DNA from: Sedimentimonas flavescens
Lineage (GTDB): Bacteria; Pseudomonadota; Alphaproteobacteria; Rhodobacterales; Rhodobacteraceae
NCBI RefSeq assembly: GCF_019264375.1
Contig: NZ_JAHVAI010000005.1
Coordinates: 62,001-126,000, forward strand
DNA: 64,000 nt
Reading direction: 5' to 3'
The translations under genes and the position numbers were made by a program. Every line of letters begins with the position of its first letter. Positions within the stretch are counted from its first letter, which is position 1. The notes under the pieces were generated by a model that ran no database searches, was not told where the DNA came from, and was given only the letters and a program-made list of their open reading frames with translations. This document shows positions 1 to 64,000 of this stretch, in pieces.

Positions 1-1133
1 TGCGCAAAGCGACTTGGGCCGAGGCGCTGCACAAGGCCGCCGAGGCGATGAAGGGCAAGAAGGTTCTGGGTCTGGTCGGCGATCTGGCCTCGACCGAAGC
101 CGCCTTCGCGCTCAAGCAACTGGTCGAAGGTCTGGGTGGCAACGTGGAATGCCGCACCGATGGCGCACGTCTTCCGGCGGGCAACCGCTCGGGCTACGTC
201 GGCAATGCCGCGATCGCGGATATTGATGCGGCCAAGCAGATCGTCCTGATCGGCACCAACCCGCGCGTCGAGGCTCCGGTGCTGAACGCGCGCATCCGCA
301 AGGCCTGGCTGAACGGCGCCCGCGTGTCGCTGATCGGTCTGGATGCGGATCTGACCTACGATTACGACAAGCTCGGTGAAGACCGCGCGGCGCTGGCGGC
401 ACTGGTTGCCGATGCCGCTCCGGTCGAGGGCGCGCTGGTCATCGTGGGGCAGGGCGCCGTGAACGAGGCCGATGGCGAAGCCGTTATCGCACATGCTCAG
501 GCGCTGGCCGGGAAGATGGGCGGCAAGATGCTGGTGCTGCATACCGCCGCGGGCCGTGTGGGCGCGATGGACGTGGGTGCCGTGACCGAGGGCGGTTTGC
601 TCGCCGCGGTCGAGGGTGTTCAGGTCGTCTACAACATGGGTTCGGACGAGGTCGAAGTGGCTCCGGGTCCGTTCGTGATCTACCAGGGCAGCCATGGTGA
701 CCGCGGTGCTTCGCGCGCCGATGTGATCCTTCCGGCCGCAGCCTACACCGAGGAAAACGGTCTCTTCGTGAACACCGAGGGCCGTCCGCAGCTGGCGTTC
801 CGCGCGGGCTTTGCCCCCGGCGAGGCCAAGGAAAACTGGGCGATCCTGCGCGCGCTGTCGGCCGAGCTTGGCGCGACCCAGCCGTGGGACAGCCTTGCGA
901 GCCTGCGCCGCGAGATGATCAAGGCCGTGCCGCATCTGGCGCAGGTCGATCAAGTGGTTGCGAACGAGTGGACGCCGGTTGCTCTGCGCGACATGGGCCG
1001 CGCGAGCTTCCGTCACGCGATCCGTGATTTCTACCTGACCAACCCGATCGCGCGCGCCTCGGTGCTGATGGCCGAGCTGTCGGCTGCCGCCAAGGCGCGG
1101 GTTACGGGCAAAGCGCCCGTCGCGGCGGAATAA
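1..1133 (+). CDS. nuoG: NADH-quinone oxidoreductase subunit G (NuoG), C-terminal part; 5' end outside window
   Basis: Peripheral-arm subunit of respiratory complex I, which carries iron-sulfur clusters in its N-terminal part and a molybdopterin-oxidoreductase-like fold in the rest. Only the last 377 or so residues are present; the frame is open from base 3 with no start, so the gene begins upstream. The segment matches the C-terminal molybdopterin-like region of alphaproteobacterial NuoG, with stretches such as [13 protein letters not shown] and [20 protein letters not shown]. The terminal tail is Ala/Lys-rich. It is followed after 77 bp by nuoH on the same strand, the standard nuo order, which supports the call strongly. 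The iron-sulfur ligands cannot be checked here because they lie outside the window. Confidence 0.95.
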
Positions 1134-1210
1134 GTGAATAACTACCCTTGCCCGCTCGGGTGGGGGACAAGAATACCGACGAAATGAAATAAGGCGGTCT
1201 GAGGGACAAA

Positions 1211-3145
<1,935 letters not shown>

Positions 3146-3149
<4 letters not shown>

Positions 3150-3754
3150 CGGTGTTTGCATTCGCCTTCTACCTCTTCGCCGTCGTGGCGGTGGTCGCGG
3201 GCTTCATGGTGGTCGTGTCGAAGAACCCGGTCCACTCGGTGCTCTGGCTGATCCTGACCTTCCTGTCGGCGGCGGGGCTGTTCGTCCTGCTGGGGGCCGA
3301 GTTCGTGGCCATGCTGCTGATCATCGTCTATGTCGGCGCGGTCGCGGTGCTCTTCCTCTTCGTTGTCATGATGCTCGATGTCGATTTCGCCGAGCTGAAG
3401 GGCGAGCTTGCGCGCACCATGCCGCTTGGCCTGCTGATCGGCGTGGTCATGCTGCTGCAACTGGGCGCGGGTTTCAGCGCCTGGCACGCCTCGGACAAGG
3501 CGGAGACGCTGCGTATGGTCCCGATTGAAGAGGGCGTCCAGAACTCGGTCGCGCTCGGTATGGTCATGTATGACAAGTATCTCTACCTCTTCCAGGCGGC
3601 GGGTCTGGTGCTGCTGGTCGCGATGATCGGCGCCATCCTGCTGACGCTGCGCCACCGCAAGGACGTCAAACGCCAGAACGTGATCGCCCAGATGCACCGC
3701 GACCCGGCCAAGGCGCTGGAGTTGGTGGACGTGAAACCGGGGCAGGGGCTGTGA
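3146..3754 (+). CDS. nuoJ: NADH-quinone oxidoreductase subunit J (NuoJ)
   Basis: Small membrane subunit of complex I (ND6 homologue) beside the proton-translocating core. The 202-residue protein has about five hydrophobic helices, including the glycine-rich third one ([20 protein letters not shown]) characteristic of NuoJ. The C-terminal 35 residues are a charged, probably cytoplasmic tail. The ATG at 3146 overlaps the stop of the CMD-like gene (ATGA) and has GGGGGAAAA just upstream. Length is typical. It is separated from nuoK by 46 bp, which hold a 16-codon reading frame described separately. Confidence 0.96.
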
Positions 3755-3804
3755 TGAACGCTAGAAAGAATGAAACGGGCGCAAACCCGGAGGGACAGCG
3801 ATGA
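3754..3804 (+). other. 16-codon micro-ORF exactly bridging nuoJ and nuoK
   Basis: The nuoJ stop TGA shares its last base with an ATG (TGATG, 3752-3756). This opens a 16-residue frame ([16 protein letters not shown]) whose TGA at 3802-3804 overlaps the nuoK start (ATGA). The nuoK ribosome site GGAGGGA lies inside the frame. The geometry would let ribosomes run through the spacer and keep nuoJ and nuoK translation coupled. It could also be coincidence, since there is no evidence that the peptide has a function. Codon use (AGA, AAG, AAT, GAA) is less GC-rich than the neighbours. Confidence 0.3.
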
Positions 3805-4106
3805 TCGGACTTGAACATTACCTAGGGGTGGCGGCGGCTTTGTTCGTCACCGGCATCTTCGGCATCTTCGTGAACCGCAAGAACGTCATCGTCATCCTGA
3901 TGTCGATCGAACTGATCCTGCTGTCGGTCAATATCAACATGGTGGCTTTCTCGGCGCATCTGAACGACCTGGCGGGCCAGGTGTTCACGATGTTCATCCT
4001 GACCGTGGCAGCCGCCGAAGCGGCGATCGGCCTTGCGATCCTTGTCGTGTTCTTCCGGAACCGCGGCACGATCGAAGTCGAAGACGTCAACGTGATGAAG
4101 GGGTAA
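3801..4106 (+). CDS. nuoK: NADH-quinone oxidoreductase subunit K (NuoK)
   Basis: Smallest membrane subunit of complex I (ND4L homologue), part of the proton path. The 101-residue protein has three transmembrane helices. The two membrane glutamates known to be important in the family are present at residues 37 ([11 protein letters not shown]) and 73 ([13 protein letters not shown]). Start ATG at 3801 follows GGAGGGACAGCG. Length is exactly typical. nuoL begins 6 bp after the stop. Confidence 0.97.
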
Positions 4107-4112
4107 GGGACA

Positions 4113-6269
4113 ATGGAAACGATCATCCTCTTTGCTCCCCTTCTCGGGGCGATCATCGGCGGCTTCGGCTGGCGCGTGATCTCCGAAAAGGGCGCCATGG
4201 CGGTTACGACCGGCCTGCTGTTCCTGTCGTGTCTGCTCAGCTGGGTCGTGTTCCTCGGCCATGACGGGCAGACGCATCACATCCACATCCTCGACTGGAT
4301 CCAGTCGGGCGCCGAGCTGAACACCTCCTGGGGGATCCGTGTCGACCGGATGACCGCGATCATGCTGATCGTGGTGACCACGGTCTCGGCGCTGGTGCAC
4401 CTGTATTCGTGGGGCTACATGGCCCATGACGAGAACTGGACCCATCACGAGCATTACAAGGCGCGCTTCTTCGCCTATCTGTCGCTGTTCACCTTCGCGA
4501 TGCTGATGCTGGTGACCTCGGACAACCTGGTGCAGATGTTCTTCGGTTGGGAAGGCGTGGGTCTGGCCTCGTATCTGCTGATCGGCTTCTACTACAAAAA
4601 GCCCTCGGCGAACGCAGCGGCCATGAAAGCCTTCATCGTCAACCGTGTCGGCGACTTCGGCTTTGCGCTCGGCATCTTCGGCCTGTTCTACCTGGTCGGC
4701 TCGATCTCGATGGACGATATCTTCGCCGCCGCGCCGACCCTGGCCGAGACCAACCTGCATTTCCTCTGGACCGAGTGGAATGCCGCCAACCTGCTGGCCT
4801 TCCTGCTCTTCGTGGGTGCCATGGGTAAGTCGGCGCAGCTTCTGCTGCACACCTGGCTGCCGGACGCGATGGAAGGCCCGACGCCCGTTTCGGCCCTTAT
4901 CCACGCCGCAACCATGGTGACCGCGGGTGTGTTCCTGGTGTCGCGCATGTCGCCGCTCTTCGAATACGCGCCGCAGGCCAAGATGTTCATCGTCTTCATC
5001 GGCGCCACGACCGCCTTCTTCGCGGCGACCGTGGGCCTTGTGCAGAACGACATCAAGCGCGTCATCGCCTATTCGACCTGTTCGCAGCTTGGCTACATGT
5101 TCGTGGCCGCCGGTGCGGGTGTTTACTCGGCGGCGATGTTCCACCTGCTGACGCACGCCTTCTTCAAGGCCATGCTGTTCCTCGGCGCCGGCTCGGTCAT
5201 CCATGCGATGCACCACGAGCAGGACATGCGGAACTATGGCAACCTGCGCAAGAAGATCCCGTTCACCTTCTGGATCATGATGATCGGCACCTTCGCCATC
5301 ACCGGCGTCGGCATCCCGCTCACCTCGATCGGCTTCGCGGGCTTCCTGTCGAAAGACGCCATCATCGAGAGCGCCTATGCCTCGGGTTCGGGCTACGCCT
5401 TCTGGCTGCTCGTGTTCGCGGCCGCGATGACTTCGTTCTACTCGTGGCGCCTGATCTTCATGACCTTCTTCGGCAAGGCGCGCGGCGATCATCATGCGCA
5501 TGACCACGCGCATGAAAGCCCGGTGGTGATGCTGGTTCCGCTCGGCGTTCTGGCAATCGGTGCGATCTTCTCGGGGATGGTGTGGTACAACAGCTTCTTC
5601 GGCGACCACAACAAGGTGCTGGCGTTCTTCGGCATGCCGCAGCACGAAGTGGCGGTCGAAGGTGATCATGCGGCCGAGGCCGCTGCCGTGAACCATGAAA
5701 CCGCGATGTCGGATGTGGCCCCGGCTGGCGAGCACGCCGCCCCGGCGGATGAGCATGCGGCGCCTGCCGCGACCGAGCATGCCGCGGCCGATGGCCACGC
5801 TGTTGCCGGTGCTGCTCCGCAAGGCGCGATCTTCATGGCGCCCGACAACACCGTGATGGACGACGCGCACCACGCACCCGTCTGGGTCAAGGTGTCGCCC
5901 TTCATCGCGATGCTGATCGGTCTGTCGCTGTCCTACCTGTTCTACATCGTCAACCCGGCTCTGCCCGAGCGTCTCGCCAAGGCGCAGCCCGCGCTGTACC
6001 AGTTCCTGCTGAACAAGTGGTATTTCGACGAGCTGTATGAAGCGATCTTCATCCGCCCGGCCAAATGGCTTGGCAACTTCCTGTGGAAGAAGGGTGACGG
6101 CGCGACGATCGACGGGGCCATCAACGGAGTTGCGCTCGGTATCGTGCCGCGCCTGACCCGTCTCGCTGGCCGGGTGCAGTCCGGCTACCTGTTCCACTAC
6201 GCTTTCGCCATGGTCGTCGGCATCGTGGTGCTCATGTTCTGGGTCGTCCTGACCGGGGGGTCGAACTAA
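4113..6269 (+). CDS. nuoL: NADH-quinone oxidoreductase subunit L (NuoL), with a His/Ala-rich insert
   Basis: Distal antiporter-like proton-pumping subunit of complex I (ND5 homologue), including the C-terminal lateral helix. At 718 residues it is much longer than the roughly 613 of the Escherichia coli protein. Core motifs are present: [17 protein letters not shown] near residue 145 and [28 protein letters not shown] near 245. The extra length is largely two low-complexity stretches: a His-rich loop [10 protein letters not shown] near residues 460-470, and an Ala/His/Glu-rich insert at about residues 510-575 with repeated EHAAPA-like units. These sit between helices and are probably exposed loops. 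The stop shares one base with the nuoM start (TAATG). Confidence 0.97.
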
Positions 6270-7804
6270 TGGAAAACCTGCTTTCCATCATCACTTTCAT
6301 TCCCCTGGTGGCGGCGGCTATCCTGGCGCTGGTGCAGCGCGGGGGCGGCGAGGCTGCGGATCGCAACGCGAAATGGTTCGCACTGACCGCGACCTCGGTT
6401 ACCTTCCTTGTCTCGCTCTTCCTGCTCTCGGGTTTCGATCCGTCGAATACGGGCTTCCAGTTCGTCGAGGACCGTGAGTGGATCATGGGCTTGCGCTACA
6501 AGCTCGGCATCGACGGGATCTCGATCCTCTTCGTGCTGCTGACCACGTTCCTCATGCCGCTGACCATTGCCTCGGCCTGGGGCGTCGAGAAGCGCGTGAA
6601 GGAATATATGATTGCCTTCCTCGTGCTCGAAGGGCTGATGATCGGCGTGTTCGTCGCGCTGGATCTGGTGCTGTTCTACCTGTTCTTCGAAGCTGGCCTG
6701 ATCCCGATGTTCCTGATCATCGGTATCTGGGGTGGCAAAGAGCGCATCTACGCCTCGTTCAAGTTCTTCCTCTACACCTTCCTCGGCTCGGTGCTGATGC
6801 TGGTGGCGATGATCGCCATGTATATGGACGCGGGCACTACCGATATGGTTGCGCTGCTCAAGCATGAGTTCGCCTCAGAAACCCTGCACGTCGCGGGCTT
6901 CACGGTGATCGGCGGTATGCAGACGCTGCTGTTCCTGGCCTTCTTCGCCTCCTTCGCGGTGAAGATGCCGATGTGGCCGGTGCACACCTGGTTGCCCGAC
7001 GCGCACGTTCAGGCGCCGACGGCAGGCTCGGTCGTGCTGGCCGCGATCCTGCTGAAGATGGGTGGCTACGGCTTCCTTCGCTTCTCGCTACCGATGTTCC
7101 CGGTGGGCTCGGATGTGATGGGGCCGCTGGTGCTGTGGATGTCGGCGATCGCGATCGTCTACACCTCGCTCGTGGCGCTGGCACAGTCGGACATGAAGAA
7201 GCTGATCGCTTATTCATCGGTTGCGCACATGGGCTATGTGACCATGGGGATCTTCGCGGTGAACCAGCAGGGCATCGACGGCGCCATCTTCCAGATGCTG
7301 TCGCACGGCTTCATCTCGGGCGCGCTGTTTCTGTGCGTCGGCGTGATCTACGACCGGATGCACACCCGCGAGATCGACGCCTATGGTGGTCTCGTGAACC
7401 GGATGCCGGCCTATGCGCTGATCTTCATGTTCTTCACCATGGCCAACGTCGGGCTTCCCGGCACCTCGGGCTTCATCGGTGAATTCCTGACGCTCATGGG
7501 GATCTTCAAGGTCAACACCTGGGTGACGGCGGTTGCCGCCTCGGGCGTGATCCTGTCGGCCGGCTATGCGCTGTGGCTCTATCGTCGTGTGGTTCTGGGT
7601 GACCTGATCAAGGAAAGCCTCAAGACCATCACCGACATGACCGCGCGCGAGAAGTGGATCTTTGCGCCGCTCGTCGCGATGACGCTCCTTCTGGGGGTCT
7701 ATCCGCGTCTGGTGACTGATATCATCGGGCCGTCCGTCGGCCAGCTCGTCCAAGACTACAACGCCAGCCTGCCTGCCGACCAAATGGCAGCGGCCGGGCA
7801 CTGA
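6269..7804 (+). CDS. nuoM: NADH-quinone oxidoreductase subunit M (NuoM)
   Basis: Antiporter-like proton-pumping subunit of complex I (ND4 homologue). The 511-residue protein is almost entirely hydrophobic with about 14 helices. It carries the conserved membrane glutamate in [17 protein letters not shown] near residue 140 and the [20 protein letters not shown] motif near residue 240, followed by the lysine-bearing helix. Start ATG overlaps the nuoL stop by one base. Length is normal. nuoN follows after 11 bp. Confidence 0.97.
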
Positions 7805-7815
7805 GGGAGAAACAA

Positions 7816-9255
7816 ATGACTTCTGCGGATTTCTCCACGATCCTGCCGGAATTCCTGCTCGCCGTTTTCGCAATGGTCGGGCTCATGGCAGGCGCCTATG
7901 GCGGCAAGGACAAGATCGCTTCCGGCCTTCTGTGGGTTACGGTGGCGGTGCTGGTGCTGGTCGGCGTCTGGATCGGCCTGCGGGGCAACGGCGCGACCGA
8001 AGCCTTCGGCGGCCTCTTCATTGACGACGCCTTCGCGCGCTTCGCCAAGGTCGCGATCCTGCTCTCGGCGGCAGCCGTGCTGGCAATGAGCGCGGATTAC
8101 ATGGCCCGTCGCGGCCTGCTGCGCTTCGAATATCCGATCTTGGTCGTTCTGGCCGTGATCGGCATGATGATGATGGTTTCGGCGGGCGATCTGATGTCGC
8201 TCTACATGGGCCTTGAGCTGCAATCGCTCGCGCTCTACGTCGTCGCCGCCATGCGTCGCGACTCGGCGCGTTCGTCGGAAGCGGGTCTGAAGTATTTCGT
8301 GCTCGGCTCGCTCTCCTCGGGTCTGCTGCTCTACGGCGCCTCGCTGACCTATGGCTTTGCGGGCACCACCTCGTTCGCGGGCATCATCACCGTGGTCGAG
8401 CATGGGCATCTGCCGATTGGCGTGCTGTTCGGCATGGTCTTCATGGTGACCGGCCTTGCCTTCAAGGTCTCGGCGGTTCCGTTCCACATGTGGACGCCCG
8501 ACGTTTACGAAGGCTCGCCCACCCCGGTGACTGCTTTCTTCGCCACCGCACCGAAAATGGCCGCGATGGCGCTGATGGCTCGCCTGGTGATGGACGCCTT
8601 CGGTCACGTGACGAACGAGTGGGGCCAGGTGATCGGTTTGATCGCCGTCGCCTCGATGTTCCTTGGCTCGATCGCCGGTATTGGCCAGAAGAACATCAAA
8701 CGCCTGATGGCCTATTCCTCGATCGCGCATATGGGCTTTGCGCTGCTCGGCCTCACCGCCGGGACCGAGGAAGGCGTGCAGTCGATGCTGCTCTACATGA
8801 CCATCTATGTGGCCATGAACGTGGGCACCTTCGCCTTCATCCTGTCGATGGAGCGTGATGGCGCCCCGGTGACCGACATCGCCTCGCTCAACATGTTCGC
8901 CAAGGCCGAGCCGCTGAAGGCACTGGCGCTGCTGGTGCTGTTCTTCTCGCTGGCCGGTGTGCCGCCGATGCTCGGCTTCTTCGCCAAGTTCGGCGTGCTC
9001 GCGGCCGCCGTGTCGGCGGGCTACATCTGGCTTGCGGTCTTCGGTGTGATCGCGTCGGTGATCGGTGCCTTCTACTACCTGCGCATCGTTTACTACATGT
9101 ACTTCGGCACCGAGACCGAGGCGCTTGAATCGCGGATGCCGGCCGTCCAGTGGGGGCTGCTGATGCTGGCCGCCTTCGTGATGGTGGCGGGTGCGTTCAA
9201 CCTCTTCGGGATCGAGGGGGCTGCTCAGGCAGCAGCCGCGGCGCTTGTCCACTGA
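7816..9255 (+). CDS. nuoN: NADH-quinone oxidoreductase subunit N (NuoN)
   Basis: Third antiporter-like subunit of complex I (ND2 homologue). The 479-residue protein has about 14 transmembrane helices, the glutamate-bearing [16 protein letters not shown] segment near residue 135 and the [18 protein letters not shown] motif near residue 217. The start ATG follows GAGGGAGAAACAA. It is the last nuo gene and overlaps the presumed TTG start of birA by 11 bp, so the downstream enzymes probably share the transcript. Confidence 0.97.
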
Positions 9256-10006
9256 CCTGACAGACTGGCCCGAGGGCGTGGCGCGCCACGTCCTCGCGCG
9301 GGTCGACTCGACCATGGCTGAGGCTGCCCGTCTGGCCCCGCGGATCGCGGGGCCTGCGTGGATTCAGGCCCGAGTGCAAACCGCCGCGCGCGGTCGCCGC
9401 GGCCGCGACTGGAAAATGCCCGAGGGCAATTTCGCCGCCACGCTGCTGTTTCATCCGAAATGCGAACTGACCCAGGCCGCGCTTTATTCTTTCGTCGCCG
9501 CTTTGGCGCTGGACGAAGCGCTGTCGCGTTTCATCGGCCCGGCGGGGCGGCTGTCGATCAAGTGGCCTAACGACGTGCTGCTCAACGGCGGCAAGGTCGC
9601 GGGGATCTTGCTCGAGTCGATCGGCGCCGGTGGGCCGCTGAGCCATCTGGCGATCGGCATTGGCGTTAATCTCGCCGAGGCGCCGCCCGCCGCGCAGCTT
9701 GAGGCCAGCGCGATGGCGCCGGTCAGCGTGGCCGGCGAGACCGGGCTGACAATCACCCCCGAGGAATTCCTGCCGCCGCTGGCCATGGCCTTCGATCGGC
9801 TCGCGCGGCAGTTCGAGACCTACGGTTTCGCGCCGATCCGCACAGCCTGGCTGGCCCGCGCGGCGCGCCTTGGCGAGACCGTCGTCGCGCGTACGACGAC
9901 CCAGACAACCGAAGGCGTCTTCGAGACGATCGACGACACCGGGGCGATGATTTTGCGCACCGCGCATGGCCCGCGGGCAATTGCGGCTGCGGATGTGTTT
10001 TTCTGA
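9245..10006 (+). CDS. birA: Biotin--[acetyl-CoA-carboxylase] ligase, without DNA-binding domain
   Basis: Transfers biotin to the carrier lysine of acetyl-CoA carboxylase and other biotin enzymes. Family motifs are clear: [15 protein letters not shown] (biotinyl-AMP loop) near residue 43, [20 protein letters not shown] near residue 103 and IGIGVNL near residue 135. There is no N-terminal helix-turn-helix, so this is a monofunctional (class I) ligase and not a biotin repressor. I propose the TTG at 9245 as start ([12 protein letters not shown]), overlapping nuoN. A GTG at 9278 is the main alternative. Downstream coaX begins 14 bp after the stop with a good GGAG site. Confidence 0.9.
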
Positions 10007-10020
10007 CAAAGGAGCCGCGA

Positions 10021-10797
10021 ATGCTGCTGTGCATCGACTGCGGGAACACCAACACGGTCTTTTCGATCTGGGACGGCGCCGAGTTCGTCTCGACCTGGCG
10101 GATCGCGACCGACCATCGCCGCACGGCGGATGAATATTTCGTCTGGCTTTCGGGGCTGATGAACCTCAAGGGGATCAAGGCGCAGATATCCGAGGCGATC
10201 ATTTCCACGACGGTGCCGCGCGTGGTCTTCAACCTGCGCGTTCTGTGCAATCGCTACTACGATTGCCGCCCGCTCGTGGTGGGCAAGCCCGATTGCCACT
10301 TGCCGGTCGCGCCGCGCGTGGATTTCGGCACGACGGTCGGCCCGGACCGCCTGGTGAACACCGTTGCGGGTTTCGACCGGCACGGAGGCGACATCGTCGT
10401 GGTGGATTTCGGCACGGCGACGACATTCGACGTGGTTGCCGCGGATGGCGCCTATATCGGCGGTGTGATCGCGCCGGGCGTGAACCTCAGCCTTGAGGCG
10501 CTGCACATGGCCGCCGCCGCGCTGCCGCACGTCGATGTGACCCATCCGACGCAGGTGATCGGCACGAATACGGTGGCCTGTATTCAATCGGGGGTCTATT
10601 GGGGCTATATCGGTCTTGTCGAAGGCATCGTGCGCCAGATCCGCTCTGAGCGCGATCGCCCGATGAAGGTGATCGCCACGGGCGGTCTTGCGGGGCTGTT
10701 CGATCAGGGCTTCGATCTGTTCGACGCGGTCGAAGACGACCTGACCATCCACGGGCTGCGGCTCATCAACGATTATAATAAGGGGCTGAGTGCGTGA
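10021..10797 (+). CDS. coaX: Type III pantothenate kinase
   Basis: Phosphorylates pantothenate in the first step of coenzyme A synthesis. The 258-residue protein has the ASKHA-fold motifs of CoaX: an N-terminal phosphate loop with DCGNTNTVFSIWDG at residues 6-19, the substrate segment DFGTTVGPDRLVN near residue 101, and DFGTATTFDVV near residue 129. Start ATG follows AAAGGAGCCGCGA. Length is typical. Its stop overlaps the GTG start of the RNase J gene (GTGA). The birA-coaX-rnj order behind the nuo genes is, to my knowledge, common in this family. Confidence 0.95.
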   Translation: MLLCIDCGNTNTVFSIWDGAEFVSTWRIATDHRRTADEYFVWLSGLMNLKGIKAQISEAIISTTVPRVVFNLRVLCNRYYDCRPLVVGKPDCHLPVAPRVDFGTTVGPDRLVNTVAGFDRHGGDIVVVDFGTATTFDVVAADGAYIGGVIAPGVNLSLEALHMAAAALPHVDVTHPTQVIGTNTVACIQSGVYWGYIGLVEGIVRQIRSERDRPMKVIATGGLAGLFDQGFDLFDAVEDDLTIHGLRLINDYNKGLSA

Positions 10798-12470
10798 GCG
10801 AGCGGCTGATCTATCTACCTTTGGGCGGCGCCGGCGAGATCGGTATGAATGCCTATGTCTATGGCTATGGCCCCGCCGGGAAGGAGCGGCTGATCGTTGT
10901 TGATCTGGGCGTGACCTTCCCGGACATGGACAGCTCGCCCGGTGTCGATCTGATCATGGCCGACGTCGCCTGGCTTGAGGAAAACAAGCACCGCATCGAC
11001 GCGATCTTCATCACGCATGCCCATGAGGACCATATCGGCGCGCTGCCGCATCTGTGGCCGCGTTTGCGCAAGCCCGTTTATGCCCGCCGCTTCACCGCCC
11101 GGATCGGCGCGCTGAAGCTGGAAGAGGCCGGGATCGGCACCGAGGATCTGCACGTGGTCGAACCGCGCCCGCAGGTGATCGAGGCGGGTCCGTTCAAGGT
11201 CCAGTTCGTGCCGGTGTCGCATTCGATCCCGGAAAGCTCGGCGCTGGTGATCGACACGCCTGCGGGGCGTATCGTGCATACGGGCGATTTCAAGCTCGAT
11301 GGCAGCCCGATCGTGGGCGAGCCTTTTGACCCGGTCATGTGGCACGAGATTGCCGGTGAGGGCGATGGCGTCAAGCTGCTGGTCTGCGACTCGACCAACG
11401 TCTTCTCGCCGCTGCCCGGGCGTTCGGAGGCCACCTTGGCCGGGCCGCTGACGCAGCTGATCGCCGAGCAGGAAGGAATGGTTGTCGCGACCACCTTTGC
11501 CTCGAACGTGGCGCGCCTGAAGACGCTGGCGGAGGCGGGCAGGGCGGCGGGCCGCTCGATCTGCCTTCTGGGTCGCGCCATGAAGCGCATGGTCTCCGTG
11601 GCCGAGGAAACCGCCGTACTGACCGGCTTCCCCGGTCATATTCCGGCCGAGGATGCTGCGGATGTGCCGCGCCACAACCTGATGCTGATCGTCACCGGCA
11701 GCCAGGGCGAGCGCCGCGCGGCCTCGGCGCAGCTGTCGCGGGGCAAATACCTCGGGATCGAGATGAAGGACGGCGATACCTTCCTGTTCTCCTCCAAGGT
11801 CATTCCGGGCAATGAGCGTGGGGTGATCCGCATCATGAACGCCTTCTCCGAGAAGGGTGTCGAGGTGATCGACGACCGCGGCGGGCTTTACCACGTCTCG
11901 GGTCACGCCAACCGCCCCGATCTTGAGGCCGTGCATGATCTGCTCAAGCCGCAGATGCTTATCCCGATGCATGGCGAACACCGCCACATGCGCGAGCATT
12001 CAAAGATCGCCACGTCCAAGGGGATTGCCTCGCTTGTGGCGACGAATGGCATGATGATCGACATCACCGGACAGGCGCCGAAAGTGGCCGAGTATATCGA
12101 GGCCGGCCGCACCTATCTGGATGGCTCGGTGCTGATCGGCGCACTCGATGGCGTTGTGCGCGACCGTATCCGCATGGCGCTGAACGGTCATGTGCTGATC
12201 ACCGTCATCATCGACGAGGATGACGTGCCGCTTGGCGATGCCTGGGTCGAGCTGATGGGCCTGCCCGAGGTTGGCCGCTCCGGCACGCCGATCGCCGATC
12301 AGATCGAGGATGAACTGGCCGAGTTCCTTGAACGCGCGCCCGACAAGATCATCTCGAACGACGACAAGATGGACGAGGCGCTGCGCCGCATCGCGCGCCA
12401 GGTGACGATGGAAGAGATCGGCAAGAAGCCCGAGGTTACCGTTGTCGTCTCGCGCCTGATGGCGGACTGA
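10794..12470 (+). CDS. rnj: Ribonuclease J (metallo-beta-lactamase/beta-CASP nuclease)
   Basis: RNA-processing nuclease with endo- and 5'-exonuclease activity. The 558-residue protein has the zinc-binding motif HAHEDH at residues 75-80. Further metal and beta-CASP residues follow in VSHSIPESSALVIDTPAG and HTGDFKLDGSP. GSQGERRAASAQLSRG and MHGEHRHMREH lie in the CASP half, and a C-terminal domain follows. The start is GTG at 10794, overlapping the coaX stop. Length fits alphaproteobacterial RNase J. A strong hairpin with a T-run 20 bp after the stop closes the transcript. Confidence 0.96.
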   Translation: MSERLIYLPLGGAGEIGMNAYVYGYGPAGKERLIVVDLGVTFPDMDSSPGVDLIMADVAWLEENKHRIDAIFITHAHEDHIGALPHLWPRLRKPVYARRFTARIGALKLEEAGIGTEDLHVVEPRPQVIEAGPFKVQFVPVSHSIPESSALVIDTPAGRIVHTGDFKLDGSPIVGEPFDPVMWHEIAGEGDGVKLLVCDSTNVFSPLPGRSEATLAGPLTQLIAEQEGMVVATTFASNVARLKTLAEAGRAAGRSICLLGRAMKRMVSVAEETAVLTGFPGHIPAEDAADVPRHNLMLIVTGSQGERRAASAQLSRGKYLGIEMKDGDTFLFSSKVIPGNERGVIRIMNAFSEKGVEVIDDRGGLYHVSGHANRPDLEAVHDLLKPQMLIPMHGEHRHMREHSKIATSKGIASLVATNGMMIDITGQAPKVAEYIEAGRTYLDGSVLIGALDGVVRDRIRMALNGHVLITVIIDEDDVPLGDAWVELMGLPEVGRSGTPIADQIEDELAEFLERAPDKIISNDDKMDEALRRIARQVTMEEIGKKPEVTVVVSRLMAD

Positions 12471-12490
12471 TCCGAGACACAGAGCAAAGA

Positions 12491-12524
12491 AAAACCCCGG
12501 CAGCCAGAGGCGCCGGGGTTTTTT
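12491..12524. terminator. Bidirectional Rho-independent terminator between rnj and the helicase gene
   Basis: An 11-bp perfect stem (AAAACCCCGGC at 12491-12501 with GCCGGGGTTTT at 12512-12522) has a 10-nt loop and is followed by TTTTTT on the plus strand. It lies between two converging genes, and the A-run on the other side gives a T-run for minus-strand transcripts, so it can stop both. Confidence 0.9.
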
Positions 12525-12542
12525 CGTGTCTCGGTCGCGGGA

Positions 12543-14114
12543 TCAGCTTTCGCTGCTGTCCTCGGCCGGGGCGTCGCTTTCGCTGTCGTTGTCGGTTGCG
12601 GTCGCTATGCTCGGGCGCGTCGTACGGAACGAACGCAGCAGGAAGTCCGGCACATGATCGCCCATGCCGACCACGGTCGGGCCACCGCCATCGCGGCCGC
12701 GTCCACCACGCTCGCGCCGGTCATCGCGGCGCTCTTCGCGACGTTCCTCACGGCGCTCGTCGCGACGCTCTTCGCGGCGTTCCTCGCGCTTGGGGGCTTC
12801 GGCCACGGCCTCGGCCACGACTTCAAGCGCCTTTTCCTCAACGACCGGAGCCTCGCGCCGCTCGCCACGGCCACGCCCGCCACGGGGGCTGCGCGACTTG
12901 GCGCGCCCGCCCTTGGCATCGTCATACTGGCGGGGCTCGCGATGCGCGGCCTCGGACAGCGAGAAGCCCTCGGGCGTCTCGGCGCGCGGGATTTCCATTT
13001 TCACCAGCGCCTCGATGGCGTTGAGGTATTTGTCATCAGACGGTGTCGCGATCGAGAATGCCGCGCCCTTGCGCCCGGCACGACCCGTGCGCCCGATGCG
13101 GTGGACGTAATCCTCGGCATGGCTCGGCAGGTCGTAGTTGAAGACATGGCTGACGGCCGGAATGTCGAGGCCGCGTGCCGCCACGTCGGACGCCACGAGC
13201 AGTTGCAGCCCGCCCTCGCGGAACGCGTCGAGCGTTTTCATGCGCTGGCTCTGCTCCAGGTCGCCATGGATCGGCGCGGCGTTGAAGCCATGCGTTTTCA
13301 GCGATTTGGCCACGATGTCCACATCCGACTTGCGGTTGCAGAAGATGATGGCGTTGGTGCAGCTTTCGCCCTCGGCCTGGATCAGGGCGCGCAGCAGTTC
13401 GCGCTTGGCCTTGGCGGTCTGGTCGCGGCGCGGCGGGGAGATCTGCACCAGCTTTTGCGTGATGGTTTCCGAGGCCGTCGCCTGGCGGGCAACCTCGATG
13501 CGCGCGGGGGCGTGCAGGAAGGTGTTGGTGATGCGCTCGATCTCGGGCGCCATGGTGGCCGAGAAGAACAGCGTCTGCCGGGTGAAGGGGGTCAGCTGGA
13601 AAATACGCTCGATATCCGGGATGAAACCCATGTCGAGCATCCGGTCGGCCTCGTCCACCACCATGATCTGCACGCCGGTCAGCAAAAGCTTGCCGCGCTC
13701 GAAATGGTCCAGAAGGCGGCCCGGCGTCGCGATCAGCACGTCAACGCCACGGTCGATCAGCTTGTCTTGTTCCGAGAAGCTGACGCCGCCGATCAGCAGC
13801 GCCTTGGTCAGCTTGGTATTCTTGGCATAGGTGTCGAAGTTCTCGGCCACCTGCGCGGCAAGTTCGCGCGTCGGGCACAGCACCAACGAACGCGGCATAC
13901 GCGCCCGGGCACGGCCCTTGGAGAGCAGCGTGATCATCGGCAGCGTGAACGAGGCGGTCTTGCCGGTGCCGGTCTGGGCGATGCCCAGAACGTCCTTGCC
14001 GTCGAGCGCGTGCGGAATGGCGCCCGCCTGGATCGGGGTCGGGGTTTCGTAGCCCGCGTCTGCAATGGCGGAAAGGACCTTGGGGTCCAGCTTCAGGTCA
14101 GAAAATTTGGTCAT
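12543..14114 (-). CDS. rhlE: DEAD-box ATP-dependent RNA helicase, RhlE type
   Basis: Unwinds RNA duplexes, probably in ribosome assembly or mRNA decay. The 523-residue protein has all core motifs: Q motif near residue 27, AQTGTGKT at 46-53, DEAD at 154-157, SAT at 185-187 and HRIGRTGRAGRKG in the second RecA domain. The C-terminal 130 residues are a basic, disordered tail. It contains a run of RREE/RRDE repeats (about residues 442-469), then RGGRGRDGGG, and ends acidic. I chose the ATG at 14114 (MTKFSDLKLD), preceded by AAGGACG; the frame stays open 40 codons further upstream but without family resemblance. It converges on rnj, also an RNA enzyme. Confidence 0.95.
   Translation of the reverse strand: MTKFSDLKLDPKVLSAIADAGYETPTPIQAGAIPHALDGKDVLGIAQTGTGKTASFTLPMITLLSKGRARARMPRSLVLCPTRELAAQVAENFDTYAKNTKLTKALLIGGVSFSEQDKLIDRGVDVLIATPGRLLDHFERGKLLLTGVQIMVVDEADRMLDMGFIPDIERIFQLTPFTRQTLFFSATMAPEIERITNTFLHAPARIEVARQATASETITQKLVQISPPRRDQTAKAKRELLRALIQAEGESCTNAIIFCNRKSDVDIVAKSLKTHGFNAAPIHGDLEQSQRMKTLDAFREGGLQLLVASDVAARGLDIPAVSHVFNYDLPSHAEDYVHRIGRTGRAGRKGAAFSIATPSDDKYLNAIEALVKMEIPRAETPEGFSLSEAAHREPRQYDDAKGGRAKSRSPRGGRGRGERREAPVVEEKALEVVAEAVAEAPKREERREERRDERREERREERRDDRRERGGRGRDGGGPTVVGMGDHVPDFLLRSFRTTRPSIATATDNDSESDAPAEDSSES
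12708..12791 (-). repeat. Tandem coding repeat (Arg-Arg-Glu-Glu units) in the helicase tail
   Basis: About 84 bp encode repeated R-R-E-E / R-R-D-E tetrapeptides, visible on the plus strand as cycling GCGACG/CTCTTCGCG words of about 12 bp. The repeat could vary in length by slippage. It yields an alternating-charge, helical or disordered linker before the RGG-like segment. Such tails in RNA helicases bind RNA non-specifically; that role is inferred here. Confidence 0.7.
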
Positions 14115-14348
14115 CAGCGTCCTTGGATGCGGTATCGGACCGCAGGGTGATGGGACGCAAGGTTCGGGCGCCCCGGGGTTTTGCCCGCCGGATGCGGGTG
14201 GGCAGTAGCTACTCGAAATGCGACAAAACGTCAATCTGCGCGGATGCGGGATGAAAATGCCCTGTGGTCAGCGGGTTCAATGCCTTGCGCGGGGCTTTGA
14301 GGGCAGGGCACAAAGGGGGGAAGCACGGGGCAGGCAAGGCACAGGCGA
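14115..14348. other. Divergent intergenic region between the RNA helicase and the antiporter
   Basis: These 234 bp must hold the promoters of both the minus-strand helicase and the plus-strand antiporter. No convincing -35/-10 pair or palindrome stands out. The stretch contains G-rich words (GGGGGGAAGCACGGGGCAGG) and no hairpin with a T-run. Confidence 0.4.
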
Positions 14349-16205
14349 ATGGCGATGACGGAAATCGAACCGGTCATGGGATTGGCCTTGATCGGCGTGA
14401 TCGGGGTCGGGGCCCAGTGGTGTGCTTGGCGGCTGCGGCTGCCCGCCATCGTGATCATGCTGGTCGCGGGGATCATCGCCGGGCCGGTGACCGGGTTGCT
14501 TGATCCAAGGGCTGTGCTCGGCGATTTGATGGGGCCGCTTGTCTCGCTTGCCGTCGCGGTGATCCTGTTCGAGGGCGGGCTGTCGCTTGACCTTCACCGA
14601 TTGGGCGATGCGCGCGCGGGGGTGCGGCGGTTGGTTCTGATCGGTGCGCCGCTTGGGTGGCTGATGTCGGCGCTGGTGCTGGTCTTCGCCGCCGGGCTGA
14701 GCTGGGAAACGGCGGCTGTCTTTGGCGGTATCATGATCGTGACCGGTCCAACCGTGATCGCGCCACTGCTGCGGCAGGCGCGGTTAGCGCGCCGCCCCGC
14801 GCAGCTTCTGCAATGGGAGGCGATCGTCAACGACCCGATCGGCGCGCTGGCGGCGGTGCTCGCTTTCGAGGTGGTCCTGGTGCTGCGCGCGGGCCATGAC
14901 GCGGCGGGCGCGGCGGGGCTTGTGGTTATCGGCATTATTGCCGCGACGGTACTGGGCTATCTGGGCGGGCGAATGATCGCCTACAGCTTCCGGCGCGGGC
15001 TAGTGCCCGAATACATGAAGGTGCCCGTCCTCTTCGTCAGCCTTCTGGCCGTTTTCGCGCTGGCCGACCATCTGCTGCATGAGGCGGGGCTGCTGGCCGT
15101 CACCGTGATGGGCCTTGTGATCGGGAATGCGGACCTGCCCTCTTACACCGAGCTGCGCCGCTTCAAGGAGCAGGCGACAGTCATGCTTGTCTCGGGGGTC
15201 TTCATCCTGTTGGCGGCCGGGCTTGATATGGAGCAGGTGCGCGCGCTCGATTGGCGCGCGGCGGCCTTCGTGGCAGCGACGGTGCTGGTCGCGCGGCCAC
15301 TAACGGTGCTGATCTCGCTGCTGCGCTCCGACCTGCCGATGCGAGAGCGGCTGTTCATCGCGGTGACCGGCCCGCGTGGGGTGGTGCTGGTGGCCGTGGC
15401 GGGGCTGTTCGGCCAGCGTTTGGCCGAGGCAGGCGTGGCCGATGGCGCGCGGATCGGCCCGCTGGCCTTCGTGCTCGTGCTTTCGACGGTGGTGCTGCAC
15501 GGCTTCACGCTTGCGCCGCTGGCGCGCGCCATGGGGCTGGCGGGGAAAGATGCGCCGGGGATTTTGATCGTCGGCGGCTCGCGCTTTACCACGGGGCTGG
15601 CCGAGGCGCTGCAAAAGGCCGAGGTGTCGGTGCTGATCACCGACCCGAACCACGCCCGGTTGATCCGGCCGCGAGCGGCTGGCATCCCCACCTTCTACGG
15701 TGACATCCTCAGTGAGGCGGCCGAGGACCGGGTCGAGTTGATGGCGTTTGGCTCGCTGCTGGCCGCCACCTCGAACGACGCTTACAACACGCTGGTGGCG
15801 ACCGACCTCGCCCCCGAGATCGGGCGCGATGCTGTCTGGCAGGTGGCGCGCCATAAAGATGACCGCCCGCGCCACAGCCTGCCGACCCAGTTGGGTGGGC
15901 GGCCCTTTGGGGCGGGGCGGACGCTCGACGCCTTCGAGGCACTGGTCGAAGACGGCTGGCGTTTCCGACTGACCCGCCTGACCGAGGAATATCCGCTGTC
16001 GGCCTGGCGCGAAAAGCGCCCCGATGCGATCCCCGTCCTGCGCATCGGCCCGAAGGGAGAGCTGCGCTTCGTCCGCGATGCCGAGAAGCTGCGCGCCGAA
16101 CCCGGTGACCGGCTGATCGCGCTGTTGCCGCCCGGTGCGCTTGATGAAGCCGCCGCCGCGCGGGCCGAGCCGGATCAGCCCCAACCCGCGGCGCCGCTGC
16201 CCTGA
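14349..16205 (+). CDS. Cation:proton antiporter (CPA1/NhaP-like) with C-terminal RCK/TrkA-N domain
   Basis: Predicted sodium or potassium/proton exchanger of the inner membrane. Residues 1 to about 395 hold 12 or so hydrophobic helices, with the family stretch VAVILFEGGLSLDL near residue 64 and AVFGGIMIVTGPTVIAPLL near residue 122. From about residue 400 follows a soluble nucleotide-binding Rossmann region (GILIVGGSRFTTGLAEALQK, then DPNHARLIRPRAAGIPTFYGD), like the RCK_N domains that gate such transporters. The last 80 residues resemble a small regulatory domain. The length of 618 fits NhaP-type proteins with RCK tails. The ion is not predictable. The start is ATG at 14349; an ATG two codons later is equally possible. 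Confidence 0.85.
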   Translation: MAMTEIEPVMGLALIGVIGVGAQWCAWRLRLPAIVIMLVAGIIAGPVTGLLDPRAVLGDLMGPLVSLAVAVILFEGGLSLDLHRLGDARAGVRRLVLIGAPLGWLMSALVLVFAAGLSWETAAVFGGIMIVTGPTVIAPLLRQARLARRPAQLLQWEAIVNDPIGALAAVLAFEVVLVLRAGHDAAGAAGLVVIGIIAATVLGYLGGRMIAYSFRRGLVPEYMKVPVLFVSLLAVFALADHLLHEAGLLAVTVMGLVIGNADLPSYTELRRFKEQATVMLVSGVFILLAAGLDMEQVRALDWRAAAFVAATVLVARPLTVLISLLRSDLPMRERLFIAVTGPRGVVLVAVAGLFGQRLAEAGVADGARIGPLAFVLVLSTVVLHGFTLAPLARAMGLAGKDAPGILIVGGSRFTTGLAEALQKAEVSVLITDPNHARLIRPRAAGIPTFYGDILSEAAEDRVELMAFGSLLAATSNDAYNTLVATDLAPEIGRDAVWQVARHKDDRPRHSLPTQLGGRPFGAGRTLDAFEALVEDGWRFRLTRLTEEYPLSAWREKRPDAIPVLRIGPKGELRFVRDAEKLRAEPGDRLIALLPPGALDEAAAARAEPDQPQPAAPLP

Positions 16206-16276
16206 GGCCCCCTGCCTGACCATTGACGCGGCGCGCCCGCTCTGGCAGGGGAGAGGCAACCGAAGGAAAGCCGAAA

Positions 16277-18022
16277 ATGAACCTTTTTGCCGATATTCGT
16301 ATTGCGGTCATCGCCGCGCTGGATGCTCTGGTCGCCGAGGGGCAACTGCCCGCCGGGCTCGATTTTGCCAACGTCGCAGTCGAACCCCCGCGAGACGCAT
16401 TGCACGGCGACATGGCGACCAATGCCGCGATGGTGCTGGCAAAGCCCGCAGGCGCCAAGCCGCGCGATATCGCCGCGGCGCTGGCGGCGAAACTGGCCGC
16501 AGACCCGCGTATCACCTCGGCCGAGGTTGCCGGGCCGGGCTTTCTGAACCTGCGTCTTGACCCGGCGGTCTGGGCCGAGGTGACCCGCGCTGCGCTGATC
16601 CAGGGCGCGGATTTCGGTCGCTCGGATCTGGGCAAGGGGATCAAGGTCAACGTCGAATATGTCTCGGCCAACCCCACCGGGCCGATGCATGTCGGCCATA
16701 CGCGCGGCGCGGTTTTCGGCGATGCGCTGGCCTCGCTTCTGGATTTCGCGGGTTATGACGTCACGCGCGAGTACTACATCAACGACGGCGGTGCGCAGGT
16801 CGATGTGCTGGCGCGCTCGGCCTATGAGCGCTACCGCGAGGCCAACGGCCTTGAGCCCGAGATCCGCGAGGGGCTCTACCCCGGCGATTACCTGATCCCG
16901 GTGGGCGAGGCGCTGAAGGCGAAATATGGTGAGAGCCTGCTGAACAAGCCCGAAGGCGACTGGCTGGTCGAGGTGCGCGGTTTCGCGACCGAGGCGATGA
17001 TGGGAATGATCCGCGAGGATCTTCAGCTGCTCAACGTCAAGATGGATGTGTATTCGTCCGAAAAGGCGCTTTATGGCACCGGCAAGATTGAGGCCGCGTT
17101 GCAGCGGCTTCAGGATCTGGGCCTGATCTATGAGGGCGTGCTGGAACCGCCGAAGGGCAAGCTGCCCGAGGACTGGGAAGAGCGCGAGCAAACGCTGTTC
17201 AAATCCACAGCCTATGGCGATGACGTGGACCGCCCGGTGAAGAAGTCGGACGGGGCGTGGACCTATTTCGCGCCCGATATCGCCTATCACTACGACAAGG
17301 TGCTGCGCGGCTTCGACATGCTGATCGACGTCTTTGGCGCGGACCATGGCGGTTACGTCAAGCGCATGAAGGCCGCCGTCGCGGCGCTGTCGGAAAACCG
17401 CGTGCCGCTGGATATCAAGCTGATCCAGCTGGTGAAGCTGTTCAAGAACGGCGAACCCTTCAAGATGTCGAAGCGGGCAGGGACCTTTGTCACCCTGCGC
17501 GACGTGGTCGAGCAGGCTGGCGCCGATGTGACGCGCTTCCACATGCTGACGCGCAAGAACGACGCGCCGCTGGACTTCGACTTCGACAAGGTGCTGGAGC
17601 AGTCCAAGGACAACCCGGTGTTCTACGTGCAATACGCCCATGCCCGTGTGGCCTCGGTTGCGCGCAAGGCGGCCGAGCTGGGTATTGACGTCTCGAACGC
17701 GGCGCTGTCCAAGGCGGATCTGTCGGGCAATACGCATGAGGCTGAACTGGCGCTGGCCAAGAAGGTCGCCGAATGGCCCCGGCATGTCGAGATCGCCGCT
17801 CGCGCGAATGAGCCGCACCGGATCGCTTTCTTCCTCTACGAGATTGCCTCGGATCTTCATGCGCTGTGGAACCGCGGCAATGACGAACCGGCGCTGCGCT
17901 TCGTGCAAGAGGGGGATACGGGCATCACTTCGGCGAAAATCGCCCTCGCTCGGGCCTGCGCAGTTGTCATTTCGGCCGGTCTTGGTATTCTTGGCGTAAC
18001 TCCGGCGGAAGAGATGCGCTAA
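16277..18022 (+). CDS. argS: Arginyl-tRNA synthetase
   Basis: Charges tRNA-Arg with arginine. The 581-residue class I synthetase has the N-terminal Add-1 domain, the HIGH-type motif HVGH at residues 138-141 in [20 protein letters not shown], the KMSK loop at residues 396-399 ([13 protein letters not shown]), and a C-terminal anticodon-binding domain. An ATG at 16277 follows GAAGGAAAGCCGAAA; the frame extends upstream without family similarity. It heads the run argS, SPOR protein, nagZ, scpA, scpB, a conserved order in Rhodobacteraceae as far as I recall. Confidence 0.97.
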
Positions 18023-18030
18023 AGCGTGCC

Positions 18031-18068
18031 GCCGCCGGAAGAGGCAGTAAAGCCGGATAACCGGCGGC
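18031..18068 (+). other. Inverted repeat next to the SPOR gene ribosome site
   Basis: GCCGCCGG at 18031-18038 can pair with CCGGCGGC at 18061-18068 across a 22-nt loop. The far arm directly abuts GAGGCAGG, the ribosome site of the next gene (start 18078). A fold here could modulate initiation of the SPOR gene. There is no T-run, so it is not a normal terminator. Confidence 0.4.
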
Positions 18069-18077
18069 GAGGCAGGC

Positions 18078-19076
18078 ATGGCGAGCATTCACTACCGCGA
18101 CGGCGGAGCCTATGGCTATGGCAACTCGGGGGGCTATGACGCCCATCGGGGCAATTCGGCTGCGGCTCCTTCGGGCTCTGGCTGGGTTCAGTATGCGGGT
18201 GCCATCACCTCGGTTGCGTTGATCCTTGGGGTCGTGGTCTGGGGCTACCGGCTCGCGGTGCGCGATGTGACCGGCGTTCCGGTGATCCGCGCGATGCAGG
18301 GCCCGGCGCGGATTGCACCTGAAGATCCCGGTGGCGATCTGGCACGCCATGTTGGCCTGTCGGTCAACGCGGTCGCCGGAACGGGCGTTGCCGCGCCCGC
18401 GCCCGAGCGTGTGGCCCTTGCCCCTGAAGTGACTGGCCTGACCGACGAAGACACGCCGATGGCCGATGTCAAACTGCTGGCCGAGGCGCCGAAGGCACCT
18501 GCGATCCAAGAACTTACGCCGACCCCGGTCGCCTTCCCCGTACCGGACATGACGCCCGCTGCCAAACCCGTGGCCGAGGCTCCGGTCGAGGCGCCCGTTG
18601 ATGCGGATGTCGCCGCGCTTGCGCCCGAAGCCACAGAGCCCGAAGCACCCGCCGAAGTGGTCTCGGTGCTGGCCGATGCGCCGGGCCTCAAGACCTCGCC
18701 GCGGCCTGTTCGTCGCCCCGAGGTCGAGATGTCGAACGATGCGCTGGCCGCCGCGTTGACTGCCGAGATCAGCGGCAAGGCCTCGGTCATGCCGACGGTC
18801 GAGCTTGAACCCGACAGCCTGCCCACAGGCACCCGCCTTGTTCAGCTTGGAGCTTTCGACAGCCCGCAGCAGGCGCGGCTCGAGTGGGATCGCGTGTCGA
18901 ACCGTTTCGGCGCCCTGATGGAGGGCAAGAAGCGCGTCGTGCAGGAGGCGAGCTCGGGCGGACGCACCTTCTATCGGCTGCGCGTGCAGGGCTTCGACGA
19001 TGTGGATGACGCGCGCCGCTTCTGCGCCGCGCTGGTCGCCGAAAGCACCAACTGCATTCCCGCGCTGGTGCGCTGA
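18078..19076 (+). CDS. SPOR domain-containing inner-membrane protein
   Basis: The SPOR domain binds denuded peptidoglycan glycan strands at the division septum. The 332-residue protein has a short Gly/Tyr-rich cytoplasmic head, one transmembrane helix at about residues 38-57, a long Ala/Pro/Glu-rich periplasmic linker (about 60-245), and a C-terminal SPOR domain from about residue 250 (TRLVQLGAFDSPQQARLEW ... FYRLRVQGFDDVDDARRFC). This layout matches FtsN/DedD-like proteins. It overlaps nagZ by one base (TGATG), so a peptidoglycan-binding protein is coupled to a peptidoglycan-recycling enzyme. Confidence 0.9.
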   Translation: MASIHYRDGGAYGYGNSGGYDAHRGNSAAAPSGSGWVQYAGAITSVALILGVVVWGYRLAVRDVTGVPVIRAMQGPARIAPEDPGGDLARHVGLSVNAVAGTGVAAPAPERVALAPEVTGLTDEDTPMADVKLLAEAPKAPAIQELTPTPVAFPVPDMTPAAKPVAEAPVEAPVDADVAALAPEATEPEAPAEVVSVLADAPGLKTSPRPVRRPEVEMSNDALAAALTAEISGKASVMPTVELEPDSLPTGTRLVQLGAFDSPQQARLEWDRVSNRFGALMEGKKRVVQEASSGGRTFYRLRVQGFDDVDDARRFCAALVAESTNCIPALVR

Positions 19077-20077
19077 TGCCCGCAGGCGCAACGATTTTCG
19101 GCTGCGCAGGATTGGCTCTTTCGCCGTCCGAGGCTTCGTTCTTTCGCGCATCGGACCCCTGGGGCTTCATCCTGTTTTCGCGGAATATCGAAACACCGGA
19201 ACAGGTTGCGCGGCTTTGTTCATCTATGCGCGAGGCTGTGGACCGCGATGCACCGATCCTGATCGACCAAGAGGGCGGCCGTGTCCAACGCTTGCGCGCA
19301 CCGCATTGGCGCGAGTGGCTGCCGCCGCTCGATCAGGCCCGCGCCGCGAGCGATGCACCGCGCAGTTTCTGGCTCCGCGCGCGCATTCAGGCAGATGAGC
19401 TGCGCGCGATTGGCATTGATGCCAACTGCGCGCCCACCTGCGATATCGCGGGGCCGCGCACCCATCCCTTCTTGCAGAACCGGTGCCTTGGCACCGATGC
19501 CGCAACGGTGATCGCGAATGCCCGTGCCACGGCCGAGGGCTTCCTCGCGGGGGGCGTGTTGCCGATCCTCAAGCATATGCCGGGGCATGGCCGCGCCGAG
19601 GCCGACAGCCATCTGGACCTGCCGGTGGTCGGGGCCGATCCCGCCGATCTGGCGCAGGCCGACTTCGCGCCGTTCCTGGCGCTGCGCGATCTGCCGCTCG
19701 GGATGACCGCACATATCCGCTTCACCGCCTTCGATCAGGTGCCCGCCACGCAAAGCCGCAAGATGATCGCGCTGATCCGCGAGCAGATCGGTTTTGACGG
19801 TCTTCTGATGACCGACGATATCGGGATGGAGGCGCTTTCGGGCAGCAAGGGCGCGCGCGCCGCGGCCTCGATCGCGGCGGGATGCGATGTAGTGCTCTAT
19901 TGCAAGGGTGACATGGGGCCGATGGAAGAGGTCGCCGAGGCCGCAGGCCAGCTGACGCCGGAGGCTGCCGGCCGTGCAGATGCGGCACTTGCCCGCCGCC
20001 ATGCGCCTGACCCCGTTGACATCGCCGCGCTCGAAGCCGAACTTGTGGCTTTGTTGGGCGATGGGGCGGATGTCTGA
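19076..20077 (+). CDS. nagZ: Beta-N-acetylhexosaminidase (NagZ)
   Basis: Cytoplasmic glycoside hydrolase family 3 enzyme that removes GlcNAc from anhydromuropeptides during cell-wall recycling. The 333-residue protein has the substrate segment LIDQEGGRVQRLR near residue 61 and the NagZ catalytic loop KHMPGHGRAEADSHLDLP starting at residue 166, whose histidine acts as general acid/base. The nucleophile aspartate lies in LLMTDDIGMEAL near residue 245. There is no signal peptide, as expected. It shares one base with the upstream SPOR gene and overlaps scpA. Confidence 0.95.
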   Translation: MPAGATIFGCAGLALSPSEASFFRASDPWGFILFSRNIETPEQVARLCSSMREAVDRDAPILIDQEGGRVQRLRAPHWREWLPPLDQARAASDAPRSFWLRARIQADELRAIGIDANCAPTCDIAGPRTHPFLQNRCLGTDAATVIANARATAEGFLAGGVLPILKHMPGHGRAEADSHLDLPVVGADPADLAQADFAPFLALRDLPLGMTAHIRFTAFDQVPATQSRKMIALIREQIGFDGLLMTDDIGMEALSGSKGARAAASIAAGCDVVLYCKGDMGPMEEVAEAAGQLTPEAAGRADAALARRHAPDPVDIAALEAELVALLGDGADV

Positions 20078-20870
20078 GGAAAGCCACCTTTTCGAAGCGA
20101 TGAGCGTCAGCGAGCGGCTTCAGGCCGAGGCGCTGATCGTCGATGTGGATGGCTTCGAAGGGCCGCTCGATCTGCTTCTGTCGCTGTCGCGCACGCAGAA
20201 GGTGGACCTGCGCAAAATCTCGGTGCTCCAACTCGCCGAGCAGTATCTGACCTTTGTCGAGCGTGCCAAAGCACTGCGGATCGAACTGGCAGCCGATTAT
20301 CTGGTGATGGCCGCCTGGCTCGCCTTTCTGAAATCCAAGCTTCTCTTGCCGCCCGAGCCGGGGGCGGATGGCCCCTCGGCCGAGGATCTGGCCGCCCACC
20401 TGGCCTTCCAGCTTGAACGCCTTGCCGCTATGCGCGACGCCGCCGCCAAGCTGATGGCACGCGACCGTCTGGGCCGCGATTTCTTTGCACGCGGAGTTTC
20501 GGAAGAGGTCGAGCGCGTGCGCAAGGTCCAGTACTCGGCCTCGCTTCTTGATCTGATGCAGGCCTATGCCCGGATCCGCACCCGCGACGAATTCCGCCCC
20601 TATGCCTTTGATCGTAAAGACGTCTTCACCTTGGAGCAGGCGCTCGAACGGATGCGCGGGCTTGTCGGCTTCGCGATGGAATGGACCGATCTGGTCAGCT
20701 ACCTGCCCGAGGGCTGGGGTCTGGACCCCAAGCGTCGCCGCACCGCCACCGCCGCCACATTCGCCGCCTCGCTCGAACTGGCCAAGCAGGGCCAGATTGA
20801 GATCCGCCAGTCCGAGACCTTCGCGCCGATCTCGATCCGCGCCGCGCAACCCCGGAACCGCAATGACTGA
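20070..20870 (+). CDS. scpA: Segregation and condensation protein A (kleisin)
   Basis: Kleisin subunit of the SMC-ScpAB condensin that organises the chromosome. The 266-residue protein carries the hallmark VDGFEGPLDLLLSLSRTQKVDLRKISVLQLAEQY from about residue 24 (N-terminal Smc-binding domain) and a winged-helix C-terminus. I chose the ATG at 20070 (MSEESHLFEAMSV), overlapping nagZ by 8 bp. ATGs at 20061 and 20100 are alternatives. scpB overlaps its end by 8 bp. No smc gene lies in the window. Confidence 0.93.
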   Translation: MSEESHLFEAMSVSERLQAEALIVDVDGFEGPLDLLLSLSRTQKVDLRKISVLQLAEQYLTFVERAKALRIELAADYLVMAAWLAFLKSKLLLPPEPGADGPSAEDLAAHLAFQLERLAAMRDAAAKLMARDRLGRDFFARGVSEEVERVRKVQYSASLLDLMQAYARIRTRDEFRPYAFDRKDVFTLEQALERMRGLVGFAMEWTDLVSYLPEGWGLDPKRRRTATAATFAASLELAKQGQIEIRQSETFAPISIRAAQPRNRND

Positions 20871-21492
20871 TACCGAGAAATCTCTTTTCGAAGCCCCGCC
20901 GCTGGCCGAGCAGGAACGCATGGTCGAGGCGATCCTGTTCGCCTCGGTAGAGCCGGTGACGCTGCGCGAGATGGAAGAACGGATGCCGCATGGCTCTGAC
21001 CCCGCCGAGGCGCTGGTCTATCTGCGCAAACGCTACGAGGGGCGCGGGGTGCGCGTCGTCAAGGTGGGCGATGCTTGGGCGATCCGCACCGCGCCTGACC
21101 TCGCCTTCCTGATGCAAAAGGAAACGGTGGAGCAGCGCAAGCTCTCGCGTGCAGCGATCGAGACGCTCGCCATCGTCGCCTATCACCAGCCCGTCACCCG
21201 CGCCGAGATCGAGGAGATTCGCGGCGTCGCGGTCAGCCGGGGCACCATCGACCAGTTGCTCGAGATGGAATGGATCCGCTTCGGTCGGCGCCGCATGACG
21301 CCGGGCCGCCCGGTCACCTTCGTCGTCACGCAGCAGTTCCTCGATGAATTCGGCCTTGAAAGCGCCCGTGACTTGCCGGGCCTCAAGGAGTTGCGCGCGG
21401 CGGGCCTTCTCGACAACCGCCCGATGCCGGGCGGCGCAAGCGACGATGACGACGAGGATGTAACCGGCCAGAGCGAGCTTTTCGAGGATTGA
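20863..21492 (+). CDS. scpB: Segregation and condensation protein B
   Basis: Partner of ScpA in the SMC complex. The 209-residue protein has two winged-helix domains; family signatures are VEAILFASVEPVTLREM near residue 20, IETLAIVAYHQPVTRAEIEEIRG near residue 98 and RGTIDQLLEMEWI near residue 126. The C-terminus is an acidic tail (DDDDEDVTGQSELFED). The ATG at 20863 overlaps scpA by 8 bp, typical of this pair. The frame is open far upstream inside scpA but only this start gives the family N-terminus. Confidence 0.94.
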   Translation: MTDTEKSLFEAPPLAEQERMVEAILFASVEPVTLREMEERMPHGSDPAEALVYLRKRYEGRGVRVVKVGDAWAIRTAPDLAFLMQKETVEQRKLSRAAIETLAIVAYHQPVTRAEIEEIRGVAVSRGTIDQLLEMEWIRFGRRRMTPGRPVTFVVTQQFLDEFGLESARDLPGLKELRAAGLLDNRPMPGGASDDDDEDVTGQSELFED

Positions 21493-21497
21493 GCGCC

Positions 21498-21695
21498 ATG
21501 AACACCGATCGCCTCAGCGGCACGCTCTTTCGCATCCTGTTCCGGCCCGTGACGGATCTGGTCATCAACCTTCTGGTCGGGCGCGGCAAGGCCCCGTCAG
21601 AGATGACCAAGGCCGAGCGCGCTCAGGCCCGTACCGCCCGCAAGGCCGTCACGCAGGCGCGCCGAGCAGCCCGTATCACCCGCCGTCTGCGCTAA
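21498..21695 (+). CDS. Small basic hypothetical protein after scpB
   Basis: A 65-residue protein whose function I do not recognise. The N-terminal half has a short hydrophobic, possibly amphipathic helix (LFRILFRPVTDLVINLLVG). The C-terminal half is strongly basic (RAQARTARKAVTQARRAARI). The ATG at 21498 is preceded by GAGGATTGAGCGCC, and it starts 5 bp after scpB. An in-frame TTG at 21489 is possible. The basic tail suggests nucleic acid or membrane-surface binding, which is a guess. Its last 20 bp overlap the convergent YigZ-like gene. Confidence 0.6.
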   Translation: MNTDRLSGTLFRILFRPVTDLVINLLVGRGKAPSEMTKAERAQARTARKAVTQARRAARITRRLR

Positions 21696-22044
21696 GACCC
21701 AGATCCGCCAGATAGATCCGCACGGCCTCCTGCACGTGGCGGAAGCGGTCGCCACCCAGATGCTTGCCGCCATACCAGCGCGTCACCACGATCAGATGGT
21801 CGCGCAACCCGGCGCGCTCCAGCATCCGCAGGATGATCACCCCGGCGCCGCTCTCGCCATCGTCATTCTTCACCGGCCCCGCAGCGCATAGCAGCCCCCA
21901 GGTGTTATGCGTGGCCTTGGCGTATTTCTTGGCCCGCTTCAACTCCCGGATCAGCGCCTTCGCCTCGTCCTCAGATGCGCAAGGCGCCCCGGAGACGGCA
22001 TATTTCGACCCGCGGTCGCTGATGATGTCCTCGATGATGCGCAT
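21676..22044 (-). CDS. YigZ/IMPACT (UPF0029) family protein, short form
   Basis: The 122-residue protein matches only the N-terminal UPF0029 domain of YigZ/IMPACT: SRGSKYAV-like start, THNTWGLLCAAG, NDDGESGAGV and TRWYGGKHLGGDRF, the most conserved segments. Usual bacterial YigZ proteins are about 200 residues with an added ferredoxin-like domain that is absent here. The start ATG at 22044 has a strong AGGAGG site. Family members interfere with translation-linked regulators in eukaryotes; the bacterial role is unclear. The gene ends inside the convergent small basic gene. Confidence 0.85.
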   Translation of the reverse strand: MRIIEDIISDRGSKYAVSGAPCASEDEAKALIRELKRAKKYAKATHNTWGLLCAAGPVKNDDGESGAGVIILRMLERAGLRDHLIVVTRWYGGKHLGGDRFRHVQEAVRIYLADLGLSADGG

Positions 22045-22089
22045 CGGGCCTCCTGAAAAAGATGCCGCAAGCCACTTTCGGCTTTGCAC

Positions 22090-22137
22090 AAATATCCCGG
22101 GGGTGAGCGCGGAACGCGCGAGGGGGCTGGCCCCCTC
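22090..22137. repeat. Rhodobacteraceae-type intergenic hairpin element, copy A
   Basis: AAATATCCC then GGGGGTGAGCGCG, a GCGCG/CGCGC palindrome and a 7-bp hairpin GAGGGGG-CTGG-CCCCCTC (22120-22137) whose end overlaps the dCTP deaminase stop codon. In the minus direction it follows that gene and could act as a terminator or 3' stabiliser. It shares its AAATATCC plus GGGGGT word and terminal G/C hairpin with copy B at 31183-31222. Confidence 0.6.
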
Positions 22138-23215
22138 AGCCCGCCCGGAAATGCTTAGCGAGCTTGAGGCCCTGACCCTGATAGTTCGAGGCGATGCCGG
22201 TGCCATAAAGCCGCTCGGGGCGTTCGGCCATGCGCTCATAGACCAGCCGCCCGACGACCTGTCCGTGCTCAAGCACGAAGGGCGCCTCGTGGCAGCGCAC
22301 TTCCAACACCCCGCGCGACCCAGTGCCACCGGCAGTCCCATGGCCGAAGCCCGGGTCAAAGAAGCCCGCGTAATGCACCCTGAACTCGCCCACCATCGCC
22401 AGATAGGGCGCCATCTCGGCGGCAAAATCCGGCGGGATCGTCACCGCCTCGCGCGACACGAGGATATAGAACGCACCGGGGTCGAGGATGATCCGACCGT
22501 CGCGGGTGCGGATCTCCTCCCAGAATTCCGAGGCCGGGTAATGTGCGATCCGGTCGAGGTCGATCACCCCGGTATGCGGCTTCGCGCGGTAGCCCACCAG
22601 ATCGCCTTCCGCGGGCAGCAGATCGACCGAGAAGCCGAGCCCGTGGTCGATCACCGCCTCGCCCGAGACCAGCGGCTCGGCCATGTGCAGGATCTTCAGC
22701 TCCGCATCGCTCAGCATCGCCTGACCCGCGCGGAAGCGAATCTGGTTGAGCCGCATTCCCGGCCGCACCAGCACCGAGAACGAGCGCGGGCAGATTTCGG
22801 CGTAGAGCGGGCCAGTGTAACCCTCGGGGATTCGGTCGAATTCCGTGCCGCCATCGGTAATGACGCGCGTCAGCAGATCTAGCCGCCCGGTCGAGCTTTT
22901 GGCATTCGCGACGGCGGTTAGGCCGGCGGGTAGGGCAAGCCCCTCCATCAGCGGCACCAGATAAACGCAGCCCTTTTCGAGCACCGCGCCGTTGGACAGG
23001 TCCATGCGGTGCATCTCGAATTCGGCAAGCTTGGTGTCGACGCGCTGGTTGCGCCCGGCCAGGAACGAGGCGCGGATGCGGTAGGCCACCTGACCAAGGC
23101 GCAGGTCGAGGCTTGCGGGCTGGATCTGCTCGGGCAGGACGGGGATCGTCGCGCTGATCTCGCCGCGCTCGATCATCGCACGGATGGCGCTGTCGGCCAG
23201 AACGCCTTGGGTCAT
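22136..23215 (-). CDS. dcd: 2'-deoxycytidine 5'-triphosphate deaminase, long two-domain form
   Basis: Converts dCTP to dUTP for thymidylate synthesis. The 359-residue protein is about twice the length of the Escherichia coli trimeric enzyme. It appears to contain two dUTPase-like folds: one near residues 20-190 with ANAKSSTGRLDLLTRVITDGG and PEGYTGPLYAEICPRSFSV, the other near 215-340. Long forms occur in alphaproteobacteria. The ATG at 23215 is preceded by GGGGGAACGAG. It is followed on its 3' side by hairpin element copy A, and upstream lies tRNA-Pro. Confidence 0.85.
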   Translation of the reverse strand: MTQGVLADSAIRAMIERGEISATIPVLPEQIQPASLDLRLGQVAYRIRASFLAGRNQRVDTKLAEFEMHRMDLSNGAVLEKGCVYLVPLMEGLALPAGLTAVANAKSSTGRLDLLTRVITDGGTEFDRIPEGYTGPLYAEICPRSFSVLVRPGMRLNQIRFRAGQAMLSDAELKILHMAEPLVSGEAVIDHGLGFSVDLLPAEGDLVGYRAKPHTGVIDLDRIAHYPASEFWEEIRTRDGRIILDPGAFYILVSREAVTIPPDFAAEMAPYLAMVGEFRVHYAGFFDPGFGHGTAGGTGSRGVLEVRCHEAPFVLEHGQVVGRLVYERMAERPERLYGTGIASNYQGQGLKLAKHFRAG

Positions 23216-23276
23216 GTCTCGTTCCCCCGGATATGCGAACGCCCACCCCGCGGAACGGGATGGGCGTTGTTCGAGA

Positions 23277-23354
23277 TGGTCGGGCCGGAGAGATTCGAAC
23301 TCTCGACCTTCCGCCCCCCAGACGGACGCGCTAACCAGGCTGCGCCACGGCCCG
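23277..23354 (-). tRNA. tRNA-Pro (anticodon GGG), CCA encoded
   Basis: Reading the minus strand from 23354, the cloverleaf is complete: acceptor stem CGGGCCG/CGGCCCG, D stem GCGC/GCGC, anticodon stem TCCGT/GCGGA with loop CTGGGGG (U33, anticodon GGG), and T arm GAGAG-TTCGAAT-CTCTC. Discriminator A and an encoded CCA occupy 23280-23277. It reads proline codon CCC (and CCU). Total 78 nt including CCA. Confidence 0.96.
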
Positions 23355-23474
23355 ACGAGGCGCATATAGAGGCATCCGGGCGGCGGGCGCAAGCGGCAAA
23401 ACGCATTTTTCCGCAACGCTCTGCACGCGAGATATCGGTGTGCAGCCGGGCAGGGGAAAGCGGCAGGGCAAGCA

Positions 23475-24191
23475 TTATTCTGCCCGGCCAAGCGTCGCCG
23501 CAGCCAGGCGGCTGCGCAGGGCAACCAGCCTCGATTTGGCGGCCTTGAGCGTGTCTCTCTCCGCCTCGCTCAACTGCGTGCCAGACAGGGCGCGCAGGCG
23601 CTGCGACATCGGCGGAGTGGGGTCGGCCTCGGGCGGAGCGGGGGGATTCGGCGCCCCGCGTGCGGTCGCAAGCTCAACAATCTCGGCGCCCGGTGTCGCT
23701 TCTGGCTCAACATCTAGCGCCATGGGGGCCTCTGGCGCCGGTTCGTCAAAGAACGAGGGCTGACGCCAGCTTGCTTTCGACGGTGGCGCGGCAGGCACAG
23801 GGTCTTGCGGGTCGGGGGGGAACTGCGCGGCCGGGGATTCGGGTTCCGGCTCGGGGGCGGCGGGCCAGGGCGCGGCCTCCGGCGTCGCGTCGGTCGCCTC
23901 TTCTTCCGCCGCACTCAGATCGATCGTGGCAAGCGACATGACGTGGCGCACGCCCTCATCCTTCAGCAGCTTTTGCACGCCGCGAATGGCCATGCCATCC
24001 TCATGCAGCAGGCGCTTGATACCACCCAGCAAAAGGATGTCCTCGGGGCGGTAGTAACGCCGCCCGCCAGCACGCTTCACCGGCTTGATTTGTGCAAAGC
24101 GACTTTCCCAGAACCGCAGCACATGCGTCGGCGTATCGAGGATCGTCGAGACCTCGGAGATCGTGCGGAAGGCATCGGCTGATTTCGCCAT
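23475..24191 (-). CDS. MerR-family transcriptional regulator with long Pro/Ala-rich linker
   Basis: A 238-residue protein with an N-terminal MerR winged HTH (residues about 9-77: [20 protein letters not shown], then [19 protein letters not shown]). A Pro/Glu/Ala-rich disordered segment follows (about 95-200), then a short C-terminal helix that could dimerise. No metal-binding cysteines are seen, so it is not a classical metal sensor. It follows ihfA at the end of the yceD-rpmF-plsX-fabH-ihfA group, a position conserved in alphaproteobacteria. Start: ATG 24191, with an in-frame GTG one codon upstream. The ligand is unknown. Confidence 0.85.
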
Positions 24192-24244
24192 CACGCCGCC
24201 TTTCTTGTTCGCCTGCTCTTAGCGCCCCGAAACGGGGCAGCGCC

Positions 24245-24547
24245 TCAGTTCGCGTTGCCGGCGGCCACGCGATCCTTCATCAGATGCGAGGGGCGGAAGG
24301 ACAGCACGCGCCGCGGCGAGATCGGCACTTCTTCGCCGGTCTTGGGGTTGCGACCCATGCGAGACGACTTTTCGCGCACCGAGAACGTGCCGAAGGACGA
24401 GATCTTCACCGTCTCGCCGCGCACCAGCGCATCGGAGAGATGCTGCAGAACGCTTTCGACAAGCTGTGCGGATTCATTGCGCGACAGCCCGACCTCGCGG
24501 AACACCGCTTCGCTCAAATCCATGCGCGTCAAGGTCTTCTCAGGCAT
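24245..24547 (-). CDS. ihfA: Integration host factor subunit alpha
   Basis: DNA-bending HU-family protein that pairs with IHF-beta. The 100-residue protein has the HU/IHF fold: N-terminal helices [21 protein letters not shown], the [21 protein letters not shown] arm near residues 50-70 and [19 protein letters not shown] at the C-terminus. I used the ATG at 24547 (MPEKTLTRM), preceded by a G-rich site. The frame runs 13 codons further up without similarity. It lies between fabH and the MerR gene, as in many alphaproteobacteria. Confidence 0.95.
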
Positions 24548-24652
24548 ACCATCCCCCCGGATTGATTTTGACAACGATGGGGGCAATGAAATCCCGAGTC
24601 AATATCAATGACTTGGGCGGCGCTTTTCAAGCGTGTGGAAAGGCCGTTCTGC

Positions 24653-25627
24653 TTACCAGCGCAGCACGACGGCGCCCCAGGCAAGCCCGCCGCCGATCGC
24701 TTCGGTCACGACAATGTCGCCGGTCTTGATCTGGCCACGTTGCTTGCCGACCGAAAGCGCCAGGGGAATCGAGGCGGCCGAGGTGTTGCCATGGTCCTGA
24801 ACGGTCACAACGACACGCTCCAACGGCACCTGCATCCGCTCGGCGGTAGCCGAGATGATGCGCAGATTCGCCTGGTGCGGCACGATCCAGTTCACGTCCT
24901 CGCCCGACATGCCGATCTTGCCAAGCGCGGTATGCGCGGTCTCGGCCAGCTTCTGGACAGCGTGTTTGAAGACGGCATTGCCCTGCATGCGCAGCTGGCC
25001 TGCCTTGCCGTTCGACGACACGCCCCCATCGACATAAAGCAGTTCGCGGTAGCGGCCATCCGAATGCAGATCGGTCGACAGGACGCCGCGATCCTTGTTG
25101 GTGCCAGAGCCGTTCGCCGCTTCGAGAATCAGTGCGCCTGCGCCGTCGCCGAACAGCACGCAGGTGCCGCGGTCTTCCCAGTCCATGATGCGCGAGAAGG
25201 TCTCGGCGCCGATCACCAGAACGCGCTCGGCCTGGCCCGAAACGATGAGGCCGTTGGCATTCGTCAGCGCGAAGACGAAGCCCGCGCAGACCGCCTGGAT
25301 GTCATAGGCAAAACCGTTGGTCGAGCCGAGGCCCGCCTGGACCATCGTCGCGACCGAGGGAAAGGTGAGGTCGGGCGTCGAGGTCGCCACAACGATCGCG
25401 TCGATCTGGTCGGCGGTCATGCCCGCGTCGATCAGCGCGGCCTGCGCGGCCTTGATGGCGAGCTGCGAGGTCGTCTCACCTTCGGCGGCGAAGTGTCGTT
25501 GCTCGATTCCCGTGCGGGCGCGGATCCAGTCGTCGGTCGTGTCCAGCGTGGCCTCGAACTCGGCATTCTTGACGATGCGCTCGGGCAGATAATGCCCAAC
25601 GCCCCGGACCACGGCTCTGATTTTCAT
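24653..25627 (-). CDS. fabH: 3-oxoacyl-[acyl-carrier-protein] synthase III (KAS III)
   Basis: Starts fatty-acid synthesis by condensing acetyl-CoA with malonyl-ACP. The 324-residue thiolase-fold protein has the full catalytic triad: Cys114 (QAVCAGFVFAL), His251 (VPHQANLRI) and Asn281 (DHGNTSAASIPLAL). ATG at 25627 overlaps the plsX stop by ATGA, so the two lipid genes are translationally coupled. Length is typical. It is followed by ihfA after 105 bp. Confidence 0.97.
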   Translation of the reverse strand: MKIRAVVRGVGHYLPERIVKNAEFEATLDTTDDWIRARTGIEQRHFAAEGETTSQLAIKAAQAALIDAGMTADQIDAIVVATSTPDLTFPSVATMVQAGLGSTNGFAYDIQAVCAGFVFALTNANGLIVSGQAERVLVIGAETFSRIMDWEDRGTCVLFGDGAGALILEAANGSGTNKDRGVLSTDLHSDGRYRELLYVDGGVSSNGKAGQLRMQGNAVFKHAVQKLAETAHTALGKIGMSGEDVNWIVPHQANLRIISATAERMQVPLERVVVTVQDHGNTSAASIPLALSVGKQRGQIKTGDIVVTEAIGGGLAWGAVVLRW

Positions 25628-26742
25628 GATACTTTCTCGCTGGTTTCGTCGCCTTGGGGCGCATCCTGCCCCGAGACTGACGCCGAGGCAACCCGTGCTG
25701 CGAGTTTCGCGCTGAAGCCCGAGCGGGCGAGGCGTGCCGCCAGGTCTACCGCAGCGGCGACGCCGGTCGCGTCGGCCGAGCCATGCGACTTCACCACGGT
25801 TCCGTTCAACCCTAGGAAAACGCCACCATTTGCGCGGCGCGGGTCGATCCGCTCCTTCATTCGCTTGAGCGGACCCATGGCCAGCAGCGCCCCCAGCTTG
25901 GCCAGCGGCGAGGCGGTCAGCGCCTCGCGCATCAATTCACCAGCGAGCCTCGCCGTGCCTTCGCCGGTCTTGAGCGCGATATTGCCAGTGAACCCATCGG
26001 TCACGATCACGTCAACGCGGTTCGACGGCAGGTCATTGCCCTCGACGAAGCCGATGAATTCGAACTGACCGGCGTCCTGCGCCTTGGTCATCAGGTCATA
26101 GGCGACCTTGAGTTCGGCGTGGCCCTTGTGCTCTTCGGTGCCGACGTTGAGCAGGCCGACACGCGGGCGGGTCAGGCCAAGCGCGTTGCGCGCGTAGGAC
26201 GTGCCCATCAGACCATAGGTCAGCAGGTCGGCTGCCTCTGCCTTCACGTCGGCGCCCATGTCGAGCATGACGTTCCAGCCCGTCGGGTTGCGCGAGGGCC
26301 AGAAGGAGGCGATCGCGGGGCGGTTCACGCCCGGCAGCTTGCGCAGGCGGATCATCGATATGGCCATGAGCGCGCCGGTGTTCCCGCAGGATACCGCCAC
26401 TTCGGCTTCCTTGGCGCGCACCGACTCGATCGCGGACCACATGGAGGTGCCCTTGCCGTTGCGCATCACCGCCGCGGGCTTGTCGTGCATCGTCACCACG
26501 CCTTCGGCATGGTGGATCTCGCAGCGCTCGGTCAGGCCACGTGCGGCCAGCAGCGGGGCGAGGGTGCCTTCGGGGCCATGCAGGATGAACCGCAGGCTTG
26601 GCGATTTCTGCGCGGCAAGCGCCAGGCCATCGACGATGGCCTCGGGTCCGCGGTCGCCGCCCATCGCGTCGATGGAAATGACGATGGCGCCGGAATCACC
26701 CGGCGCCTTGGCCACGTCGTGGCCTTGATCAATATTTTCCAT
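25624..26742 (-). CDS. plsX: Phosphate acyltransferase PlsX
   Basis: Makes acyl-phosphate from acyl-ACP for phospholipid synthesis. The signature ISIDAMGGDRGPEAIVDGL begins near residue 22, and SCGNTGALMAISMIRLRKLPGVNRPAI near residue 125 matches the family. I propose the ATG at 26742 (372 residues). The frame is open to a TTG at 26811, with another ATG at 26799, and none of the three has a strong ribosome site, so the start is uncertain. The C-terminal 20 residues are Ala/Ser-rich. It lies between rpmF and fabH, the classic cluster. Confidence 0.93.
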   Translation of the reverse strand: MENIDQGHDVAKAPGDSGAIVISIDAMGGDRGPEAIVDGLALAAQKSPSLRFILHGPEGTLAPLLAARGLTERCEIHHAEGVVTMHDKPAAVMRNGKGTSMWSAIESVRAKEAEVAVSCGNTGALMAISMIRLRKLPGVNRPAIASFWPSRNPTGWNVMLDMGADVKAEAADLLTYGLMGTSYARNALGLTRPRVGLLNVGTEEHKGHAELKVAYDLMTKAQDAGQFEFIGFVEGNDLPSNRVDVIVTDGFTGNIALKTGEGTARLAGELMREALTASPLAKLGALLAMGPLKRMKERIDPRRANGGVFLGLNGTVVKSHGSADATGVAAAVDLAARLARSGFSAKLAARVASASVSGQDAPQGDETSEKVS

Positions 26743-26825
26743 GTCGGACCGGCCCTGATCCTGCCCCGTGGTCTTCGGAATGTCCTGCACAGCGGGCATG
26801 ATATCGGGCAAGCGACGGCGCGGGC

Positions 26826-27032
26826 TTACGCCGCGTCGTCGTCCAGATCGACCTCGGCAGCCTGAGCCACCACTTCGCGGTCGTCATAGTGACCGCAGGC
26901 GCCACAAACGTGGTGCGGGCGCTTCAGCTCGCCGCAGTTCGGGCACTCCGCCGGGTTGCCGGCAACAAGAGCGTCATGCGCACGGCGCATGTTGCGACGG
27001 GAACGCGTAACTCGGTTCTGAGGGACAGCCAT
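26826..27032 (-). CDS. rpmF: Ribosomal protein L32 (zinc-binding form)
   Basis: Large-subunit ribosomal protein of 68 residues, beginning [21 protein letters not shown] as in other alphaproteobacterial L32. Four cysteines at 30, 33, 43 and 46 (CPNC ... CGAC) form a zinc ribbon, so this is the C+ type. The acidic tail DLDDDAA is unusual-looking but harmless. It sits between yceD and plsX, the usual arrangement. Confidence 0.97.
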
Positions 27033-27225
27033 GTCTCAACCTCGGGTGTTCGGGGGCGTTACAGCCCTGATTTTCCTGGAGTTTCGTCACTGGCGCCAGG
27101 TGGCGGACCGGGTGCGAACCCAAACTTTGAATGAGGCCGGGAACATACTGCGATTCTGATCCGGCGCAAGTCCTTTTTCTCCCTTTTTTTTCCGCCCTCG
27201 AAACCGGGCGGCTTCAGGCAGGACG

Positions 27226-27810
27226 TCAATCGTTTTCGCCCGACCCGTTGCCCTTTCCGGCCAGCAGATCGCGCAGGTTGGCAAACGGGCGGGTGGCTTC
27301 ATCGGTCAACTCTTCGGCCCCGTCGGGTACCGCGCTCAGGCGTGCGTCGGGTTCCAACTCGGTTGCGCGCGGGTAAAGCGGCAGGGCGAGTTCGAGTGCC
27401 TCGAGCGCGACTGCGGCAAGGTCAATCTCGGCGCGCAGAGGCTCAAGCGTGTCGTCTTCGGGCATTTCGACCTCGTCACCCGTGGGCTCGGGCAGGTCGG
27501 CCAGGTAGTGGCGCGTAATCTCTTCGGCCAGATCGGTCGTGACCGGCGCCAGCGTGACCGCGCAGGGCTGCACGACGCGGGCCGTAAAGGCAGCCTCAAG
27601 CAGCCAGTCGCTGCGGCCCTTTGCGGTCAGCGTGCCCTTCAGGCGCAGCGATTTCACCGCCGAGATGCCCGCCCATTGCGCGATCGCCGCGCAGGTGGCG
27701 GCGTCGGGGCGGATGTCGAAGCGGTTGGGTTTGCGCCCCGCCAGATCGGCCACGCGCCGCGGCTCGCTCCAGGGCAGGGGGGTGTTCGGGTCGAAGGCGG
27801 CGTCACTCAT
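27226..27810 (-). CDS. yceD: YceD family protein (DUF177)
   Basis: A 194-residue cytosolic protein with the DUF177 pattern: KGTLTAKGRSDWLLEAAFTARVVQPCAVTLAPV, then an acidic middle segment and a C-terminal PFANLRDLLAGKG. In YceD proteins CxxxLxPV-like segments and the PFA.L motif are conserved; here a single Cys is present. Related proteins are linked to 23S rRNA accumulation in bacteria and plants. The ATG at 27810 has AAAGGAT upstream. The 193-bp gap to rpmF contains a CCGCCC/GGGCGG hairpin (27192-27211) but no T-run on this strand, so read-through to rpmF is likely. Confidence 0.88.
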   Translation of the reverse strand: MSDAAFDPNTPLPWSEPRRVADLAGRKPNRFDIRPDAATCAAIAQWAGISAVKSLRLKGTLTAKGRSDWLLEAAFTARVVQPCAVTLAPVTTDLAEEITRHYLADLPEPTGDEVEMPEDDTLEPLRAEIDLAAVALEALELALPLYPRATELEPDARLSAVPDGAEELTDEATRPFANLRDLLAGKGNGSGEND

Positions 27811-27934
27811 GGATGTTATCCTTTGCTTTTCCCGCGCCATGGCGCAGCTTGGCTCGCAACGCGCTTGAGGGCCGTGCCAGCATGTTGTAAGCGGGATAAA
27901 AGGCCAAAGGCTATGAGGCAAGAGGGGGTTTCAG

Positions 27935-28399
27935 GTGGGACGCGAAACGGTCACGCGGCGCGGGGCGCTTGCACTGGCACTCGGCGCGGCGCTTCTGGCG
28001 GCGGGGTGCTCGCCAGTCTATCGCAACCACGGCTACGTCCCTCTGGAAGAGGATCTGGCGAAGATCGAGGTCGGCAAATCGACGCGCGACGATGTCGCGG
28101 CGGCGGTTGGACGCCCGTCCTCGGCCGGTCTGCTTGAGGGTTCGGGCTGGTATTACGTAGGCTCGCGCTGGAAGCATTACGGTGCGTTCCCGCCCGAGGA
28201 ACTGGATCGCCAGGTCGTCGCGATCACCTTTACCCAAGCGGGCGTCGTCGAGAATGTTGAGCGTTTCGGGAGTGAGCGTGGCGAAGTCGTTGTGCTGTCG
28301 CGGCGCGTGACCGAGACCTCGATCAAGGGTATCGGCTTCGTTCAGCAGCTCATGGGCTCGTTCGGTCGGGTTTCGGCCGGCCAGGTCCTCGACCGCTGA
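27935..28399 (+). CDS. bamE: Outer-membrane assembly lipoprotein, BamE/SmpA-OmlA type
   Basis: Small lipoprotein of the BAM complex that inserts beta-barrel proteins into the outer membrane. The 154-residue protein has a signal peptide with lipobox LAAGC, the lipidated cysteine at residue 25. The SmpA/OmlA fold follows: VPLEEDLAKIEVGKSTRDDVAAAVGRPSS and WYYVGSRWKHYG. The start is GTG at 27935, behind AGAGGGGG. It diverges from yceD, leaving a 124-bp shared promoter region. Confidence 0.9.
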   Translation: MGRETVTRRGALALALGAALLAAGCSPVYRNHGYVPLEEDLAKIEVGKSTRDDVAAAVGRPSSAGLLEGSGWYYVGSRWKHYGAFPPEELDRQVVAITFTQAGVVENVERFGSERGEVVVLSRRVTETSIKGIGFVQQLMGSFGRVSAGQVLDR

Positions 28400-28502
28400 T
28401 TTCTTTCCTGGACGGGGTGCCGCGCTGCGGCATCTTTCGTCTTGCGCAGCGTTGGCCATCGGCTAGGCTTTGGACAGGCTCGACACCTGTCCGGGGGGAA
28501 GG

Positions 28503-29267
28503 ATGCAGGCGCTCAGCAAGGGTCGATATACCGTTCGTCTGGCAAGCACGCCGCAGGATGTGGGTGCCGCGCAGGCGCTACGCTGGAAGGGGTTCCTCAG
28601 CCGCAAGCACGGCGTAGGCGTGACGTCTCAGGATGCGCGGCTTGACGCCGACGGGTTCGACCCGATCTGTCAGCATGTGCTGGTCGAGGATGCGCAGTCG
28701 GGTCGGCTCGTCAGCTGCTTTCGCCTCTTGCCGCTGCGGGATGGCTCCGAGATCGGCCGCAGCTATTCGGCGCAATATTACGACCTGTCGGCGCTGCGGG
28801 GCTTCGATCTGCCGATGGTCGAGATGGGGCGCTTCTGCATCGACCCAGAGTGTCAGGACCCAGACATCCTGCGCCTTGCCTGGGGGGCGGTGACGCGCTT
28901 TGTCGATGAGACCGGGGTGGGGATGCTGTTTGGCTGTTCGTCCTTCACCGGAACCGATTGGACGCATTACAGCGATTCCCTCGCGCTGCTGGCCGCGCGC
29001 CACCTTGCGCCCGCCGAGTGGGCCCCGCGCGAGGCGGCGCCCTCGGTTGTCCGCTATTCCGAACGTCTGGCCGCGCATATGCCTGATGCCAAGACTGCCC
29101 AACAGCGGATGCCGCCGCTATTGCGCACCTATCTGCTGATGGGGGGCTGGGTCAGCGATCACGCGGTGGTCGATCCCGCGCTGGACACGTTCCATGTCTT
29201 CACGGGGCTTGAGATCGCCGCCATCCCGCCCGCCCGCGCACGTGCGCTACGGCTGGTCGCGGGCTGA
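28503..29267 (+). CDS. olsB: L-ornithine N-alpha-acyltransferase (OlsB-like)
   Basis: Transfers a 3-hydroxyacyl chain from ACP to ornithine, the first step of ornithine-lipid synthesis. The 254-residue protein matches the OlsB/hemolysin-like GNAT family: AQALRWKGFLSRKHG near residue 24, DPICQHVLVED, a catalytic core LRGFDLPMVEMGRFCIDPE and GVGMLFGCSSFTGTDW. Start ATG at 28503 follows GGGGGAAGG. The partner acyltransferase OlsA, often adjacent, is not found in the window, so the second acylation would need a gene elsewhere. An autoinducer-type substrate is less likely given these motifs. Confidence 0.82.
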   Translation: MQALSKGRYTVRLASTPQDVGAAQALRWKGFLSRKHGVGVTSQDARLDADGFDPICQHVLVEDAQSGRLVSCFRLLPLRDGSEIGRSYSAQYYDLSALRGFDLPMVEMGRFCIDPECQDPDILRLAWGAVTRFVDETGVGMLFGCSSFTGTDWTHYSDSLALLAARHLAPAEWAPREAAPSVVRYSERLAAHMPDAKTAQQRMPPLLRTYLLMGGWVSDHAVVDPALDTFHVFTGLEIAAIPPARARALRLVAG

Positions 29268-29317
29268 GACCGCAGCTAGCCGTTGACGTTTTCCTTACGC
29301 CCGAGTAGCCGGAGCGC

Positions 29318-31135
29318 ATGGCACGCGCACCCCTTCTTCAGCTCTCCGGCATCTCGCTCACCTTCGGCGGCAACCCCGTTTTCGACGGCCTCGATCTGGT
29401 CGTGCAGCCCGGCGACCGGGTTGCCCTGGTCGGCCGCAACGGCTCGGGCAAATCGACGCTGATGAAGGTGATGGCCGGGCTGGTCGAACCCGATCACGGT
29501 GAGCGGATCGTGCCCGTCGGCGTGCGTGTCGGCTACATGGAGCAGGAGCCCGACCTGTCGGCTTTCGCGACGCTCGGTGATTTTGCGGCTTCGGCGTTGG
29601 ATGCCGCGGAACGCTACAAGGTCGATATGGTGGCGGAGGGGCTGAAGTTCCGCCCCGACACGCCGGTCGAGACCGCCTCGGGGGGCGAGCGGCGCCGTGC
29701 TGCGCTGGCCAAGCTGCTGGCCGAGGCGCCGGAGCTGATGCTGCTCGACGAACCGACGAACCACCTCGACATTCAGGCCATCGGCTGGCTTGAGGAACAA
29801 CTGCGCGACACCCGCACCGCCTTCGTCCTGATCTCGCACGACCGTGCTTTTCTGCGCGCACTGACCCGCGCGACGCTCTGGATCGACCGCGGGCAGGTGC
29901 GTCGGCAGGAACGCGGCTTCGAGACCTTCGAGGAATGGCGCGAGCAGGTCTGGGCCGAGGAAGACGAGGCCCGCCACAAGCTCGACCGCAAGATCAAGGC
30001 CGAGGCGAAATGGGCGGTCGAAGGCATCTCGGCCCGGCGCAAGCGCAACATGGGGCGCGTGCGTGCGCTGCAGGCCCTGCGCGAGGAACGCGCCAGCCAG
30101 ATCCGTCGTCAGGGCACCGCCGCGATGGAACTCGACGCGGGCACCCAATCGGGCAAGCGCGTGATCGAAGCGCGCGGCCTGTCCAAGCGCTACGCCGAGA
30201 AGCAGATCGTCAAGAACTTCGACCTGCGCGTGCTGCGCGGCGACCGCGTGGCCTTCGTTGGCCCGAACGGTGTGGGTAAGACCACGCTGCTGAAGATGCT
30301 GACCGGAGAGGTCGCGCCGGACGAGGGCGCCGTCACGCTCGGCACCAACCTCGAGGTTGCGGTTTTCGATCAGGCCCGCGCCACCCTCGATTTCAGCATG
30401 TCGCTTTGGGACGGGATGGTGAACGACCCTGACATGCGCGTCTCGGGGCGCTCCGATCAGGTGATGGTGCGTGGCACGCCCAAGCATGTCGTCGCCTATC
30501 TGAAAGACTTCCTCTTCGACGAACAGCAGGCCCGCGCGCCCATCGGCTCGCTCTCGGGCGGCGAACGCGCGCGGCTCTTGCTGGCGCGGATCATGGCCAA
30601 GCCCTCGAACCTGCTGATCCTGGACGAACCGACGAACGATCTCGACGTTGAGACGCTCGACCTGCTGCAAGACATCCTTGGCGAATACGACGGCACCGTG
30701 CTTCTGGTCAGCCACGACCGTGACTTCATCGATCGCGTCGCCACCACCACCATCGCGATGGAAGGGGATGGCCGCGCCACCGTCTATGCGGGCGGCTGGA
30801 GCGATTATCAGGCGCAGAAAGCCCTGAGCGCCCCGGATAAATCCGTCGAGAAGCCCGCGCCGAAGAAGGCGGAAGCCACCCCCGCGCCCAAGGAAGCGCC
30901 GAAGAAATCCGGCCTCAGTTTCACCGAAAAGCACCGCCTCGAAGCCCTTCCGGGGATCATAGAAAAGCTTGAGTTCGAAATCGGCAAGCTCTCGGAGCTG
31001 CTCGGCGACCCGGATCTCTTCACGCGCGAGCCGGTCAAGTTCCGCAAGGCGACCGATATGCTCACCGAACGCCAGGCCACGCTCAGCGCCGCCGAGGAGG
31101 AATGGCTGACGCTCGAAGAAAAGGCACAGGGCTGA
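29318..31135 (+). CDS. uup: ABC-F family ATPase (Uup-like)
   Basis: Soluble tandem ATPase with no membrane domain; ABC-F proteins act on ribosomes or branched DNA. The 605-residue protein has two nucleotide-binding domains, with Walker A GRNGSGKST (residue about 43) and GPNGVGKTT (about 319). Signatures are SGGERRRAALAKLL and LSGGERARLLLARI, and both Walker B motifs are followed by DEPTN. An inter-domain linker lies near residues 200-270. The C-terminal 80 residues form a Lys/Pro/Ala linker and a coiled coil (KHRLEALPGIIEKLEFEIGK), the Uup hallmark. Confidence 0.9.
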   Translation: MARAPLLQLSGISLTFGGNPVFDGLDLVVQPGDRVALVGRNGSGKSTLMKVMAGLVEPDHGERIVPVGVRVGYMEQEPDLSAFATLGDFAASALDAAERYKVDMVAEGLKFRPDTPVETASGGERRRAALAKLLAEAPELMLLDEPTNHLDIQAIGWLEEQLRDTRTAFVLISHDRAFLRALTRATLWIDRGQVRRQERGFETFEEWREQVWAEEDEARHKLDRKIKAEAKWAVEGISARRKRNMGRVRALQALREERASQIRRQGTAAMELDAGTQSGKRVIEARGLSKRYAEKQIVKNFDLRVLRGDRVAFVGPNGVGKTTLLKMLTGEVAPDEGAVTLGTNLEVAVFDQARATLDFSMSLWDGMVNDPDMRVSGRSDQVMVRGTPKHVVAYLKDFLFDEQQARAPIGSLSGGERARLLLARIMAKPSNLLILDEPTNDLDVETLDLLQDILGEYDGTVLLVSHDRDFIDRVATTTIAMEGDGRATVYAGGWSDYQAQKALSAPDKSVEKPAPKKAEATPAPKEAPKKSGLSFTEKHRLEALPGIIEKLEFEIGKLSELLGDPDLFTREPVKFRKATDMLTERQATLSAAEEEWLTLEEKAQG

Positions 31136-31182
31136 TCTGACGCAGCGTCACTTTGGCCAAGGCTTCCCCTCTTCAATGTGGT

Positions 31183-31222
31183 GAAAATATCCTGCGGGGG
31201 TCCGGGGGTGCAAAACCCCCGG
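31183..31222. repeat. Rhodobacteraceae-type intergenic hairpin element, copy B
   Basis: AAAATATCC, TGC, GGGGGT and then a 7-bp hairpin CCGGGGG (31202-31208) TGCAAAA CCCCCGG (31216-31222). It lies between the ABC-F gene and the CaiB-type gene. It shares the AAATATCC + GGGGGT + G/C hairpin plan with copy A at 22090-22137 in the opposite functional context, i.e. after a plus-strand gene. Confidence 0.6.
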
Positions 31223-31239
31223 CCTAACGGGAGAATTTC

Positions 31240-32349
31240 ATGCAGCATGCACCGCAGGGGCCCCTGACAGGTCTTCGCATCGTCGAGATCTCAGGTCTTG
31301 GCCCCACGCCCTTCACGGCGCAACTCTTTGCCGATATGGGTGCCGAGGTGATCCGCATCGCGCGCCCCAATTCCGCGGGGGCCGAAAACCACGTGCTCGG
31401 CATGGAGAACGACCCGCTCGACCGGGGCCGCGATGTGCTCGAACTTGACCTCAAGAACCCGGAACACCATGCCATCGCGCGCCGCCTGATCCTGCGTGCC
31501 GACGCGTTGATCGAGGGGATGCGCCCCGGCGCGATGGAGCGCCTTGGCCTTGGCCCCGAAGATTTTCCCGAGAACCCGGCCCTCGTTTACGGTCGCATGA
31601 CCGGCTGGGGGCAAAACGGCCCGCTGGCGCATAGGGCAGGGCATGACATCAATTATCTGGCCCTGTCCGGCGCGCTCGGCGCGATCGGAACCGCTGAAAC
31701 GCCGGTGGTCCCGCTCAACCTCGTGGGCGATTTCGGCGGCGGCACGATGTATCTGGCCTTTGGCATGATGACGGCGCTGTGGTCGGTGCGCACGAGCGGT
31801 CGCGGGCAGGTCGTCGATGCGGCGATCACCGACGGGGTGGCAAGCCTTCTGGGCATGATCCACGGGATGGCGGGGAACGGCCTGTGGTCGGACCGCCGGG
31901 GCGAGAACATGATCGACGGCGGTATCCCGTGGTACGGCACCTATGCCTGCGCTGATGGCGGGCATATGGCGATTGGCCCGCTCGAGCCGAAGTTCTGGGC
32001 CGAGCTGCAACGACTGATGGGCTTTGCCGAGGGTGAGTTGCCCGACCGCGCCGACAAGACCCGCTGGCCCGCCCTGCGCGCGGCGCTTGCGGCGCGCTTT
32101 GCGGAAAAGACGCGCGACGAATGGGCCGCGATCCTTGAACCCTCCGACGCCTGCGCGACGCCGGTACTGATGCTCTCCGAGGCCGTGCACCACCCGCATA
32201 ATGTCGCCCGAGGGGCCTATCTTGAACACGAGGGCATGGTTCAACCCGCCCCCGCGCCCAAGTTGTCGCTGACCCCGGGGGCGATCGGTCCGGGCTCGAC
32301 CCGGAACCGTATCCCCCCCGAGGAGGCGCTCAACCGCTGGCAGGCCTAG
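31240..32349 (+). CDS. CaiB/BaiF family CoA-transferase, alpha-methylacyl-CoA racemase-like
   Basis: Class III CoA-transferase fold; by resemblance to Amacr it may be an alpha-methylacyl-CoA racemase acting on branched acyl-CoAs. The 369-residue protein has [30 protein letters not shown] at the N-terminus, [16 protein letters not shown] near residue 69, [27 protein letters not shown] near residue 118 and the CVTPV-like [12 protein letters not shown] near residue 305. The exact substrate cannot be told from sequence. The stop overlaps the convergent YjhX-type gene by 4 bp. Confidence 0.88.
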
Positions 32350-32600
32350 CGGTTGTCCGGCTGCGCGCGCACCGACAGGCGCCCGCGCAGCGAGATCCGG
32401 TAGGGTCGGCCGTTCTGGCTTTCGATCAGCCGCCGCTTGCGCAACCGCGCGAACAGATCGAGCGTGCAATCGCTCAGGATCAGCCCGTCGCGTGTTACGC
32501 AGAGCACTTCGGTGATCTTGCCAGCCTCGCGCATATGTCGGATCTGCCCGCCCTGCGCCAGCGCGTGAAGCACGCGCTGTTCGCGTTTCGAGATATTCAT
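32346..32600 (-). CDS. YjhX family protein (UPF0386)
   Basis: An 84-residue protein matching UPF0386/YjhX across its length: [20 protein letters not shown] at the start, [20 protein letters not shown] in the middle and the ending [20 protein letters not shown], closely resembling the C-terminus I recall for Escherichia coli YjhX. YjhX has been proposed as the toxin of a toxin-antitoxin pair with the GNAT protein YjhQ, but evidence is weak. Here no GNAT gene is directly adjacent, although two lie 1.2-2.3 kb away on the other strand. The start ATG at 32600 has GAGGAC. Confidence 0.85.
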
Positions 32601-32788
32601 GATGTCCTCGAGTGGAAAGCATGGCACAAGACACCCGACCGCATCGGCGGCGGGGTGGATGTGTCCGGGGTCATCCCGGCTCACAGCTTGCGCACAGTCT
32701 CCAGCATCAAGGCTCCGTCATTGGCCGGGATGTTCCCGGCTCGCGGCCAAGATAGGTGGGGAATTCCCGCCAGACAAGGCCGAAGCCC

Positions 32789-32817
32789 TTGACAGGCGGG
32801 GGGTGGATCACCCATAA
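32789..32817 (+). promoter_or_regulatory. Predicted sigma-70 promoter of rplU-rpmA
   Basis: A perfect -35 box TTGACA at 32789-32794, a 17-bp spacer, and a -10-like CCATAA at 32812-32817. Transcription would start near 32824, giving a leader of about 135 nt before the rplU ATG. The quality of the -35 box suits a highly expressed ribosomal operon. Confidence 0.65.
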
Positions 32818-32825
32818 GCCCCCAA

Positions 32826-32854
32826 CCCGGCGGAAGGAGTCTCTTTCCGCCGGG
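32826..32854 (+). promoter_or_regulatory. Leader hairpin of the rplU mRNA
   Basis: A 10-bp perfect stem (CCCGGCGGAA at 32826-32835 with TTCCGCCGGG at 32845-32854) and a 9-nt loop GGAGTCTCT sit at the predicted 5' end of the transcript. It is followed by AATCGTTTTG, too weak for a clear terminator. It may stabilise the mRNA or serve as an autoregulatory leader for L21. That role is inferred. Confidence 0.5.
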
Positions 32855-32958
32855 AATCGTTTTGTAACAACGCCCCTGACGGGGCGCGCAGTCCGAGGCG
32901 GGGAAACCCGGCAAACCGAAAGGTGCCACAGGGCGCGGTTGACACAAAGGAATGGCCC

Positions 32959-33345
32959 ATGTTTGCGGTCCTCAAGACTGGCGGCAAGCAATACAAGGTT
33001 CAGGCGGGCGACGTGCTCCGCGTGGAACTGATTGCCGCGACGGCTGGCGATAAAGTCCAGTTCAACGAAATCCTGATGGTGGGCGGTGACACGCTGACCG
33101 TTGGCGCCCCGCTCGTCGAAGGTGCCGCGGTGGTTGCCGAAGTCATCGACAACATCAAGGCCGACAAGGTCATCACCTTGCACAAGCGCCGCCGCAAGCA
33201 CTCGTCGCAGCGCACCCGTGGCCACCGTCAGAAACTGACGCTGGTTCGCGTGACCGAAGTTCTCGCTTCGGGCGCCGACAAGTCGGGCGTGAAGGAAGCT
33301 GTTGGCACCGCTGCTGCGCGTCGCACCGCGCACGAAGCGAAGTAA
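32959..33345 (+). CDS. rplU: Ribosomal protein L21
   Basis: Large-subunit protein that binds 23S rRNA near L20. The 128-residue protein starts FAVLKTGGKQYKVQAGDVLRVE and contains the basic loop VITLHKRRRKHSSQRTRGHRQKLTLVRVTEV, the L21 signature. It is extended by an Ala-rich tail of about 25 residues (GADKSGVKEAVGTAAARR), as often in alphaproteobacteria. The ATG at 32959 follows AAAGGAATGGCCC. rpmA begins 15 bp downstream. Confidence 0.97.
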   Translation: MFAVLKTGGKQYKVQAGDVLRVELIAATAGDKVQFNEILMVGGDTLTVGAPLVEGAAVVAEVIDNIKADKVITLHKRRRKHSSQRTRGHRQKLTLVRVTEVLASGADKSGVKEAVGTAAARRTAHEAK

Positions 33346-33360
33346 GAGGAGGCCTGACCT

Positions 33361-33630
33361 ATGGCACACAAGAAAGCTGGCGGTTCTTCCCGCAACGGTC
33401 GCGACTCTGCTGGTCGTCGTCTTGGCGTGAAGCTCTACGGTGGCCAGGCGGCCATCCCGGGCAACATCATTGCGCGTCAGCGCGGCACCACCTGGTGGCC
33501 GGGTGAAGGCGTCATGATGGGCAAAGACCACACCATCTTCGCCGTTACCGAAGGCAAGGTTACCTTCCGCAAGGGCCTTAAAGGCCGCACCTTCATCTCG
33601 GTGCTCCCTGTTGCGGAGGCGGCCGAGTAA
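33361..33630 (+). CDS. rpmA: Ribosomal protein L27
   Basis: Large-subunit protein whose N-terminal arm reaches the peptidyl-transferase centre. The 89-residue protein begins [21 protein letters not shown], directly at the functional N-terminus with no Firmicute-type cleaved extension. It is followed by IAVRQRGT-like [16 protein letters not shown] and the [14 protein letters not shown] motif. The start follows GAGGAGGCCTGACCT-like spacing (AGGAGG). A strong terminator lies just downstream. Confidence 0.97.
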
Positions 33631-33654
33631 GCCGAACTCGACCCGCATAACGAC

Positions 33655-33690
33655 AGGGGGGATCGGCTGGAAGGCCGGTCCCCCTTTCGT
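33655..33690 (+). terminator. Rho-independent terminator after rpmA
   Basis: AGGGGGGATCGGC pairs with GCCGGTCCCCCT across a short loop (one G-U pair) and is followed by TTTCGTTTT. It begins 25 bp after the rpmA stop and would separate the ribosomal pair from the GNAT-obgE genes. Confidence 0.85.
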
Positions 33691-33832
33691 TTTCCGGATC
33701 TCTGTTCGGGGCGAGTGGAGGCGCGCCGAGCGGGGTTTCACTAAAAATTCAGGGGCATGGGCTTAACTTTGTCATCAGCCCGCCCAATTTGAAGAATAGG
33801 TCGGTAAGACCAGCGTTTCGAGGAGGAGCGCC

Positions 33833-34372
33833 ATGTTTCAAGATACAATTTCGACACAGCCGGTGATTGAGGCCGAGCGGTTCATCCTGCGCCCCCTGCG
33901 CAAGTCGGACGCGGGGCTCATTGCAATGTATACCGCCGACAAGCGCGTGGCCGAGGGCACGCGCGCCATTCCCCATCCGCTGCCGCCTGGCGCGACCGAA
34001 AGCTATATCACCCGCGCGATGTCGGATACCCGCAGCGAGGATGTCTGGGCGCTCGACGGTTCGGCACAAGGCTTGGCCGAGGTGCTTGGCGTGGTTTCGC
34101 TGACCCATCTCGATGATAACCAGTCCGAGGTCGGCTTCTGGGTCGGTCCCGGATTCTGGAACACGGGCTTTGCGTCCGAGGCTGTCGCGGCCCTGGTCGA
34201 GGCCAATCCGCACAAGGCCCGTACGCTCTTCGCCGAGGTGTTTCAGGACAATCCGGGTTCGGCCCGCGTCCTGACCAATGCCGGGTTCGAATACCTGGGC
34301 GATGCCGAAAGCTGGTCGGTGGCGCGTGGCGCCCGTGTGCCGACCTGGACCTATCTGAAAAAGATGGCCTGA
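33833..34372 (+). CDS. GNAT family N-acetyltransferase (RimJ/RimL-like), first copy
   Basis: A 179-residue acetyltransferase of the Acetyltransf_3 type. It has RFILRPLRKSDAGLIAMYTADKRVAEGTR at the N-terminus, SEVGFWVGPGFWNTGFASEAVAALVE near residue 100 and the end-of-fold FQDNPGSARVLTNAGFEYLGD near residue 137. Family members acetylate protein N-termini, often ribosomal, or small molecules; the substrate is unknown. The start ATG has a strong GAGGAGGAGCGCC site. It is followed after 2 bp by a second GNAT gene, so the pair is probably co-translated in the obgE operon. Confidence 0.85.
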   Translation: MFQDTISTQPVIEAERFILRPLRKSDAGLIAMYTADKRVAEGTRAIPHPLPPGATESYITRAMSDTRSEDVWALDGSAQGLAEVLGVVSLTHLDDNQSEVGFWVGPGFWNTGFASEAVAALVEANPHKARTLFAEVFQDNPGSARVLTNAGFEYLGDAESWSVARGARVPTWTYLKKMA

Positions 34373-34374
34373 AC

Positions 34375-37089
<2,715 letters not shown>

Positions 37090-37090
37090 G

Positions 37091-37115
37091 AAAGGGGGCC
37101 GCTGGCCCCCTTTTT
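37091..37115 (+). terminator. Rho-independent terminator after proB
   Basis: GGGGGCC (37094-37100), loop GCT, GGCCCCC (37104-37110) and TTTTT, flanked by AAA that extends the stem. It starts 2 bp after the proB stop, and its T-run touches the stop codon of the convergent M20 peptidase gene. Confidence 0.9.
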
Positions 37116-38488
37116 CATTTCGCGATCCGGTCGAGCACGCGCACCCAACTGCGAATGCCCTTGTGGAAGCTTTTCACGTCATATTTTTCGTTCGGGCTGT
37201 GGATCTGGTCATCGTCGCAGGCGAAACCGATCAGCATCGCGTCCATTCCGAGGATCGTCTTGAAATAGCCCGCAATCGGGATCGAGCCGCCGCAGCCGGT
37301 ATAGACCGCAGGCACGCCCCATTCGTCGGAAAGTGCTGCGCGCGCGGCCTCGAAGGCCGGGTCGGTGATTTCCATCACGCTGGCAGGGCTGCCGATGGGT
37401 TCTTTCCACTCCAGCGAACAGTCGGCGGGCAGTTGCGCCTCGATCCAGGCCTTGAAGGCGGGCAGGATCTTGTCGGGGGCTTGCCGCGAGACAAGGCGGA
37501 AGCTGACCTTGGCGCTGGCCTCGGCGGGCAGTACGGTCTTGAAGCCCGCGCCGGTGTAGCCGCCCCAAATCCCGTTGATCTCTGCCGTCGGGCGGGACCA
37601 GAGCTGTTCGAGCGGGGTGCGGTCAACCTCGCCCGCCGGAACCGAGAGGCCCACGTCGCCCAGGAACTTGCCCGCATCGAACGGTAGCGATTGCCACTGC
37701 GCGCGCACGGCATCGGGCAGTTCATCGACGTCATCGTAGAAGCCCGGAACCGTGACGCGGCCCTGATCGTCGTGCAGCCCGCCCAGAATCCGCGTGAGTA
37801 CCCGGATCGGGTTCATCCCCGCGCCGCCATACATGCCCGAGTGCAGGTCCTTGGTCGCCGCCTTGATCGTGAATTCCACCTTGGCAAGGCCGCGCAACAT
37901 CATCTCGATCGCGGGCTGGGTGTCGGCGAAAAGCCCGGTGTCACAGATCAGCGCGAGGTTGGCGGAAAGCTCCTCGCGGTTGGATTCCATGAAGGGAATG
38001 AGCGAGGGCGAACCCGATTCCTCTTCTCCCTCAAGGAAGATCGTGAGGTTGCCGGGCAGGGTGCCGTGGATTTCCTTATAGGCGCGGCAGGCCTCGATGA
38101 AGGTCATCAACTGCCCCTTGTCGTCCGAGGCACCGCGTGCGCGGATCACCGCACCCTTGGCGGTTTCCTCGATCGCCGGGTCGAAAGGATCGCGGTCCCA
38201 CAGGGCAAGCGGATCGACCGGCTGCACGTCGTAATGGCCGTAGAACAGGATATGGCGGCCGGGTGCCTCATGCCGTGCCACGACCATCGGATGGCCGGGG
38301 GTGGGGCGCACAGATGCGGTGAAACCAAGCGATTCCAGTTCCTTGACCAGCCAGTCGGCGGCGACGGCACAATCGGGCTTGAAGGCCGGGTCGGTCGATA
38401 TCGAGGGAATGCGCAGCAGGTCCACAAGGCGATCGAGCGCCTGCGGCAGGGTCTCATCGACGCGGTTCAGAACGGCTTGCAGGGTCAT
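37115..38488 (-). CDS. M20 family metallopeptidase (dipeptidase/acetylornithine deacetylase-like)
   Basis: A 457-residue zinc exopeptidase. The first metal-binding motif is HILFYGHYDVQPVDPLALWD near residue 87, the catalytic glutamates lie in FLEGEEESGSPSL near residue 156, and a dimerisation domain sits at about 210-360. Further motifs are GGSIPIAGYF near residue 400 and GFACDDDQIHSPNEKYD near 420. It resembles CNDP-like M20 dipeptidases more than DapE. There is no signal peptide, so it acts in the cytoplasm on peptides. The ATG at 38488 has AAGGAGATC. It is divergent from hemA, with a palindrome between them. Confidence 0.88.
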   Translation of the reverse strand: MTLQAVLNRVDETLPQALDRLVDLLRIPSISTDPAFKPDCAVAADWLVKELESLGFTASVRPTPGHPMVVARHEAPGRHILFYGHYDVQPVDPLALWDRDPFDPAIEETAKGAVIRARGASDDKGQLMTFIEACRAYKEIHGTLPGNLTIFLEGEEESGSPSLIPFMESNREELSANLALICDTGLFADTQPAIEMMLRGLAKVEFTIKAATKDLHSGMYGGAGMNPIRVLTRILGGLHDDQGRVTVPGFYDDVDELPDAVRAQWQSLPFDAGKFLGDVGLSVPAGEVDRTPLEQLWSRPTAEINGIWGGYTGAGFKTVLPAEASAKVSFRLVSRQAPDKILPAFKAWIEAQLPADCSLEWKEPIGSPASVMEITDPAFEAARAALSDEWGVPAVYTGCGGSIPIAGYFKTILGMDAMLIGFACDDDQIHSPNEKYDVKSFHKGIRSWVRVLDRIAK

Positions 38489-38560
38489 GCGGATCTCCTT
38501 TTCTGCGCGAAACCTAGCAGTCCGGTTCGCGCTGTCCAGCCGGTCGCGGGGCGTGATAGA

Positions 38561-38575
38561 AATGTACGATACATT
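38561..38575. promoter_or_regulatory. 15-bp perfect palindrome between the M20 peptidase and hemA
   Basis: AATGTA-CGA-TACATT, a 6-3-6 inverted repeat, lies 73 bp upstream of the M20 start and 130 bp upstream of the hemA start. It looks like an operator for a dimeric HTH regulator. It does not match the FNR box or the TGT-N12-ACA PpsR site known from phototrophic relatives. The cognate regulator is unknown. Confidence 0.5.
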
Positions 38576-38630
38576 CCAAAGTATGAATTGATTTATCGGC
38601 GCGACATTTTTACGCTCCCATTTTGGGTAT

Positions 38631-38644
38631 TTGACCTTTATCAA
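38631..38644 (+). promoter_or_regulatory. FNR/FnrL-type binding site upstream of hemA
   Basis: TTGACCTTTATCAA matches the FNR consensus TTGAT-N4-ATCAA at nine of ten positions. It ends 61 bp before the hemA ATG. In Rhodobacter sphaeroides hemA is known to be controlled by oxygen through FnrL, so oxygen-dependent control of ALA synthesis here is likely. Whether it activates or represses depends on the unseen start point. Confidence 0.8.
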
Positions 38645-38705
38645 TGCCCGGCGCGAATGGGGCCGGTATGGCTCTTCCCAGCGAACTTTGGCGAGGGAAA
38701 CGGAA

Positions 38706-39935
38706 ATGGACTATAATCACGCTCTCGACATGGCGATTCAACGTCTGCACGACGAGGGGCGCTATCGAACCTTCATCGACATCGAGCGTGAGAAGGGCGC
38801 CTTCCCGAAAGCGGTCTGGAACCGGCCGGATGGCGACAAGCAGGACATTACCGTGTGGTGCGGCAACGACTATCTGGGCATGGGCCAGAACCCGGTCGTG
38901 CTGGCGGCCATGCACGAGGCGCTCGACGCGGTTGGCGCGGGTTCGGGCGGGACGCGCAACATTTCCGGCACCACGGCCTATCACAAGCGGCTTGAGGTCG
39001 AACTGGCCGATCTGCACGGCAAGGAAGCGGCTCTGGTCTTCAGCTCGGCCTATATCGCGAATGACGCGACGCTGAGCACGCTGCCCAAGCTGTTCCCCGG
39101 CCTGATCATCTATTCGGATGAACTGAACCATGCCTCGATGATCGAGGGGATCAAGCGCAACGGCGGCGCCAAGCGCATTTTCCGCCACAATGACGTCGCC
39201 CACCTGCGCGAGCTGCTGGCAGCCGACGATCCGTCGACCCCCAAGCTGATCGCCTTCGAGTCGGTCTATTCGATGGACGGCGACTTCGGCCCGATTTCCG
39301 AGATCTGCGACCTGGCCGAGGAATTCGGCGCGCTGACCTATCTTGATGAGGTCCACGCGGTGGGCATGTATGGCCCGCGCGGCGCCGGTATCGCCGAGAA
39401 GATCGGCGAGATGCACCGTATCGACATTTTCAACGGCACGCTCGGCAAGGCTTTCGGCGTGTTCGGCGGTTATATCGCGGCCTCGGCCAAGATGGTGGAT
39501 GCGATCCGCTCCTATGCGCCGGGCTTCATCTTCACCACCTCGCTGCCGCCGGCCATTGCCGCGGGCGCTGCGGCCTCGATCGCGTTCCTCAAGACTGCGG
39601 ACGGCCAGAAGCTGCGCGACGCGCAGCAGCTGCACGCCAAGGTTCTCAAGATGCGCCTCAAGGCGCTCGGCATGCCGATCATCGATCACGGCTCGCATAT
39701 CGTTCCGGTGGTCATCGGCAATCCGGTACATACCAAGGCGCTGTCGGACATGCTGCTGGCGGAATTCGGCGTCTATGTGCAGCCGATCAACTTCCCCACC
39801 GTTCCGCGCGGAACCGAGCGGCTGCGTTTCACGCCCTCGCCGGTGCACGATCTGAAGCAGATCGACCACCTTGTGCGCGCCATGGATGCGCTGTGGTCGC
39901 GCTGTGCGCTGAATCGTGCCGAAGCATCGGCTTAA
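38706..39935 (+). CDS. hemA: 5-aminolevulinate synthase
   Basis: Condenses glycine and succinyl-CoA to ALA, the Shemin-pathway start of haem synthesis typical of alphaproteobacteria. The 409-residue PLP enzyme has [13 protein letters not shown] near residue 51, [17 protein letters not shown] near 81, the cofactor motif [12 protein letters not shown] near 212 and the Schiff-base lysine K248 in [15 protein letters not shown]. The numbering is the same as I recall for the Rhodobacter capsulatus enzyme. The ATG at 38706 follows GCGAGGGAAACGGAA. A single copy is seen; R. sphaeroides has a second (hemT) that cannot be assessed here. Confidence 0.97.
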
Positions 39936-40045
39936 GTCGCTTCGCGGATGCACAGCTCTCCTGCTTGTGATAAACACAGGGTAAGGGTTAGGGATCACAT
40001 AACCCGAATCGACAACCTTTAGTGTTTTGGGGCAGGGGCAGCCAC

Positions 40046-41248
40046 ATGATCGGGCGGAGGAGCAAACCTTCGACGCAGGCCGAGGACAAGCCGAAAGGCT
40101 TTGACGATTTCGAGCTTCGTCTTGGGGATCTCATGCGCGGGGAGCGCGCAACTCTGGCGAAGTCGCTTTTGGATGTGCAGCGAGAGTTGCGCATCAAGGC
40201 GGCCTATATCGCAGCTATCGAAAGCTGCGATGTCGCCGCGTTCGAGACACCCTCTTTCATCGCCGGTTATGTCCGATCCTACGCCCGTTACCTCGGGCTT
40301 GATCCGGATTGGGCGTTCGAGAGATTCTGCCTGGAGGCGGGCTATCAGCCCACGCACGGCATGGCCGCGGCGGCGTCCGGGCCCAAGCCGCAGCGCCGCC
40401 CGACCGAGGTCGCCGAGGCGCTGGCCAATCCCAATGCAACCTTCGTTCCGCGCACCCAGGCGTTCTGGAGCACGATTGAGCCGCGCGCGATCGGCTCGGT
40501 ATTCGTGCTGGCGCTGCTGGCGGGCGGGATCGGCTATGGTGGCTGGTCCGTCCTGCAAGAGGTGCAGCGCGTGCAACTGGCTCCGGTCGATCAGGCGCCT
40601 GGCGTCGTGGCCGAGCTTGACCCGCTGCAAGGCGCGCGGCCCATGCGTATGGCCGAGACCGACGACAGCCTGCCCGACCTTCCGGTACCCGAGGCGCTGG
40701 ACCGCATCTATCGCCCCGCCGCGCTCGATACCCCGGTGCTGATTGCCCGCGATGGCCCGATTGCCGCGATCGACCCCTCGCAAACGGGTGTTCTGGCCGG
40801 GCTGGCGGGCGCGAAACCCGCGATCGAAACCGCACTGGCCGAGGCTTCGGTCGAAAGCATCGATACGCTGGTGCGCACTGTTGCCGCCGAGGCGCCTGCG
40901 CTTGAAATTCTTGCCGTGCGTCCTGCATGGGTGCGTGTGAGCGCGGCCGATGGCAGCGTTCTCTTCGAGAAGGTGATGGATGCGGGCGAACGCTACACGC
41001 CGCCCAAGCTCGAAGAGGCACCTGTGCTGCGCACGGGTGAGTCGGGTGCAATCTACTTCGCGGTGAACGGCGTGGCCCATGGCCCGGTCGGAAAGCGCGG
41101 CGAAGTGACCAAGAACATCGTGCTGGCCCCCGAGGCCGTGACCGAGAAATATGCGACGGCCGAGATCGACGCAGATGGCGACCTTGCGCGGATGATCGCC
41201 GTGGCCGATGCCAGCGCGGTGGCGACGGTCAATCCCGCAGGCCAGTGA
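40046..41248 (+). CDS. RodZ-like helix-turn-helix membrane protein (DUF4115)
   Basis: A 400-residue protein with an N-terminal Cro/C1-type HTH (residues about 22-90: GDLMRGERATLAKSLLDVQ, AAYIAAIESCDVAAFETPSFIAGYVRSYARYLGLD), one transmembrane helix at about 150-170, a long Ala/Pro linker and a C-terminal DUF4115 beta domain (residues about 285-345: EILAVRPAWVRVSAADGSVLFEKVM). This is the RodZ architecture, which links MreB to the cell-wall elongation machinery. I chose the ATG at 40046; a GTG at 40022 is possible. ispG follows after 80 bp, an association seen in many proteobacteria. Confidence 0.85.
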   Translation: MIGRRSKPSTQAEDKPKGFDDFELRLGDLMRGERATLAKSLLDVQRELRIKAAYIAAIESCDVAAFETPSFIAGYVRSYARYLGLDPDWAFERFCLEAGYQPTHGMAAAASGPKPQRRPTEVAEALANPNATFVPRTQAFWSTIEPRAIGSVFVLALLAGGIGYGGWSVLQEVQRVQLAPVDQAPGVVAELDPLQGARPMRMAETDDSLPDLPVPEALDRIYRPAALDTPVLIARDGPIAAIDPSQTGVLAGLAGAKPAIETALAEASVESIDTLVRTVAAEAPALEILAVRPAWVRVSAADGSVLFEKVMDAGERYTPPKLEEAPVLRTGESGAIYFAVNGVAHGPVGKRGEVTKNIVLAPEAVTEKYATAEIDADGDLARMIAVADASAVATVNPAGQ

Positions 41249-41328
41249 TTTCCTTGAACAGGATTGCGCAGCCGTTGCCCTCGGGCGGCGGCTGACCTAT
41301 GTCTGGGGCAGCAATCGGAGACCCCGCC

Positions 41329-42459
41329 ATGTCGCTCAACCACATTCGTCCCTGGCGCAATATCTACCGCCGCAAGTCGCGCCAGATCATGGTCGGCAAT
41401 GTGCCCGTGGGGGGCGATGCGCCGATCACGGTGCAGACGATGACGAACACCGATACTTCGGACGTCAGGGCGACGCTGGATCAGGTGATCCGCTCGGCCG
41501 ACGTGGGTGCCGATATCGTGCGCGTCTCGACGCCTGATGAGGCCAGCACCCGCGCCCTGCGTGAGATCGTGCGCGAAAGCCCCGTGCCGATCGTGGCCGA
41601 TATCCATTTCCACTACAAACGCGCCATCGAGGCCGCCGAGGCAGGCGCCGCCTGTCTGCGCATCAACCCCGGCAATATCGGCGATGAAAGCCGCGTGAAA
41701 GAGGTGATCCGGGCGGCGAAGGACCATGGCTGCTCGATCCGCATCGGTGTGAACGCGGGCAGCCTTGAAAAGCACCTGCTCGACAAATACGGCGAGCCGT
41801 GCCCCGATGCGATGGTCGAAAGCGGCCTCGATCACATCAAGATCCTGCAAGACAACGACTTTCACGAGTTCAAAATTTCCTGCAAGGCGTCGGATGTCTT
41901 CCTGGCGGCCGCTGCCTATCAGGCGCTGGCAGAGGCGACCGATGCGCCGATCCACCTTGGTATCACCGAGGCGGGCGGGCTTATGGCTGGCACCGTGAAA
42001 TCCGCCATCGGTCTTGGCAACCTGCTGTGGATGGGGATCGGCGACACGATCCGCGTCAGCCTCTCGGCCGATCCGGTCGAAGAGGTCAAGGTCGGCTACG
42101 AGATCCTCAAGTCGCTTGGCCTGCGCACGCGCGGGGTGCAGATCATCTCGTGCCCGTCCTGCGCGCGACAGGGCTTTGACGTGATCAAGACGGTCGAGAC
42201 GCTCGAAAAGCGCCTTGAGCACATCAAGACCCCGATGAGCCTGTCGATCATCGGCTGCGTCGTGAACGGCCCTGGCGAGGCGCTGATGACCGATATTGGC
42301 TTTACCGGCGGCGGTGCGGGCTCGGGGATGGTCTATCTGGCGGGCAAGCAGAGCCACAAGCTCTCGAACGCCGAGATGGTCGATCATATCGTGGGGCTGG
42401 TCGAGGCCCGCGTGGCCGAGATCGAGGCGGCAGGCGATACGCCCGATGCGGCGGAATAA
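41329..42459 (+). CDS. ispG: 4-hydroxy-3-methylbut-2-en-1-yl diphosphate synthase (IspG/GcpE)
   Basis: Penultimate enzyme of the MEP isoprenoid pathway, a [4Fe-4S] protein converting MEcPP to HMBPP. The 376-residue protein has the TIM-barrel N-terminus ([21 protein letters not shown]). The C-terminal cluster ligands are CPSC in [13 protein letters not shown] near residue 285 and the third cysteine in [15 protein letters not shown] near 320. The ATG at 41329 follows GGAGACCCC. Length is typical. A perfect hairpin follows the stop. Confidence 0.97.
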
Positions 42460-42472
42460 GCCCTGAAATGAA

Positions 42473-42497
42473 AAAGGCCGGCGCGATGCCGGCCTTT
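42473..42497. terminator. Bidirectional terminator between ispG and the DsbA-like gene
   Basis: A 10-bp perfect stem AAAGGCCGGC (42473-42482) with GCCGGCCTTT (42488-42497) and loop GCGAT. On the minus strand it is followed by a run of five T, a good terminator for the DsbA-like gene. On the plus strand only TTT follows, so it is weaker for ispG. Confidence 0.85.
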
Positions 42498-42516
42498 CGC
42501 GTCTCTGGCAGGGCGA

Positions 42517-43263
42517 TCAACCGCGCTGCTCGGCCACGATTTGCTGCATCGTCTTGAGGGGCGCATAGCCGCGCAGCATCTCGCCGCCGATGACGAAGGC
42601 CGGGGTGCCCGAGATTCTCATGCGCTCGGCCAACTGGTGGTTGGCGCGCAAAACGGCGGTCACTTCTTCCTCGTTCATCCGCTTGAGCACGGCGTCCTTG
42701 TCCACGCCCTGCTCATCTGCCAGCCGCGAGAGGCTTTCAAGCGTGATCGAGCCACGGAAAGCGATCAGCTCGTCATGGACCTTCTTGTAGGTCTCGTCGC
42801 CCGCAAGCTGCTTCACAGCCACCGCGAAGCGCGCCGAGAGGTCGGATTCCTGACCCAGGATTGGGAATTCCTTGACGATGAAGCGGATGTTGCCGTCCTT
42901 GGCCAGAAGCTCCTCGACCTCGGTATAGGCCTTGCGGCAATAGCTGCAGCGGTAATCCATGAACTCGACGATGGTCAGGTCGCCGTCAGGGTTGCCACCG
43001 ATCCAGGAATAGCCGTCGTCAAACAGGTCCTCGGCGTTGGTCTGCACCAGCACCTTGTCATTCTGCGCCTCGGCAGCCTGCTGGCGCTCTTCGAGTACGC
43101 CGATCGCCTCAACCAGAACCTCGGGGTTTTCCATCAGATAGGTCTTCACGGCCTCGCCGAAGGCCGCCTTTTCGGCGTCCGACATCCCGGAGATATCGAA
43201 AGCCATCGCGGGGGCGGAAAGCGCCGTCGAGAGGGCGAGGGCGGCGAAAAGCTTGCGCGTCAT
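42517..43263 (-). CDS. Periplasmic DsbA-family thiol:disulfide oxidoreductase (DsbA/Com1-like)
   Basis: A 248-residue exported thioredoxin-fold protein. It has a signal peptide (residues 1-21, cleavage after APAMA) and an N-terminal helical segment of about 60 residues, often found in Com1/ScsC-like proteins, that can mediate oligomerisation. The active site CSYC is at residues 106-109 (VEFMDYRCSYCRKAYTEV) and the cis-proline loop is SGTPAFVIGGEMLRGY near the C-terminus. It may act as an oxidant or isomerase in the periplasm. The ATG at 43263 has AGGATGAACTG upstream. Confidence 0.88.
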   Translation of the reverse strand: MTRKLFAALALSTALSAPAMAFDISGMSDAEKAAFGEAVKTYLMENPEVLVEAIGVLEERQQAAEAQNDKVLVQTNAEDLFDDGYSWIGGNPDGDLTIVEFMDYRCSYCRKAYTEVEELLAKDGNIRFIVKEFPILGQESDLSARFAVAVKQLAGDETYKKVHDELIAFRGSITLESLSRLADEQGVDKDAVLKRMNEEEVTAVLRANHQLAERMRISGTPAFVIGGEMLRGYAPLKTMQQIVAEQRG

Positions 43264-43428
43264 CAGTTCATCCTGTTCAGGGCCTTGCGGCCGGTTCGGG
43301 CCAAACTGGCCAGTCCTGTCTTCATGCGCAAGAGGGGTGTGCATGGTGCGACTCTGTGACCGCCGCCATTGACCCTACCGCCAAGGCGGCCTATCGCGCA
43401 TATTCAATCCGCAGGATGGAGGCAGAAG

Positions 43429-44571
43429 ATGCGTTTCTCAAGCCGTGGTCAGGTTGATCCCTTTATTGTGATGGATGTGGTTGAGGCCGCGCGCGCCGCA
43501 GAGGCCGCCGGGCGCCATATCATTCATATGGAGGTGGGGCAGCCGTCGACGCCCGCACCGGCTCAGGCGCGTGCCGCACTGGCGGAGGCGTTGGAGCGCG
43601 ACTCTCTTGGCTACACGGTTTCGCTGGGGCTGCCTGCGCTGCGCGAAGGGATCGCACGGCTTTACGCGCGCTGGTATGGCGTCGATCTGGACCCGGCGCG
43701 GGTGGTAGTAACGGCGGGATCGTCGGGCGCCTTCGTGCTGGCCTTCTCGGCGCTTTTTGATGCGGGCGAGCGCGTGGCATTGGGCGAGCCCGGCTATCCG
43801 AGCTATCGCCAGATCCTGCGCGCCATGTCGGTCACGCCGGTCGGCATCCAGAGCCGCCCCGAGAACCGCTATCAGCCCGTGCCCTCCGAGATCCCCGCCG
43901 ATGTGCAGGGGTTGATCGTGGCCTCGCCCGGCAACCCCTCGGGGACGATGCTCGGCAAGCCGCAACTGGCCGCCCTGATGGCCGAGGCCGCGGCACGCGA
44001 CATCGCCTTCATCTCGGACGAGATCTACCACGGCCTGCATTACGGTGATCGGGCGGTCAGCGCGCTTGAGATCTCGGATCAGGCCTATGTGATTAACTCC
44101 TTCTCGAAGTATTTCTCGATGACGGGCTGGCGCGTGGGCTGGATGGTCGTGCCCGAGGATCACATCCGCACGGTCGAGCGGCTGGCGCAGAACCTGTTCA
44201 TCTGCCCGCCCCATGCCAGTCAGATTGCCGCGCTCGCTGCGCTTGACTGCATCGACGAGCTGGAGGCGAACCGCGCCGTCTATGCCGAGAACCGTCGCCT
44301 GATGCTAGAGGGCCTGCCGAAGGCCGGGTTCACCAAGATCGCGCCGCCCGACGGAGCCTTCTACATCTACGCCGATGTCTCGGATCTGACGCAGGACAGC
44401 GTGGCCTTCGCCGCCGAGATCTTGGAAAAGGCAGGTGTGGCCGTAACTCCGGGGCTCGATTTCGATCCGCGTCGCGGCGCACGGACCCTGCGCTTTTCCT
44501 ATGCCCGCGCCACCGCCGATATCGCCGAGGGGCTCGGTCGTCTGACCCGTTTCATGGCTGCGCGCGGTTGA
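43429..44571 (+). CDS. Pyridoxal-phosphate aminotransferase class I/II (AspC-like fold)
   Basis: A 380-residue fold-type I aminotransferase. The PLP lysine is K227 in YVINSFSKYFSMTGWRVGWM, with ASPGNPSGTM near residue 165 and SDEIYHGLHYG near residue 197. Substrate preference cannot be read from sequence; close relatives are annotated as aspartate or aromatic transaminases. The ATG at 43429 has GGAGGCAGA. The upstream frame is open to a TTG at 43369 but lacks similarity. It is divergent from the DsbA-like gene and 55 bp before the amidase gene. Confidence 0.88.
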   Translation: MRFSSRGQVDPFIVMDVVEAARAAEAAGRHIIHMEVGQPSTPAPAQARAALAEALERDSLGYTVSLGLPALREGIARLYARWYGVDLDPARVVVTAGSSGAFVLAFSALFDAGERVALGEPGYPSYRQILRAMSVTPVGIQSRPENRYQPVPSEIPADVQGLIVASPGNPSGTMLGKPQLAALMAEAAARDIAFISDEIYHGLHYGDRAVSALEISDQAYVINSFSKYFSMTGWRVGWMVVPEDHIRTVERLAQNLFICPPHASQIAALAALDCIDELEANRAVYAENRRLMLEGLPKAGFTKIAPPDGAFYIYADVSDLTQDSVAFAAEILEKAGVAVTPGLDFDPRRGARTLRFSYARATADIAEGLGRLTRFMAARG

Positions 44572-44626
44572 GCGGTTTCTCAGGCGTTTGCGGCGCGCTA
44601 TACTGCGCGAAAACGGGCAGGGCGGC

Positions 44627-45841
44627 ATGAAACGCATTCTCTTGGGCATCGCGCTGGCGTGGCTGGCGAGTATCGGGCTGGTTCAGGCACAGGATTTCTC
44701 GGCGCTTGCACGAGTTGAGCCCGCGCGCAGCCATGTCCGCGCGACCGATGGCCAGATCGAGATCGTTCTGGGTATCAGCCAGCCGGTTCCCTTCCGTGCG
44801 TATCTGCTGGATGGACCGCCGCGCCTGATCGTCGATTTCCGCGAGGTGGATTTTACCGGCCAGAACCCGGCGGATCTGAACGAAGGCGGGGCGCTGCGAG
44901 GTCTGCGGTGGGGTCGTTTCCGGCCCGGCTGGTCGCGCCTTGTGGCAGAGCTTCCGGGGCCGATGCGCTTGCTTGAGGCGGTCGAGGAAACCGCGCCCGA
45001 TGCCGCGTCGGTGCGCGTGCGGCTGGAACCTGTTTCGCCCGAGGATTTCACCGCGCGCGTGGGCGCGCCATCCTCGGTGCTGTGGGATCTGCCGCAACCG
45101 GCGGTGACCGAGGCGCCGCATCGTCGGCAAGACGGGGCGCGGCCCTTGCGTGTGGTGCTTGACCCCGGCCATGGCGGCATCGACCCCGGCGCCGAGGCTG
45201 ACGCGCAGAGCGAGGCGGTGCTGGTGCTGACCTTCGCGCGCGATCTGAAAGAGGCGATGACGCGGGCGGGTATGGAAGTGCTTATGACCCGCGAAGAGGA
45301 CATCTTTGTCCCACTCGAAACCCGGATCACGGTTGCCCGCGCCGTCGGGGCGGACCTGCTGCTGTCGCTCCATGCGGATGCGCTCGCCGAGGGGGAGGCG
45401 ACCGGTGCCACTGTCTACCTGCTCGATGACGCGGCACAGGATGCGGCCTCGCAAAAACTGGCCGAGCGCCATGATCGTGCGGACCTGCTTGCTGGCGTCG
45501 ATCTGTCGGGTCATGACGATGCCGTCGCCGGGGTGCTGATGGATCTGGCGCGGGTTGAGACCCATCCGCGCAGCCTTCGCCTTGCACAGGTTCTGGCGGG
45601 GGCGATCAAGGCCGAGGGGCTGAAGATGCACCGCCATCCGGTGCAGGGCGCGGATTTCTCGGTGCTGAAATCGCCCGATATCCCCTCGCTGCTGCTGGAA
45701 CTGGGGTTCCTGTCCTCCGAGGCGGACCGTGTTCGGCTGCTCGACGCCGAGTGGCGCAAACGCATGGCTCGCGCGGTGGTGAAGGGGGTCGAAAGCTGGG
45801 CGCAGGCTGATGCCGCCGAGGCGCGTCTGCTACGCAAGTAG
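44627..45841 (+). CDS. amiC: N-acetylmuramoyl-L-alanine amidase (AmiC-like, AMIN + Amidase_3)
   Basis: Periplasmic zinc amidase that cleaves septal peptidoglycan. The 404-residue protein has a signal peptide (residues 1-22), an N-terminal AMIN domain (about 28-130: VLGISQPVPFRAYLLDGPPRLIVDF) that targets peptidoglycan, and the Amidase_3 domain. Its motifs are VVLDPGHGGIDPGA near residue 180, LLLSLHADAL near 246 and the terminal glutamate in LLLELGFLSS near 364. The ATG at 44627 is chosen because the signal peptide starts there. PBP1A follows, as in related genomes. Confidence 0.92.
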   Translation: MKRILLGIALAWLASIGLVQAQDFSALARVEPARSHVRATDGQIEIVLGISQPVPFRAYLLDGPPRLIVDFREVDFTGQNPADLNEGGALRGLRWGRFRPGWSRLVAELPGPMRLLEAVEETAPDAASVRVRLEPVSPEDFTARVGAPSSVLWDLPQPAVTEAPHRRQDGARPLRVVLDPGHGGIDPGAEADAQSEAVLVLTFARDLKEAMTRAGMEVLMTREEDIFVPLETRITVARAVGADLLLSLHADALAEGEATGATVYLLDDAAQDAASQKLAERHDRADLLAGVDLSGHDDAVAGVLMDLARVETHPRSLRLAQVLAGAIKAEGLKMHRHPVQGADFSVLKSPDIPSLLLELGFLSSEADRVRLLDAEWRKRMARAVVKGVESWAQADAAEARLLRK

Positions 45842-45913
45842 CAACGGGGTCACAAAAATCGTCCACCGCGCCCTGTCGCGGGCGCATCGCCGCCGGCCTG
45901 ACGCCAAGTTGTT

Positions 45914-45942
45914 TTGACCCGCGCGCGCACGCGCGATATACG
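45914..45942 (+). promoter_or_regulatory. Predicted promoter of the PBP1A gene
   Basis: TTGACC (45914-45919), a 17-bp spacer and TATACG (45937-45942). The start point would be near 45949, about 20 bp before the ATG. The spacer is almost wholly alternating CG/CA (GCGCGCGCACGCGCG), an unusual Z-DNA-prone tract. Confidence 0.55.
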
Positions 45943-45968
45943 GGCGGCCGAACGGGGCAATCGGCCCC

Positions 45969-48542
45969 ATGGGGGTGCTTGTGATCCGTTTCGTCCTGTC
46001 GTCGCTCGGGGGTCTTTTCTCGTGGATTGTGACCGCGGTGTTTTTCGCCGCGCTGACCTTGGGTGCGATCTTCTGGATGTATTCGCGCAACCTGCCCAGC
46101 CACGAGCAGCTTGCCCAATACACCCCCAAGACGATCTCGCGCATCTATAACGGCGAGGGGCGTCTGATCGACGAATTCGCCGAAGAGCGCCGGATCTTTG
46201 TGCCGGTCAGCGAGATCCCCGATCTGGTCAAGAATGCCTTCGTCTCGGCCGAGGACAAGAACTTCTGGGTCCACCGCGGCTATGACGCGCGCGGCATGGT
46301 GGCGGCGGCGGTGCAGGCGGTCAAATCGGGCGGGCGCGATCTGCGCGGCGCATCAACGATCACGCAGCAGGTGATGAAGAACTTCCTGCTCAGCTCCGAC
46401 CGCTCGGTTGAGCGCAAGATCAAGGAGTTGATCCTGGCCTCGCGCGTCGAGGAGGCGTTGTCGAAAGAGCGGATCCTCGAACTCTACATGAACGAGATTT
46501 TCCTGGGCCAGAACTCTTACGGCGTTGCGGCCGCTGCCCAGACCTATTTCAACAAGACGCTGTCCGAGTTGACGCCGCATGAGGCCGCAACGTTGGCCGC
46601 GATGCCCGCTGCGCCCTCGAACTTCCATCCCGTGCGCAACAAGGAAAAGCTGGAAGGCCGCCGGAACTACGTGCTGCGCGAGATGTGGCAGAACGGCTAT
46701 ATCGACGAGGCGACCTATGAGCGCGAGCGCCAGCAGCCTGTGCGCTCGGTCCAGAACGGCGATTTCCCGCCTTTCCGGCAGGCCCTTCCGCCGCGCGACT
46801 ATTTCACCGATGAGATTCGGCGCCAGCTGTCGAAGACCTTCGGTCAGGAGGAATTCTTTGGCGGCGGTCTGACGATCCGCGCCACGGTGAACCCCGACAT
46901 GCAGCGCGCCGCCGCCAAGGCGCTGCAAGACGCGCTGGAGAAATATGACCGTAGCCAAGGCGTCTGGCGCGGCACTGACGCGACCATCGCCGCCGACCAA
47001 CTGGGCGATGAGGCGACGTGGCGCGCAGCGCTTGCCGCGGTGCCGACCGACAAGGCCCCGCGCGACATTGAGGGCTGGTATCCCGCCGTCGTGCTGGAGT
47101 TGGGCGAGGATTCGGCCCGGATCGGCATCGAAGGCATTGAAGAAGATGGCGACGGCCACTGGATTCCGGCCGAAGATGTCACCTGGGCCAAGAAGCTGAA
47201 GGACGATGGCAAGCTTGGCCCCAAGGCCAAGCGCGCGTCGGACCTTGTGGATCTGGGCGATGTGGTTCTGGTGCGCGCCGTTACCAAGGACGAGGACGGC
47301 TCTTTCGTGCGCTGGAGCCTGCGTCAGGTGCCCCAGGTCGAGGGCGCCTTCATGGCGATGGACATCAACACCGGGCGCGTGATCGCGATGCAGGGTGGCT
47401 TCAGCTATCAGGCGTCGGTCTTCAACCGCGCGACGCAGGCGATGCGGCAGCCGGGTTCGAACTTCAAGCCCTTCGTCTATGCGGCGGCGCTGGACAAGGG
47501 CTTTACCCCGGCGACCATCGTCGTGGACGCACCGATCGAGGTGAACACTCCGCAAGGCCTGTGGCGCCCCAAGAACGCGTCGAACAAATTCTACGGGCCG
47601 ACGCCCATGCGCACCGGGCTTGAGCAGTCGCGAAACCTGATGACCGTGCGTATCGCGCAGGAAATCGGGATGGAGACGGTCGCGCAATATGCCGAGCAGT
47701 TCGGCGTCTACAATCCGATGAGCCCGTTCCTGGCAAACGCGCTCGGCGCTCAGGAAACCACGATGTACCAGATCGTCAGCGCCTATGCGATGTTCGCCAA
47801 CGGCGGGCAGCGTGTGGAGCCGACGCTGGTGGACCGGGTGCAGGACCGCTGGGGCCGTACGGTCTATCGCCATGATCAGCGCGTCTGCGAGGATTGCGGC
47901 AAGGAGATCCTGGCCGAGGGGCTTGGTCCGCGCATCCGAGCCGAGCGTGAGCAGGTGATAAACCCGGTCACCGCCTATCAGATGGTCTCGATGATGGAGG
48001 GCGTCGTGCAGCGCGGCTCCGGCTCGGGCGTCAACCTGCCGGTGCCGGTGGCGGGCAAGACCGGGACGACGAACGACGCAAAAGACGTGTGGTTCACCGG
48101 CTTTACCTCGAACATCGTGGCAAGCTGCTACATGGGCTATGACCAGCCCCGCACTCTGGGGCGCGGAGCCTATGGGGGCACGCTCTGCGTGCCGGTTTTC
48201 AACGCTTTCATGACCGAGGCGATCAAGGAATATGGCGGCGGCCGGTTCAAGGCCCCTCCGGGCGGCTACTGGGCCAAGTTCAACCGCTACACCGGCGAGC
48301 GTCTCTCGGACGATGCCACGGGCGATTTCGTTCAGGCCGAATACCTGCGCGAGGGGCAGGACGGCATGTTCGGTCTTGGCCTGATCGTGGATGGCGGCTT
48401 TGCCATGGGGGCGAACCTACCGCTGTTTGCGCAGGGCGAGACGGACGGCGAGGGCACCGAGATCATCACCTCGACCGGCGAGCGCGCGGTTATTCCGAAG
48501 AAAGCCGATTTTGGCACGCTCAGCTCGGGCGGGCTTTACTGA
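45969..48542 (+). CDS. mrcA: Penicillin-binding protein 1A (bifunctional glycosyltransferase/transpeptidase)
   Basis: Polymerises and cross-links peptidoglycan at the outer face of the inner membrane. The 857-residue protein has one N-terminal helix (about residues 12-35). The GT51 domain carries SAEDKNFWVHRGYDARG near 95 and GASTITQQVMKN near 126. An OB-like domain lies at about 330-455, and the transpeptidase has serine motif SNFK near residue 497 and KTGTT near 697. The ATG at 45969 and a GTG four codons later (45981) are both possible starts. It lies between the amidase and prfB genes. Confidence 0.95.
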   Translation: MGVLVIRFVLSSLGGLFSWIVTAVFFAALTLGAIFWMYSRNLPSHEQLAQYTPKTISRIYNGEGRLIDEFAEERRIFVPVSEIPDLVKNAFVSAEDKNFWVHRGYDARGMVAAAVQAVKSGGRDLRGASTITQQVMKNFLLSSDRSVERKIKELILASRVEEALSKERILELYMNEIFLGQNSYGVAAAAQTYFNKTLSELTPHEAATLAAMPAAPSNFHPVRNKEKLEGRRNYVLREMWQNGYIDEATYERERQQPVRSVQNGDFPPFRQALPPRDYFTDEIRRQLSKTFGQEEFFGGGLTIRATVNPDMQRAAAKALQDALEKYDRSQGVWRGTDATIAADQLGDEATWRAALAAVPTDKAPRDIEGWYPAVVLELGEDSARIGIEGIEEDGDGHWIPAEDVTWAKKLKDDGKLGPKAKRASDLVDLGDVVLVRAVTKDEDGSFVRWSLRQVPQVEGAFMAMDINTGRVIAMQGGFSYQASVFNRATQAMRQPGSNFKPFVYAAALDKGFTPATIVVDAPIEVNTPQGLWRPKNASNKFYGPTPMRTGLEQSRNLMTVRIAQEIGMETVAQYAEQFGVYNPMSPFLANALGAQETTMYQIVSAYAMFANGGQRVEPTLVDRVQDRWGRTVYRHDQRVCEDCGKEILAEGLGPRIRAEREQVINPVTAYQMVSMMEGVVQRGSGSGVNLPVPVAGKTGTTNDAKDVWFTGFTSNIVASCYMGYDQPRTLGRGAYGGTLCVPVFNAFMTEAIKEYGGGRFKAPPGGYWAKFNRYTGERLSDDATGDFVQAEYLREGQDGMFGLGLIVDGGFAMGANLPLFAQGETDGEGTEIITSTGERAVIPKKADFGTLSSGGLY

Positions 48543-48637
48543 CACCGGGCAGCGGCCACAGGGCGCGGGCAAGCCTTGCCCGCGCGTGACCTTGGCTGTA
48601 TCACCGCCCGCAAGACGATAAAGAGGACGAACGCGAT

Positions 48638-49765
48638 ATGCGCGCCGAGACGCTGAATACCGTGGAAGCGATCAAGAAGTCGCTGAAACTCTTGGGCCAG
48701 CGGATGGATTGGGAAACCGCTCCGCACCGCTTGGAAGAATTCAACGCGATGATCGAGGATGGCGACCTGTGGTCGGACCCGGCGCGCGCACAAAAGCTGA
48801 TGCGCGAGCGTCAGATGCTGTTGGACAAGGTCGAGACCTACAAGCGCATTGACCGCGATCTGACCGACAACGTCGAGCTGATCGAACTGGGCGAGATGGA
48901 GGATGACCCCGAGATCGTCTCGGAGGCGGAAAAGTCGCTCAAGGAACTGCGCGAGTTCTCTGCCGCCAAGGAGCTTGAGGCGCTTCTGGACGGTGAGGCC
49001 GACGGCAACGACACCTTCCTTGAAATCAACGCGGGTGCGGGTGGCACGGAAAGCTGCGACTGGGCCTCGATCCTGGCGCGGATGTATACGCGTTGGGCCG
49101 AGAAGAAGGGCTACAAGGTAGAGCTTCAGGCCGAAAGCGCGGGCGAAGAGGCAGGGATCAAGTCGGCCTCCTATAAAATCTCGGGGCCGAATGCCTATGG
49201 CTGGCTCAAGTCGGAATCGGGTGTGCATCGTCTGGTGCGCATCTCGCCCTACGACTCCGCTGCGCGGCGGCATACCTCGTTTTGTTCGGTCTGGGTCTAT
49301 CCGGTCGTGGACGAAAATATCGAGATCGACATTCCGGCGAACGATATCCGCATCGACACCTACCGGTCCTCGGGCGCGGGCGGCCAGCACGTGAACACCA
49401 CCGACTCGGCGGTGCGGATCACCCACTTGCCGACCAACATTGTCGTCACCTCGTCAATGAAGTCGCAGCACCAGAACCGCGAGATCGCGATGAACGCGCT
49501 GCGCTCGCGGCTCTATCAGCTTGAACTCGACAAGCGCAACGCCGCGATCAACGCCGCGCATGAGGCCAAGGGCGAGGCGGGCTGGGGCAACCAGATCCGT
49601 TCCTACGTGCTTCAGCCCTACCAGATGGTGAAAGACCTGCGCACGGGCTACGAGACCTCGGATACGCAGGGCGTTCTGGACGGCGATCTCGACGGGTTCA
49701 TGGCGGCGACACTGGCCATGGATGTGGCGGGCAAATCGCGCGCCGACGCGCAGGGCGAGGATTGA
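48638..49765 (+). CDS. prfB: Peptide chain release factor 2, without programmed frameshift
   Basis: Terminates translation at UGA and UAA. The 375-residue protein is encoded in one uninterrupted frame; the in-frame TGA and CTT-TGA slip site of Escherichia coli prfB are absent. The GGQ loop is in YRSSGAGGQHVNTTDSAVRITH near residue 250, and the stop-codon recognition tripeptide region reads SPYDSAARRHTSF, with SPY in place of SPF. I believe SPY is usual in alphaproteobacteria. The coiled N-terminal domain spans residues 1-105. It is followed by an NTPase gene after 3 bp. Confidence 0.96.
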   Translation: MRAETLNTVEAIKKSLKLLGQRMDWETAPHRLEEFNAMIEDGDLWSDPARAQKLMRERQMLLDKVETYKRIDRDLTDNVELIELGEMEDDPEIVSEAEKSLKELREFSAAKELEALLDGEADGNDTFLEINAGAGGTESCDWASILARMYTRWAEKKGYKVELQAESAGEEAGIKSASYKISGPNAYGWLKSESGVHRLVRISPYDSAARRHTSFCSVWVYPVVDENIEIDIPANDIRIDTYRSSGAGGQHVNTTDSAVRITHLPTNIVVTSSMKSQHQNREIAMNALRSRLYQLELDKRNAAINAAHEAKGEAGWGNQIRSYVLQPYQMVKDLRTGYETSDTQGVLDGDLDGFMAATLAMDVAGKSRADAQGED

Positions 49766-49768
49766 TCG

Positions 49769-50308
49769 ATGGCGGCGCGGGTCTATATCACCGGCGCCGC
49801 AGGATCGGGGACCTCGTCTTTGGGGCGCGCGCTGGCCGAAAGCCTGGGCGTGCCGCATCTTGATACCGATGATTTCTACTGGGCGCCCTCTGATCCGCCC
49901 TTCACGCTCAAGCGCCCGGTGCCTGAGCGTCTCTCGCTGATGGCGCAGGCGGCGGGGCCGGATGGCGGTTGGGTCTTGTCGGGCTCGGCTGACAGTTGGG
50001 GCGATGGGTTCATTGCCGGGGCCGATCTGATCGTGTTTCTGGTGACGCCGACACCGGTCCGCCTGATGCGTATTCGCAAGCGCGAGATCGCAAAGTTCGG
50101 TGACCGGGTGCGCGAGGGCGGCGACATGCATCGCAACCATGGCGCGTTCCTGACCTGGGCCGCCTCGTATGACGATCCCTATTTTGGCGGGCGCAGTCTG
50201 CAACGCCACCGCAATTGGCTTGAAGGGCAGACCACGCCGGTGCTGGAGTTGTCGGGCGCGCGTCCGACGGCGGAGCTTGCGCAGGAATGCCTATCGCGTC
50301 TTGGCTGA
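49769..50308 (+). CDS. Small P-loop NTPase, adenylate-kinase-like
   Basis: A 179-residue protein with a Walker A GAAGSGTSSLGRALAE from residue 9 and LDTDDFYWAPSDPPFTLKR near 31, resembling the substrate-binding part of nucleotide or shikimate kinases. WVLSGSADSWGD and LIVFLVTPTPVRLMRIRKRE follow. The threonine in GSGTSS replaces the common lysine (GxGKS/T). The missing Walker lysine is unusual but is known in some members annotated as AAA-family or adenylate kinases. The start ATG is 3 bp after prfB. The substrate is unknown. Confidence 0.7.
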   Translation: MAARVYITGAAGSGTSSLGRALAESLGVPHLDTDDFYWAPSDPPFTLKRPVPERLSLMAQAAGPDGGWVLSGSADSWGDGFIAGADLIVFLVTPTPVRLMRIRKREIAKFGDRVREGGDMHRNHGAFLTWAASYDDPYFGGRSLQRHRNWLEGQTTPVLELSGARPTAELAQECLSRLG

Positions 50309-50760
50309 CGGCTAGAGCTACGACAGCAGCGGTTTTCGGGTGCCCGGGCCAAAGCACATCACGTTCCGGCCGGAGGCATCGGCGTTAGCGGCATTCAACT
50401 CTCCGTCGTCTGCGTCGACGGTCAGGTCGCCATTCAGATTATAGTACAGGTAGTGGTTGCAGCGCGCGGTCGCCGCCCGCACCAGGGTCGCTGACGAGAT
50501 CGTCCCTGGTGGGGGTCAAGGCTGCTGCAGCGCGGGACGCTATTCCAACCCGGGCATTAAAGGGGGCGCTCTTGGTGTCCGCGTCCGGATCGTAGCGCCG
50601 CATTCGACAAGTCCGGATCGCAACGTGAATATGCCGTAGGCCAGCAGACGTGAGACAAACATTCGCGTCTTCAATGCGGTCTCGCCGCTTTGCCCCAATC
50701 TTTTTGTTTGCGAGAGCGCTACCACTGCCCTTAGCGTAAGCAAAAAGCAGGGAGGACACT
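50309..50760. other. Gene-poor 452-bp gap after the NTPase gene
   Basis: No complete gene is convincing here. The left part contains a minus-strand coding-like remnant (50318-50515). In the middle GTCCGGATCG occurs twice, at 50582-50591 and 50610-50619, 28 bp apart. The right end has a good ribosome site (AGGGAGGACACT) for the DUF2189 gene. Base composition is somewhat less GC-rich than the genes around it. It looks like the scar of a lost gene. Confidence 0.4.
50318..50515 (-). pseudogene. Possible 3' remnant of a secreted calcium-binding (dockerin/EF-hand-like) protein
   Basis: On the minus strand, a 65-codon frame between a TGA (50516-50518) and a TAG (50318-50320) has high GC at third positions and a protein-like ending. 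It reads RAATARCNHYLYYNLNGDL, then TVDADDGELNAANADASG, then RNVMCFGPGTRKPLLS. The core N-L-N-G-D-L-T-V-D-A-D-D-G-E resembles a dockerin/EF-hand calcium loop (N, N, D, V, D at the expected spacing). No ATG start exists; a GTG at codon 12 would give a 54-residue peptide. Upstream sequence has stops in this frame. It is either a decayed gene or a chance frame. Confidence 0.35.
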
Positions 50761-51540
50761 ATGACGCATATCGAGGATGGCGGACCATCAGCATTGCCCG
50801 AAATCAGGGACATGCCGGTTGCCCTTATCCCGAGTGTCCTGAGGGCGGGCCTGCGCGACTTTCTGCGCGCACCTGCCTTCGGGTTATTCTTTTCCGCCGT
50901 GTACGTCTTGGGAGGGATCGTACTGTGGCTGGTATTCTCGATGAACGGCCGGGAATGGTGGCTGGTGCCGTTCTTCCTGGGCTTTCCGCTTCTGGCGCCG
51001 TTCGCAGCCATTGGCCTTTACGAGGTCAGTCGGCGGATCGAGGCGGGCGAGCCGCTGCTGTGGCCCTCCGTATTGGGCGTGATCTTCGCACAGAAGGACC
51101 GGCAACTGCCCTCGATGGCGGTCGTGATCCTGCTTCTGTTCATGTTCTGGATGTTCATCGCACATATGACCTTTGCGATGTTCCTGGGGCTTCAGGCGAT
51201 GACCAATGTCTCGACCGACCCGCTTGGGGTGCTTCTCAGCGGAAATGGCCCTGCGATGCTTCTGTTCGGCACGGCGGTCGGTGGAGCCTTTGCGCTGGTG
51301 CTGTTTGCCTTCACGGTGGTCGGGCTTCCGCTGCTGCTGGAACGTGAGGTCGATTTCATCTCGGCGATTATCGTGTCGGTTCAGGCGGTGATGGCGAACC
51401 CGGTCTCGATGATGGTCTGGGCGGGAACGATTGCGGGGCTTTTGTTCCTTGGGATGTTGCCGCTGTTTCTGGGGCTGTTCATCGTGCTGCCGGTCCTCGG
51501 ACACGCCAGTTGGCATATGTACCGCCAGTTGACGGTCTGA
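50761..51540 (+). CDS. DUF2189 family membrane protein
   Basis: A 259-residue integral membrane protein with about six hydrophobic helices. It shows the DUF2189 traits: IPSVLRAGLRDFLRAPAFGLFFSAVYVLGG after a short cytoplasmic head, GFPLLAPFAAIGLYEVSRRIE, and a final HASWHMYRQL motif. The function of the family is unknown; some members are annotated as possible oxidase subunits. A strong site (AGGGAGGACACT) precedes the ATG. It has no obvious operon partner; a bidirectional terminator follows immediately. Confidence 0.88.
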   Translation: MTHIEDGGPSALPEIRDMPVALIPSVLRAGLRDFLRAPAFGLFFSAVYVLGGIVLWLVFSMNGREWWLVPFFLGFPLLAPFAAIGLYEVSRRIEAGEPLLWPSVLGVIFAQKDRQLPSMAVVILLLFMFWMFIAHMTFAMFLGLQAMTNVSTDPLGVLLSGNGPAMLLFGTAVGGAFALVLFAFTVVGLPLLLEREVDFISAIIVSVQAVMANPVSMMVWAGTIAGLLFLGMLPLFLGLFIVLPVLGHASWHMYRQLTV

Positions 51541-51546
51541 AATGAA

Positions 51547-51572
51547 AAAGGGCAGCCGCAGGGCTGCCCTTT
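51547..51572. terminator. Bidirectional terminator between DUF2189 and bactofilin genes
   Basis: An 11-bp perfect stem AAAGGGCAGCC (51547-51557) with GGCTGCCCTTT (51562-51572) and loop GCAG. The minus strand has TTTTT after the stem, making it a strong terminator for the bactofilin gene and a weaker one for DUF2189. Confidence 0.88.
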
Positions 51573-51593
51573 CCAATTCGTTGCCGGGGCCGA

Positions 51594-52088
51594 TCAGGCC
51601 TCGGGGGTGCTCGGCGGGGCCAGCTTGGGGGCGCCGGTGCCCTGAAGCGGGTCGTCCTGACGCTGCACCGAACCTTCGAAATGCGCACCGGATTCGATGG
51701 CGATGGTCTTGTGGATGATGTCGCCTTCGACGCGCGCGGTCGAGGTCAGGCGCACCTTGAGGCCGCGCACGCGGCCCACGACGCGGCCATTCACCACGAC
51801 GTCATCGGCGACAATCTCGCCCTTGATGGTGGCGCTTTCGCCCACGGTCAGCAGATGCGCACGGATGTCGCCCTCGACAACACCCTCAACCTGGATATCG
51901 CCGGTCGTCTTTACGTTGCCGACGATCGTCAGGTCGGACGACAGCACCGAGGCGGCGGGTTTGTTGCGGCTCGTGGGGGCAAAGTCCCCAAGCGGGCGGG
52001 CCGGCGGCGTTGCGTCGGCAGCCTTGGGCTTTTCGGTTTCCGAAGCGGCCTTGGGGCCGGGCTCGTGGATTTTGCTCTTAGAAAACAT
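51594..52088 (-). CDS. bacA: Bactofilin (polymer-forming cytoskeletal protein)
   Basis: Forms nucleotide-independent filaments that localise cell-wall enzymes. The 164-residue protein has a disordered N-terminus (Lys/Ala/Pro-rich, about 1-48). The bactofilin beta-helix core follows (about 49-145: SSDLTIVGNVKTTGDIQVEGVVEGDI, then ATIKGEIVADDVVVNGRVVGRV with its six-residue periodicity), then a Pro/Gln-rich tail. The ATG at 52088 overlaps the stop of the upstream M23 gene by 11 bp, so filament and peptidase are translationally coupled. Confidence 0.93.
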   Translation of the reverse strand: MFSKSKIHEPGPKAASETEKPKAADATPPARPLGDFAPTSRNKPAASVLSSDLTIVGNVKTTGDIQVEGVVEGDIRAHLLTVGESATIKGEIVADDVVVNGRVVGRVRGLKVRLTSTARVEGDIIHKTIAIESGAHFEGSVQRQDDPLQGTGAPKLAPPSTPEA

Positions 52089-53397
52089 CTTTGGCAGCCT
52101 TGATGAATGTCATCGGGTTGGTGGGTGAACCGTCCACCCGGATTTCATAGTGCAGATGCGGCCCCGTGGACCGACCGGTATTGCCCATATCACCGATAAG
52201 CTCCCCGCGCGAGACTTTTTGCCCGGCCTTCACGCGGATTTTGGACAGATGGGCATAGACGGTCGTGATTCCGAACTCGTGCCGGATCTTGATGACGTTG
52301 CCATAGCCGTTCTCCCACCCGGCATCGGTGACGGTGCCGTCGGCCGGGGCGTGAATATCGGTGCCGACACGGCCGGCCAGATCGATGCCAGCGTGCAGAC
52401 GGCCCCAGCGGTAGCCATAGGGCGAGGTGAAACGGAACGAACCCTGTTTGACCGGAAGCGCAAAGGGCAGGCGGTCAACCGCGATGCGATACATGTTCAT
52501 CTCGTCGAGACGGGTCAGGATCTCGTTCGCGCGGTCGGTGTCGGCGCTCAGATCAAGGGCACCTTTCGACGAATAGGCGATCGGCAGCAGCGGGCCGCCG
52601 GTGCCGGAGTAGCCGCGCCGAACCTGCGACAGGATCGAGTCGGGGTTCATGCCTGCGGCCTTGAACATCTTGTTCAGCGGCTCCATCGAGATCTGCACGG
52701 CGCCTTCGAGCGTGGTGAAGATCTCGTCGTTGCGCTCTTCCATCAGGCGCTTCTCAAGGGCGATATCCTCGGCCTCAAGGCGCGCGGCTTCAGCGTCGCG
52801 GGCGGCGGCATCACGCTGCGCGGCGGTGCGGCCCAGAACAGCGGTCAGCATGTCCATCGTCCGGTCCAGATCGTGCACGCGCGCCTCGGGCGACAGGCCT
52901 TTCTGCACGTCCGCGCCATGGGCATCGGCGAGTTCAAGTCGTGCGGTGTCGCGCTCGTTCATGGTGCGGCGCAGGGTGGACTGGATCACGTTGATCCCGG
53001 TTTCCAGCTCGCGCCGCCGCTCTTCCGAGGAAAGCAGCGCGGTCTGCATCTGCGAGACCTGCTCGAGCGCGGTCTGGAAGCGTAGCTGCGCGGCGGAGGC
53101 TTCGCGGGCGCGGGCGTCGCGTTCGCGCGCAAGACTGTCGAGGCGCATCTCAAAGGCTGCTTGCGAGATCGCCGCCTGCTCGCGCGCCGATCCTGAGGAG
53201 ATACGGTCGATGAACAGCAGCGAGGTGGCGAGCACCGACCAGACGAACAGCATGCCGACGGCCCCCAGAGCGGCGGTCTGAGTCAGCGGCCGCAACCGGA
53301 CGAACCGGGTGGAGCTGTCCGATTTCATGAACAGGCGTTGCTCGGGCAGCCAGCGTTCTAGGCTCGAGTTCGCGCGGTCGAGGAGGCGTCTGGGCAA
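52078..53397 (-). CDS. M23 peptidoglycan endopeptidase with coiled coil (LmdC-like)
   Basis: A 439-residue inner-membrane protein with a short basic cytoplasmic head, a transmembrane helix at about 41-63, and a long periplasmic coiled coil (about 70-230, rich in Arg/Ala/Glu heptads). The C-terminal LytM/M23 domain has zinc ligands H335 and D339 (HAGID) and H414/H416 (HLHYE), plus H383. All catalytic ligands are present, so it should be active. The start is TTG at 53397 with an AGGATC site; an ATG at codon 24 is an alternative. It is coupled to bactofilin, matching the bactofilin-M23 pairs known to shape cells. Confidence 0.88.
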   Translation of the reverse strand: MPRRLLDRANSSLERWLPEQRLFMKSDSSTRFVRLRPLTQTAALGAVGMLFVWSVLATSLLFIDRISSGSAREQAAISQAAFEMRLDSLARERDARAREASAAQLRFQTALEQVSQMQTALLSSEERRRELETGINVIQSTLRRTMNERDTARLELADAHGADVQKGLSPEARVHDLDRTMDMLTAVLGRTAAQRDAAARDAEAARLEAEDIALEKRLMEERNDEIFTTLEGAVQISMEPLNKMFKAAGMNPDSILSQVRRGYSGTGGPLLPIAYSSKGALDLSADTDRANEILTRLDEMNMYRIAVDRLPFALPVKQGSFRFTSPYGYRWGRLHAGIDLAGRVGTDIHAPADGTVTDAGWENGYGNVIKIRHEFGITTVYAHLSKIRVKAGQKVSRGELIGDMGNTGRSTGPHLHYEIRVDGSPTNPMTFIKAAKDVF

Positions 53398-53593
53398 ACC
53401 TGTGATCCTGTCTCGTTCGAGGGCAGCGGGCGCAAGGCACCCTTATCGGTGGGCCGGGAAACCGGACCGCCGGAACTGGACAGGGCTTAACAAGTGGCAA
53501 ACCCGTGGCGCAACCGATTTTGCCCGGTCTGCGACCAAGGGTGGCAATTTTTTGGGCGCCATGGGCAGATTCCTGCCGATAGCGGCCCGGATC

Positions 53594-54070
53594 TCAGGCG
53601 AGGGCGCGGGCCGCCTCAAGCACTTCCTCGGCGTGCCCCTTGACCTTCACCTTCGGCCAGACCCGCGCGATTGTGCCTGCGCCGTCGATCAGGAAGGTCG
53701 CCCGCTCGATCCCCATATAGGTGCGGCCATACATGCTTTTCTCGACCCAGGTGCCGTAGCGCTCGCAGGTATCCGAGGCTTCGTCCGAAACAAGGATCAC
53801 GCCGAGTCCGTGCTTGGCGCAGAACTTCTCGTGCTTGGCAGGAGTGTCCTTGGAGATGCCGATCACCACCGCGCCCGCCGCCGCGAACTCCCCGGCGAGG
53901 CGGGTGAAATCCAGTGCCTCGGTTGTGCAGCCCGGCGTGTCGTCCTTGGGGTAGAAGTACAGAACGACCGGTTGCGGGCGCAACGCCGAGAGCGTCAGCG
54001 CGCTTTCGCCCGACCCATTGTCGGTGCGCGGCAGGGTAAAGTCTGGCGCGGTTTCGCCGATGGCTCGCAT
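53594..54070 (-). CDS. bcp: Thioredoxin-dependent peroxiredoxin, PrxQ/BCP type
   Basis: Reduces hydroperoxides in the cytoplasm. The 158-residue protein has the peroxidatic cysteine C48 in FYPKDDTPGCTTEALDF. The BCP resolving cysteine five residues later is replaced by leucine. C84 in KHEKFCAKHGLG is 36 residues away, which matches the atypical PrxQ-beta spacing (as I recall for the Xylella enzyme). C106-region DTCERYG adds a third cysteine. The ATG at 54070 has AGGAGAGG. It diverges from the large AsmA-like gene. Confidence 0.92.
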   Translation of the reverse strand: MRAIGETAPDFTLPRTDNGSGESALTLSALRPQPVVLYFYPKDDTPGCTTEALDFTRLAGEFAAAGAVVIGISKDTPAKHEKFCAKHGLGVILVSDEASDTCERYGTWVEKSMYGRTYMGIERATFLIDGAGTIARVWPKVKVKGHAEEVLEAARALA

Positions 54071-54177
54071 TTGCCTCTCCTTCTGTTGCGGGCGTGGTGC
54101 TAAGGTCTAGGTCGGCGAAACGAATTGTAAACCGTAAAGCCGGACGAAAAGGGGCATATGAAGCCCCATGAGGTGGG

Positions 54178-57100
54178 ATGAGAGACGAGCACGCAGGACA
54201 GGATCGGGCAGATGCCCCGGTTCCGCCGAATGCGCCGACGGCAGGCCCTGGGGGCCCCGCCGGGAGGCGGCCTGCACGCTTCGGGATCTGGTTGCTGCTC
54301 AGCCTGCCGGTGATTGCGCTGGCCGCGATCTTTGCCTTCATGGCGGTGACACATGTGCCGATCCGCCTGCCGGTCTGGGCCGTTGAACGCGTCGAGGCGC
54401 GCGCCAACAGCGCCCTTGAAGGACGGATGCGCGTCTCGCTGGCCGGTGGGGCCGATCTGATCGTCGACGAAGGGGGGGTGCCGCGCGTGCGCTTCCAGAT
54501 GGTCGAGATCACGCGCCCCTCAGGTATGCCTCTGGCGGTTTTCGCAGAGATGCGGGCGACGCTGTGGTCGCAACCGCTGCTGCGCGGCAAGGTTGAGTTG
54601 CGCGGCTTCCGGGTGCGCGGCGCCACGCTTGCGCTACGGCGCATGGCGGATGGGCGGATCGACCTTGATCTGGGCGGCGCGGGGGCGCTGAGCGGGTTGC
54701 AGATCGGCACGCTTTCTGAGGCCACCGATCTGTTCGAGGCGGCGTTCGAGACCTCGGCGCTGAGCAAGGTCGAGCAGATCCTGGCCGAGGATGTCCGCAT
54801 TCGCCTGAACGACGAACGTCTCGGGCGGGTCTGGCAGGTGTCGGAAGGGCGTTTCCGGTTGACGCAAAACCGCGAGCAGATTGCCGTGACGCTCAGCCTC
54901 GACGCCGGGCAGCGCGATGAGCTGCCCGCACAGCTTGCGCTGAGCGCGACGACGCAGAAGAGAAGCAAGGAGGCCAGCTTTGGCGCCGTCGTCACCTCGG
55001 TTCCGGCGCGCGATCTGGCGGTGCAGTCGCCCGCGCTGGCGGTGCTTGGGGTTCTGGATGCGCCGATCTCGGGGTCGCTGCGCTCGGGGCTGGATGCTCA
55101 GGGTCAGTTGAAACTGATGGAGGGCTCGCTCGAGGTTGGCGCGGGGGCGATCAGCCCGGCCGAAGGGGCCATCCCGCTTCCCTTCGCGGGCGGCAAGCTT
55201 TTCCTGAGCTATGACGGAAAAACGCAGCGGGTGCGCGTCTCTGATATGAGTTTCCAAAGTCGTGCGCTGCGCCTGAAGGGTAGCGGTCAGGCGCTTTTGC
55301 GCGATTTTCGCAACGGGCTGCCCTCGGCACTTCTGGCGCAGGTGGCGATCTCGGATCTGCGGCTTGACCCCGAGGGGATATTCGACAAACCCGCGCGCTT
55401 CTCGCAGGGCGCCGCGGATCTGCGTATCAGCTTGTCGCCCTTCAAGGTCGAACTGGGGCAGTTGCAGCTGATCGAGGGCGAGCGGCGGATCAGTGCGCGC
55501 GGCGAGGCCTCGGCCGATGCTGCGGGCTGGCGTGTCGCGCTCGATGCCGGGGTCGATCGCATCGCGCAAGAGGATCTGCTTGCGCTGTGGCCGCGGGCGC
55601 TGGTGCCGCCGACGCGTAAATGGCTGGCGGATAATGTGGCGACGGGTGAGCTGCAAAACGTCCGCGCCGCGGTGCGCCTGGCACCCGAGGCCGCGCCGCG
55701 TCTGGCGCTGAGTTACGAATTCCGGGGCGCGCAGGTGCGTATCCTGCGCTCGTTGCCGCCGGTGCAGGAAGGGCGTGGCTTTGCCACGATCCATGAGTTC
55801 AGCCATGCGCTAATGGTCGAGGAGGGGCATGTGATCGCCCCTGAGGGTGGCCAGATTGAGGTCGCGGACTCGGTGATGGTCGTGCCCGATGTGCGCATCA
55901 AGCCTGCGCCTGCCGAGGTGAAGCTGATCACCCGTTCGCCCATTCCCGCCGCGCTGTCGCTGCTGGATCAGCCGCCCTTCGAGTTCATGACGAAGGCCGG
56001 GCGCACCCCGGACATCGCCGAAGGTTGGGCCGAGGCGCAGACTGAGCTGCGCTTTGTGATGAAACGCAAGATCGCGCCGACCGAGGTGGACTTCGATGTC
56101 ACGGCGCGGCTGACCGACGTGCAGTCCGACAAGGTCGTGCCGGGGCATGTCCTGTCCTCGCCTCTCTTGCGGCTAAGCGCGGATCGGTCGGGCATCGCCA
56201 TTTCGGGGCGTGGCGATCTGTCGGGCACGCGGTTCGACGCGCGCTGGTCGCAACAGTTCGGCCCCGAGAACAAAGGCATCTCGGCTGTCCGGGGCTATGT
56301 CGAGATCACCCCCGAGGGGTTGGAGACCTTCCGCGTGGGGCTGCCCGAGGGCACGGTGTCAGGGGTTGGGTGGGGCTCGCTTGCGCTGGACCTGACGGCG
56401 GGTGCGCCCGCGCGCTACCGGATCGAGAGCGACCTCAAGGGTCTCGGGCTGCGCATCCCGCAGATCGGTTGGTCCAAGCCCGCCGAGGCCAAGGGTAACC
56501 TCAAGGTCGCGGGGCTACTGGGCATGCCGCCGGTGGTCGAGACGCTGGCGCTGCGTGCGCCGGGGCTGAGCGCCGATGGCAAGGTCTCTGTCAAGGCCGA
56601 GGGCGGGCTGGAGCGGGCCGAGTTCGACAAGCTGGTGATCGCGGATTGGTTCGATGGCGGGGCTGCGCTGATCGGGCGCGGCGAAGGGCGGGCTCCGGAT
56701 GTTCAGATCCTGTCGGGCGCGCTTGATATGCGGCGCGCGGCCCTGGGTGGCGGCTCGGGCGGGGCGGGGGGCACAGGCATCAGTGTGGCGCTTGATCGGC
56801 TGACGATCTCCGAGGGGATCGCGCTGACCGGGCTGCGCGGCACCTTCTCGACCCAGGGCGGGCTCAAGGGCACGTTTGCCGGAAACGTCAACGGCGGCGC
56901 GCCGGTAGAGGGCGTCGTGGGCCCGGCGGACAACGGCCGTACCGCGGCGCGTATTACCGCGGCGGATGCGGGGGCGGCCATCGCCTCGGCGGGGATTTTC
57001 AGCAAGGCGCGGGGTGGGGCGCTCGACATGACGCTCTCGCCGGTCGGCGCGCATAGCTACGAGGGGCGCGCCCATGTTGCCAACCTGCGCGTGAAGGATG

Positions 57101-57513
57101 CGCCGGTGCTGGCCTCGATGCTCTCGGCGGCCTCGATCATCGGACTTCTCGAGCAATTGAACGGCGAGGGCATCCTGTTCACCGAGGTTGATGCGGCCTT
57201 CCGCTTGACGCCCGAGGGGTTGAGCCTCACAAGGGGCGAGGCCGTCGGCGCCTCGATGGGCGTCACCATGACCGGCAACTATTACCCCGGCAGCGGACAG
57301 ATCGACATGCAAGGCGTGATATCGCCCTTCTACATGGTCAATGCGATCGGCGGGATCTTCTCGGGGCGGCGCGAGGGGCTATTTGGCTTCACCTACAGCC
57401 TCAGCGGTCAGGTGGCCGCGCCGCGCGTAGCGATCAACCCGCTGTCGATCTTTACCCCCGGCATGTTCCGCGAGATCTTCCGCCGAGAGCCGCCGAAACT
57501 GGAAGCACGATGA
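54178..57513 (+). CDS. Large AsmA-like/DUF3971 envelope protein (YhdP/TamB relative)
   Basis: A 1111-residue protein with a short Pro/Ala-rich cytoplasmic head, one helix at about 36-57, and a long periplasmic region of repeated beta strands. A DUF3971-type middle and an AsmA_2-like C-terminus are recognisable (residues about 1000-1100: [19 protein letters not shown], then [21 protein letters not shown]). AsmA-clan proteins form hydrophobic grooves that carry phospholipids between membranes; by length and layout this is closest to YhdP. The start ATG at 54178 has AGGTGGG. Its stop overlaps the queA start (ATGA). Confidence 0.82.
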
Positions 57514-58559
57514 AACTCGACGATTTTGACTTTGATTTGCCCGATGGGCTGATCGCAACGCGCCCGGCCCGTCCGCGCACGGCGGCCAAGCTGCTGGTGG
57601 CGCAGGGCGATACGATCAGCGATCTGCATGTGGCCGATCTTGTGGATCAGTTCCGCGCGGGCGACCGGCTGGTGCTGAACAATACCAAGGTGATCCCCGC
57701 ACGGCTGAATGGAACCCGCAGCCGCATGACCCCGCAGGGCGAGGCGGTTGCCAAGATCGAGGTGACCCTGCTTGAACCCGCGCCGGGGGGCGAATGGGTC
57801 GCGCTGGCCAAGCCGCTGCGCAAGCTCAAGGAAGGCGAGGAGGTGCGCTTTTCCGACGCCCTCTCGGCCACGGTCACGGCGATCGATGCGGGGCAGATGC
57901 GGATCGCCTTCAATCTGACCGGAGCCGATTTCGATGCCGCGCTGGCCGAGGCGGGGGCCATGCCGTTGCCGCCCTATATCGCGGCGCTGCGCGCGCCCGA
58001 TGAGGCAGACAAGACCGATTACCAGACCGTCTTCGCACGCCACTCGGGGGCGGTCGCCGCACCGACGGCCTCACTCCACTTCACGCGCGAGCTGCTTGAG
58101 GCGCTGGCCGCCAAAGGCGTCGCCTTTACCGAGGTGACGCTGCATGTCGGCGCGGGCACCTTCCTGCCGGTGAAGGTCGAGGATGTGACCACCCACCGGA
58201 TGCACGCCGAATGGGGCGAGGTCACCGCGCAGGCCGCCGCCGAGATCAATGCGACCAAGGCCGCCGGAGGGCGCGTCATCCCCGTGGGCACCACCGCCCT
58301 GCGGCTGATCGAAAGCGCCGCCGTTGCCGAGAGGCGGGTCGAGCCCTTCTGCCGCACCACCGACATCTTCATTTACCCCGGCTATCAGTTCCGCATCACC
58401 GACGCGCTGATGACCAATTTTCACCTGCCGAAATCGACGCTGCTGATGCTGGTCTCGGCGCTGATGGGGCAGGACCGGGTGCGTCGAATCTATGAACATG
58501 CGGTCAAAAACGGGTACCGTTTCTTTTCCTACGGGGATGCGTCGCTTTTGATACCCTGA
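57510..58559 (+). CDS. queA: S-adenosylmethionine:tRNA ribosyltransferase-isomerase
   Basis: Adds the cyclopentenediol ring precursor to preQ1-modified tRNA in queuosine synthesis. The 349-residue protein begins [20 protein letters not shown]. It has [17 protein letters not shown] near residue 52, [25 protein letters not shown] near 153, [13 protein letters not shown] near 181 and [18 protein letters not shown] near 305. Length is typical. The ATGA overlap with the upstream envelope gene suggests co-translation. Confidence 0.96.
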
Positions 58560-58632
58560 GGTCGTATTTCTGGCTGACGTTTACGATGTGCTGACCTATC
58601 TGCGGCGTTCTGCCTCAAAAAGGAGTTCTCCG

Positions 58633-59880
58633 ATGCTCACCGTTCTGCGCCAATCCTGGCCTCTGCTGCTGGGGGTCATGCTGTTCATGGTCGGGAACGG
58701 GATGCAGGGCACGCTGCTGGGTATCCGCGGCGGGATCGAGGGTATCGGCACCTATCAGATGTCGGTCGTCATGGCCTCATACTTCGCAGGTTTTCTGTTC
58801 GGCTCGCAGATGACGCCGGTATTGATCAGCCGCGTGGGGCATGTTCGGGTATTCGCCGCGCTTGGCAGCCTGATCTCGGCGGTGCTGATCCTCTATGCGG
58901 CCTTCCCGCACTGGATCGCCTGGTCGGTAATGCGTGTGCTGATCGGCTTCAGTTTCTCGGGTGTCTACATCACCGCGGAAAGCTGGCTGAACGCGGGCTC
59001 GACCAACGAGACGCGGGGGCAGGCGCTTTCAGCCTATATGATCGTGCAGATGATCGGCATCATCTTGGGGCAGTTGCTGATGAACGCAGCAGACCCGGCA
59101 GGTTTCGTGCTGTTCATTATTCCCTCGGTGCTCGTGTCTCTGGCCTTCACGCCCATTCTGCTCTCGGTCGCGCCCGCACCGACCTTCGCCGAGGTGCGCC
59201 GGCTGAGCATCCGCAAGCTCTTCATTGCCTCGCCTCTGGGCGTCGTCGGCATGTTCCTGATGGGCGGGACCTTCTCGGCGATGTTCGGGATGGTGTCGGT
59301 CTGGGGGACGCGCGCAGGGCTGAGCGTCTCGCAGATCTCGCTCTTTGTTTCAGTGATCTATTTTGGGGGGCTTGTCGCGCAATACCCGATCGGCTGGGCT
59401 TCGGATCGCATGGACCGGCGCAAGCTGATCGTCGCCGTGGCGGCGGTAGGGGCTGTGGCCATGTTCATCGCATTCGCCTTCGATCCCGGATTCTGGGTGC
59501 TGGCGGGCTTGGGCGCGGTGATCGGCGGGGTGGCAAACCCGCTTTATTCGCTGCTGCTGGCTTATACCAACGACTACCTGGATAATTCGGACATGGCGGC
59601 TGCCTCGGGCGGGCTTTTGTTCGTGAACGGGGTAGGGGCTATGTCCGGGCCGCCGATCACCGGCTGGCTGATGGAAACCGTGGGCAACGGCGGCTTCTTC
59701 CTGTTCATTGCGCTCCTGATGTCTGGCATCGCGGGATATGCGCTGTGGCGTATGACGCGACGCGCGGGCCTGACCGTAGCCGAAACCGGGGCCTATGCGG
59801 TGCTGTCCCCGGCGGCGACGGCCCTTGCCGTAGAGGCAGCTTTGGAATCGGCCCAGGAGGATGCAACGCCAGGAGAATGA
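58633..59880 (+). CDS. Major facilitator superfamily transporter (YcaD-like)
   Basis: A 415-residue membrane protein with 12 predicted helices in two halves. It has the MFS motif GWASDRMDRRKLIVAVAAVGA at the middle loop (near residue 262), LIGFSFSGVYITAESWLN near residue 112 and the start LTVLRQSWPLLLGVMLFMVGNGMQGTLLGIRG, which resembles YcaD-type sugar-like MFS proteins. The substrate is unknown. The ATG at 58633 follows AAGGAGTTCTCCG. It is separated from lpd by 118 bp with its own promoter. Confidence 0.85.
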   Translation: MLTVLRQSWPLLLGVMLFMVGNGMQGTLLGIRGGIEGIGTYQMSVVMASYFAGFLFGSQMTPVLISRVGHVRVFAALGSLISAVLILYAAFPHWIAWSVMRVLIGFSFSGVYITAESWLNAGSTNETRGQALSAYMIVQMIGIILGQLLMNAADPAGFVLFIIPSVLVSLAFTPILLSVAPAPTFAEVRRLSIRKLFIASPLGVVGMFLMGGTFSAMFGMVSVWGTRAGLSVSQISLFVSVIYFGGLVAQYPIGWASDRMDRRKLIVAVAAVGAVAMFIAFAFDPGFWVLAGLGAVIGGVANPLYSLLLAYTNDYLDNSDMAAASGGLLFVNGVGAMSGPPITGWLMETVGNGGFFLFIALLMSGIAGYALWRMTRRAGLTVAETGAYAVLSPAATALAVEAALESAQEDATPGE

Positions 59881-59939
59881 CCGTAAGGCCCGGAAAAGCA
59901 AGGGGATTACAAGGAAATGCTGCGCCATTAAACCTTTTG

Positions 59940-59975
59940 TTGATGTTTGCGGAAAAATAGTTTAATACCAAACTA
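59940..59975 (+). promoter_or_regulatory. Predicted lpd promoter with overlapping inverted repeat
   Basis: A -35-like TTGATG (59940-59945), a 16-bp spacer and -10-like TTAATA (59962-59967). TAGTTT-AATACC-AAACTA, a 6-6-6 inverted repeat at 59958-59975, covers the -10 box. It could be the operator of a repressor controlling lpd. The area is AT-rich compared with its surroundings. No known motif was recognised. Confidence 0.45.
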
Positions 59976-59998
59976 GTTTTTCAAGCGGAGGAGAAAAC

Positions 59999-61393
59999 AT
60001 GGCTGCCAAGAGCTTCGATATGATCGTGATCGGCGCGGGCCCGGGCGGCTACGTCGCCGCCATCCGGGGCGCGCAGCTGGGGTTGAATGTTGCCATCGTC
60101 GAGCGCGAGCATCTCGGCGGGATTTGTCTTAACTGGGGCTGTATCCCGACGAAGGCGCTGCTGCGCTCGGCCGAGGTGTTCCACCTGATGCACCGCGCAA
60201 AGGAATTCGGCCTCTCCGCTGACAAGATCGGCTATGACCTCGATGCGGTGGTTCAGCGCTCGCGTGGCGTCGCGAAGCAACTTTCGGGCGGCATCGGCCA
60301 CCTGATGAAGAAGAACAAGATCACCGTCTTCATGGGCGCGGCGACGCTGCCCAAGGCGGGCACCGTTTCGGTCACCACCGACAAGGGCGTGGAAGAGCTG
60401 ACCTCGAAGGCCATTGTTCTGGCGACCGGCGCGCGGGCGCGCGAACTGCCGGGCCTTGAGGCGGATGGCGATCTGGTCTGGACCTACAAGCACGCCCTGA
60501 TGCCCAAGCGGATGCCGAAGAAGCTGCTGGTGATTGGCTCGGGCGCCATCGGGATCGAGTTTGCCTCGTTCTTCAACACGCTTGGCGCGGATACGACCGT
60601 CGTTGAGGTGATGGATCGCGTGCTTCCGGTCGAAGATGCCGAAATCTCGGCTCTGGCCAAGAAGCAGTTCGAAAAGCAGGGCATGAAGATCCGTGAAAAA
60701 ACCACGGTTAAGAAGCTCGACCGTGCCGCTGGCAAGGTCACCGCGCATCTCGAAAAGGACGGCAAGACCACGACCGAGGAGTTCGATACCGTGATCTCGG
60801 CCGTCGGGATCGTCGGCAACGTCGAGAACCTTGGTCTTGAGGCGCTCGGCGTGAAGATCGACCGCACGCATGTCGTCACCGATGAGTTCTGCCGCACCGC
60901 GGTTGCAGGTCTCTATGCGATCGGCGACATCGCCGGTGCGCCCTGGCTCGCGCATAAGGCCAGCCACGAGGGCGTCATGGTTGCCGAACTGGTCGCGGGC
61001 GGCCATCCGCATCCGATCAAGCCGAACTCGATCCCGGGCTGCACCTATTGCCACCCGCAGGTGGCTTCGGTCGGTCTGACCGAAGAGAAGGCCAAGGCTG
61101 CCGGCTACACCGTCAAGGTTGGCCGCTTCCCCTTCATCGGCAATGGCAAGGCCATCGCGCTTGGCGAGCCGGAGGGTCTGGTCAAGACCGTCTTCGACGC
61201 CAAGACCGGCGAGTTGCTGGGCGCCCATATGGTCGGCGCCGAGGTGACCGAGATGATCCAGGGCTATGTGGTTGGCCGCACTCTGGAAACCACCGAAGCC
61301 GAGCTGATGGAAACCGTCTTCCCGCACCCGACGCTGAGCGAGATGATGCATGAGTCGGTGCTGTCGGCCTACGGCCGCGCGCTGCACTTCTGA
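59999..61393 (+). CDS. lpd: Dihydrolipoyl dehydrogenase (E3)
   Basis: FAD disulfide oxidoreductase of 2-oxoacid dehydrogenase complexes. The 464-residue protein has GAGPGGYVAA at the N-terminus and the redox pair C43/C48 in GGICLNWGCIPTKALLRSAEVF. The NAD motif is VIGSGAIGIEFASFF near residue 177, and the catalytic VFPHPTLSEMMHES lies at the C-terminus. The NWGCIPTKALL version resembles the E3 linked to pyruvate dehydrogenase in rhizobia, in contrast to the NVGCIPSKALL form; here it is encoded alone. There is no lipoyl domain. The ATG has AGGAGAAAAC. Confidence 0.95.
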   Translation: MAAKSFDMIVIGAGPGGYVAAIRGAQLGLNVAIVEREHLGGICLNWGCIPTKALLRSAEVFHLMHRAKEFGLSADKIGYDLDAVVQRSRGVAKQLSGGIGHLMKKNKITVFMGAATLPKAGTVSVTTDKGVEELTSKAIVLATGARARELPGLEADGDLVWTYKHALMPKRMPKKLLVIGSGAIGIEFASFFNTLGADTTVVEVMDRVLPVEDAEISALAKKQFEKQGMKIREKTTVKKLDRAAGKVTAHLEKDGKTTTEEFDTVISAVGIVGNVENLGLEALGVKIDRTHVVTDEFCRTAVAGLYAIGDIAGAPWLAHKASHEGVMVAELVAGGHPHPIKPNSIPGCTYCHPQVASVGLTEEKAKAAGYTVKVGRFPFIGNGKAIALGEPEGLVKTVFDAKTGELLGAHMVGAEVTEMIQGYVVGRTLETTEAELMETVFPHPTLSEMMHESVLSAYGRALHF

Positions 61394-61413
61394 TTTTCAG
61401 CGCCAGAATTGGC

Positions 61414-61440
61414 AAGGGCCCGCAGTAGCGGGCCCTTTTC
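61414..61440 (+). terminator. Rho-independent terminator after lpd
   Basis: AAGGGCCCGC (61414-61423), loop AGTA, GCGGGCCCTT (61428-61437) and TTTTC, a perfect 10-bp stem 20 bp after the lpd stop. Confidence 0.92.
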
Positions 61441-61454
61441 GTTTTGGAGGCACG

Positions 61455-61484
61455 AAAAAAGGGGGGCGTCGAGCCCCCCGTTTT
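61455..61484 (-). terminator. Terminator for the rhodanese gene
   Basis: GGGGGGC (61461-61467), loop GTCGA, GCCCCCC (61473-61479). On the minus strand the stem is followed by TTTTTT (61460-61455), giving a strong terminator 35 bp past the rhodanese stop. On the plus strand a shorter GTTTTC follows. Confidence 0.88.
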
Positions 61485-61518
61485 CGTCGGGGGCGGCGCC
61501 CCCCGGTGACCTTTGCGA

Positions 61519-61890
61519 TCAGGCGCGTTCGATGGCACCGCCGGCAGCGTGCCAGTCATAAAGCCCGCCGAGGTTGTAGACCGTCTGGTAGCCCATCTGC
61601 GCCAGCATCTGCGCCGCGCCGTGGCTGCGACCGCCCGAGGCGCAATACAGTGCGACCGGCTTTTCCAGCGACAGTTCCTTGAGGCATTCAGGGCTCGATG
61701 GGTCGCATTTCTTCTTGAGCGACATCATCGGCACATGCAGCGCACCGACGGCCTTACCGCTTGCGCGCAGTTCCATCCCGTCGCGCACATCGATCAGGGT
61801 CAGCGCGCCCGCCGCCACCTGCGCAACGGCATCTTTGGCGTTGATGCGCTGGACCTGGGCACCGCCAGAGGGGCGAAGGAAGTTGAACAT
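61519..61890 (-). CDS. Single-domain rhodanese
   Basis: A 123-residue sulfurtransferase-like protein with the rhodanese pattern: INAKDAVAQVAAGALTLIDVRDGMEL, the active-site loop CASGGRS near residue 81 (ALYCASGGRSHGAAQML) and YNLGGLYDWHAAGG at the end. A CxxxxR loop of this kind fits thiosulfate or persulfide transfer. I use the ATG at 61890 (MFNFLRPSGG) with AAAGGTG seven bases upstream; a GTG at 61899 is possible. It converges on lpd across two terminators. Confidence 0.88.
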   Translation of the reverse strand: MFNFLRPSGGAQVQRINAKDAVAQVAAGALTLIDVRDGMELRASGKAVGALHVPMMSLKKKCDPSSPECLKELSLEKPVALYCASGGRSHGAAQMLAQMGYQTVYNLGGLYDWHAAGGAIERA

Positions 61891-62083
61891 GCCGAGCACC
61901 TTTCGAATTTCGTACCGGGGCCTTCCCCGTTTATCTGGCCTGATTTGGCAGATCGGCGGCGCAAATCAAGCCTCAATTCCGATGATCACGAAAAGTATAT
62001 TCAGAATCCGGAATGAATGAAGGCGCCTGCGCGGCAAAGCGCCGACCCGCCCAATACGCAGTTGGTGCGCAAGCGCCGCTTTC

Positions 62084-62112
62084 TTGTGATCTGCGCGAAA
62101 CTGCGTTAACAA
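62084..62112 (+). promoter_or_regulatory. Predicted uvrA promoter
   Basis: TTGTGA (62084-62089), a 17-bp spacer and TAACAA (62107-62112), directly followed by the LexA box. The start point would fall inside the box, so LexA binding should block transcription. Confidence 0.6.
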
Positions 62113-62127
62113 GTTCACTATTCGTTC
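62113..62127 (+). promoter_or_regulatory. LexA/SOS box of uvrA (alphaproteobacterial type)
   Basis: GTTC-ACTATTC-GTTC is a perfect match to the GTTC-N7-GTTC direct repeat bound by alphaproteobacterial LexA. It lies just 3' of the predicted -10 box and 64 bp before the uvrA ATG, so uvrA should be DNA-damage inducible. Confidence 0.92.
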
Positions 62128-62191
62128 GCGTATTTCGATTGGAGACTCAGCGCGCCTCGCCTATCTAGGGAGGGTGGAAACGGGGGCAGTC

Positions 62192-64000
<1,809 letters not shown>

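Follow-up and report, generated by a model that had tools for sequence, protein, structure and literature searches.

A dispersed extragenic repeat of Rhodobacteraceae whose sequence obeys the rules for intrastrand DNA triplexes

The REP/BIME elements of enterobacteria are extragenic, lie at the 3' ends of genes, occur as inverted pairs and are lineage-specific in sequence. Potential intrastrand triplexes (PITs) were reportedly the subject of work by Hoyne and Maher in 2000 and 2002, as cited by Holder et al. According to Holder et al. (2015, PMC4666352), bacterial PITs have been listed since 2000 without a proven role, and BoxC/TMECO is a PIT repeat of class II, with the order C-G-G on its G-rich strand. 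The tests summarised in PMC4666352 found BoxC inactive as promoter and as terminator and without effect in vivo, and the authors' own in vivo footprint did not reveal the fold. For the HRC-8-4 motif of Rhodobacterales, Brewer et al. (2021, PMC8632094) describe a main association with the ccoP-ccoG spacer and a U run behind the motif.

We compared a repeat from Sedimentimonas flavescens with these systems. From BoxC/TMECO, as the available text describes it, the repeat differs in its order on the G-rich strand, which is G-G-C (class I) rather than C-G-G (class II). The two share a G/C-rich hairpin with a third tract, intergenic copies, high copy number in some genomes with few copies in relatives, and inverted pairs in some cases; of the features that define BoxC/TMECO, intergenic copies and inverted pairs were thus found here and the class II order was not. 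A shortened form of the BoxC pattern CCCTCNCCC-GGGNGAGGG-GGGNGAGGG, as quoted in PMC4666352, matched 0 of 27 Rhodobacteraceae genomes, that of S. flavescens included, and 84 of 398 genomes in a sample of the whole phylum. In 32 BoxC-type sites, complementarity between loop and flank was seen 11 times against 10.3 by shuffling, so that these sites have no loop lock of the kind set out below, and neither an AAATAT core nor a shared tail is visible in the flanks listed for them. The genus names Rhodobacter, Paracoccus, Ruegeria and Roseobacter do not occur in the main text of PMC4666352, and of our 148 parsed elements only about 3 would pass its search settings (stems 6-15, loops 1-6). Separately, in some Pseudomonadota outside the family (e.g. 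G719, G723, G789 and G914) the number of matches to BoxC-type patterns rose to between 127 and 299 in a genome.

The repeat is like REP/BIME in all four features named above. In contrast to the plain imperfect palindrome of REP/BIME, it has a third tract with a mirror rule, and a search of the S. flavescens genome for a cognate Y1_Tnp (RAYT) gene gave no match, which separates it from REP elements with a RAYT. With HRC-8-4, as described in the part of PMC8632094 consulted, it has in common a hairpin restricted to Rhodobacterales and located in spacers. Identity with HRC-8-4 was ruled out, as the S. flavescens ccoG locus (L268, 4350 bases) lacks the GG[AG]TA[CT]TT core on both strands and the elements occur at many other genes. 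Upstream of ccoG, the same locus has two inverted repeats of its own, TTCTGCTATGCAGCAGAA beside an A run and GGGCGGG..CCCGCCC. The literature searched, which lay mostly outside the subscription journals, held no description of the family, in agreement with the initial annotation, and none of a loop lock or of a changing tail. We conclude that the repeat family is real and apparently new, inside a known kind, the intrastrand triplex repeats.

Two window copies and the family they belong to

The window (the whole stretch of 64,000 nucleotides that was analysed) holds two copies, at 22090-22137 (copy A) and 31183-31222 (copy B), and both read as the initial annotation had described them. Its description of a hairpin with AAATAT and GGGGG motifs was correct as far as it went; it had missed a third tract, a lock between loop and flank, and a tail. 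The pattern AAATAT-N0-8-GGGGG matches copies A and B alone in the window, with 0.07 matches expected and two matches in 1 of 100 dinucleotide shuffles.

Anatomy was read from a line-up of 30 S. flavescens loci (27 distinct sites), followed by more sites from the same genome and from eight others. On the strand that ends in GGATATTT, the order is Gn - loop - Cn - linker - C'n - X - GGATATTT - 2-4 bases - tail, where X is 1-3 bases long; the tails of the window copies measure 11-13 nt. Copy A lies with its core on the minus strand (22090..22097), and its first bases fall inside the stop codon of a dcd-like gene (22136..23215, minus strand) that ends at the element. Hairpin 1 of copy A (22120..22137, minus strand) consists of GAGGGGG, the loop CCAG and CCCCCTC. 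Hairpin 2 (22107..22119, minus strand), with a 5-bp stem and a 3-nt loop, separates the two C-tracts. The third tract, C5 on the minus strand and G5 on the plus strand (22099..22103), stays unpaired when the secondary structure of either strand is predicted, and beyond its five Cs it is imperfect, reading CACCCCC where CTCCCCC is expected. X is a G (22098..22098, minus strand) that complements a loop C of hairpin 1, and the tail, GCAAAGCCGAAAG (22075..22087, minus strand), is of the second type in this genome. We take the dcd-like gene to encode a dCTP deaminase, by reading rather than by a family-library search. The nearest relatives of its protein are those of Rhodobacter viridis, Pseudothioclava arenosa and R. 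maris (90% identity), and a tRNA gene lies immediately upstream of it (23280-23354, minus strand).

Copy B also has its core on the minus strand (31185..31192) and lies between two plus-strand genes, antisense to both. The first, presumably an ABC-F-like ATPase gene from its translation (29318..31135), ends 49 nt ahead of the core; the second, which by its translation we take to be CaiB/CoA-transferase-like (31240..32349), starts 17 nt beyond the hairpin. Hairpin 1 (31202..31222, minus strand) comprises CCGGGGG, the loop TTTTGCA and CCCCCGG, with one A between it and the third tract (31196..31200; C5 on the minus and G5 on the plus strand). X is GCA (31193..31195, minus strand) and complements the loop bases TGC. 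The tail, CCACATTGAAG (31171..31181, minus strand), is of the main type in this genome. In the fold predicted for the plus strand, two bases of the core and of X' (the counterpart of X) are paired in the minimum-energy structure and not in the centroid.

The initial annotation had suggested a family-specific element with many copies, and genome searches confirmed this. In the S. flavescens genome (62 contigs, 3.38 Mb), AAATATCC-N0-6-GGGGG gave 50 matches, which represent 45 distinct sites once 5 double counts from G6 runs are removed, and the reversed pattern gave 0. The pattern is present in 234 of 292 genomes from an order-wide draw, all of them Rhodobacteraceae, at up to 194 matches per genome, compared to at most 2 for the reversed control. 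Of 385 genomes drawn from across the class, 72 had a match, including 3 of the 5 genomes of the same family; among the other 380, 69 had a match with at most 4 each, and the reversed control occurred in about 40 (counted by eye), also with at most 4. Outside Rhodobacteraceae, the pattern is thus close to background in the rest of the class. Relatives named from dcd-based loci include Rhodobacter, Thioclava, Paracoccus, Ruegeria and others. Regular expressions pass over degenerate copies, so all these counts are lower bounds on copy number, and the match counts of both draws, like those of the mirror comparison below, include overlapping matches. Core sites without a recognisable hairpin were discarded in parsing, before the tract, loop-lock, placement and tail counts that follow. 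A repeat that occupies dozens of spacers in many Rhodobacteraceae genomes has hereby been given an identity.

Individual copies vary in stems, linkers and second hairpins and nonetheless follow identical rules. Stems are short, mostly 5-6 triads. Among 146 parsed elements, linkers are at most 6 bases long in 59 (commonly GGA, GCA or TGCA), 7-40 bases in 85 and longer in 2, and a second parse found a second hairpin inside the linker in 82 of 148 elements. The three tracts are equal in length in 117 of the 146 elements (5/5/5 in 87, 6/6/6 in 25 and 4/4/4 in 5). Tails in S. flavescens read CCACATTGAAGG or GCAAAGCCGAAAGG, and other genomes have, for example, CCCAAAGAAG or GACAAGAAAAAG. In the seven genomes with at least 5 elements, 40-100% of within-genome pairs share a tail 6-mer, compared to a mean of 28% between genomes; one genome pair reaches 83%, so that genome-specificity of the tail is a tendency only.

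The mirror rule and the loop lock

Where the purine arm of a stem contains an A, the third tract reveals whether it follows antiparallel (Watson-Crick) or parallel (Hoogsteen) pairing; the two forms are indistinguishable in G/C-only elements. We observed 503 matches to the mirror form GAGGGG..CCCCTC..CTCCCC, in 92 of 149 genomes. The Watson-Crick control, with ..CCCCTC as third tract, gave 55 matches in 27 of the same 149 genomes, and the reversed patterns gave 7 (mirror) and 3 (antiparallel). Listed mirror matches mostly have a stereotyped 3-base linker, which the antiparallel matches lack. At 28 of 30 loci from five genomes (two of which are one site), X and then a TATTT core come next after the mirror tract; L223 and L236 deviate. 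A strict parser applied to one set of loci found 3 mirror elements and 1 antiparallel element among the distinct A-containing ones. The mirror-versus-antiparallel count rules out, as a general rule, a second Watson-Crick hairpin in which Gn would pair alternatively with the third tract. One strand of the element carries a purine tract, a complementary tract and a third tract that obeys the mirror rule, which is the general PIT motif. In one genome, GAGGGG..CCCCTC hairpin units were also seen head-to-tail with a 35-base period (G070:C1, 2730352-2730438 and 2759200-2759286).

X complements the hairpin loop in 135 of 145 elements under strict pairing, compared to a mean of 117 and a maximum of 126 in 5000 shuffles within length classes. 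When G-T wobbles are counted, the figure is 136 of 145, a small excess over the within-class shuffles (mean 132, maximum 138), and it is therefore the pairing of A with T and of G with C that gives the lock its strength. If each combination of genome, loop and X is counted a single time, 66 of 76 fit; if each combination of loop and X is, 26 of 35 do. For five-base loops and an X of one base, loop centre and X read C-G in 68 elements, T-A in 7 and C-T in 1, so the lock would here be a single base pair. Seven-base loops follow the same rule: TTTCACA or TCTCACA occurs with GTG (9 of 9), TTTTGCA with GCA (3 of 3), CTTCGCG with GCG (3 of 4), TTTTCCA with GGA (1 of 1) and CTGTCTG with GA (23 of 24). 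The letter could also be predicted beforehand. In genome G087, where the prediction covered 20 of 22 sites not previously examined, X was A in 15 of 15 T-centred loops and G in 5 of 5 C-centred loops. Of 22 elements parsed from 20 regions of genome G052, 20 fit the rule by reading and two break it (L291 and L300). Among the 145 elements above, 10 break the loop rule, as does a further one at L228.

A third tract of the same length which, on the C-rich strand, has the direction of the purine arm and whose far end reaches the loop to pair there is the predicted geometry of an intrastrand triplex locked by Watson-Crick pairs. Read on the G-rich strand, the element is 5'-tail-AAATATCC-X'-G'n-linker-Gn-loop-Cn. 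If this strand became single-stranded, for instance in a replication or transcription bubble, Gn and Cn could pair as a hairpin. G'n would then lie antiparallel in the major groove of the hairpin and form G.G-C triads, or A.A-T triads at any A-T pair of the stem; X' would base-pair with the loop and lock the third strand. At neutral pH, a run of five protonated C triads is unlikely. Holder et al. (PMC4666352), in the part available, state that the pyrimidine motif is able to form in RNA and the purine motif is not. On these two grounds, the fold is best sought in the G-rich strand of the DNA.

The pairing statistics point in the same direction. Among 488 pairs in the 82 second hairpins there are 1 G-T pair, 2 A-C pairs and 6 mismatches in all, a scarcity to which the stem scoring may contribute because it penalises mismatches. 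An RNA helix under selection normally retains more G-U pairs. The few G-T pairs, together with a missing orientation preference (see below), argue for DNA without proving it, and the scarcity could alternatively reflect young copies. We infer that folding takes place in DNA in the cell and that a trans-acting factor reads core and tail. A single family offers evolutionary evidence for the fold, in the form of mirror-rule compensation, equal tracts and a loop lock with a predictable letter. This makes an old question, that of three-stranded structures in living cells, testable, and the elements occur in genera that are grown in the laboratory.

Descent, tails and alternative heads

Thioclava pacifica (L049) and T. 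marina (L055) have a recognisable counterpart of the copy B spacer, at the same place ahead of the CaiB-like gene. Loop, X and core are kept in these orthologues, the basal pairs CC/GG are replaced by CT/AG, the copy in L055 has one mismatch in its G-tract, and the tail is different. Copy B was therefore inherited while its tail changed. The gene order dcd-yigZ around copy A was found in only one of 80 loci (L034), where an inward pair with other stems and another tail occupies the spacer; in the remaining loci other genes follow dcd. As a separate observation, a nearly identical long palindrome, CCAAATGTTTCGCGCGCGAAACATTTGG, lies within about 110 bases past the ABC-F stop codon at L046, L047, L089 and L102, with a few differing bases in L102. 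Three of these loci are from Leisingera and one is labelled Nocardioides marinus; the dcd of the latter is 78% identical to the query, and its label may be wrong.

Core and tail also occur under heads of another kind. In relatives, 40 intergenic sites with a C-tract and core comprised 28 with a parsed triplex head and 12 without, namely 8 with a CCTCCGGCGG head and 4 with neither; one of these 4 (L065) is a near-mirror triplex with CTCCCT. Ten intergenic sites from S. flavescens comprised 8 triplex heads and 2 others, of which L111 is a triplex in degenerate form. Another CCTCCGGCGG head, in genome G078 (L183), carries that genome's own tail. At L049, L055 and L183 the CCTCCGGCGG head faces a triplex element, the two forming an inward pair. 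Because core and tail also occur under non-triplex heads, we are less confident that function centres on the triplex: should core and tail be what matters, it may be just one of their partners. Sites at which a CCTCCGGCGG head without parsed triplex tracts precedes the same core and tail were noted at L037, L044, L049, L055 (two), L057, L072, L091 and L183.

Placement at gene ends and candidate roles

To determine placement, we surveyed sequence that was not picked for the presence of elements. Among spacers of at least 60 bp in 464 kb of the S. flavescens genome, window included, an element was found in 3 of 16 convergent, 5 of 131 tandem and 0 of 61 divergent spacers. In 80 loci of relatives (1.58 Mb), the corresponding figures were 8 of 95, 15 of 604 and 2 of 183. 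Comparison of convergent with divergent spacers gave p = 0.008 in S. flavescens and p = 0.003 in relatives. All 8 S. flavescens elements and 28 of 30 in relatives lie outside called genes, leaving 2 of 38 inside; gene calls came from a simple codon-usage finder and not from curated annotation. The preference for gene ends, on which the initial annotation had staked its proposal, survived this survey.

We read the repeat as a dispersed, extragenic element that follows intrastrand DNA triplex rules in its sequence and has a structural role at gene ends, a reading that we hold about as firmly as we doubt it. Against it count the non-triplex heads, the short stems, the insertion of 7-40 nt ahead of the third tract in 85 of 146 elements, the imperfect third tract of copy A, the G-tract mismatch in L055, locks of a single base pair, the elements that break the loop rule, and the inactivity of the related BoxC. 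Its likeliest role, by analogy with BoxC or BIME, would be that of a structural or protein-docking site at trailing gene ends. A wider version is more tentative and in our judgement somewhat improbable: the family would keep dozens to nearly 200 elements per genome as triplexes, with selection on the mirror rule and loop lock and a fast-changing host trans-acting factor reading core and tail, a chromosome-wide protein-triplex system at gene ends.

An unlikely alternative, though the strongest of those we weighed, acts at the RNA level. A family-specific bidirectional terminator or 3'-end stabiliser would use the G/C hairpin to halt polymerase or block 3' exonucleases, with AUAUUU as a pausing signal or a target of RNase E. 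Stop codon and hairpin start lie a median of 12 nt apart (n = 99, among 148 distinct elements), which, like the excess in convergent over divergent spacers, fits such a role. So do the strong hairpins on both strands, and R. sphaeroides RNase E favours AU-rich sites (PMC6238624). RNA energies average -19.7 and -20.2 for the two strands (lower for the R strand in 89 of 148 elements and for the S strand in 59). However, no T-run directly follows the hairpin in the window copies, which are not among the 6 terminator-like sites in 20000-33500, and single elements between tandem genes show no orientation preference (24 with the direction of the genes, 28 against). G-T pairs are nearly absent, and a plain hairpin needs neither a mirror rule nor a loop lock. 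The missing orientation preference, the missing T-run and the scarcity of G-T pairs together favour a role in DNA over a terminator.

We consider it less probable still that the repeat is a selfish, non-autonomous mobile element (REP/REPIN or MITE-like), its structure serving a transposase and its tail forming the recognition end. The range in copy number, from 0 to 194 matches per genome among the 292 family genomes, would suit mobility. The same holds for the 22 inward-facing pairs formed by the 148 elements, with a distance between cores of 40-55 bp in 17 pairs and 139-162 bp in 5, compared to no outward pair among parsed elements; at L044 two unparsed cores face outward from one palindrome. 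Many relatives lack an element behind dcd, although their neighbouring genes there mostly differ. Against mobility, Y1_Tnp/RAYT, the only transposase family searched, was found in 2 of 18 genomes, 1 of 12 high-copy ones and not in S. flavescens. Copies differ in stems, linkers and second hairpins under the same rules, unlike fresh copies, and copy B has been retained at its orthologous position in Thioclava. The initial annotation had proposed a terminator or a mobile palindromic repeat; family specificity and gene-end location hold, whereas a directional terminator and a RAYT-mobilised palindrome find no support.

Least probable of all, and in our view very unlikely, is an H-type RNA pseudoknot acting as a regulatory element in the transcribed strand, since the loop:X complementarity has that topology but a loop merely spanning the stem needs neither mirror rule nor equal tracts, five-base loops would give a helix of one pair, orientation preference is missing, and only tRNAs reach the Rfam gathering score in the window and five loci.

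A preference for pairing long with short loops, as reported for BoxC, was not significant among the 22 pairs (13 mixed, compared to about 10 expected at 38% long loops). At the G062 loci L144, L145 and L154, we observed a further small palindrome, e.g. TTTGAGTCAAA, which sometimes lies between the facing tails of paired elements.
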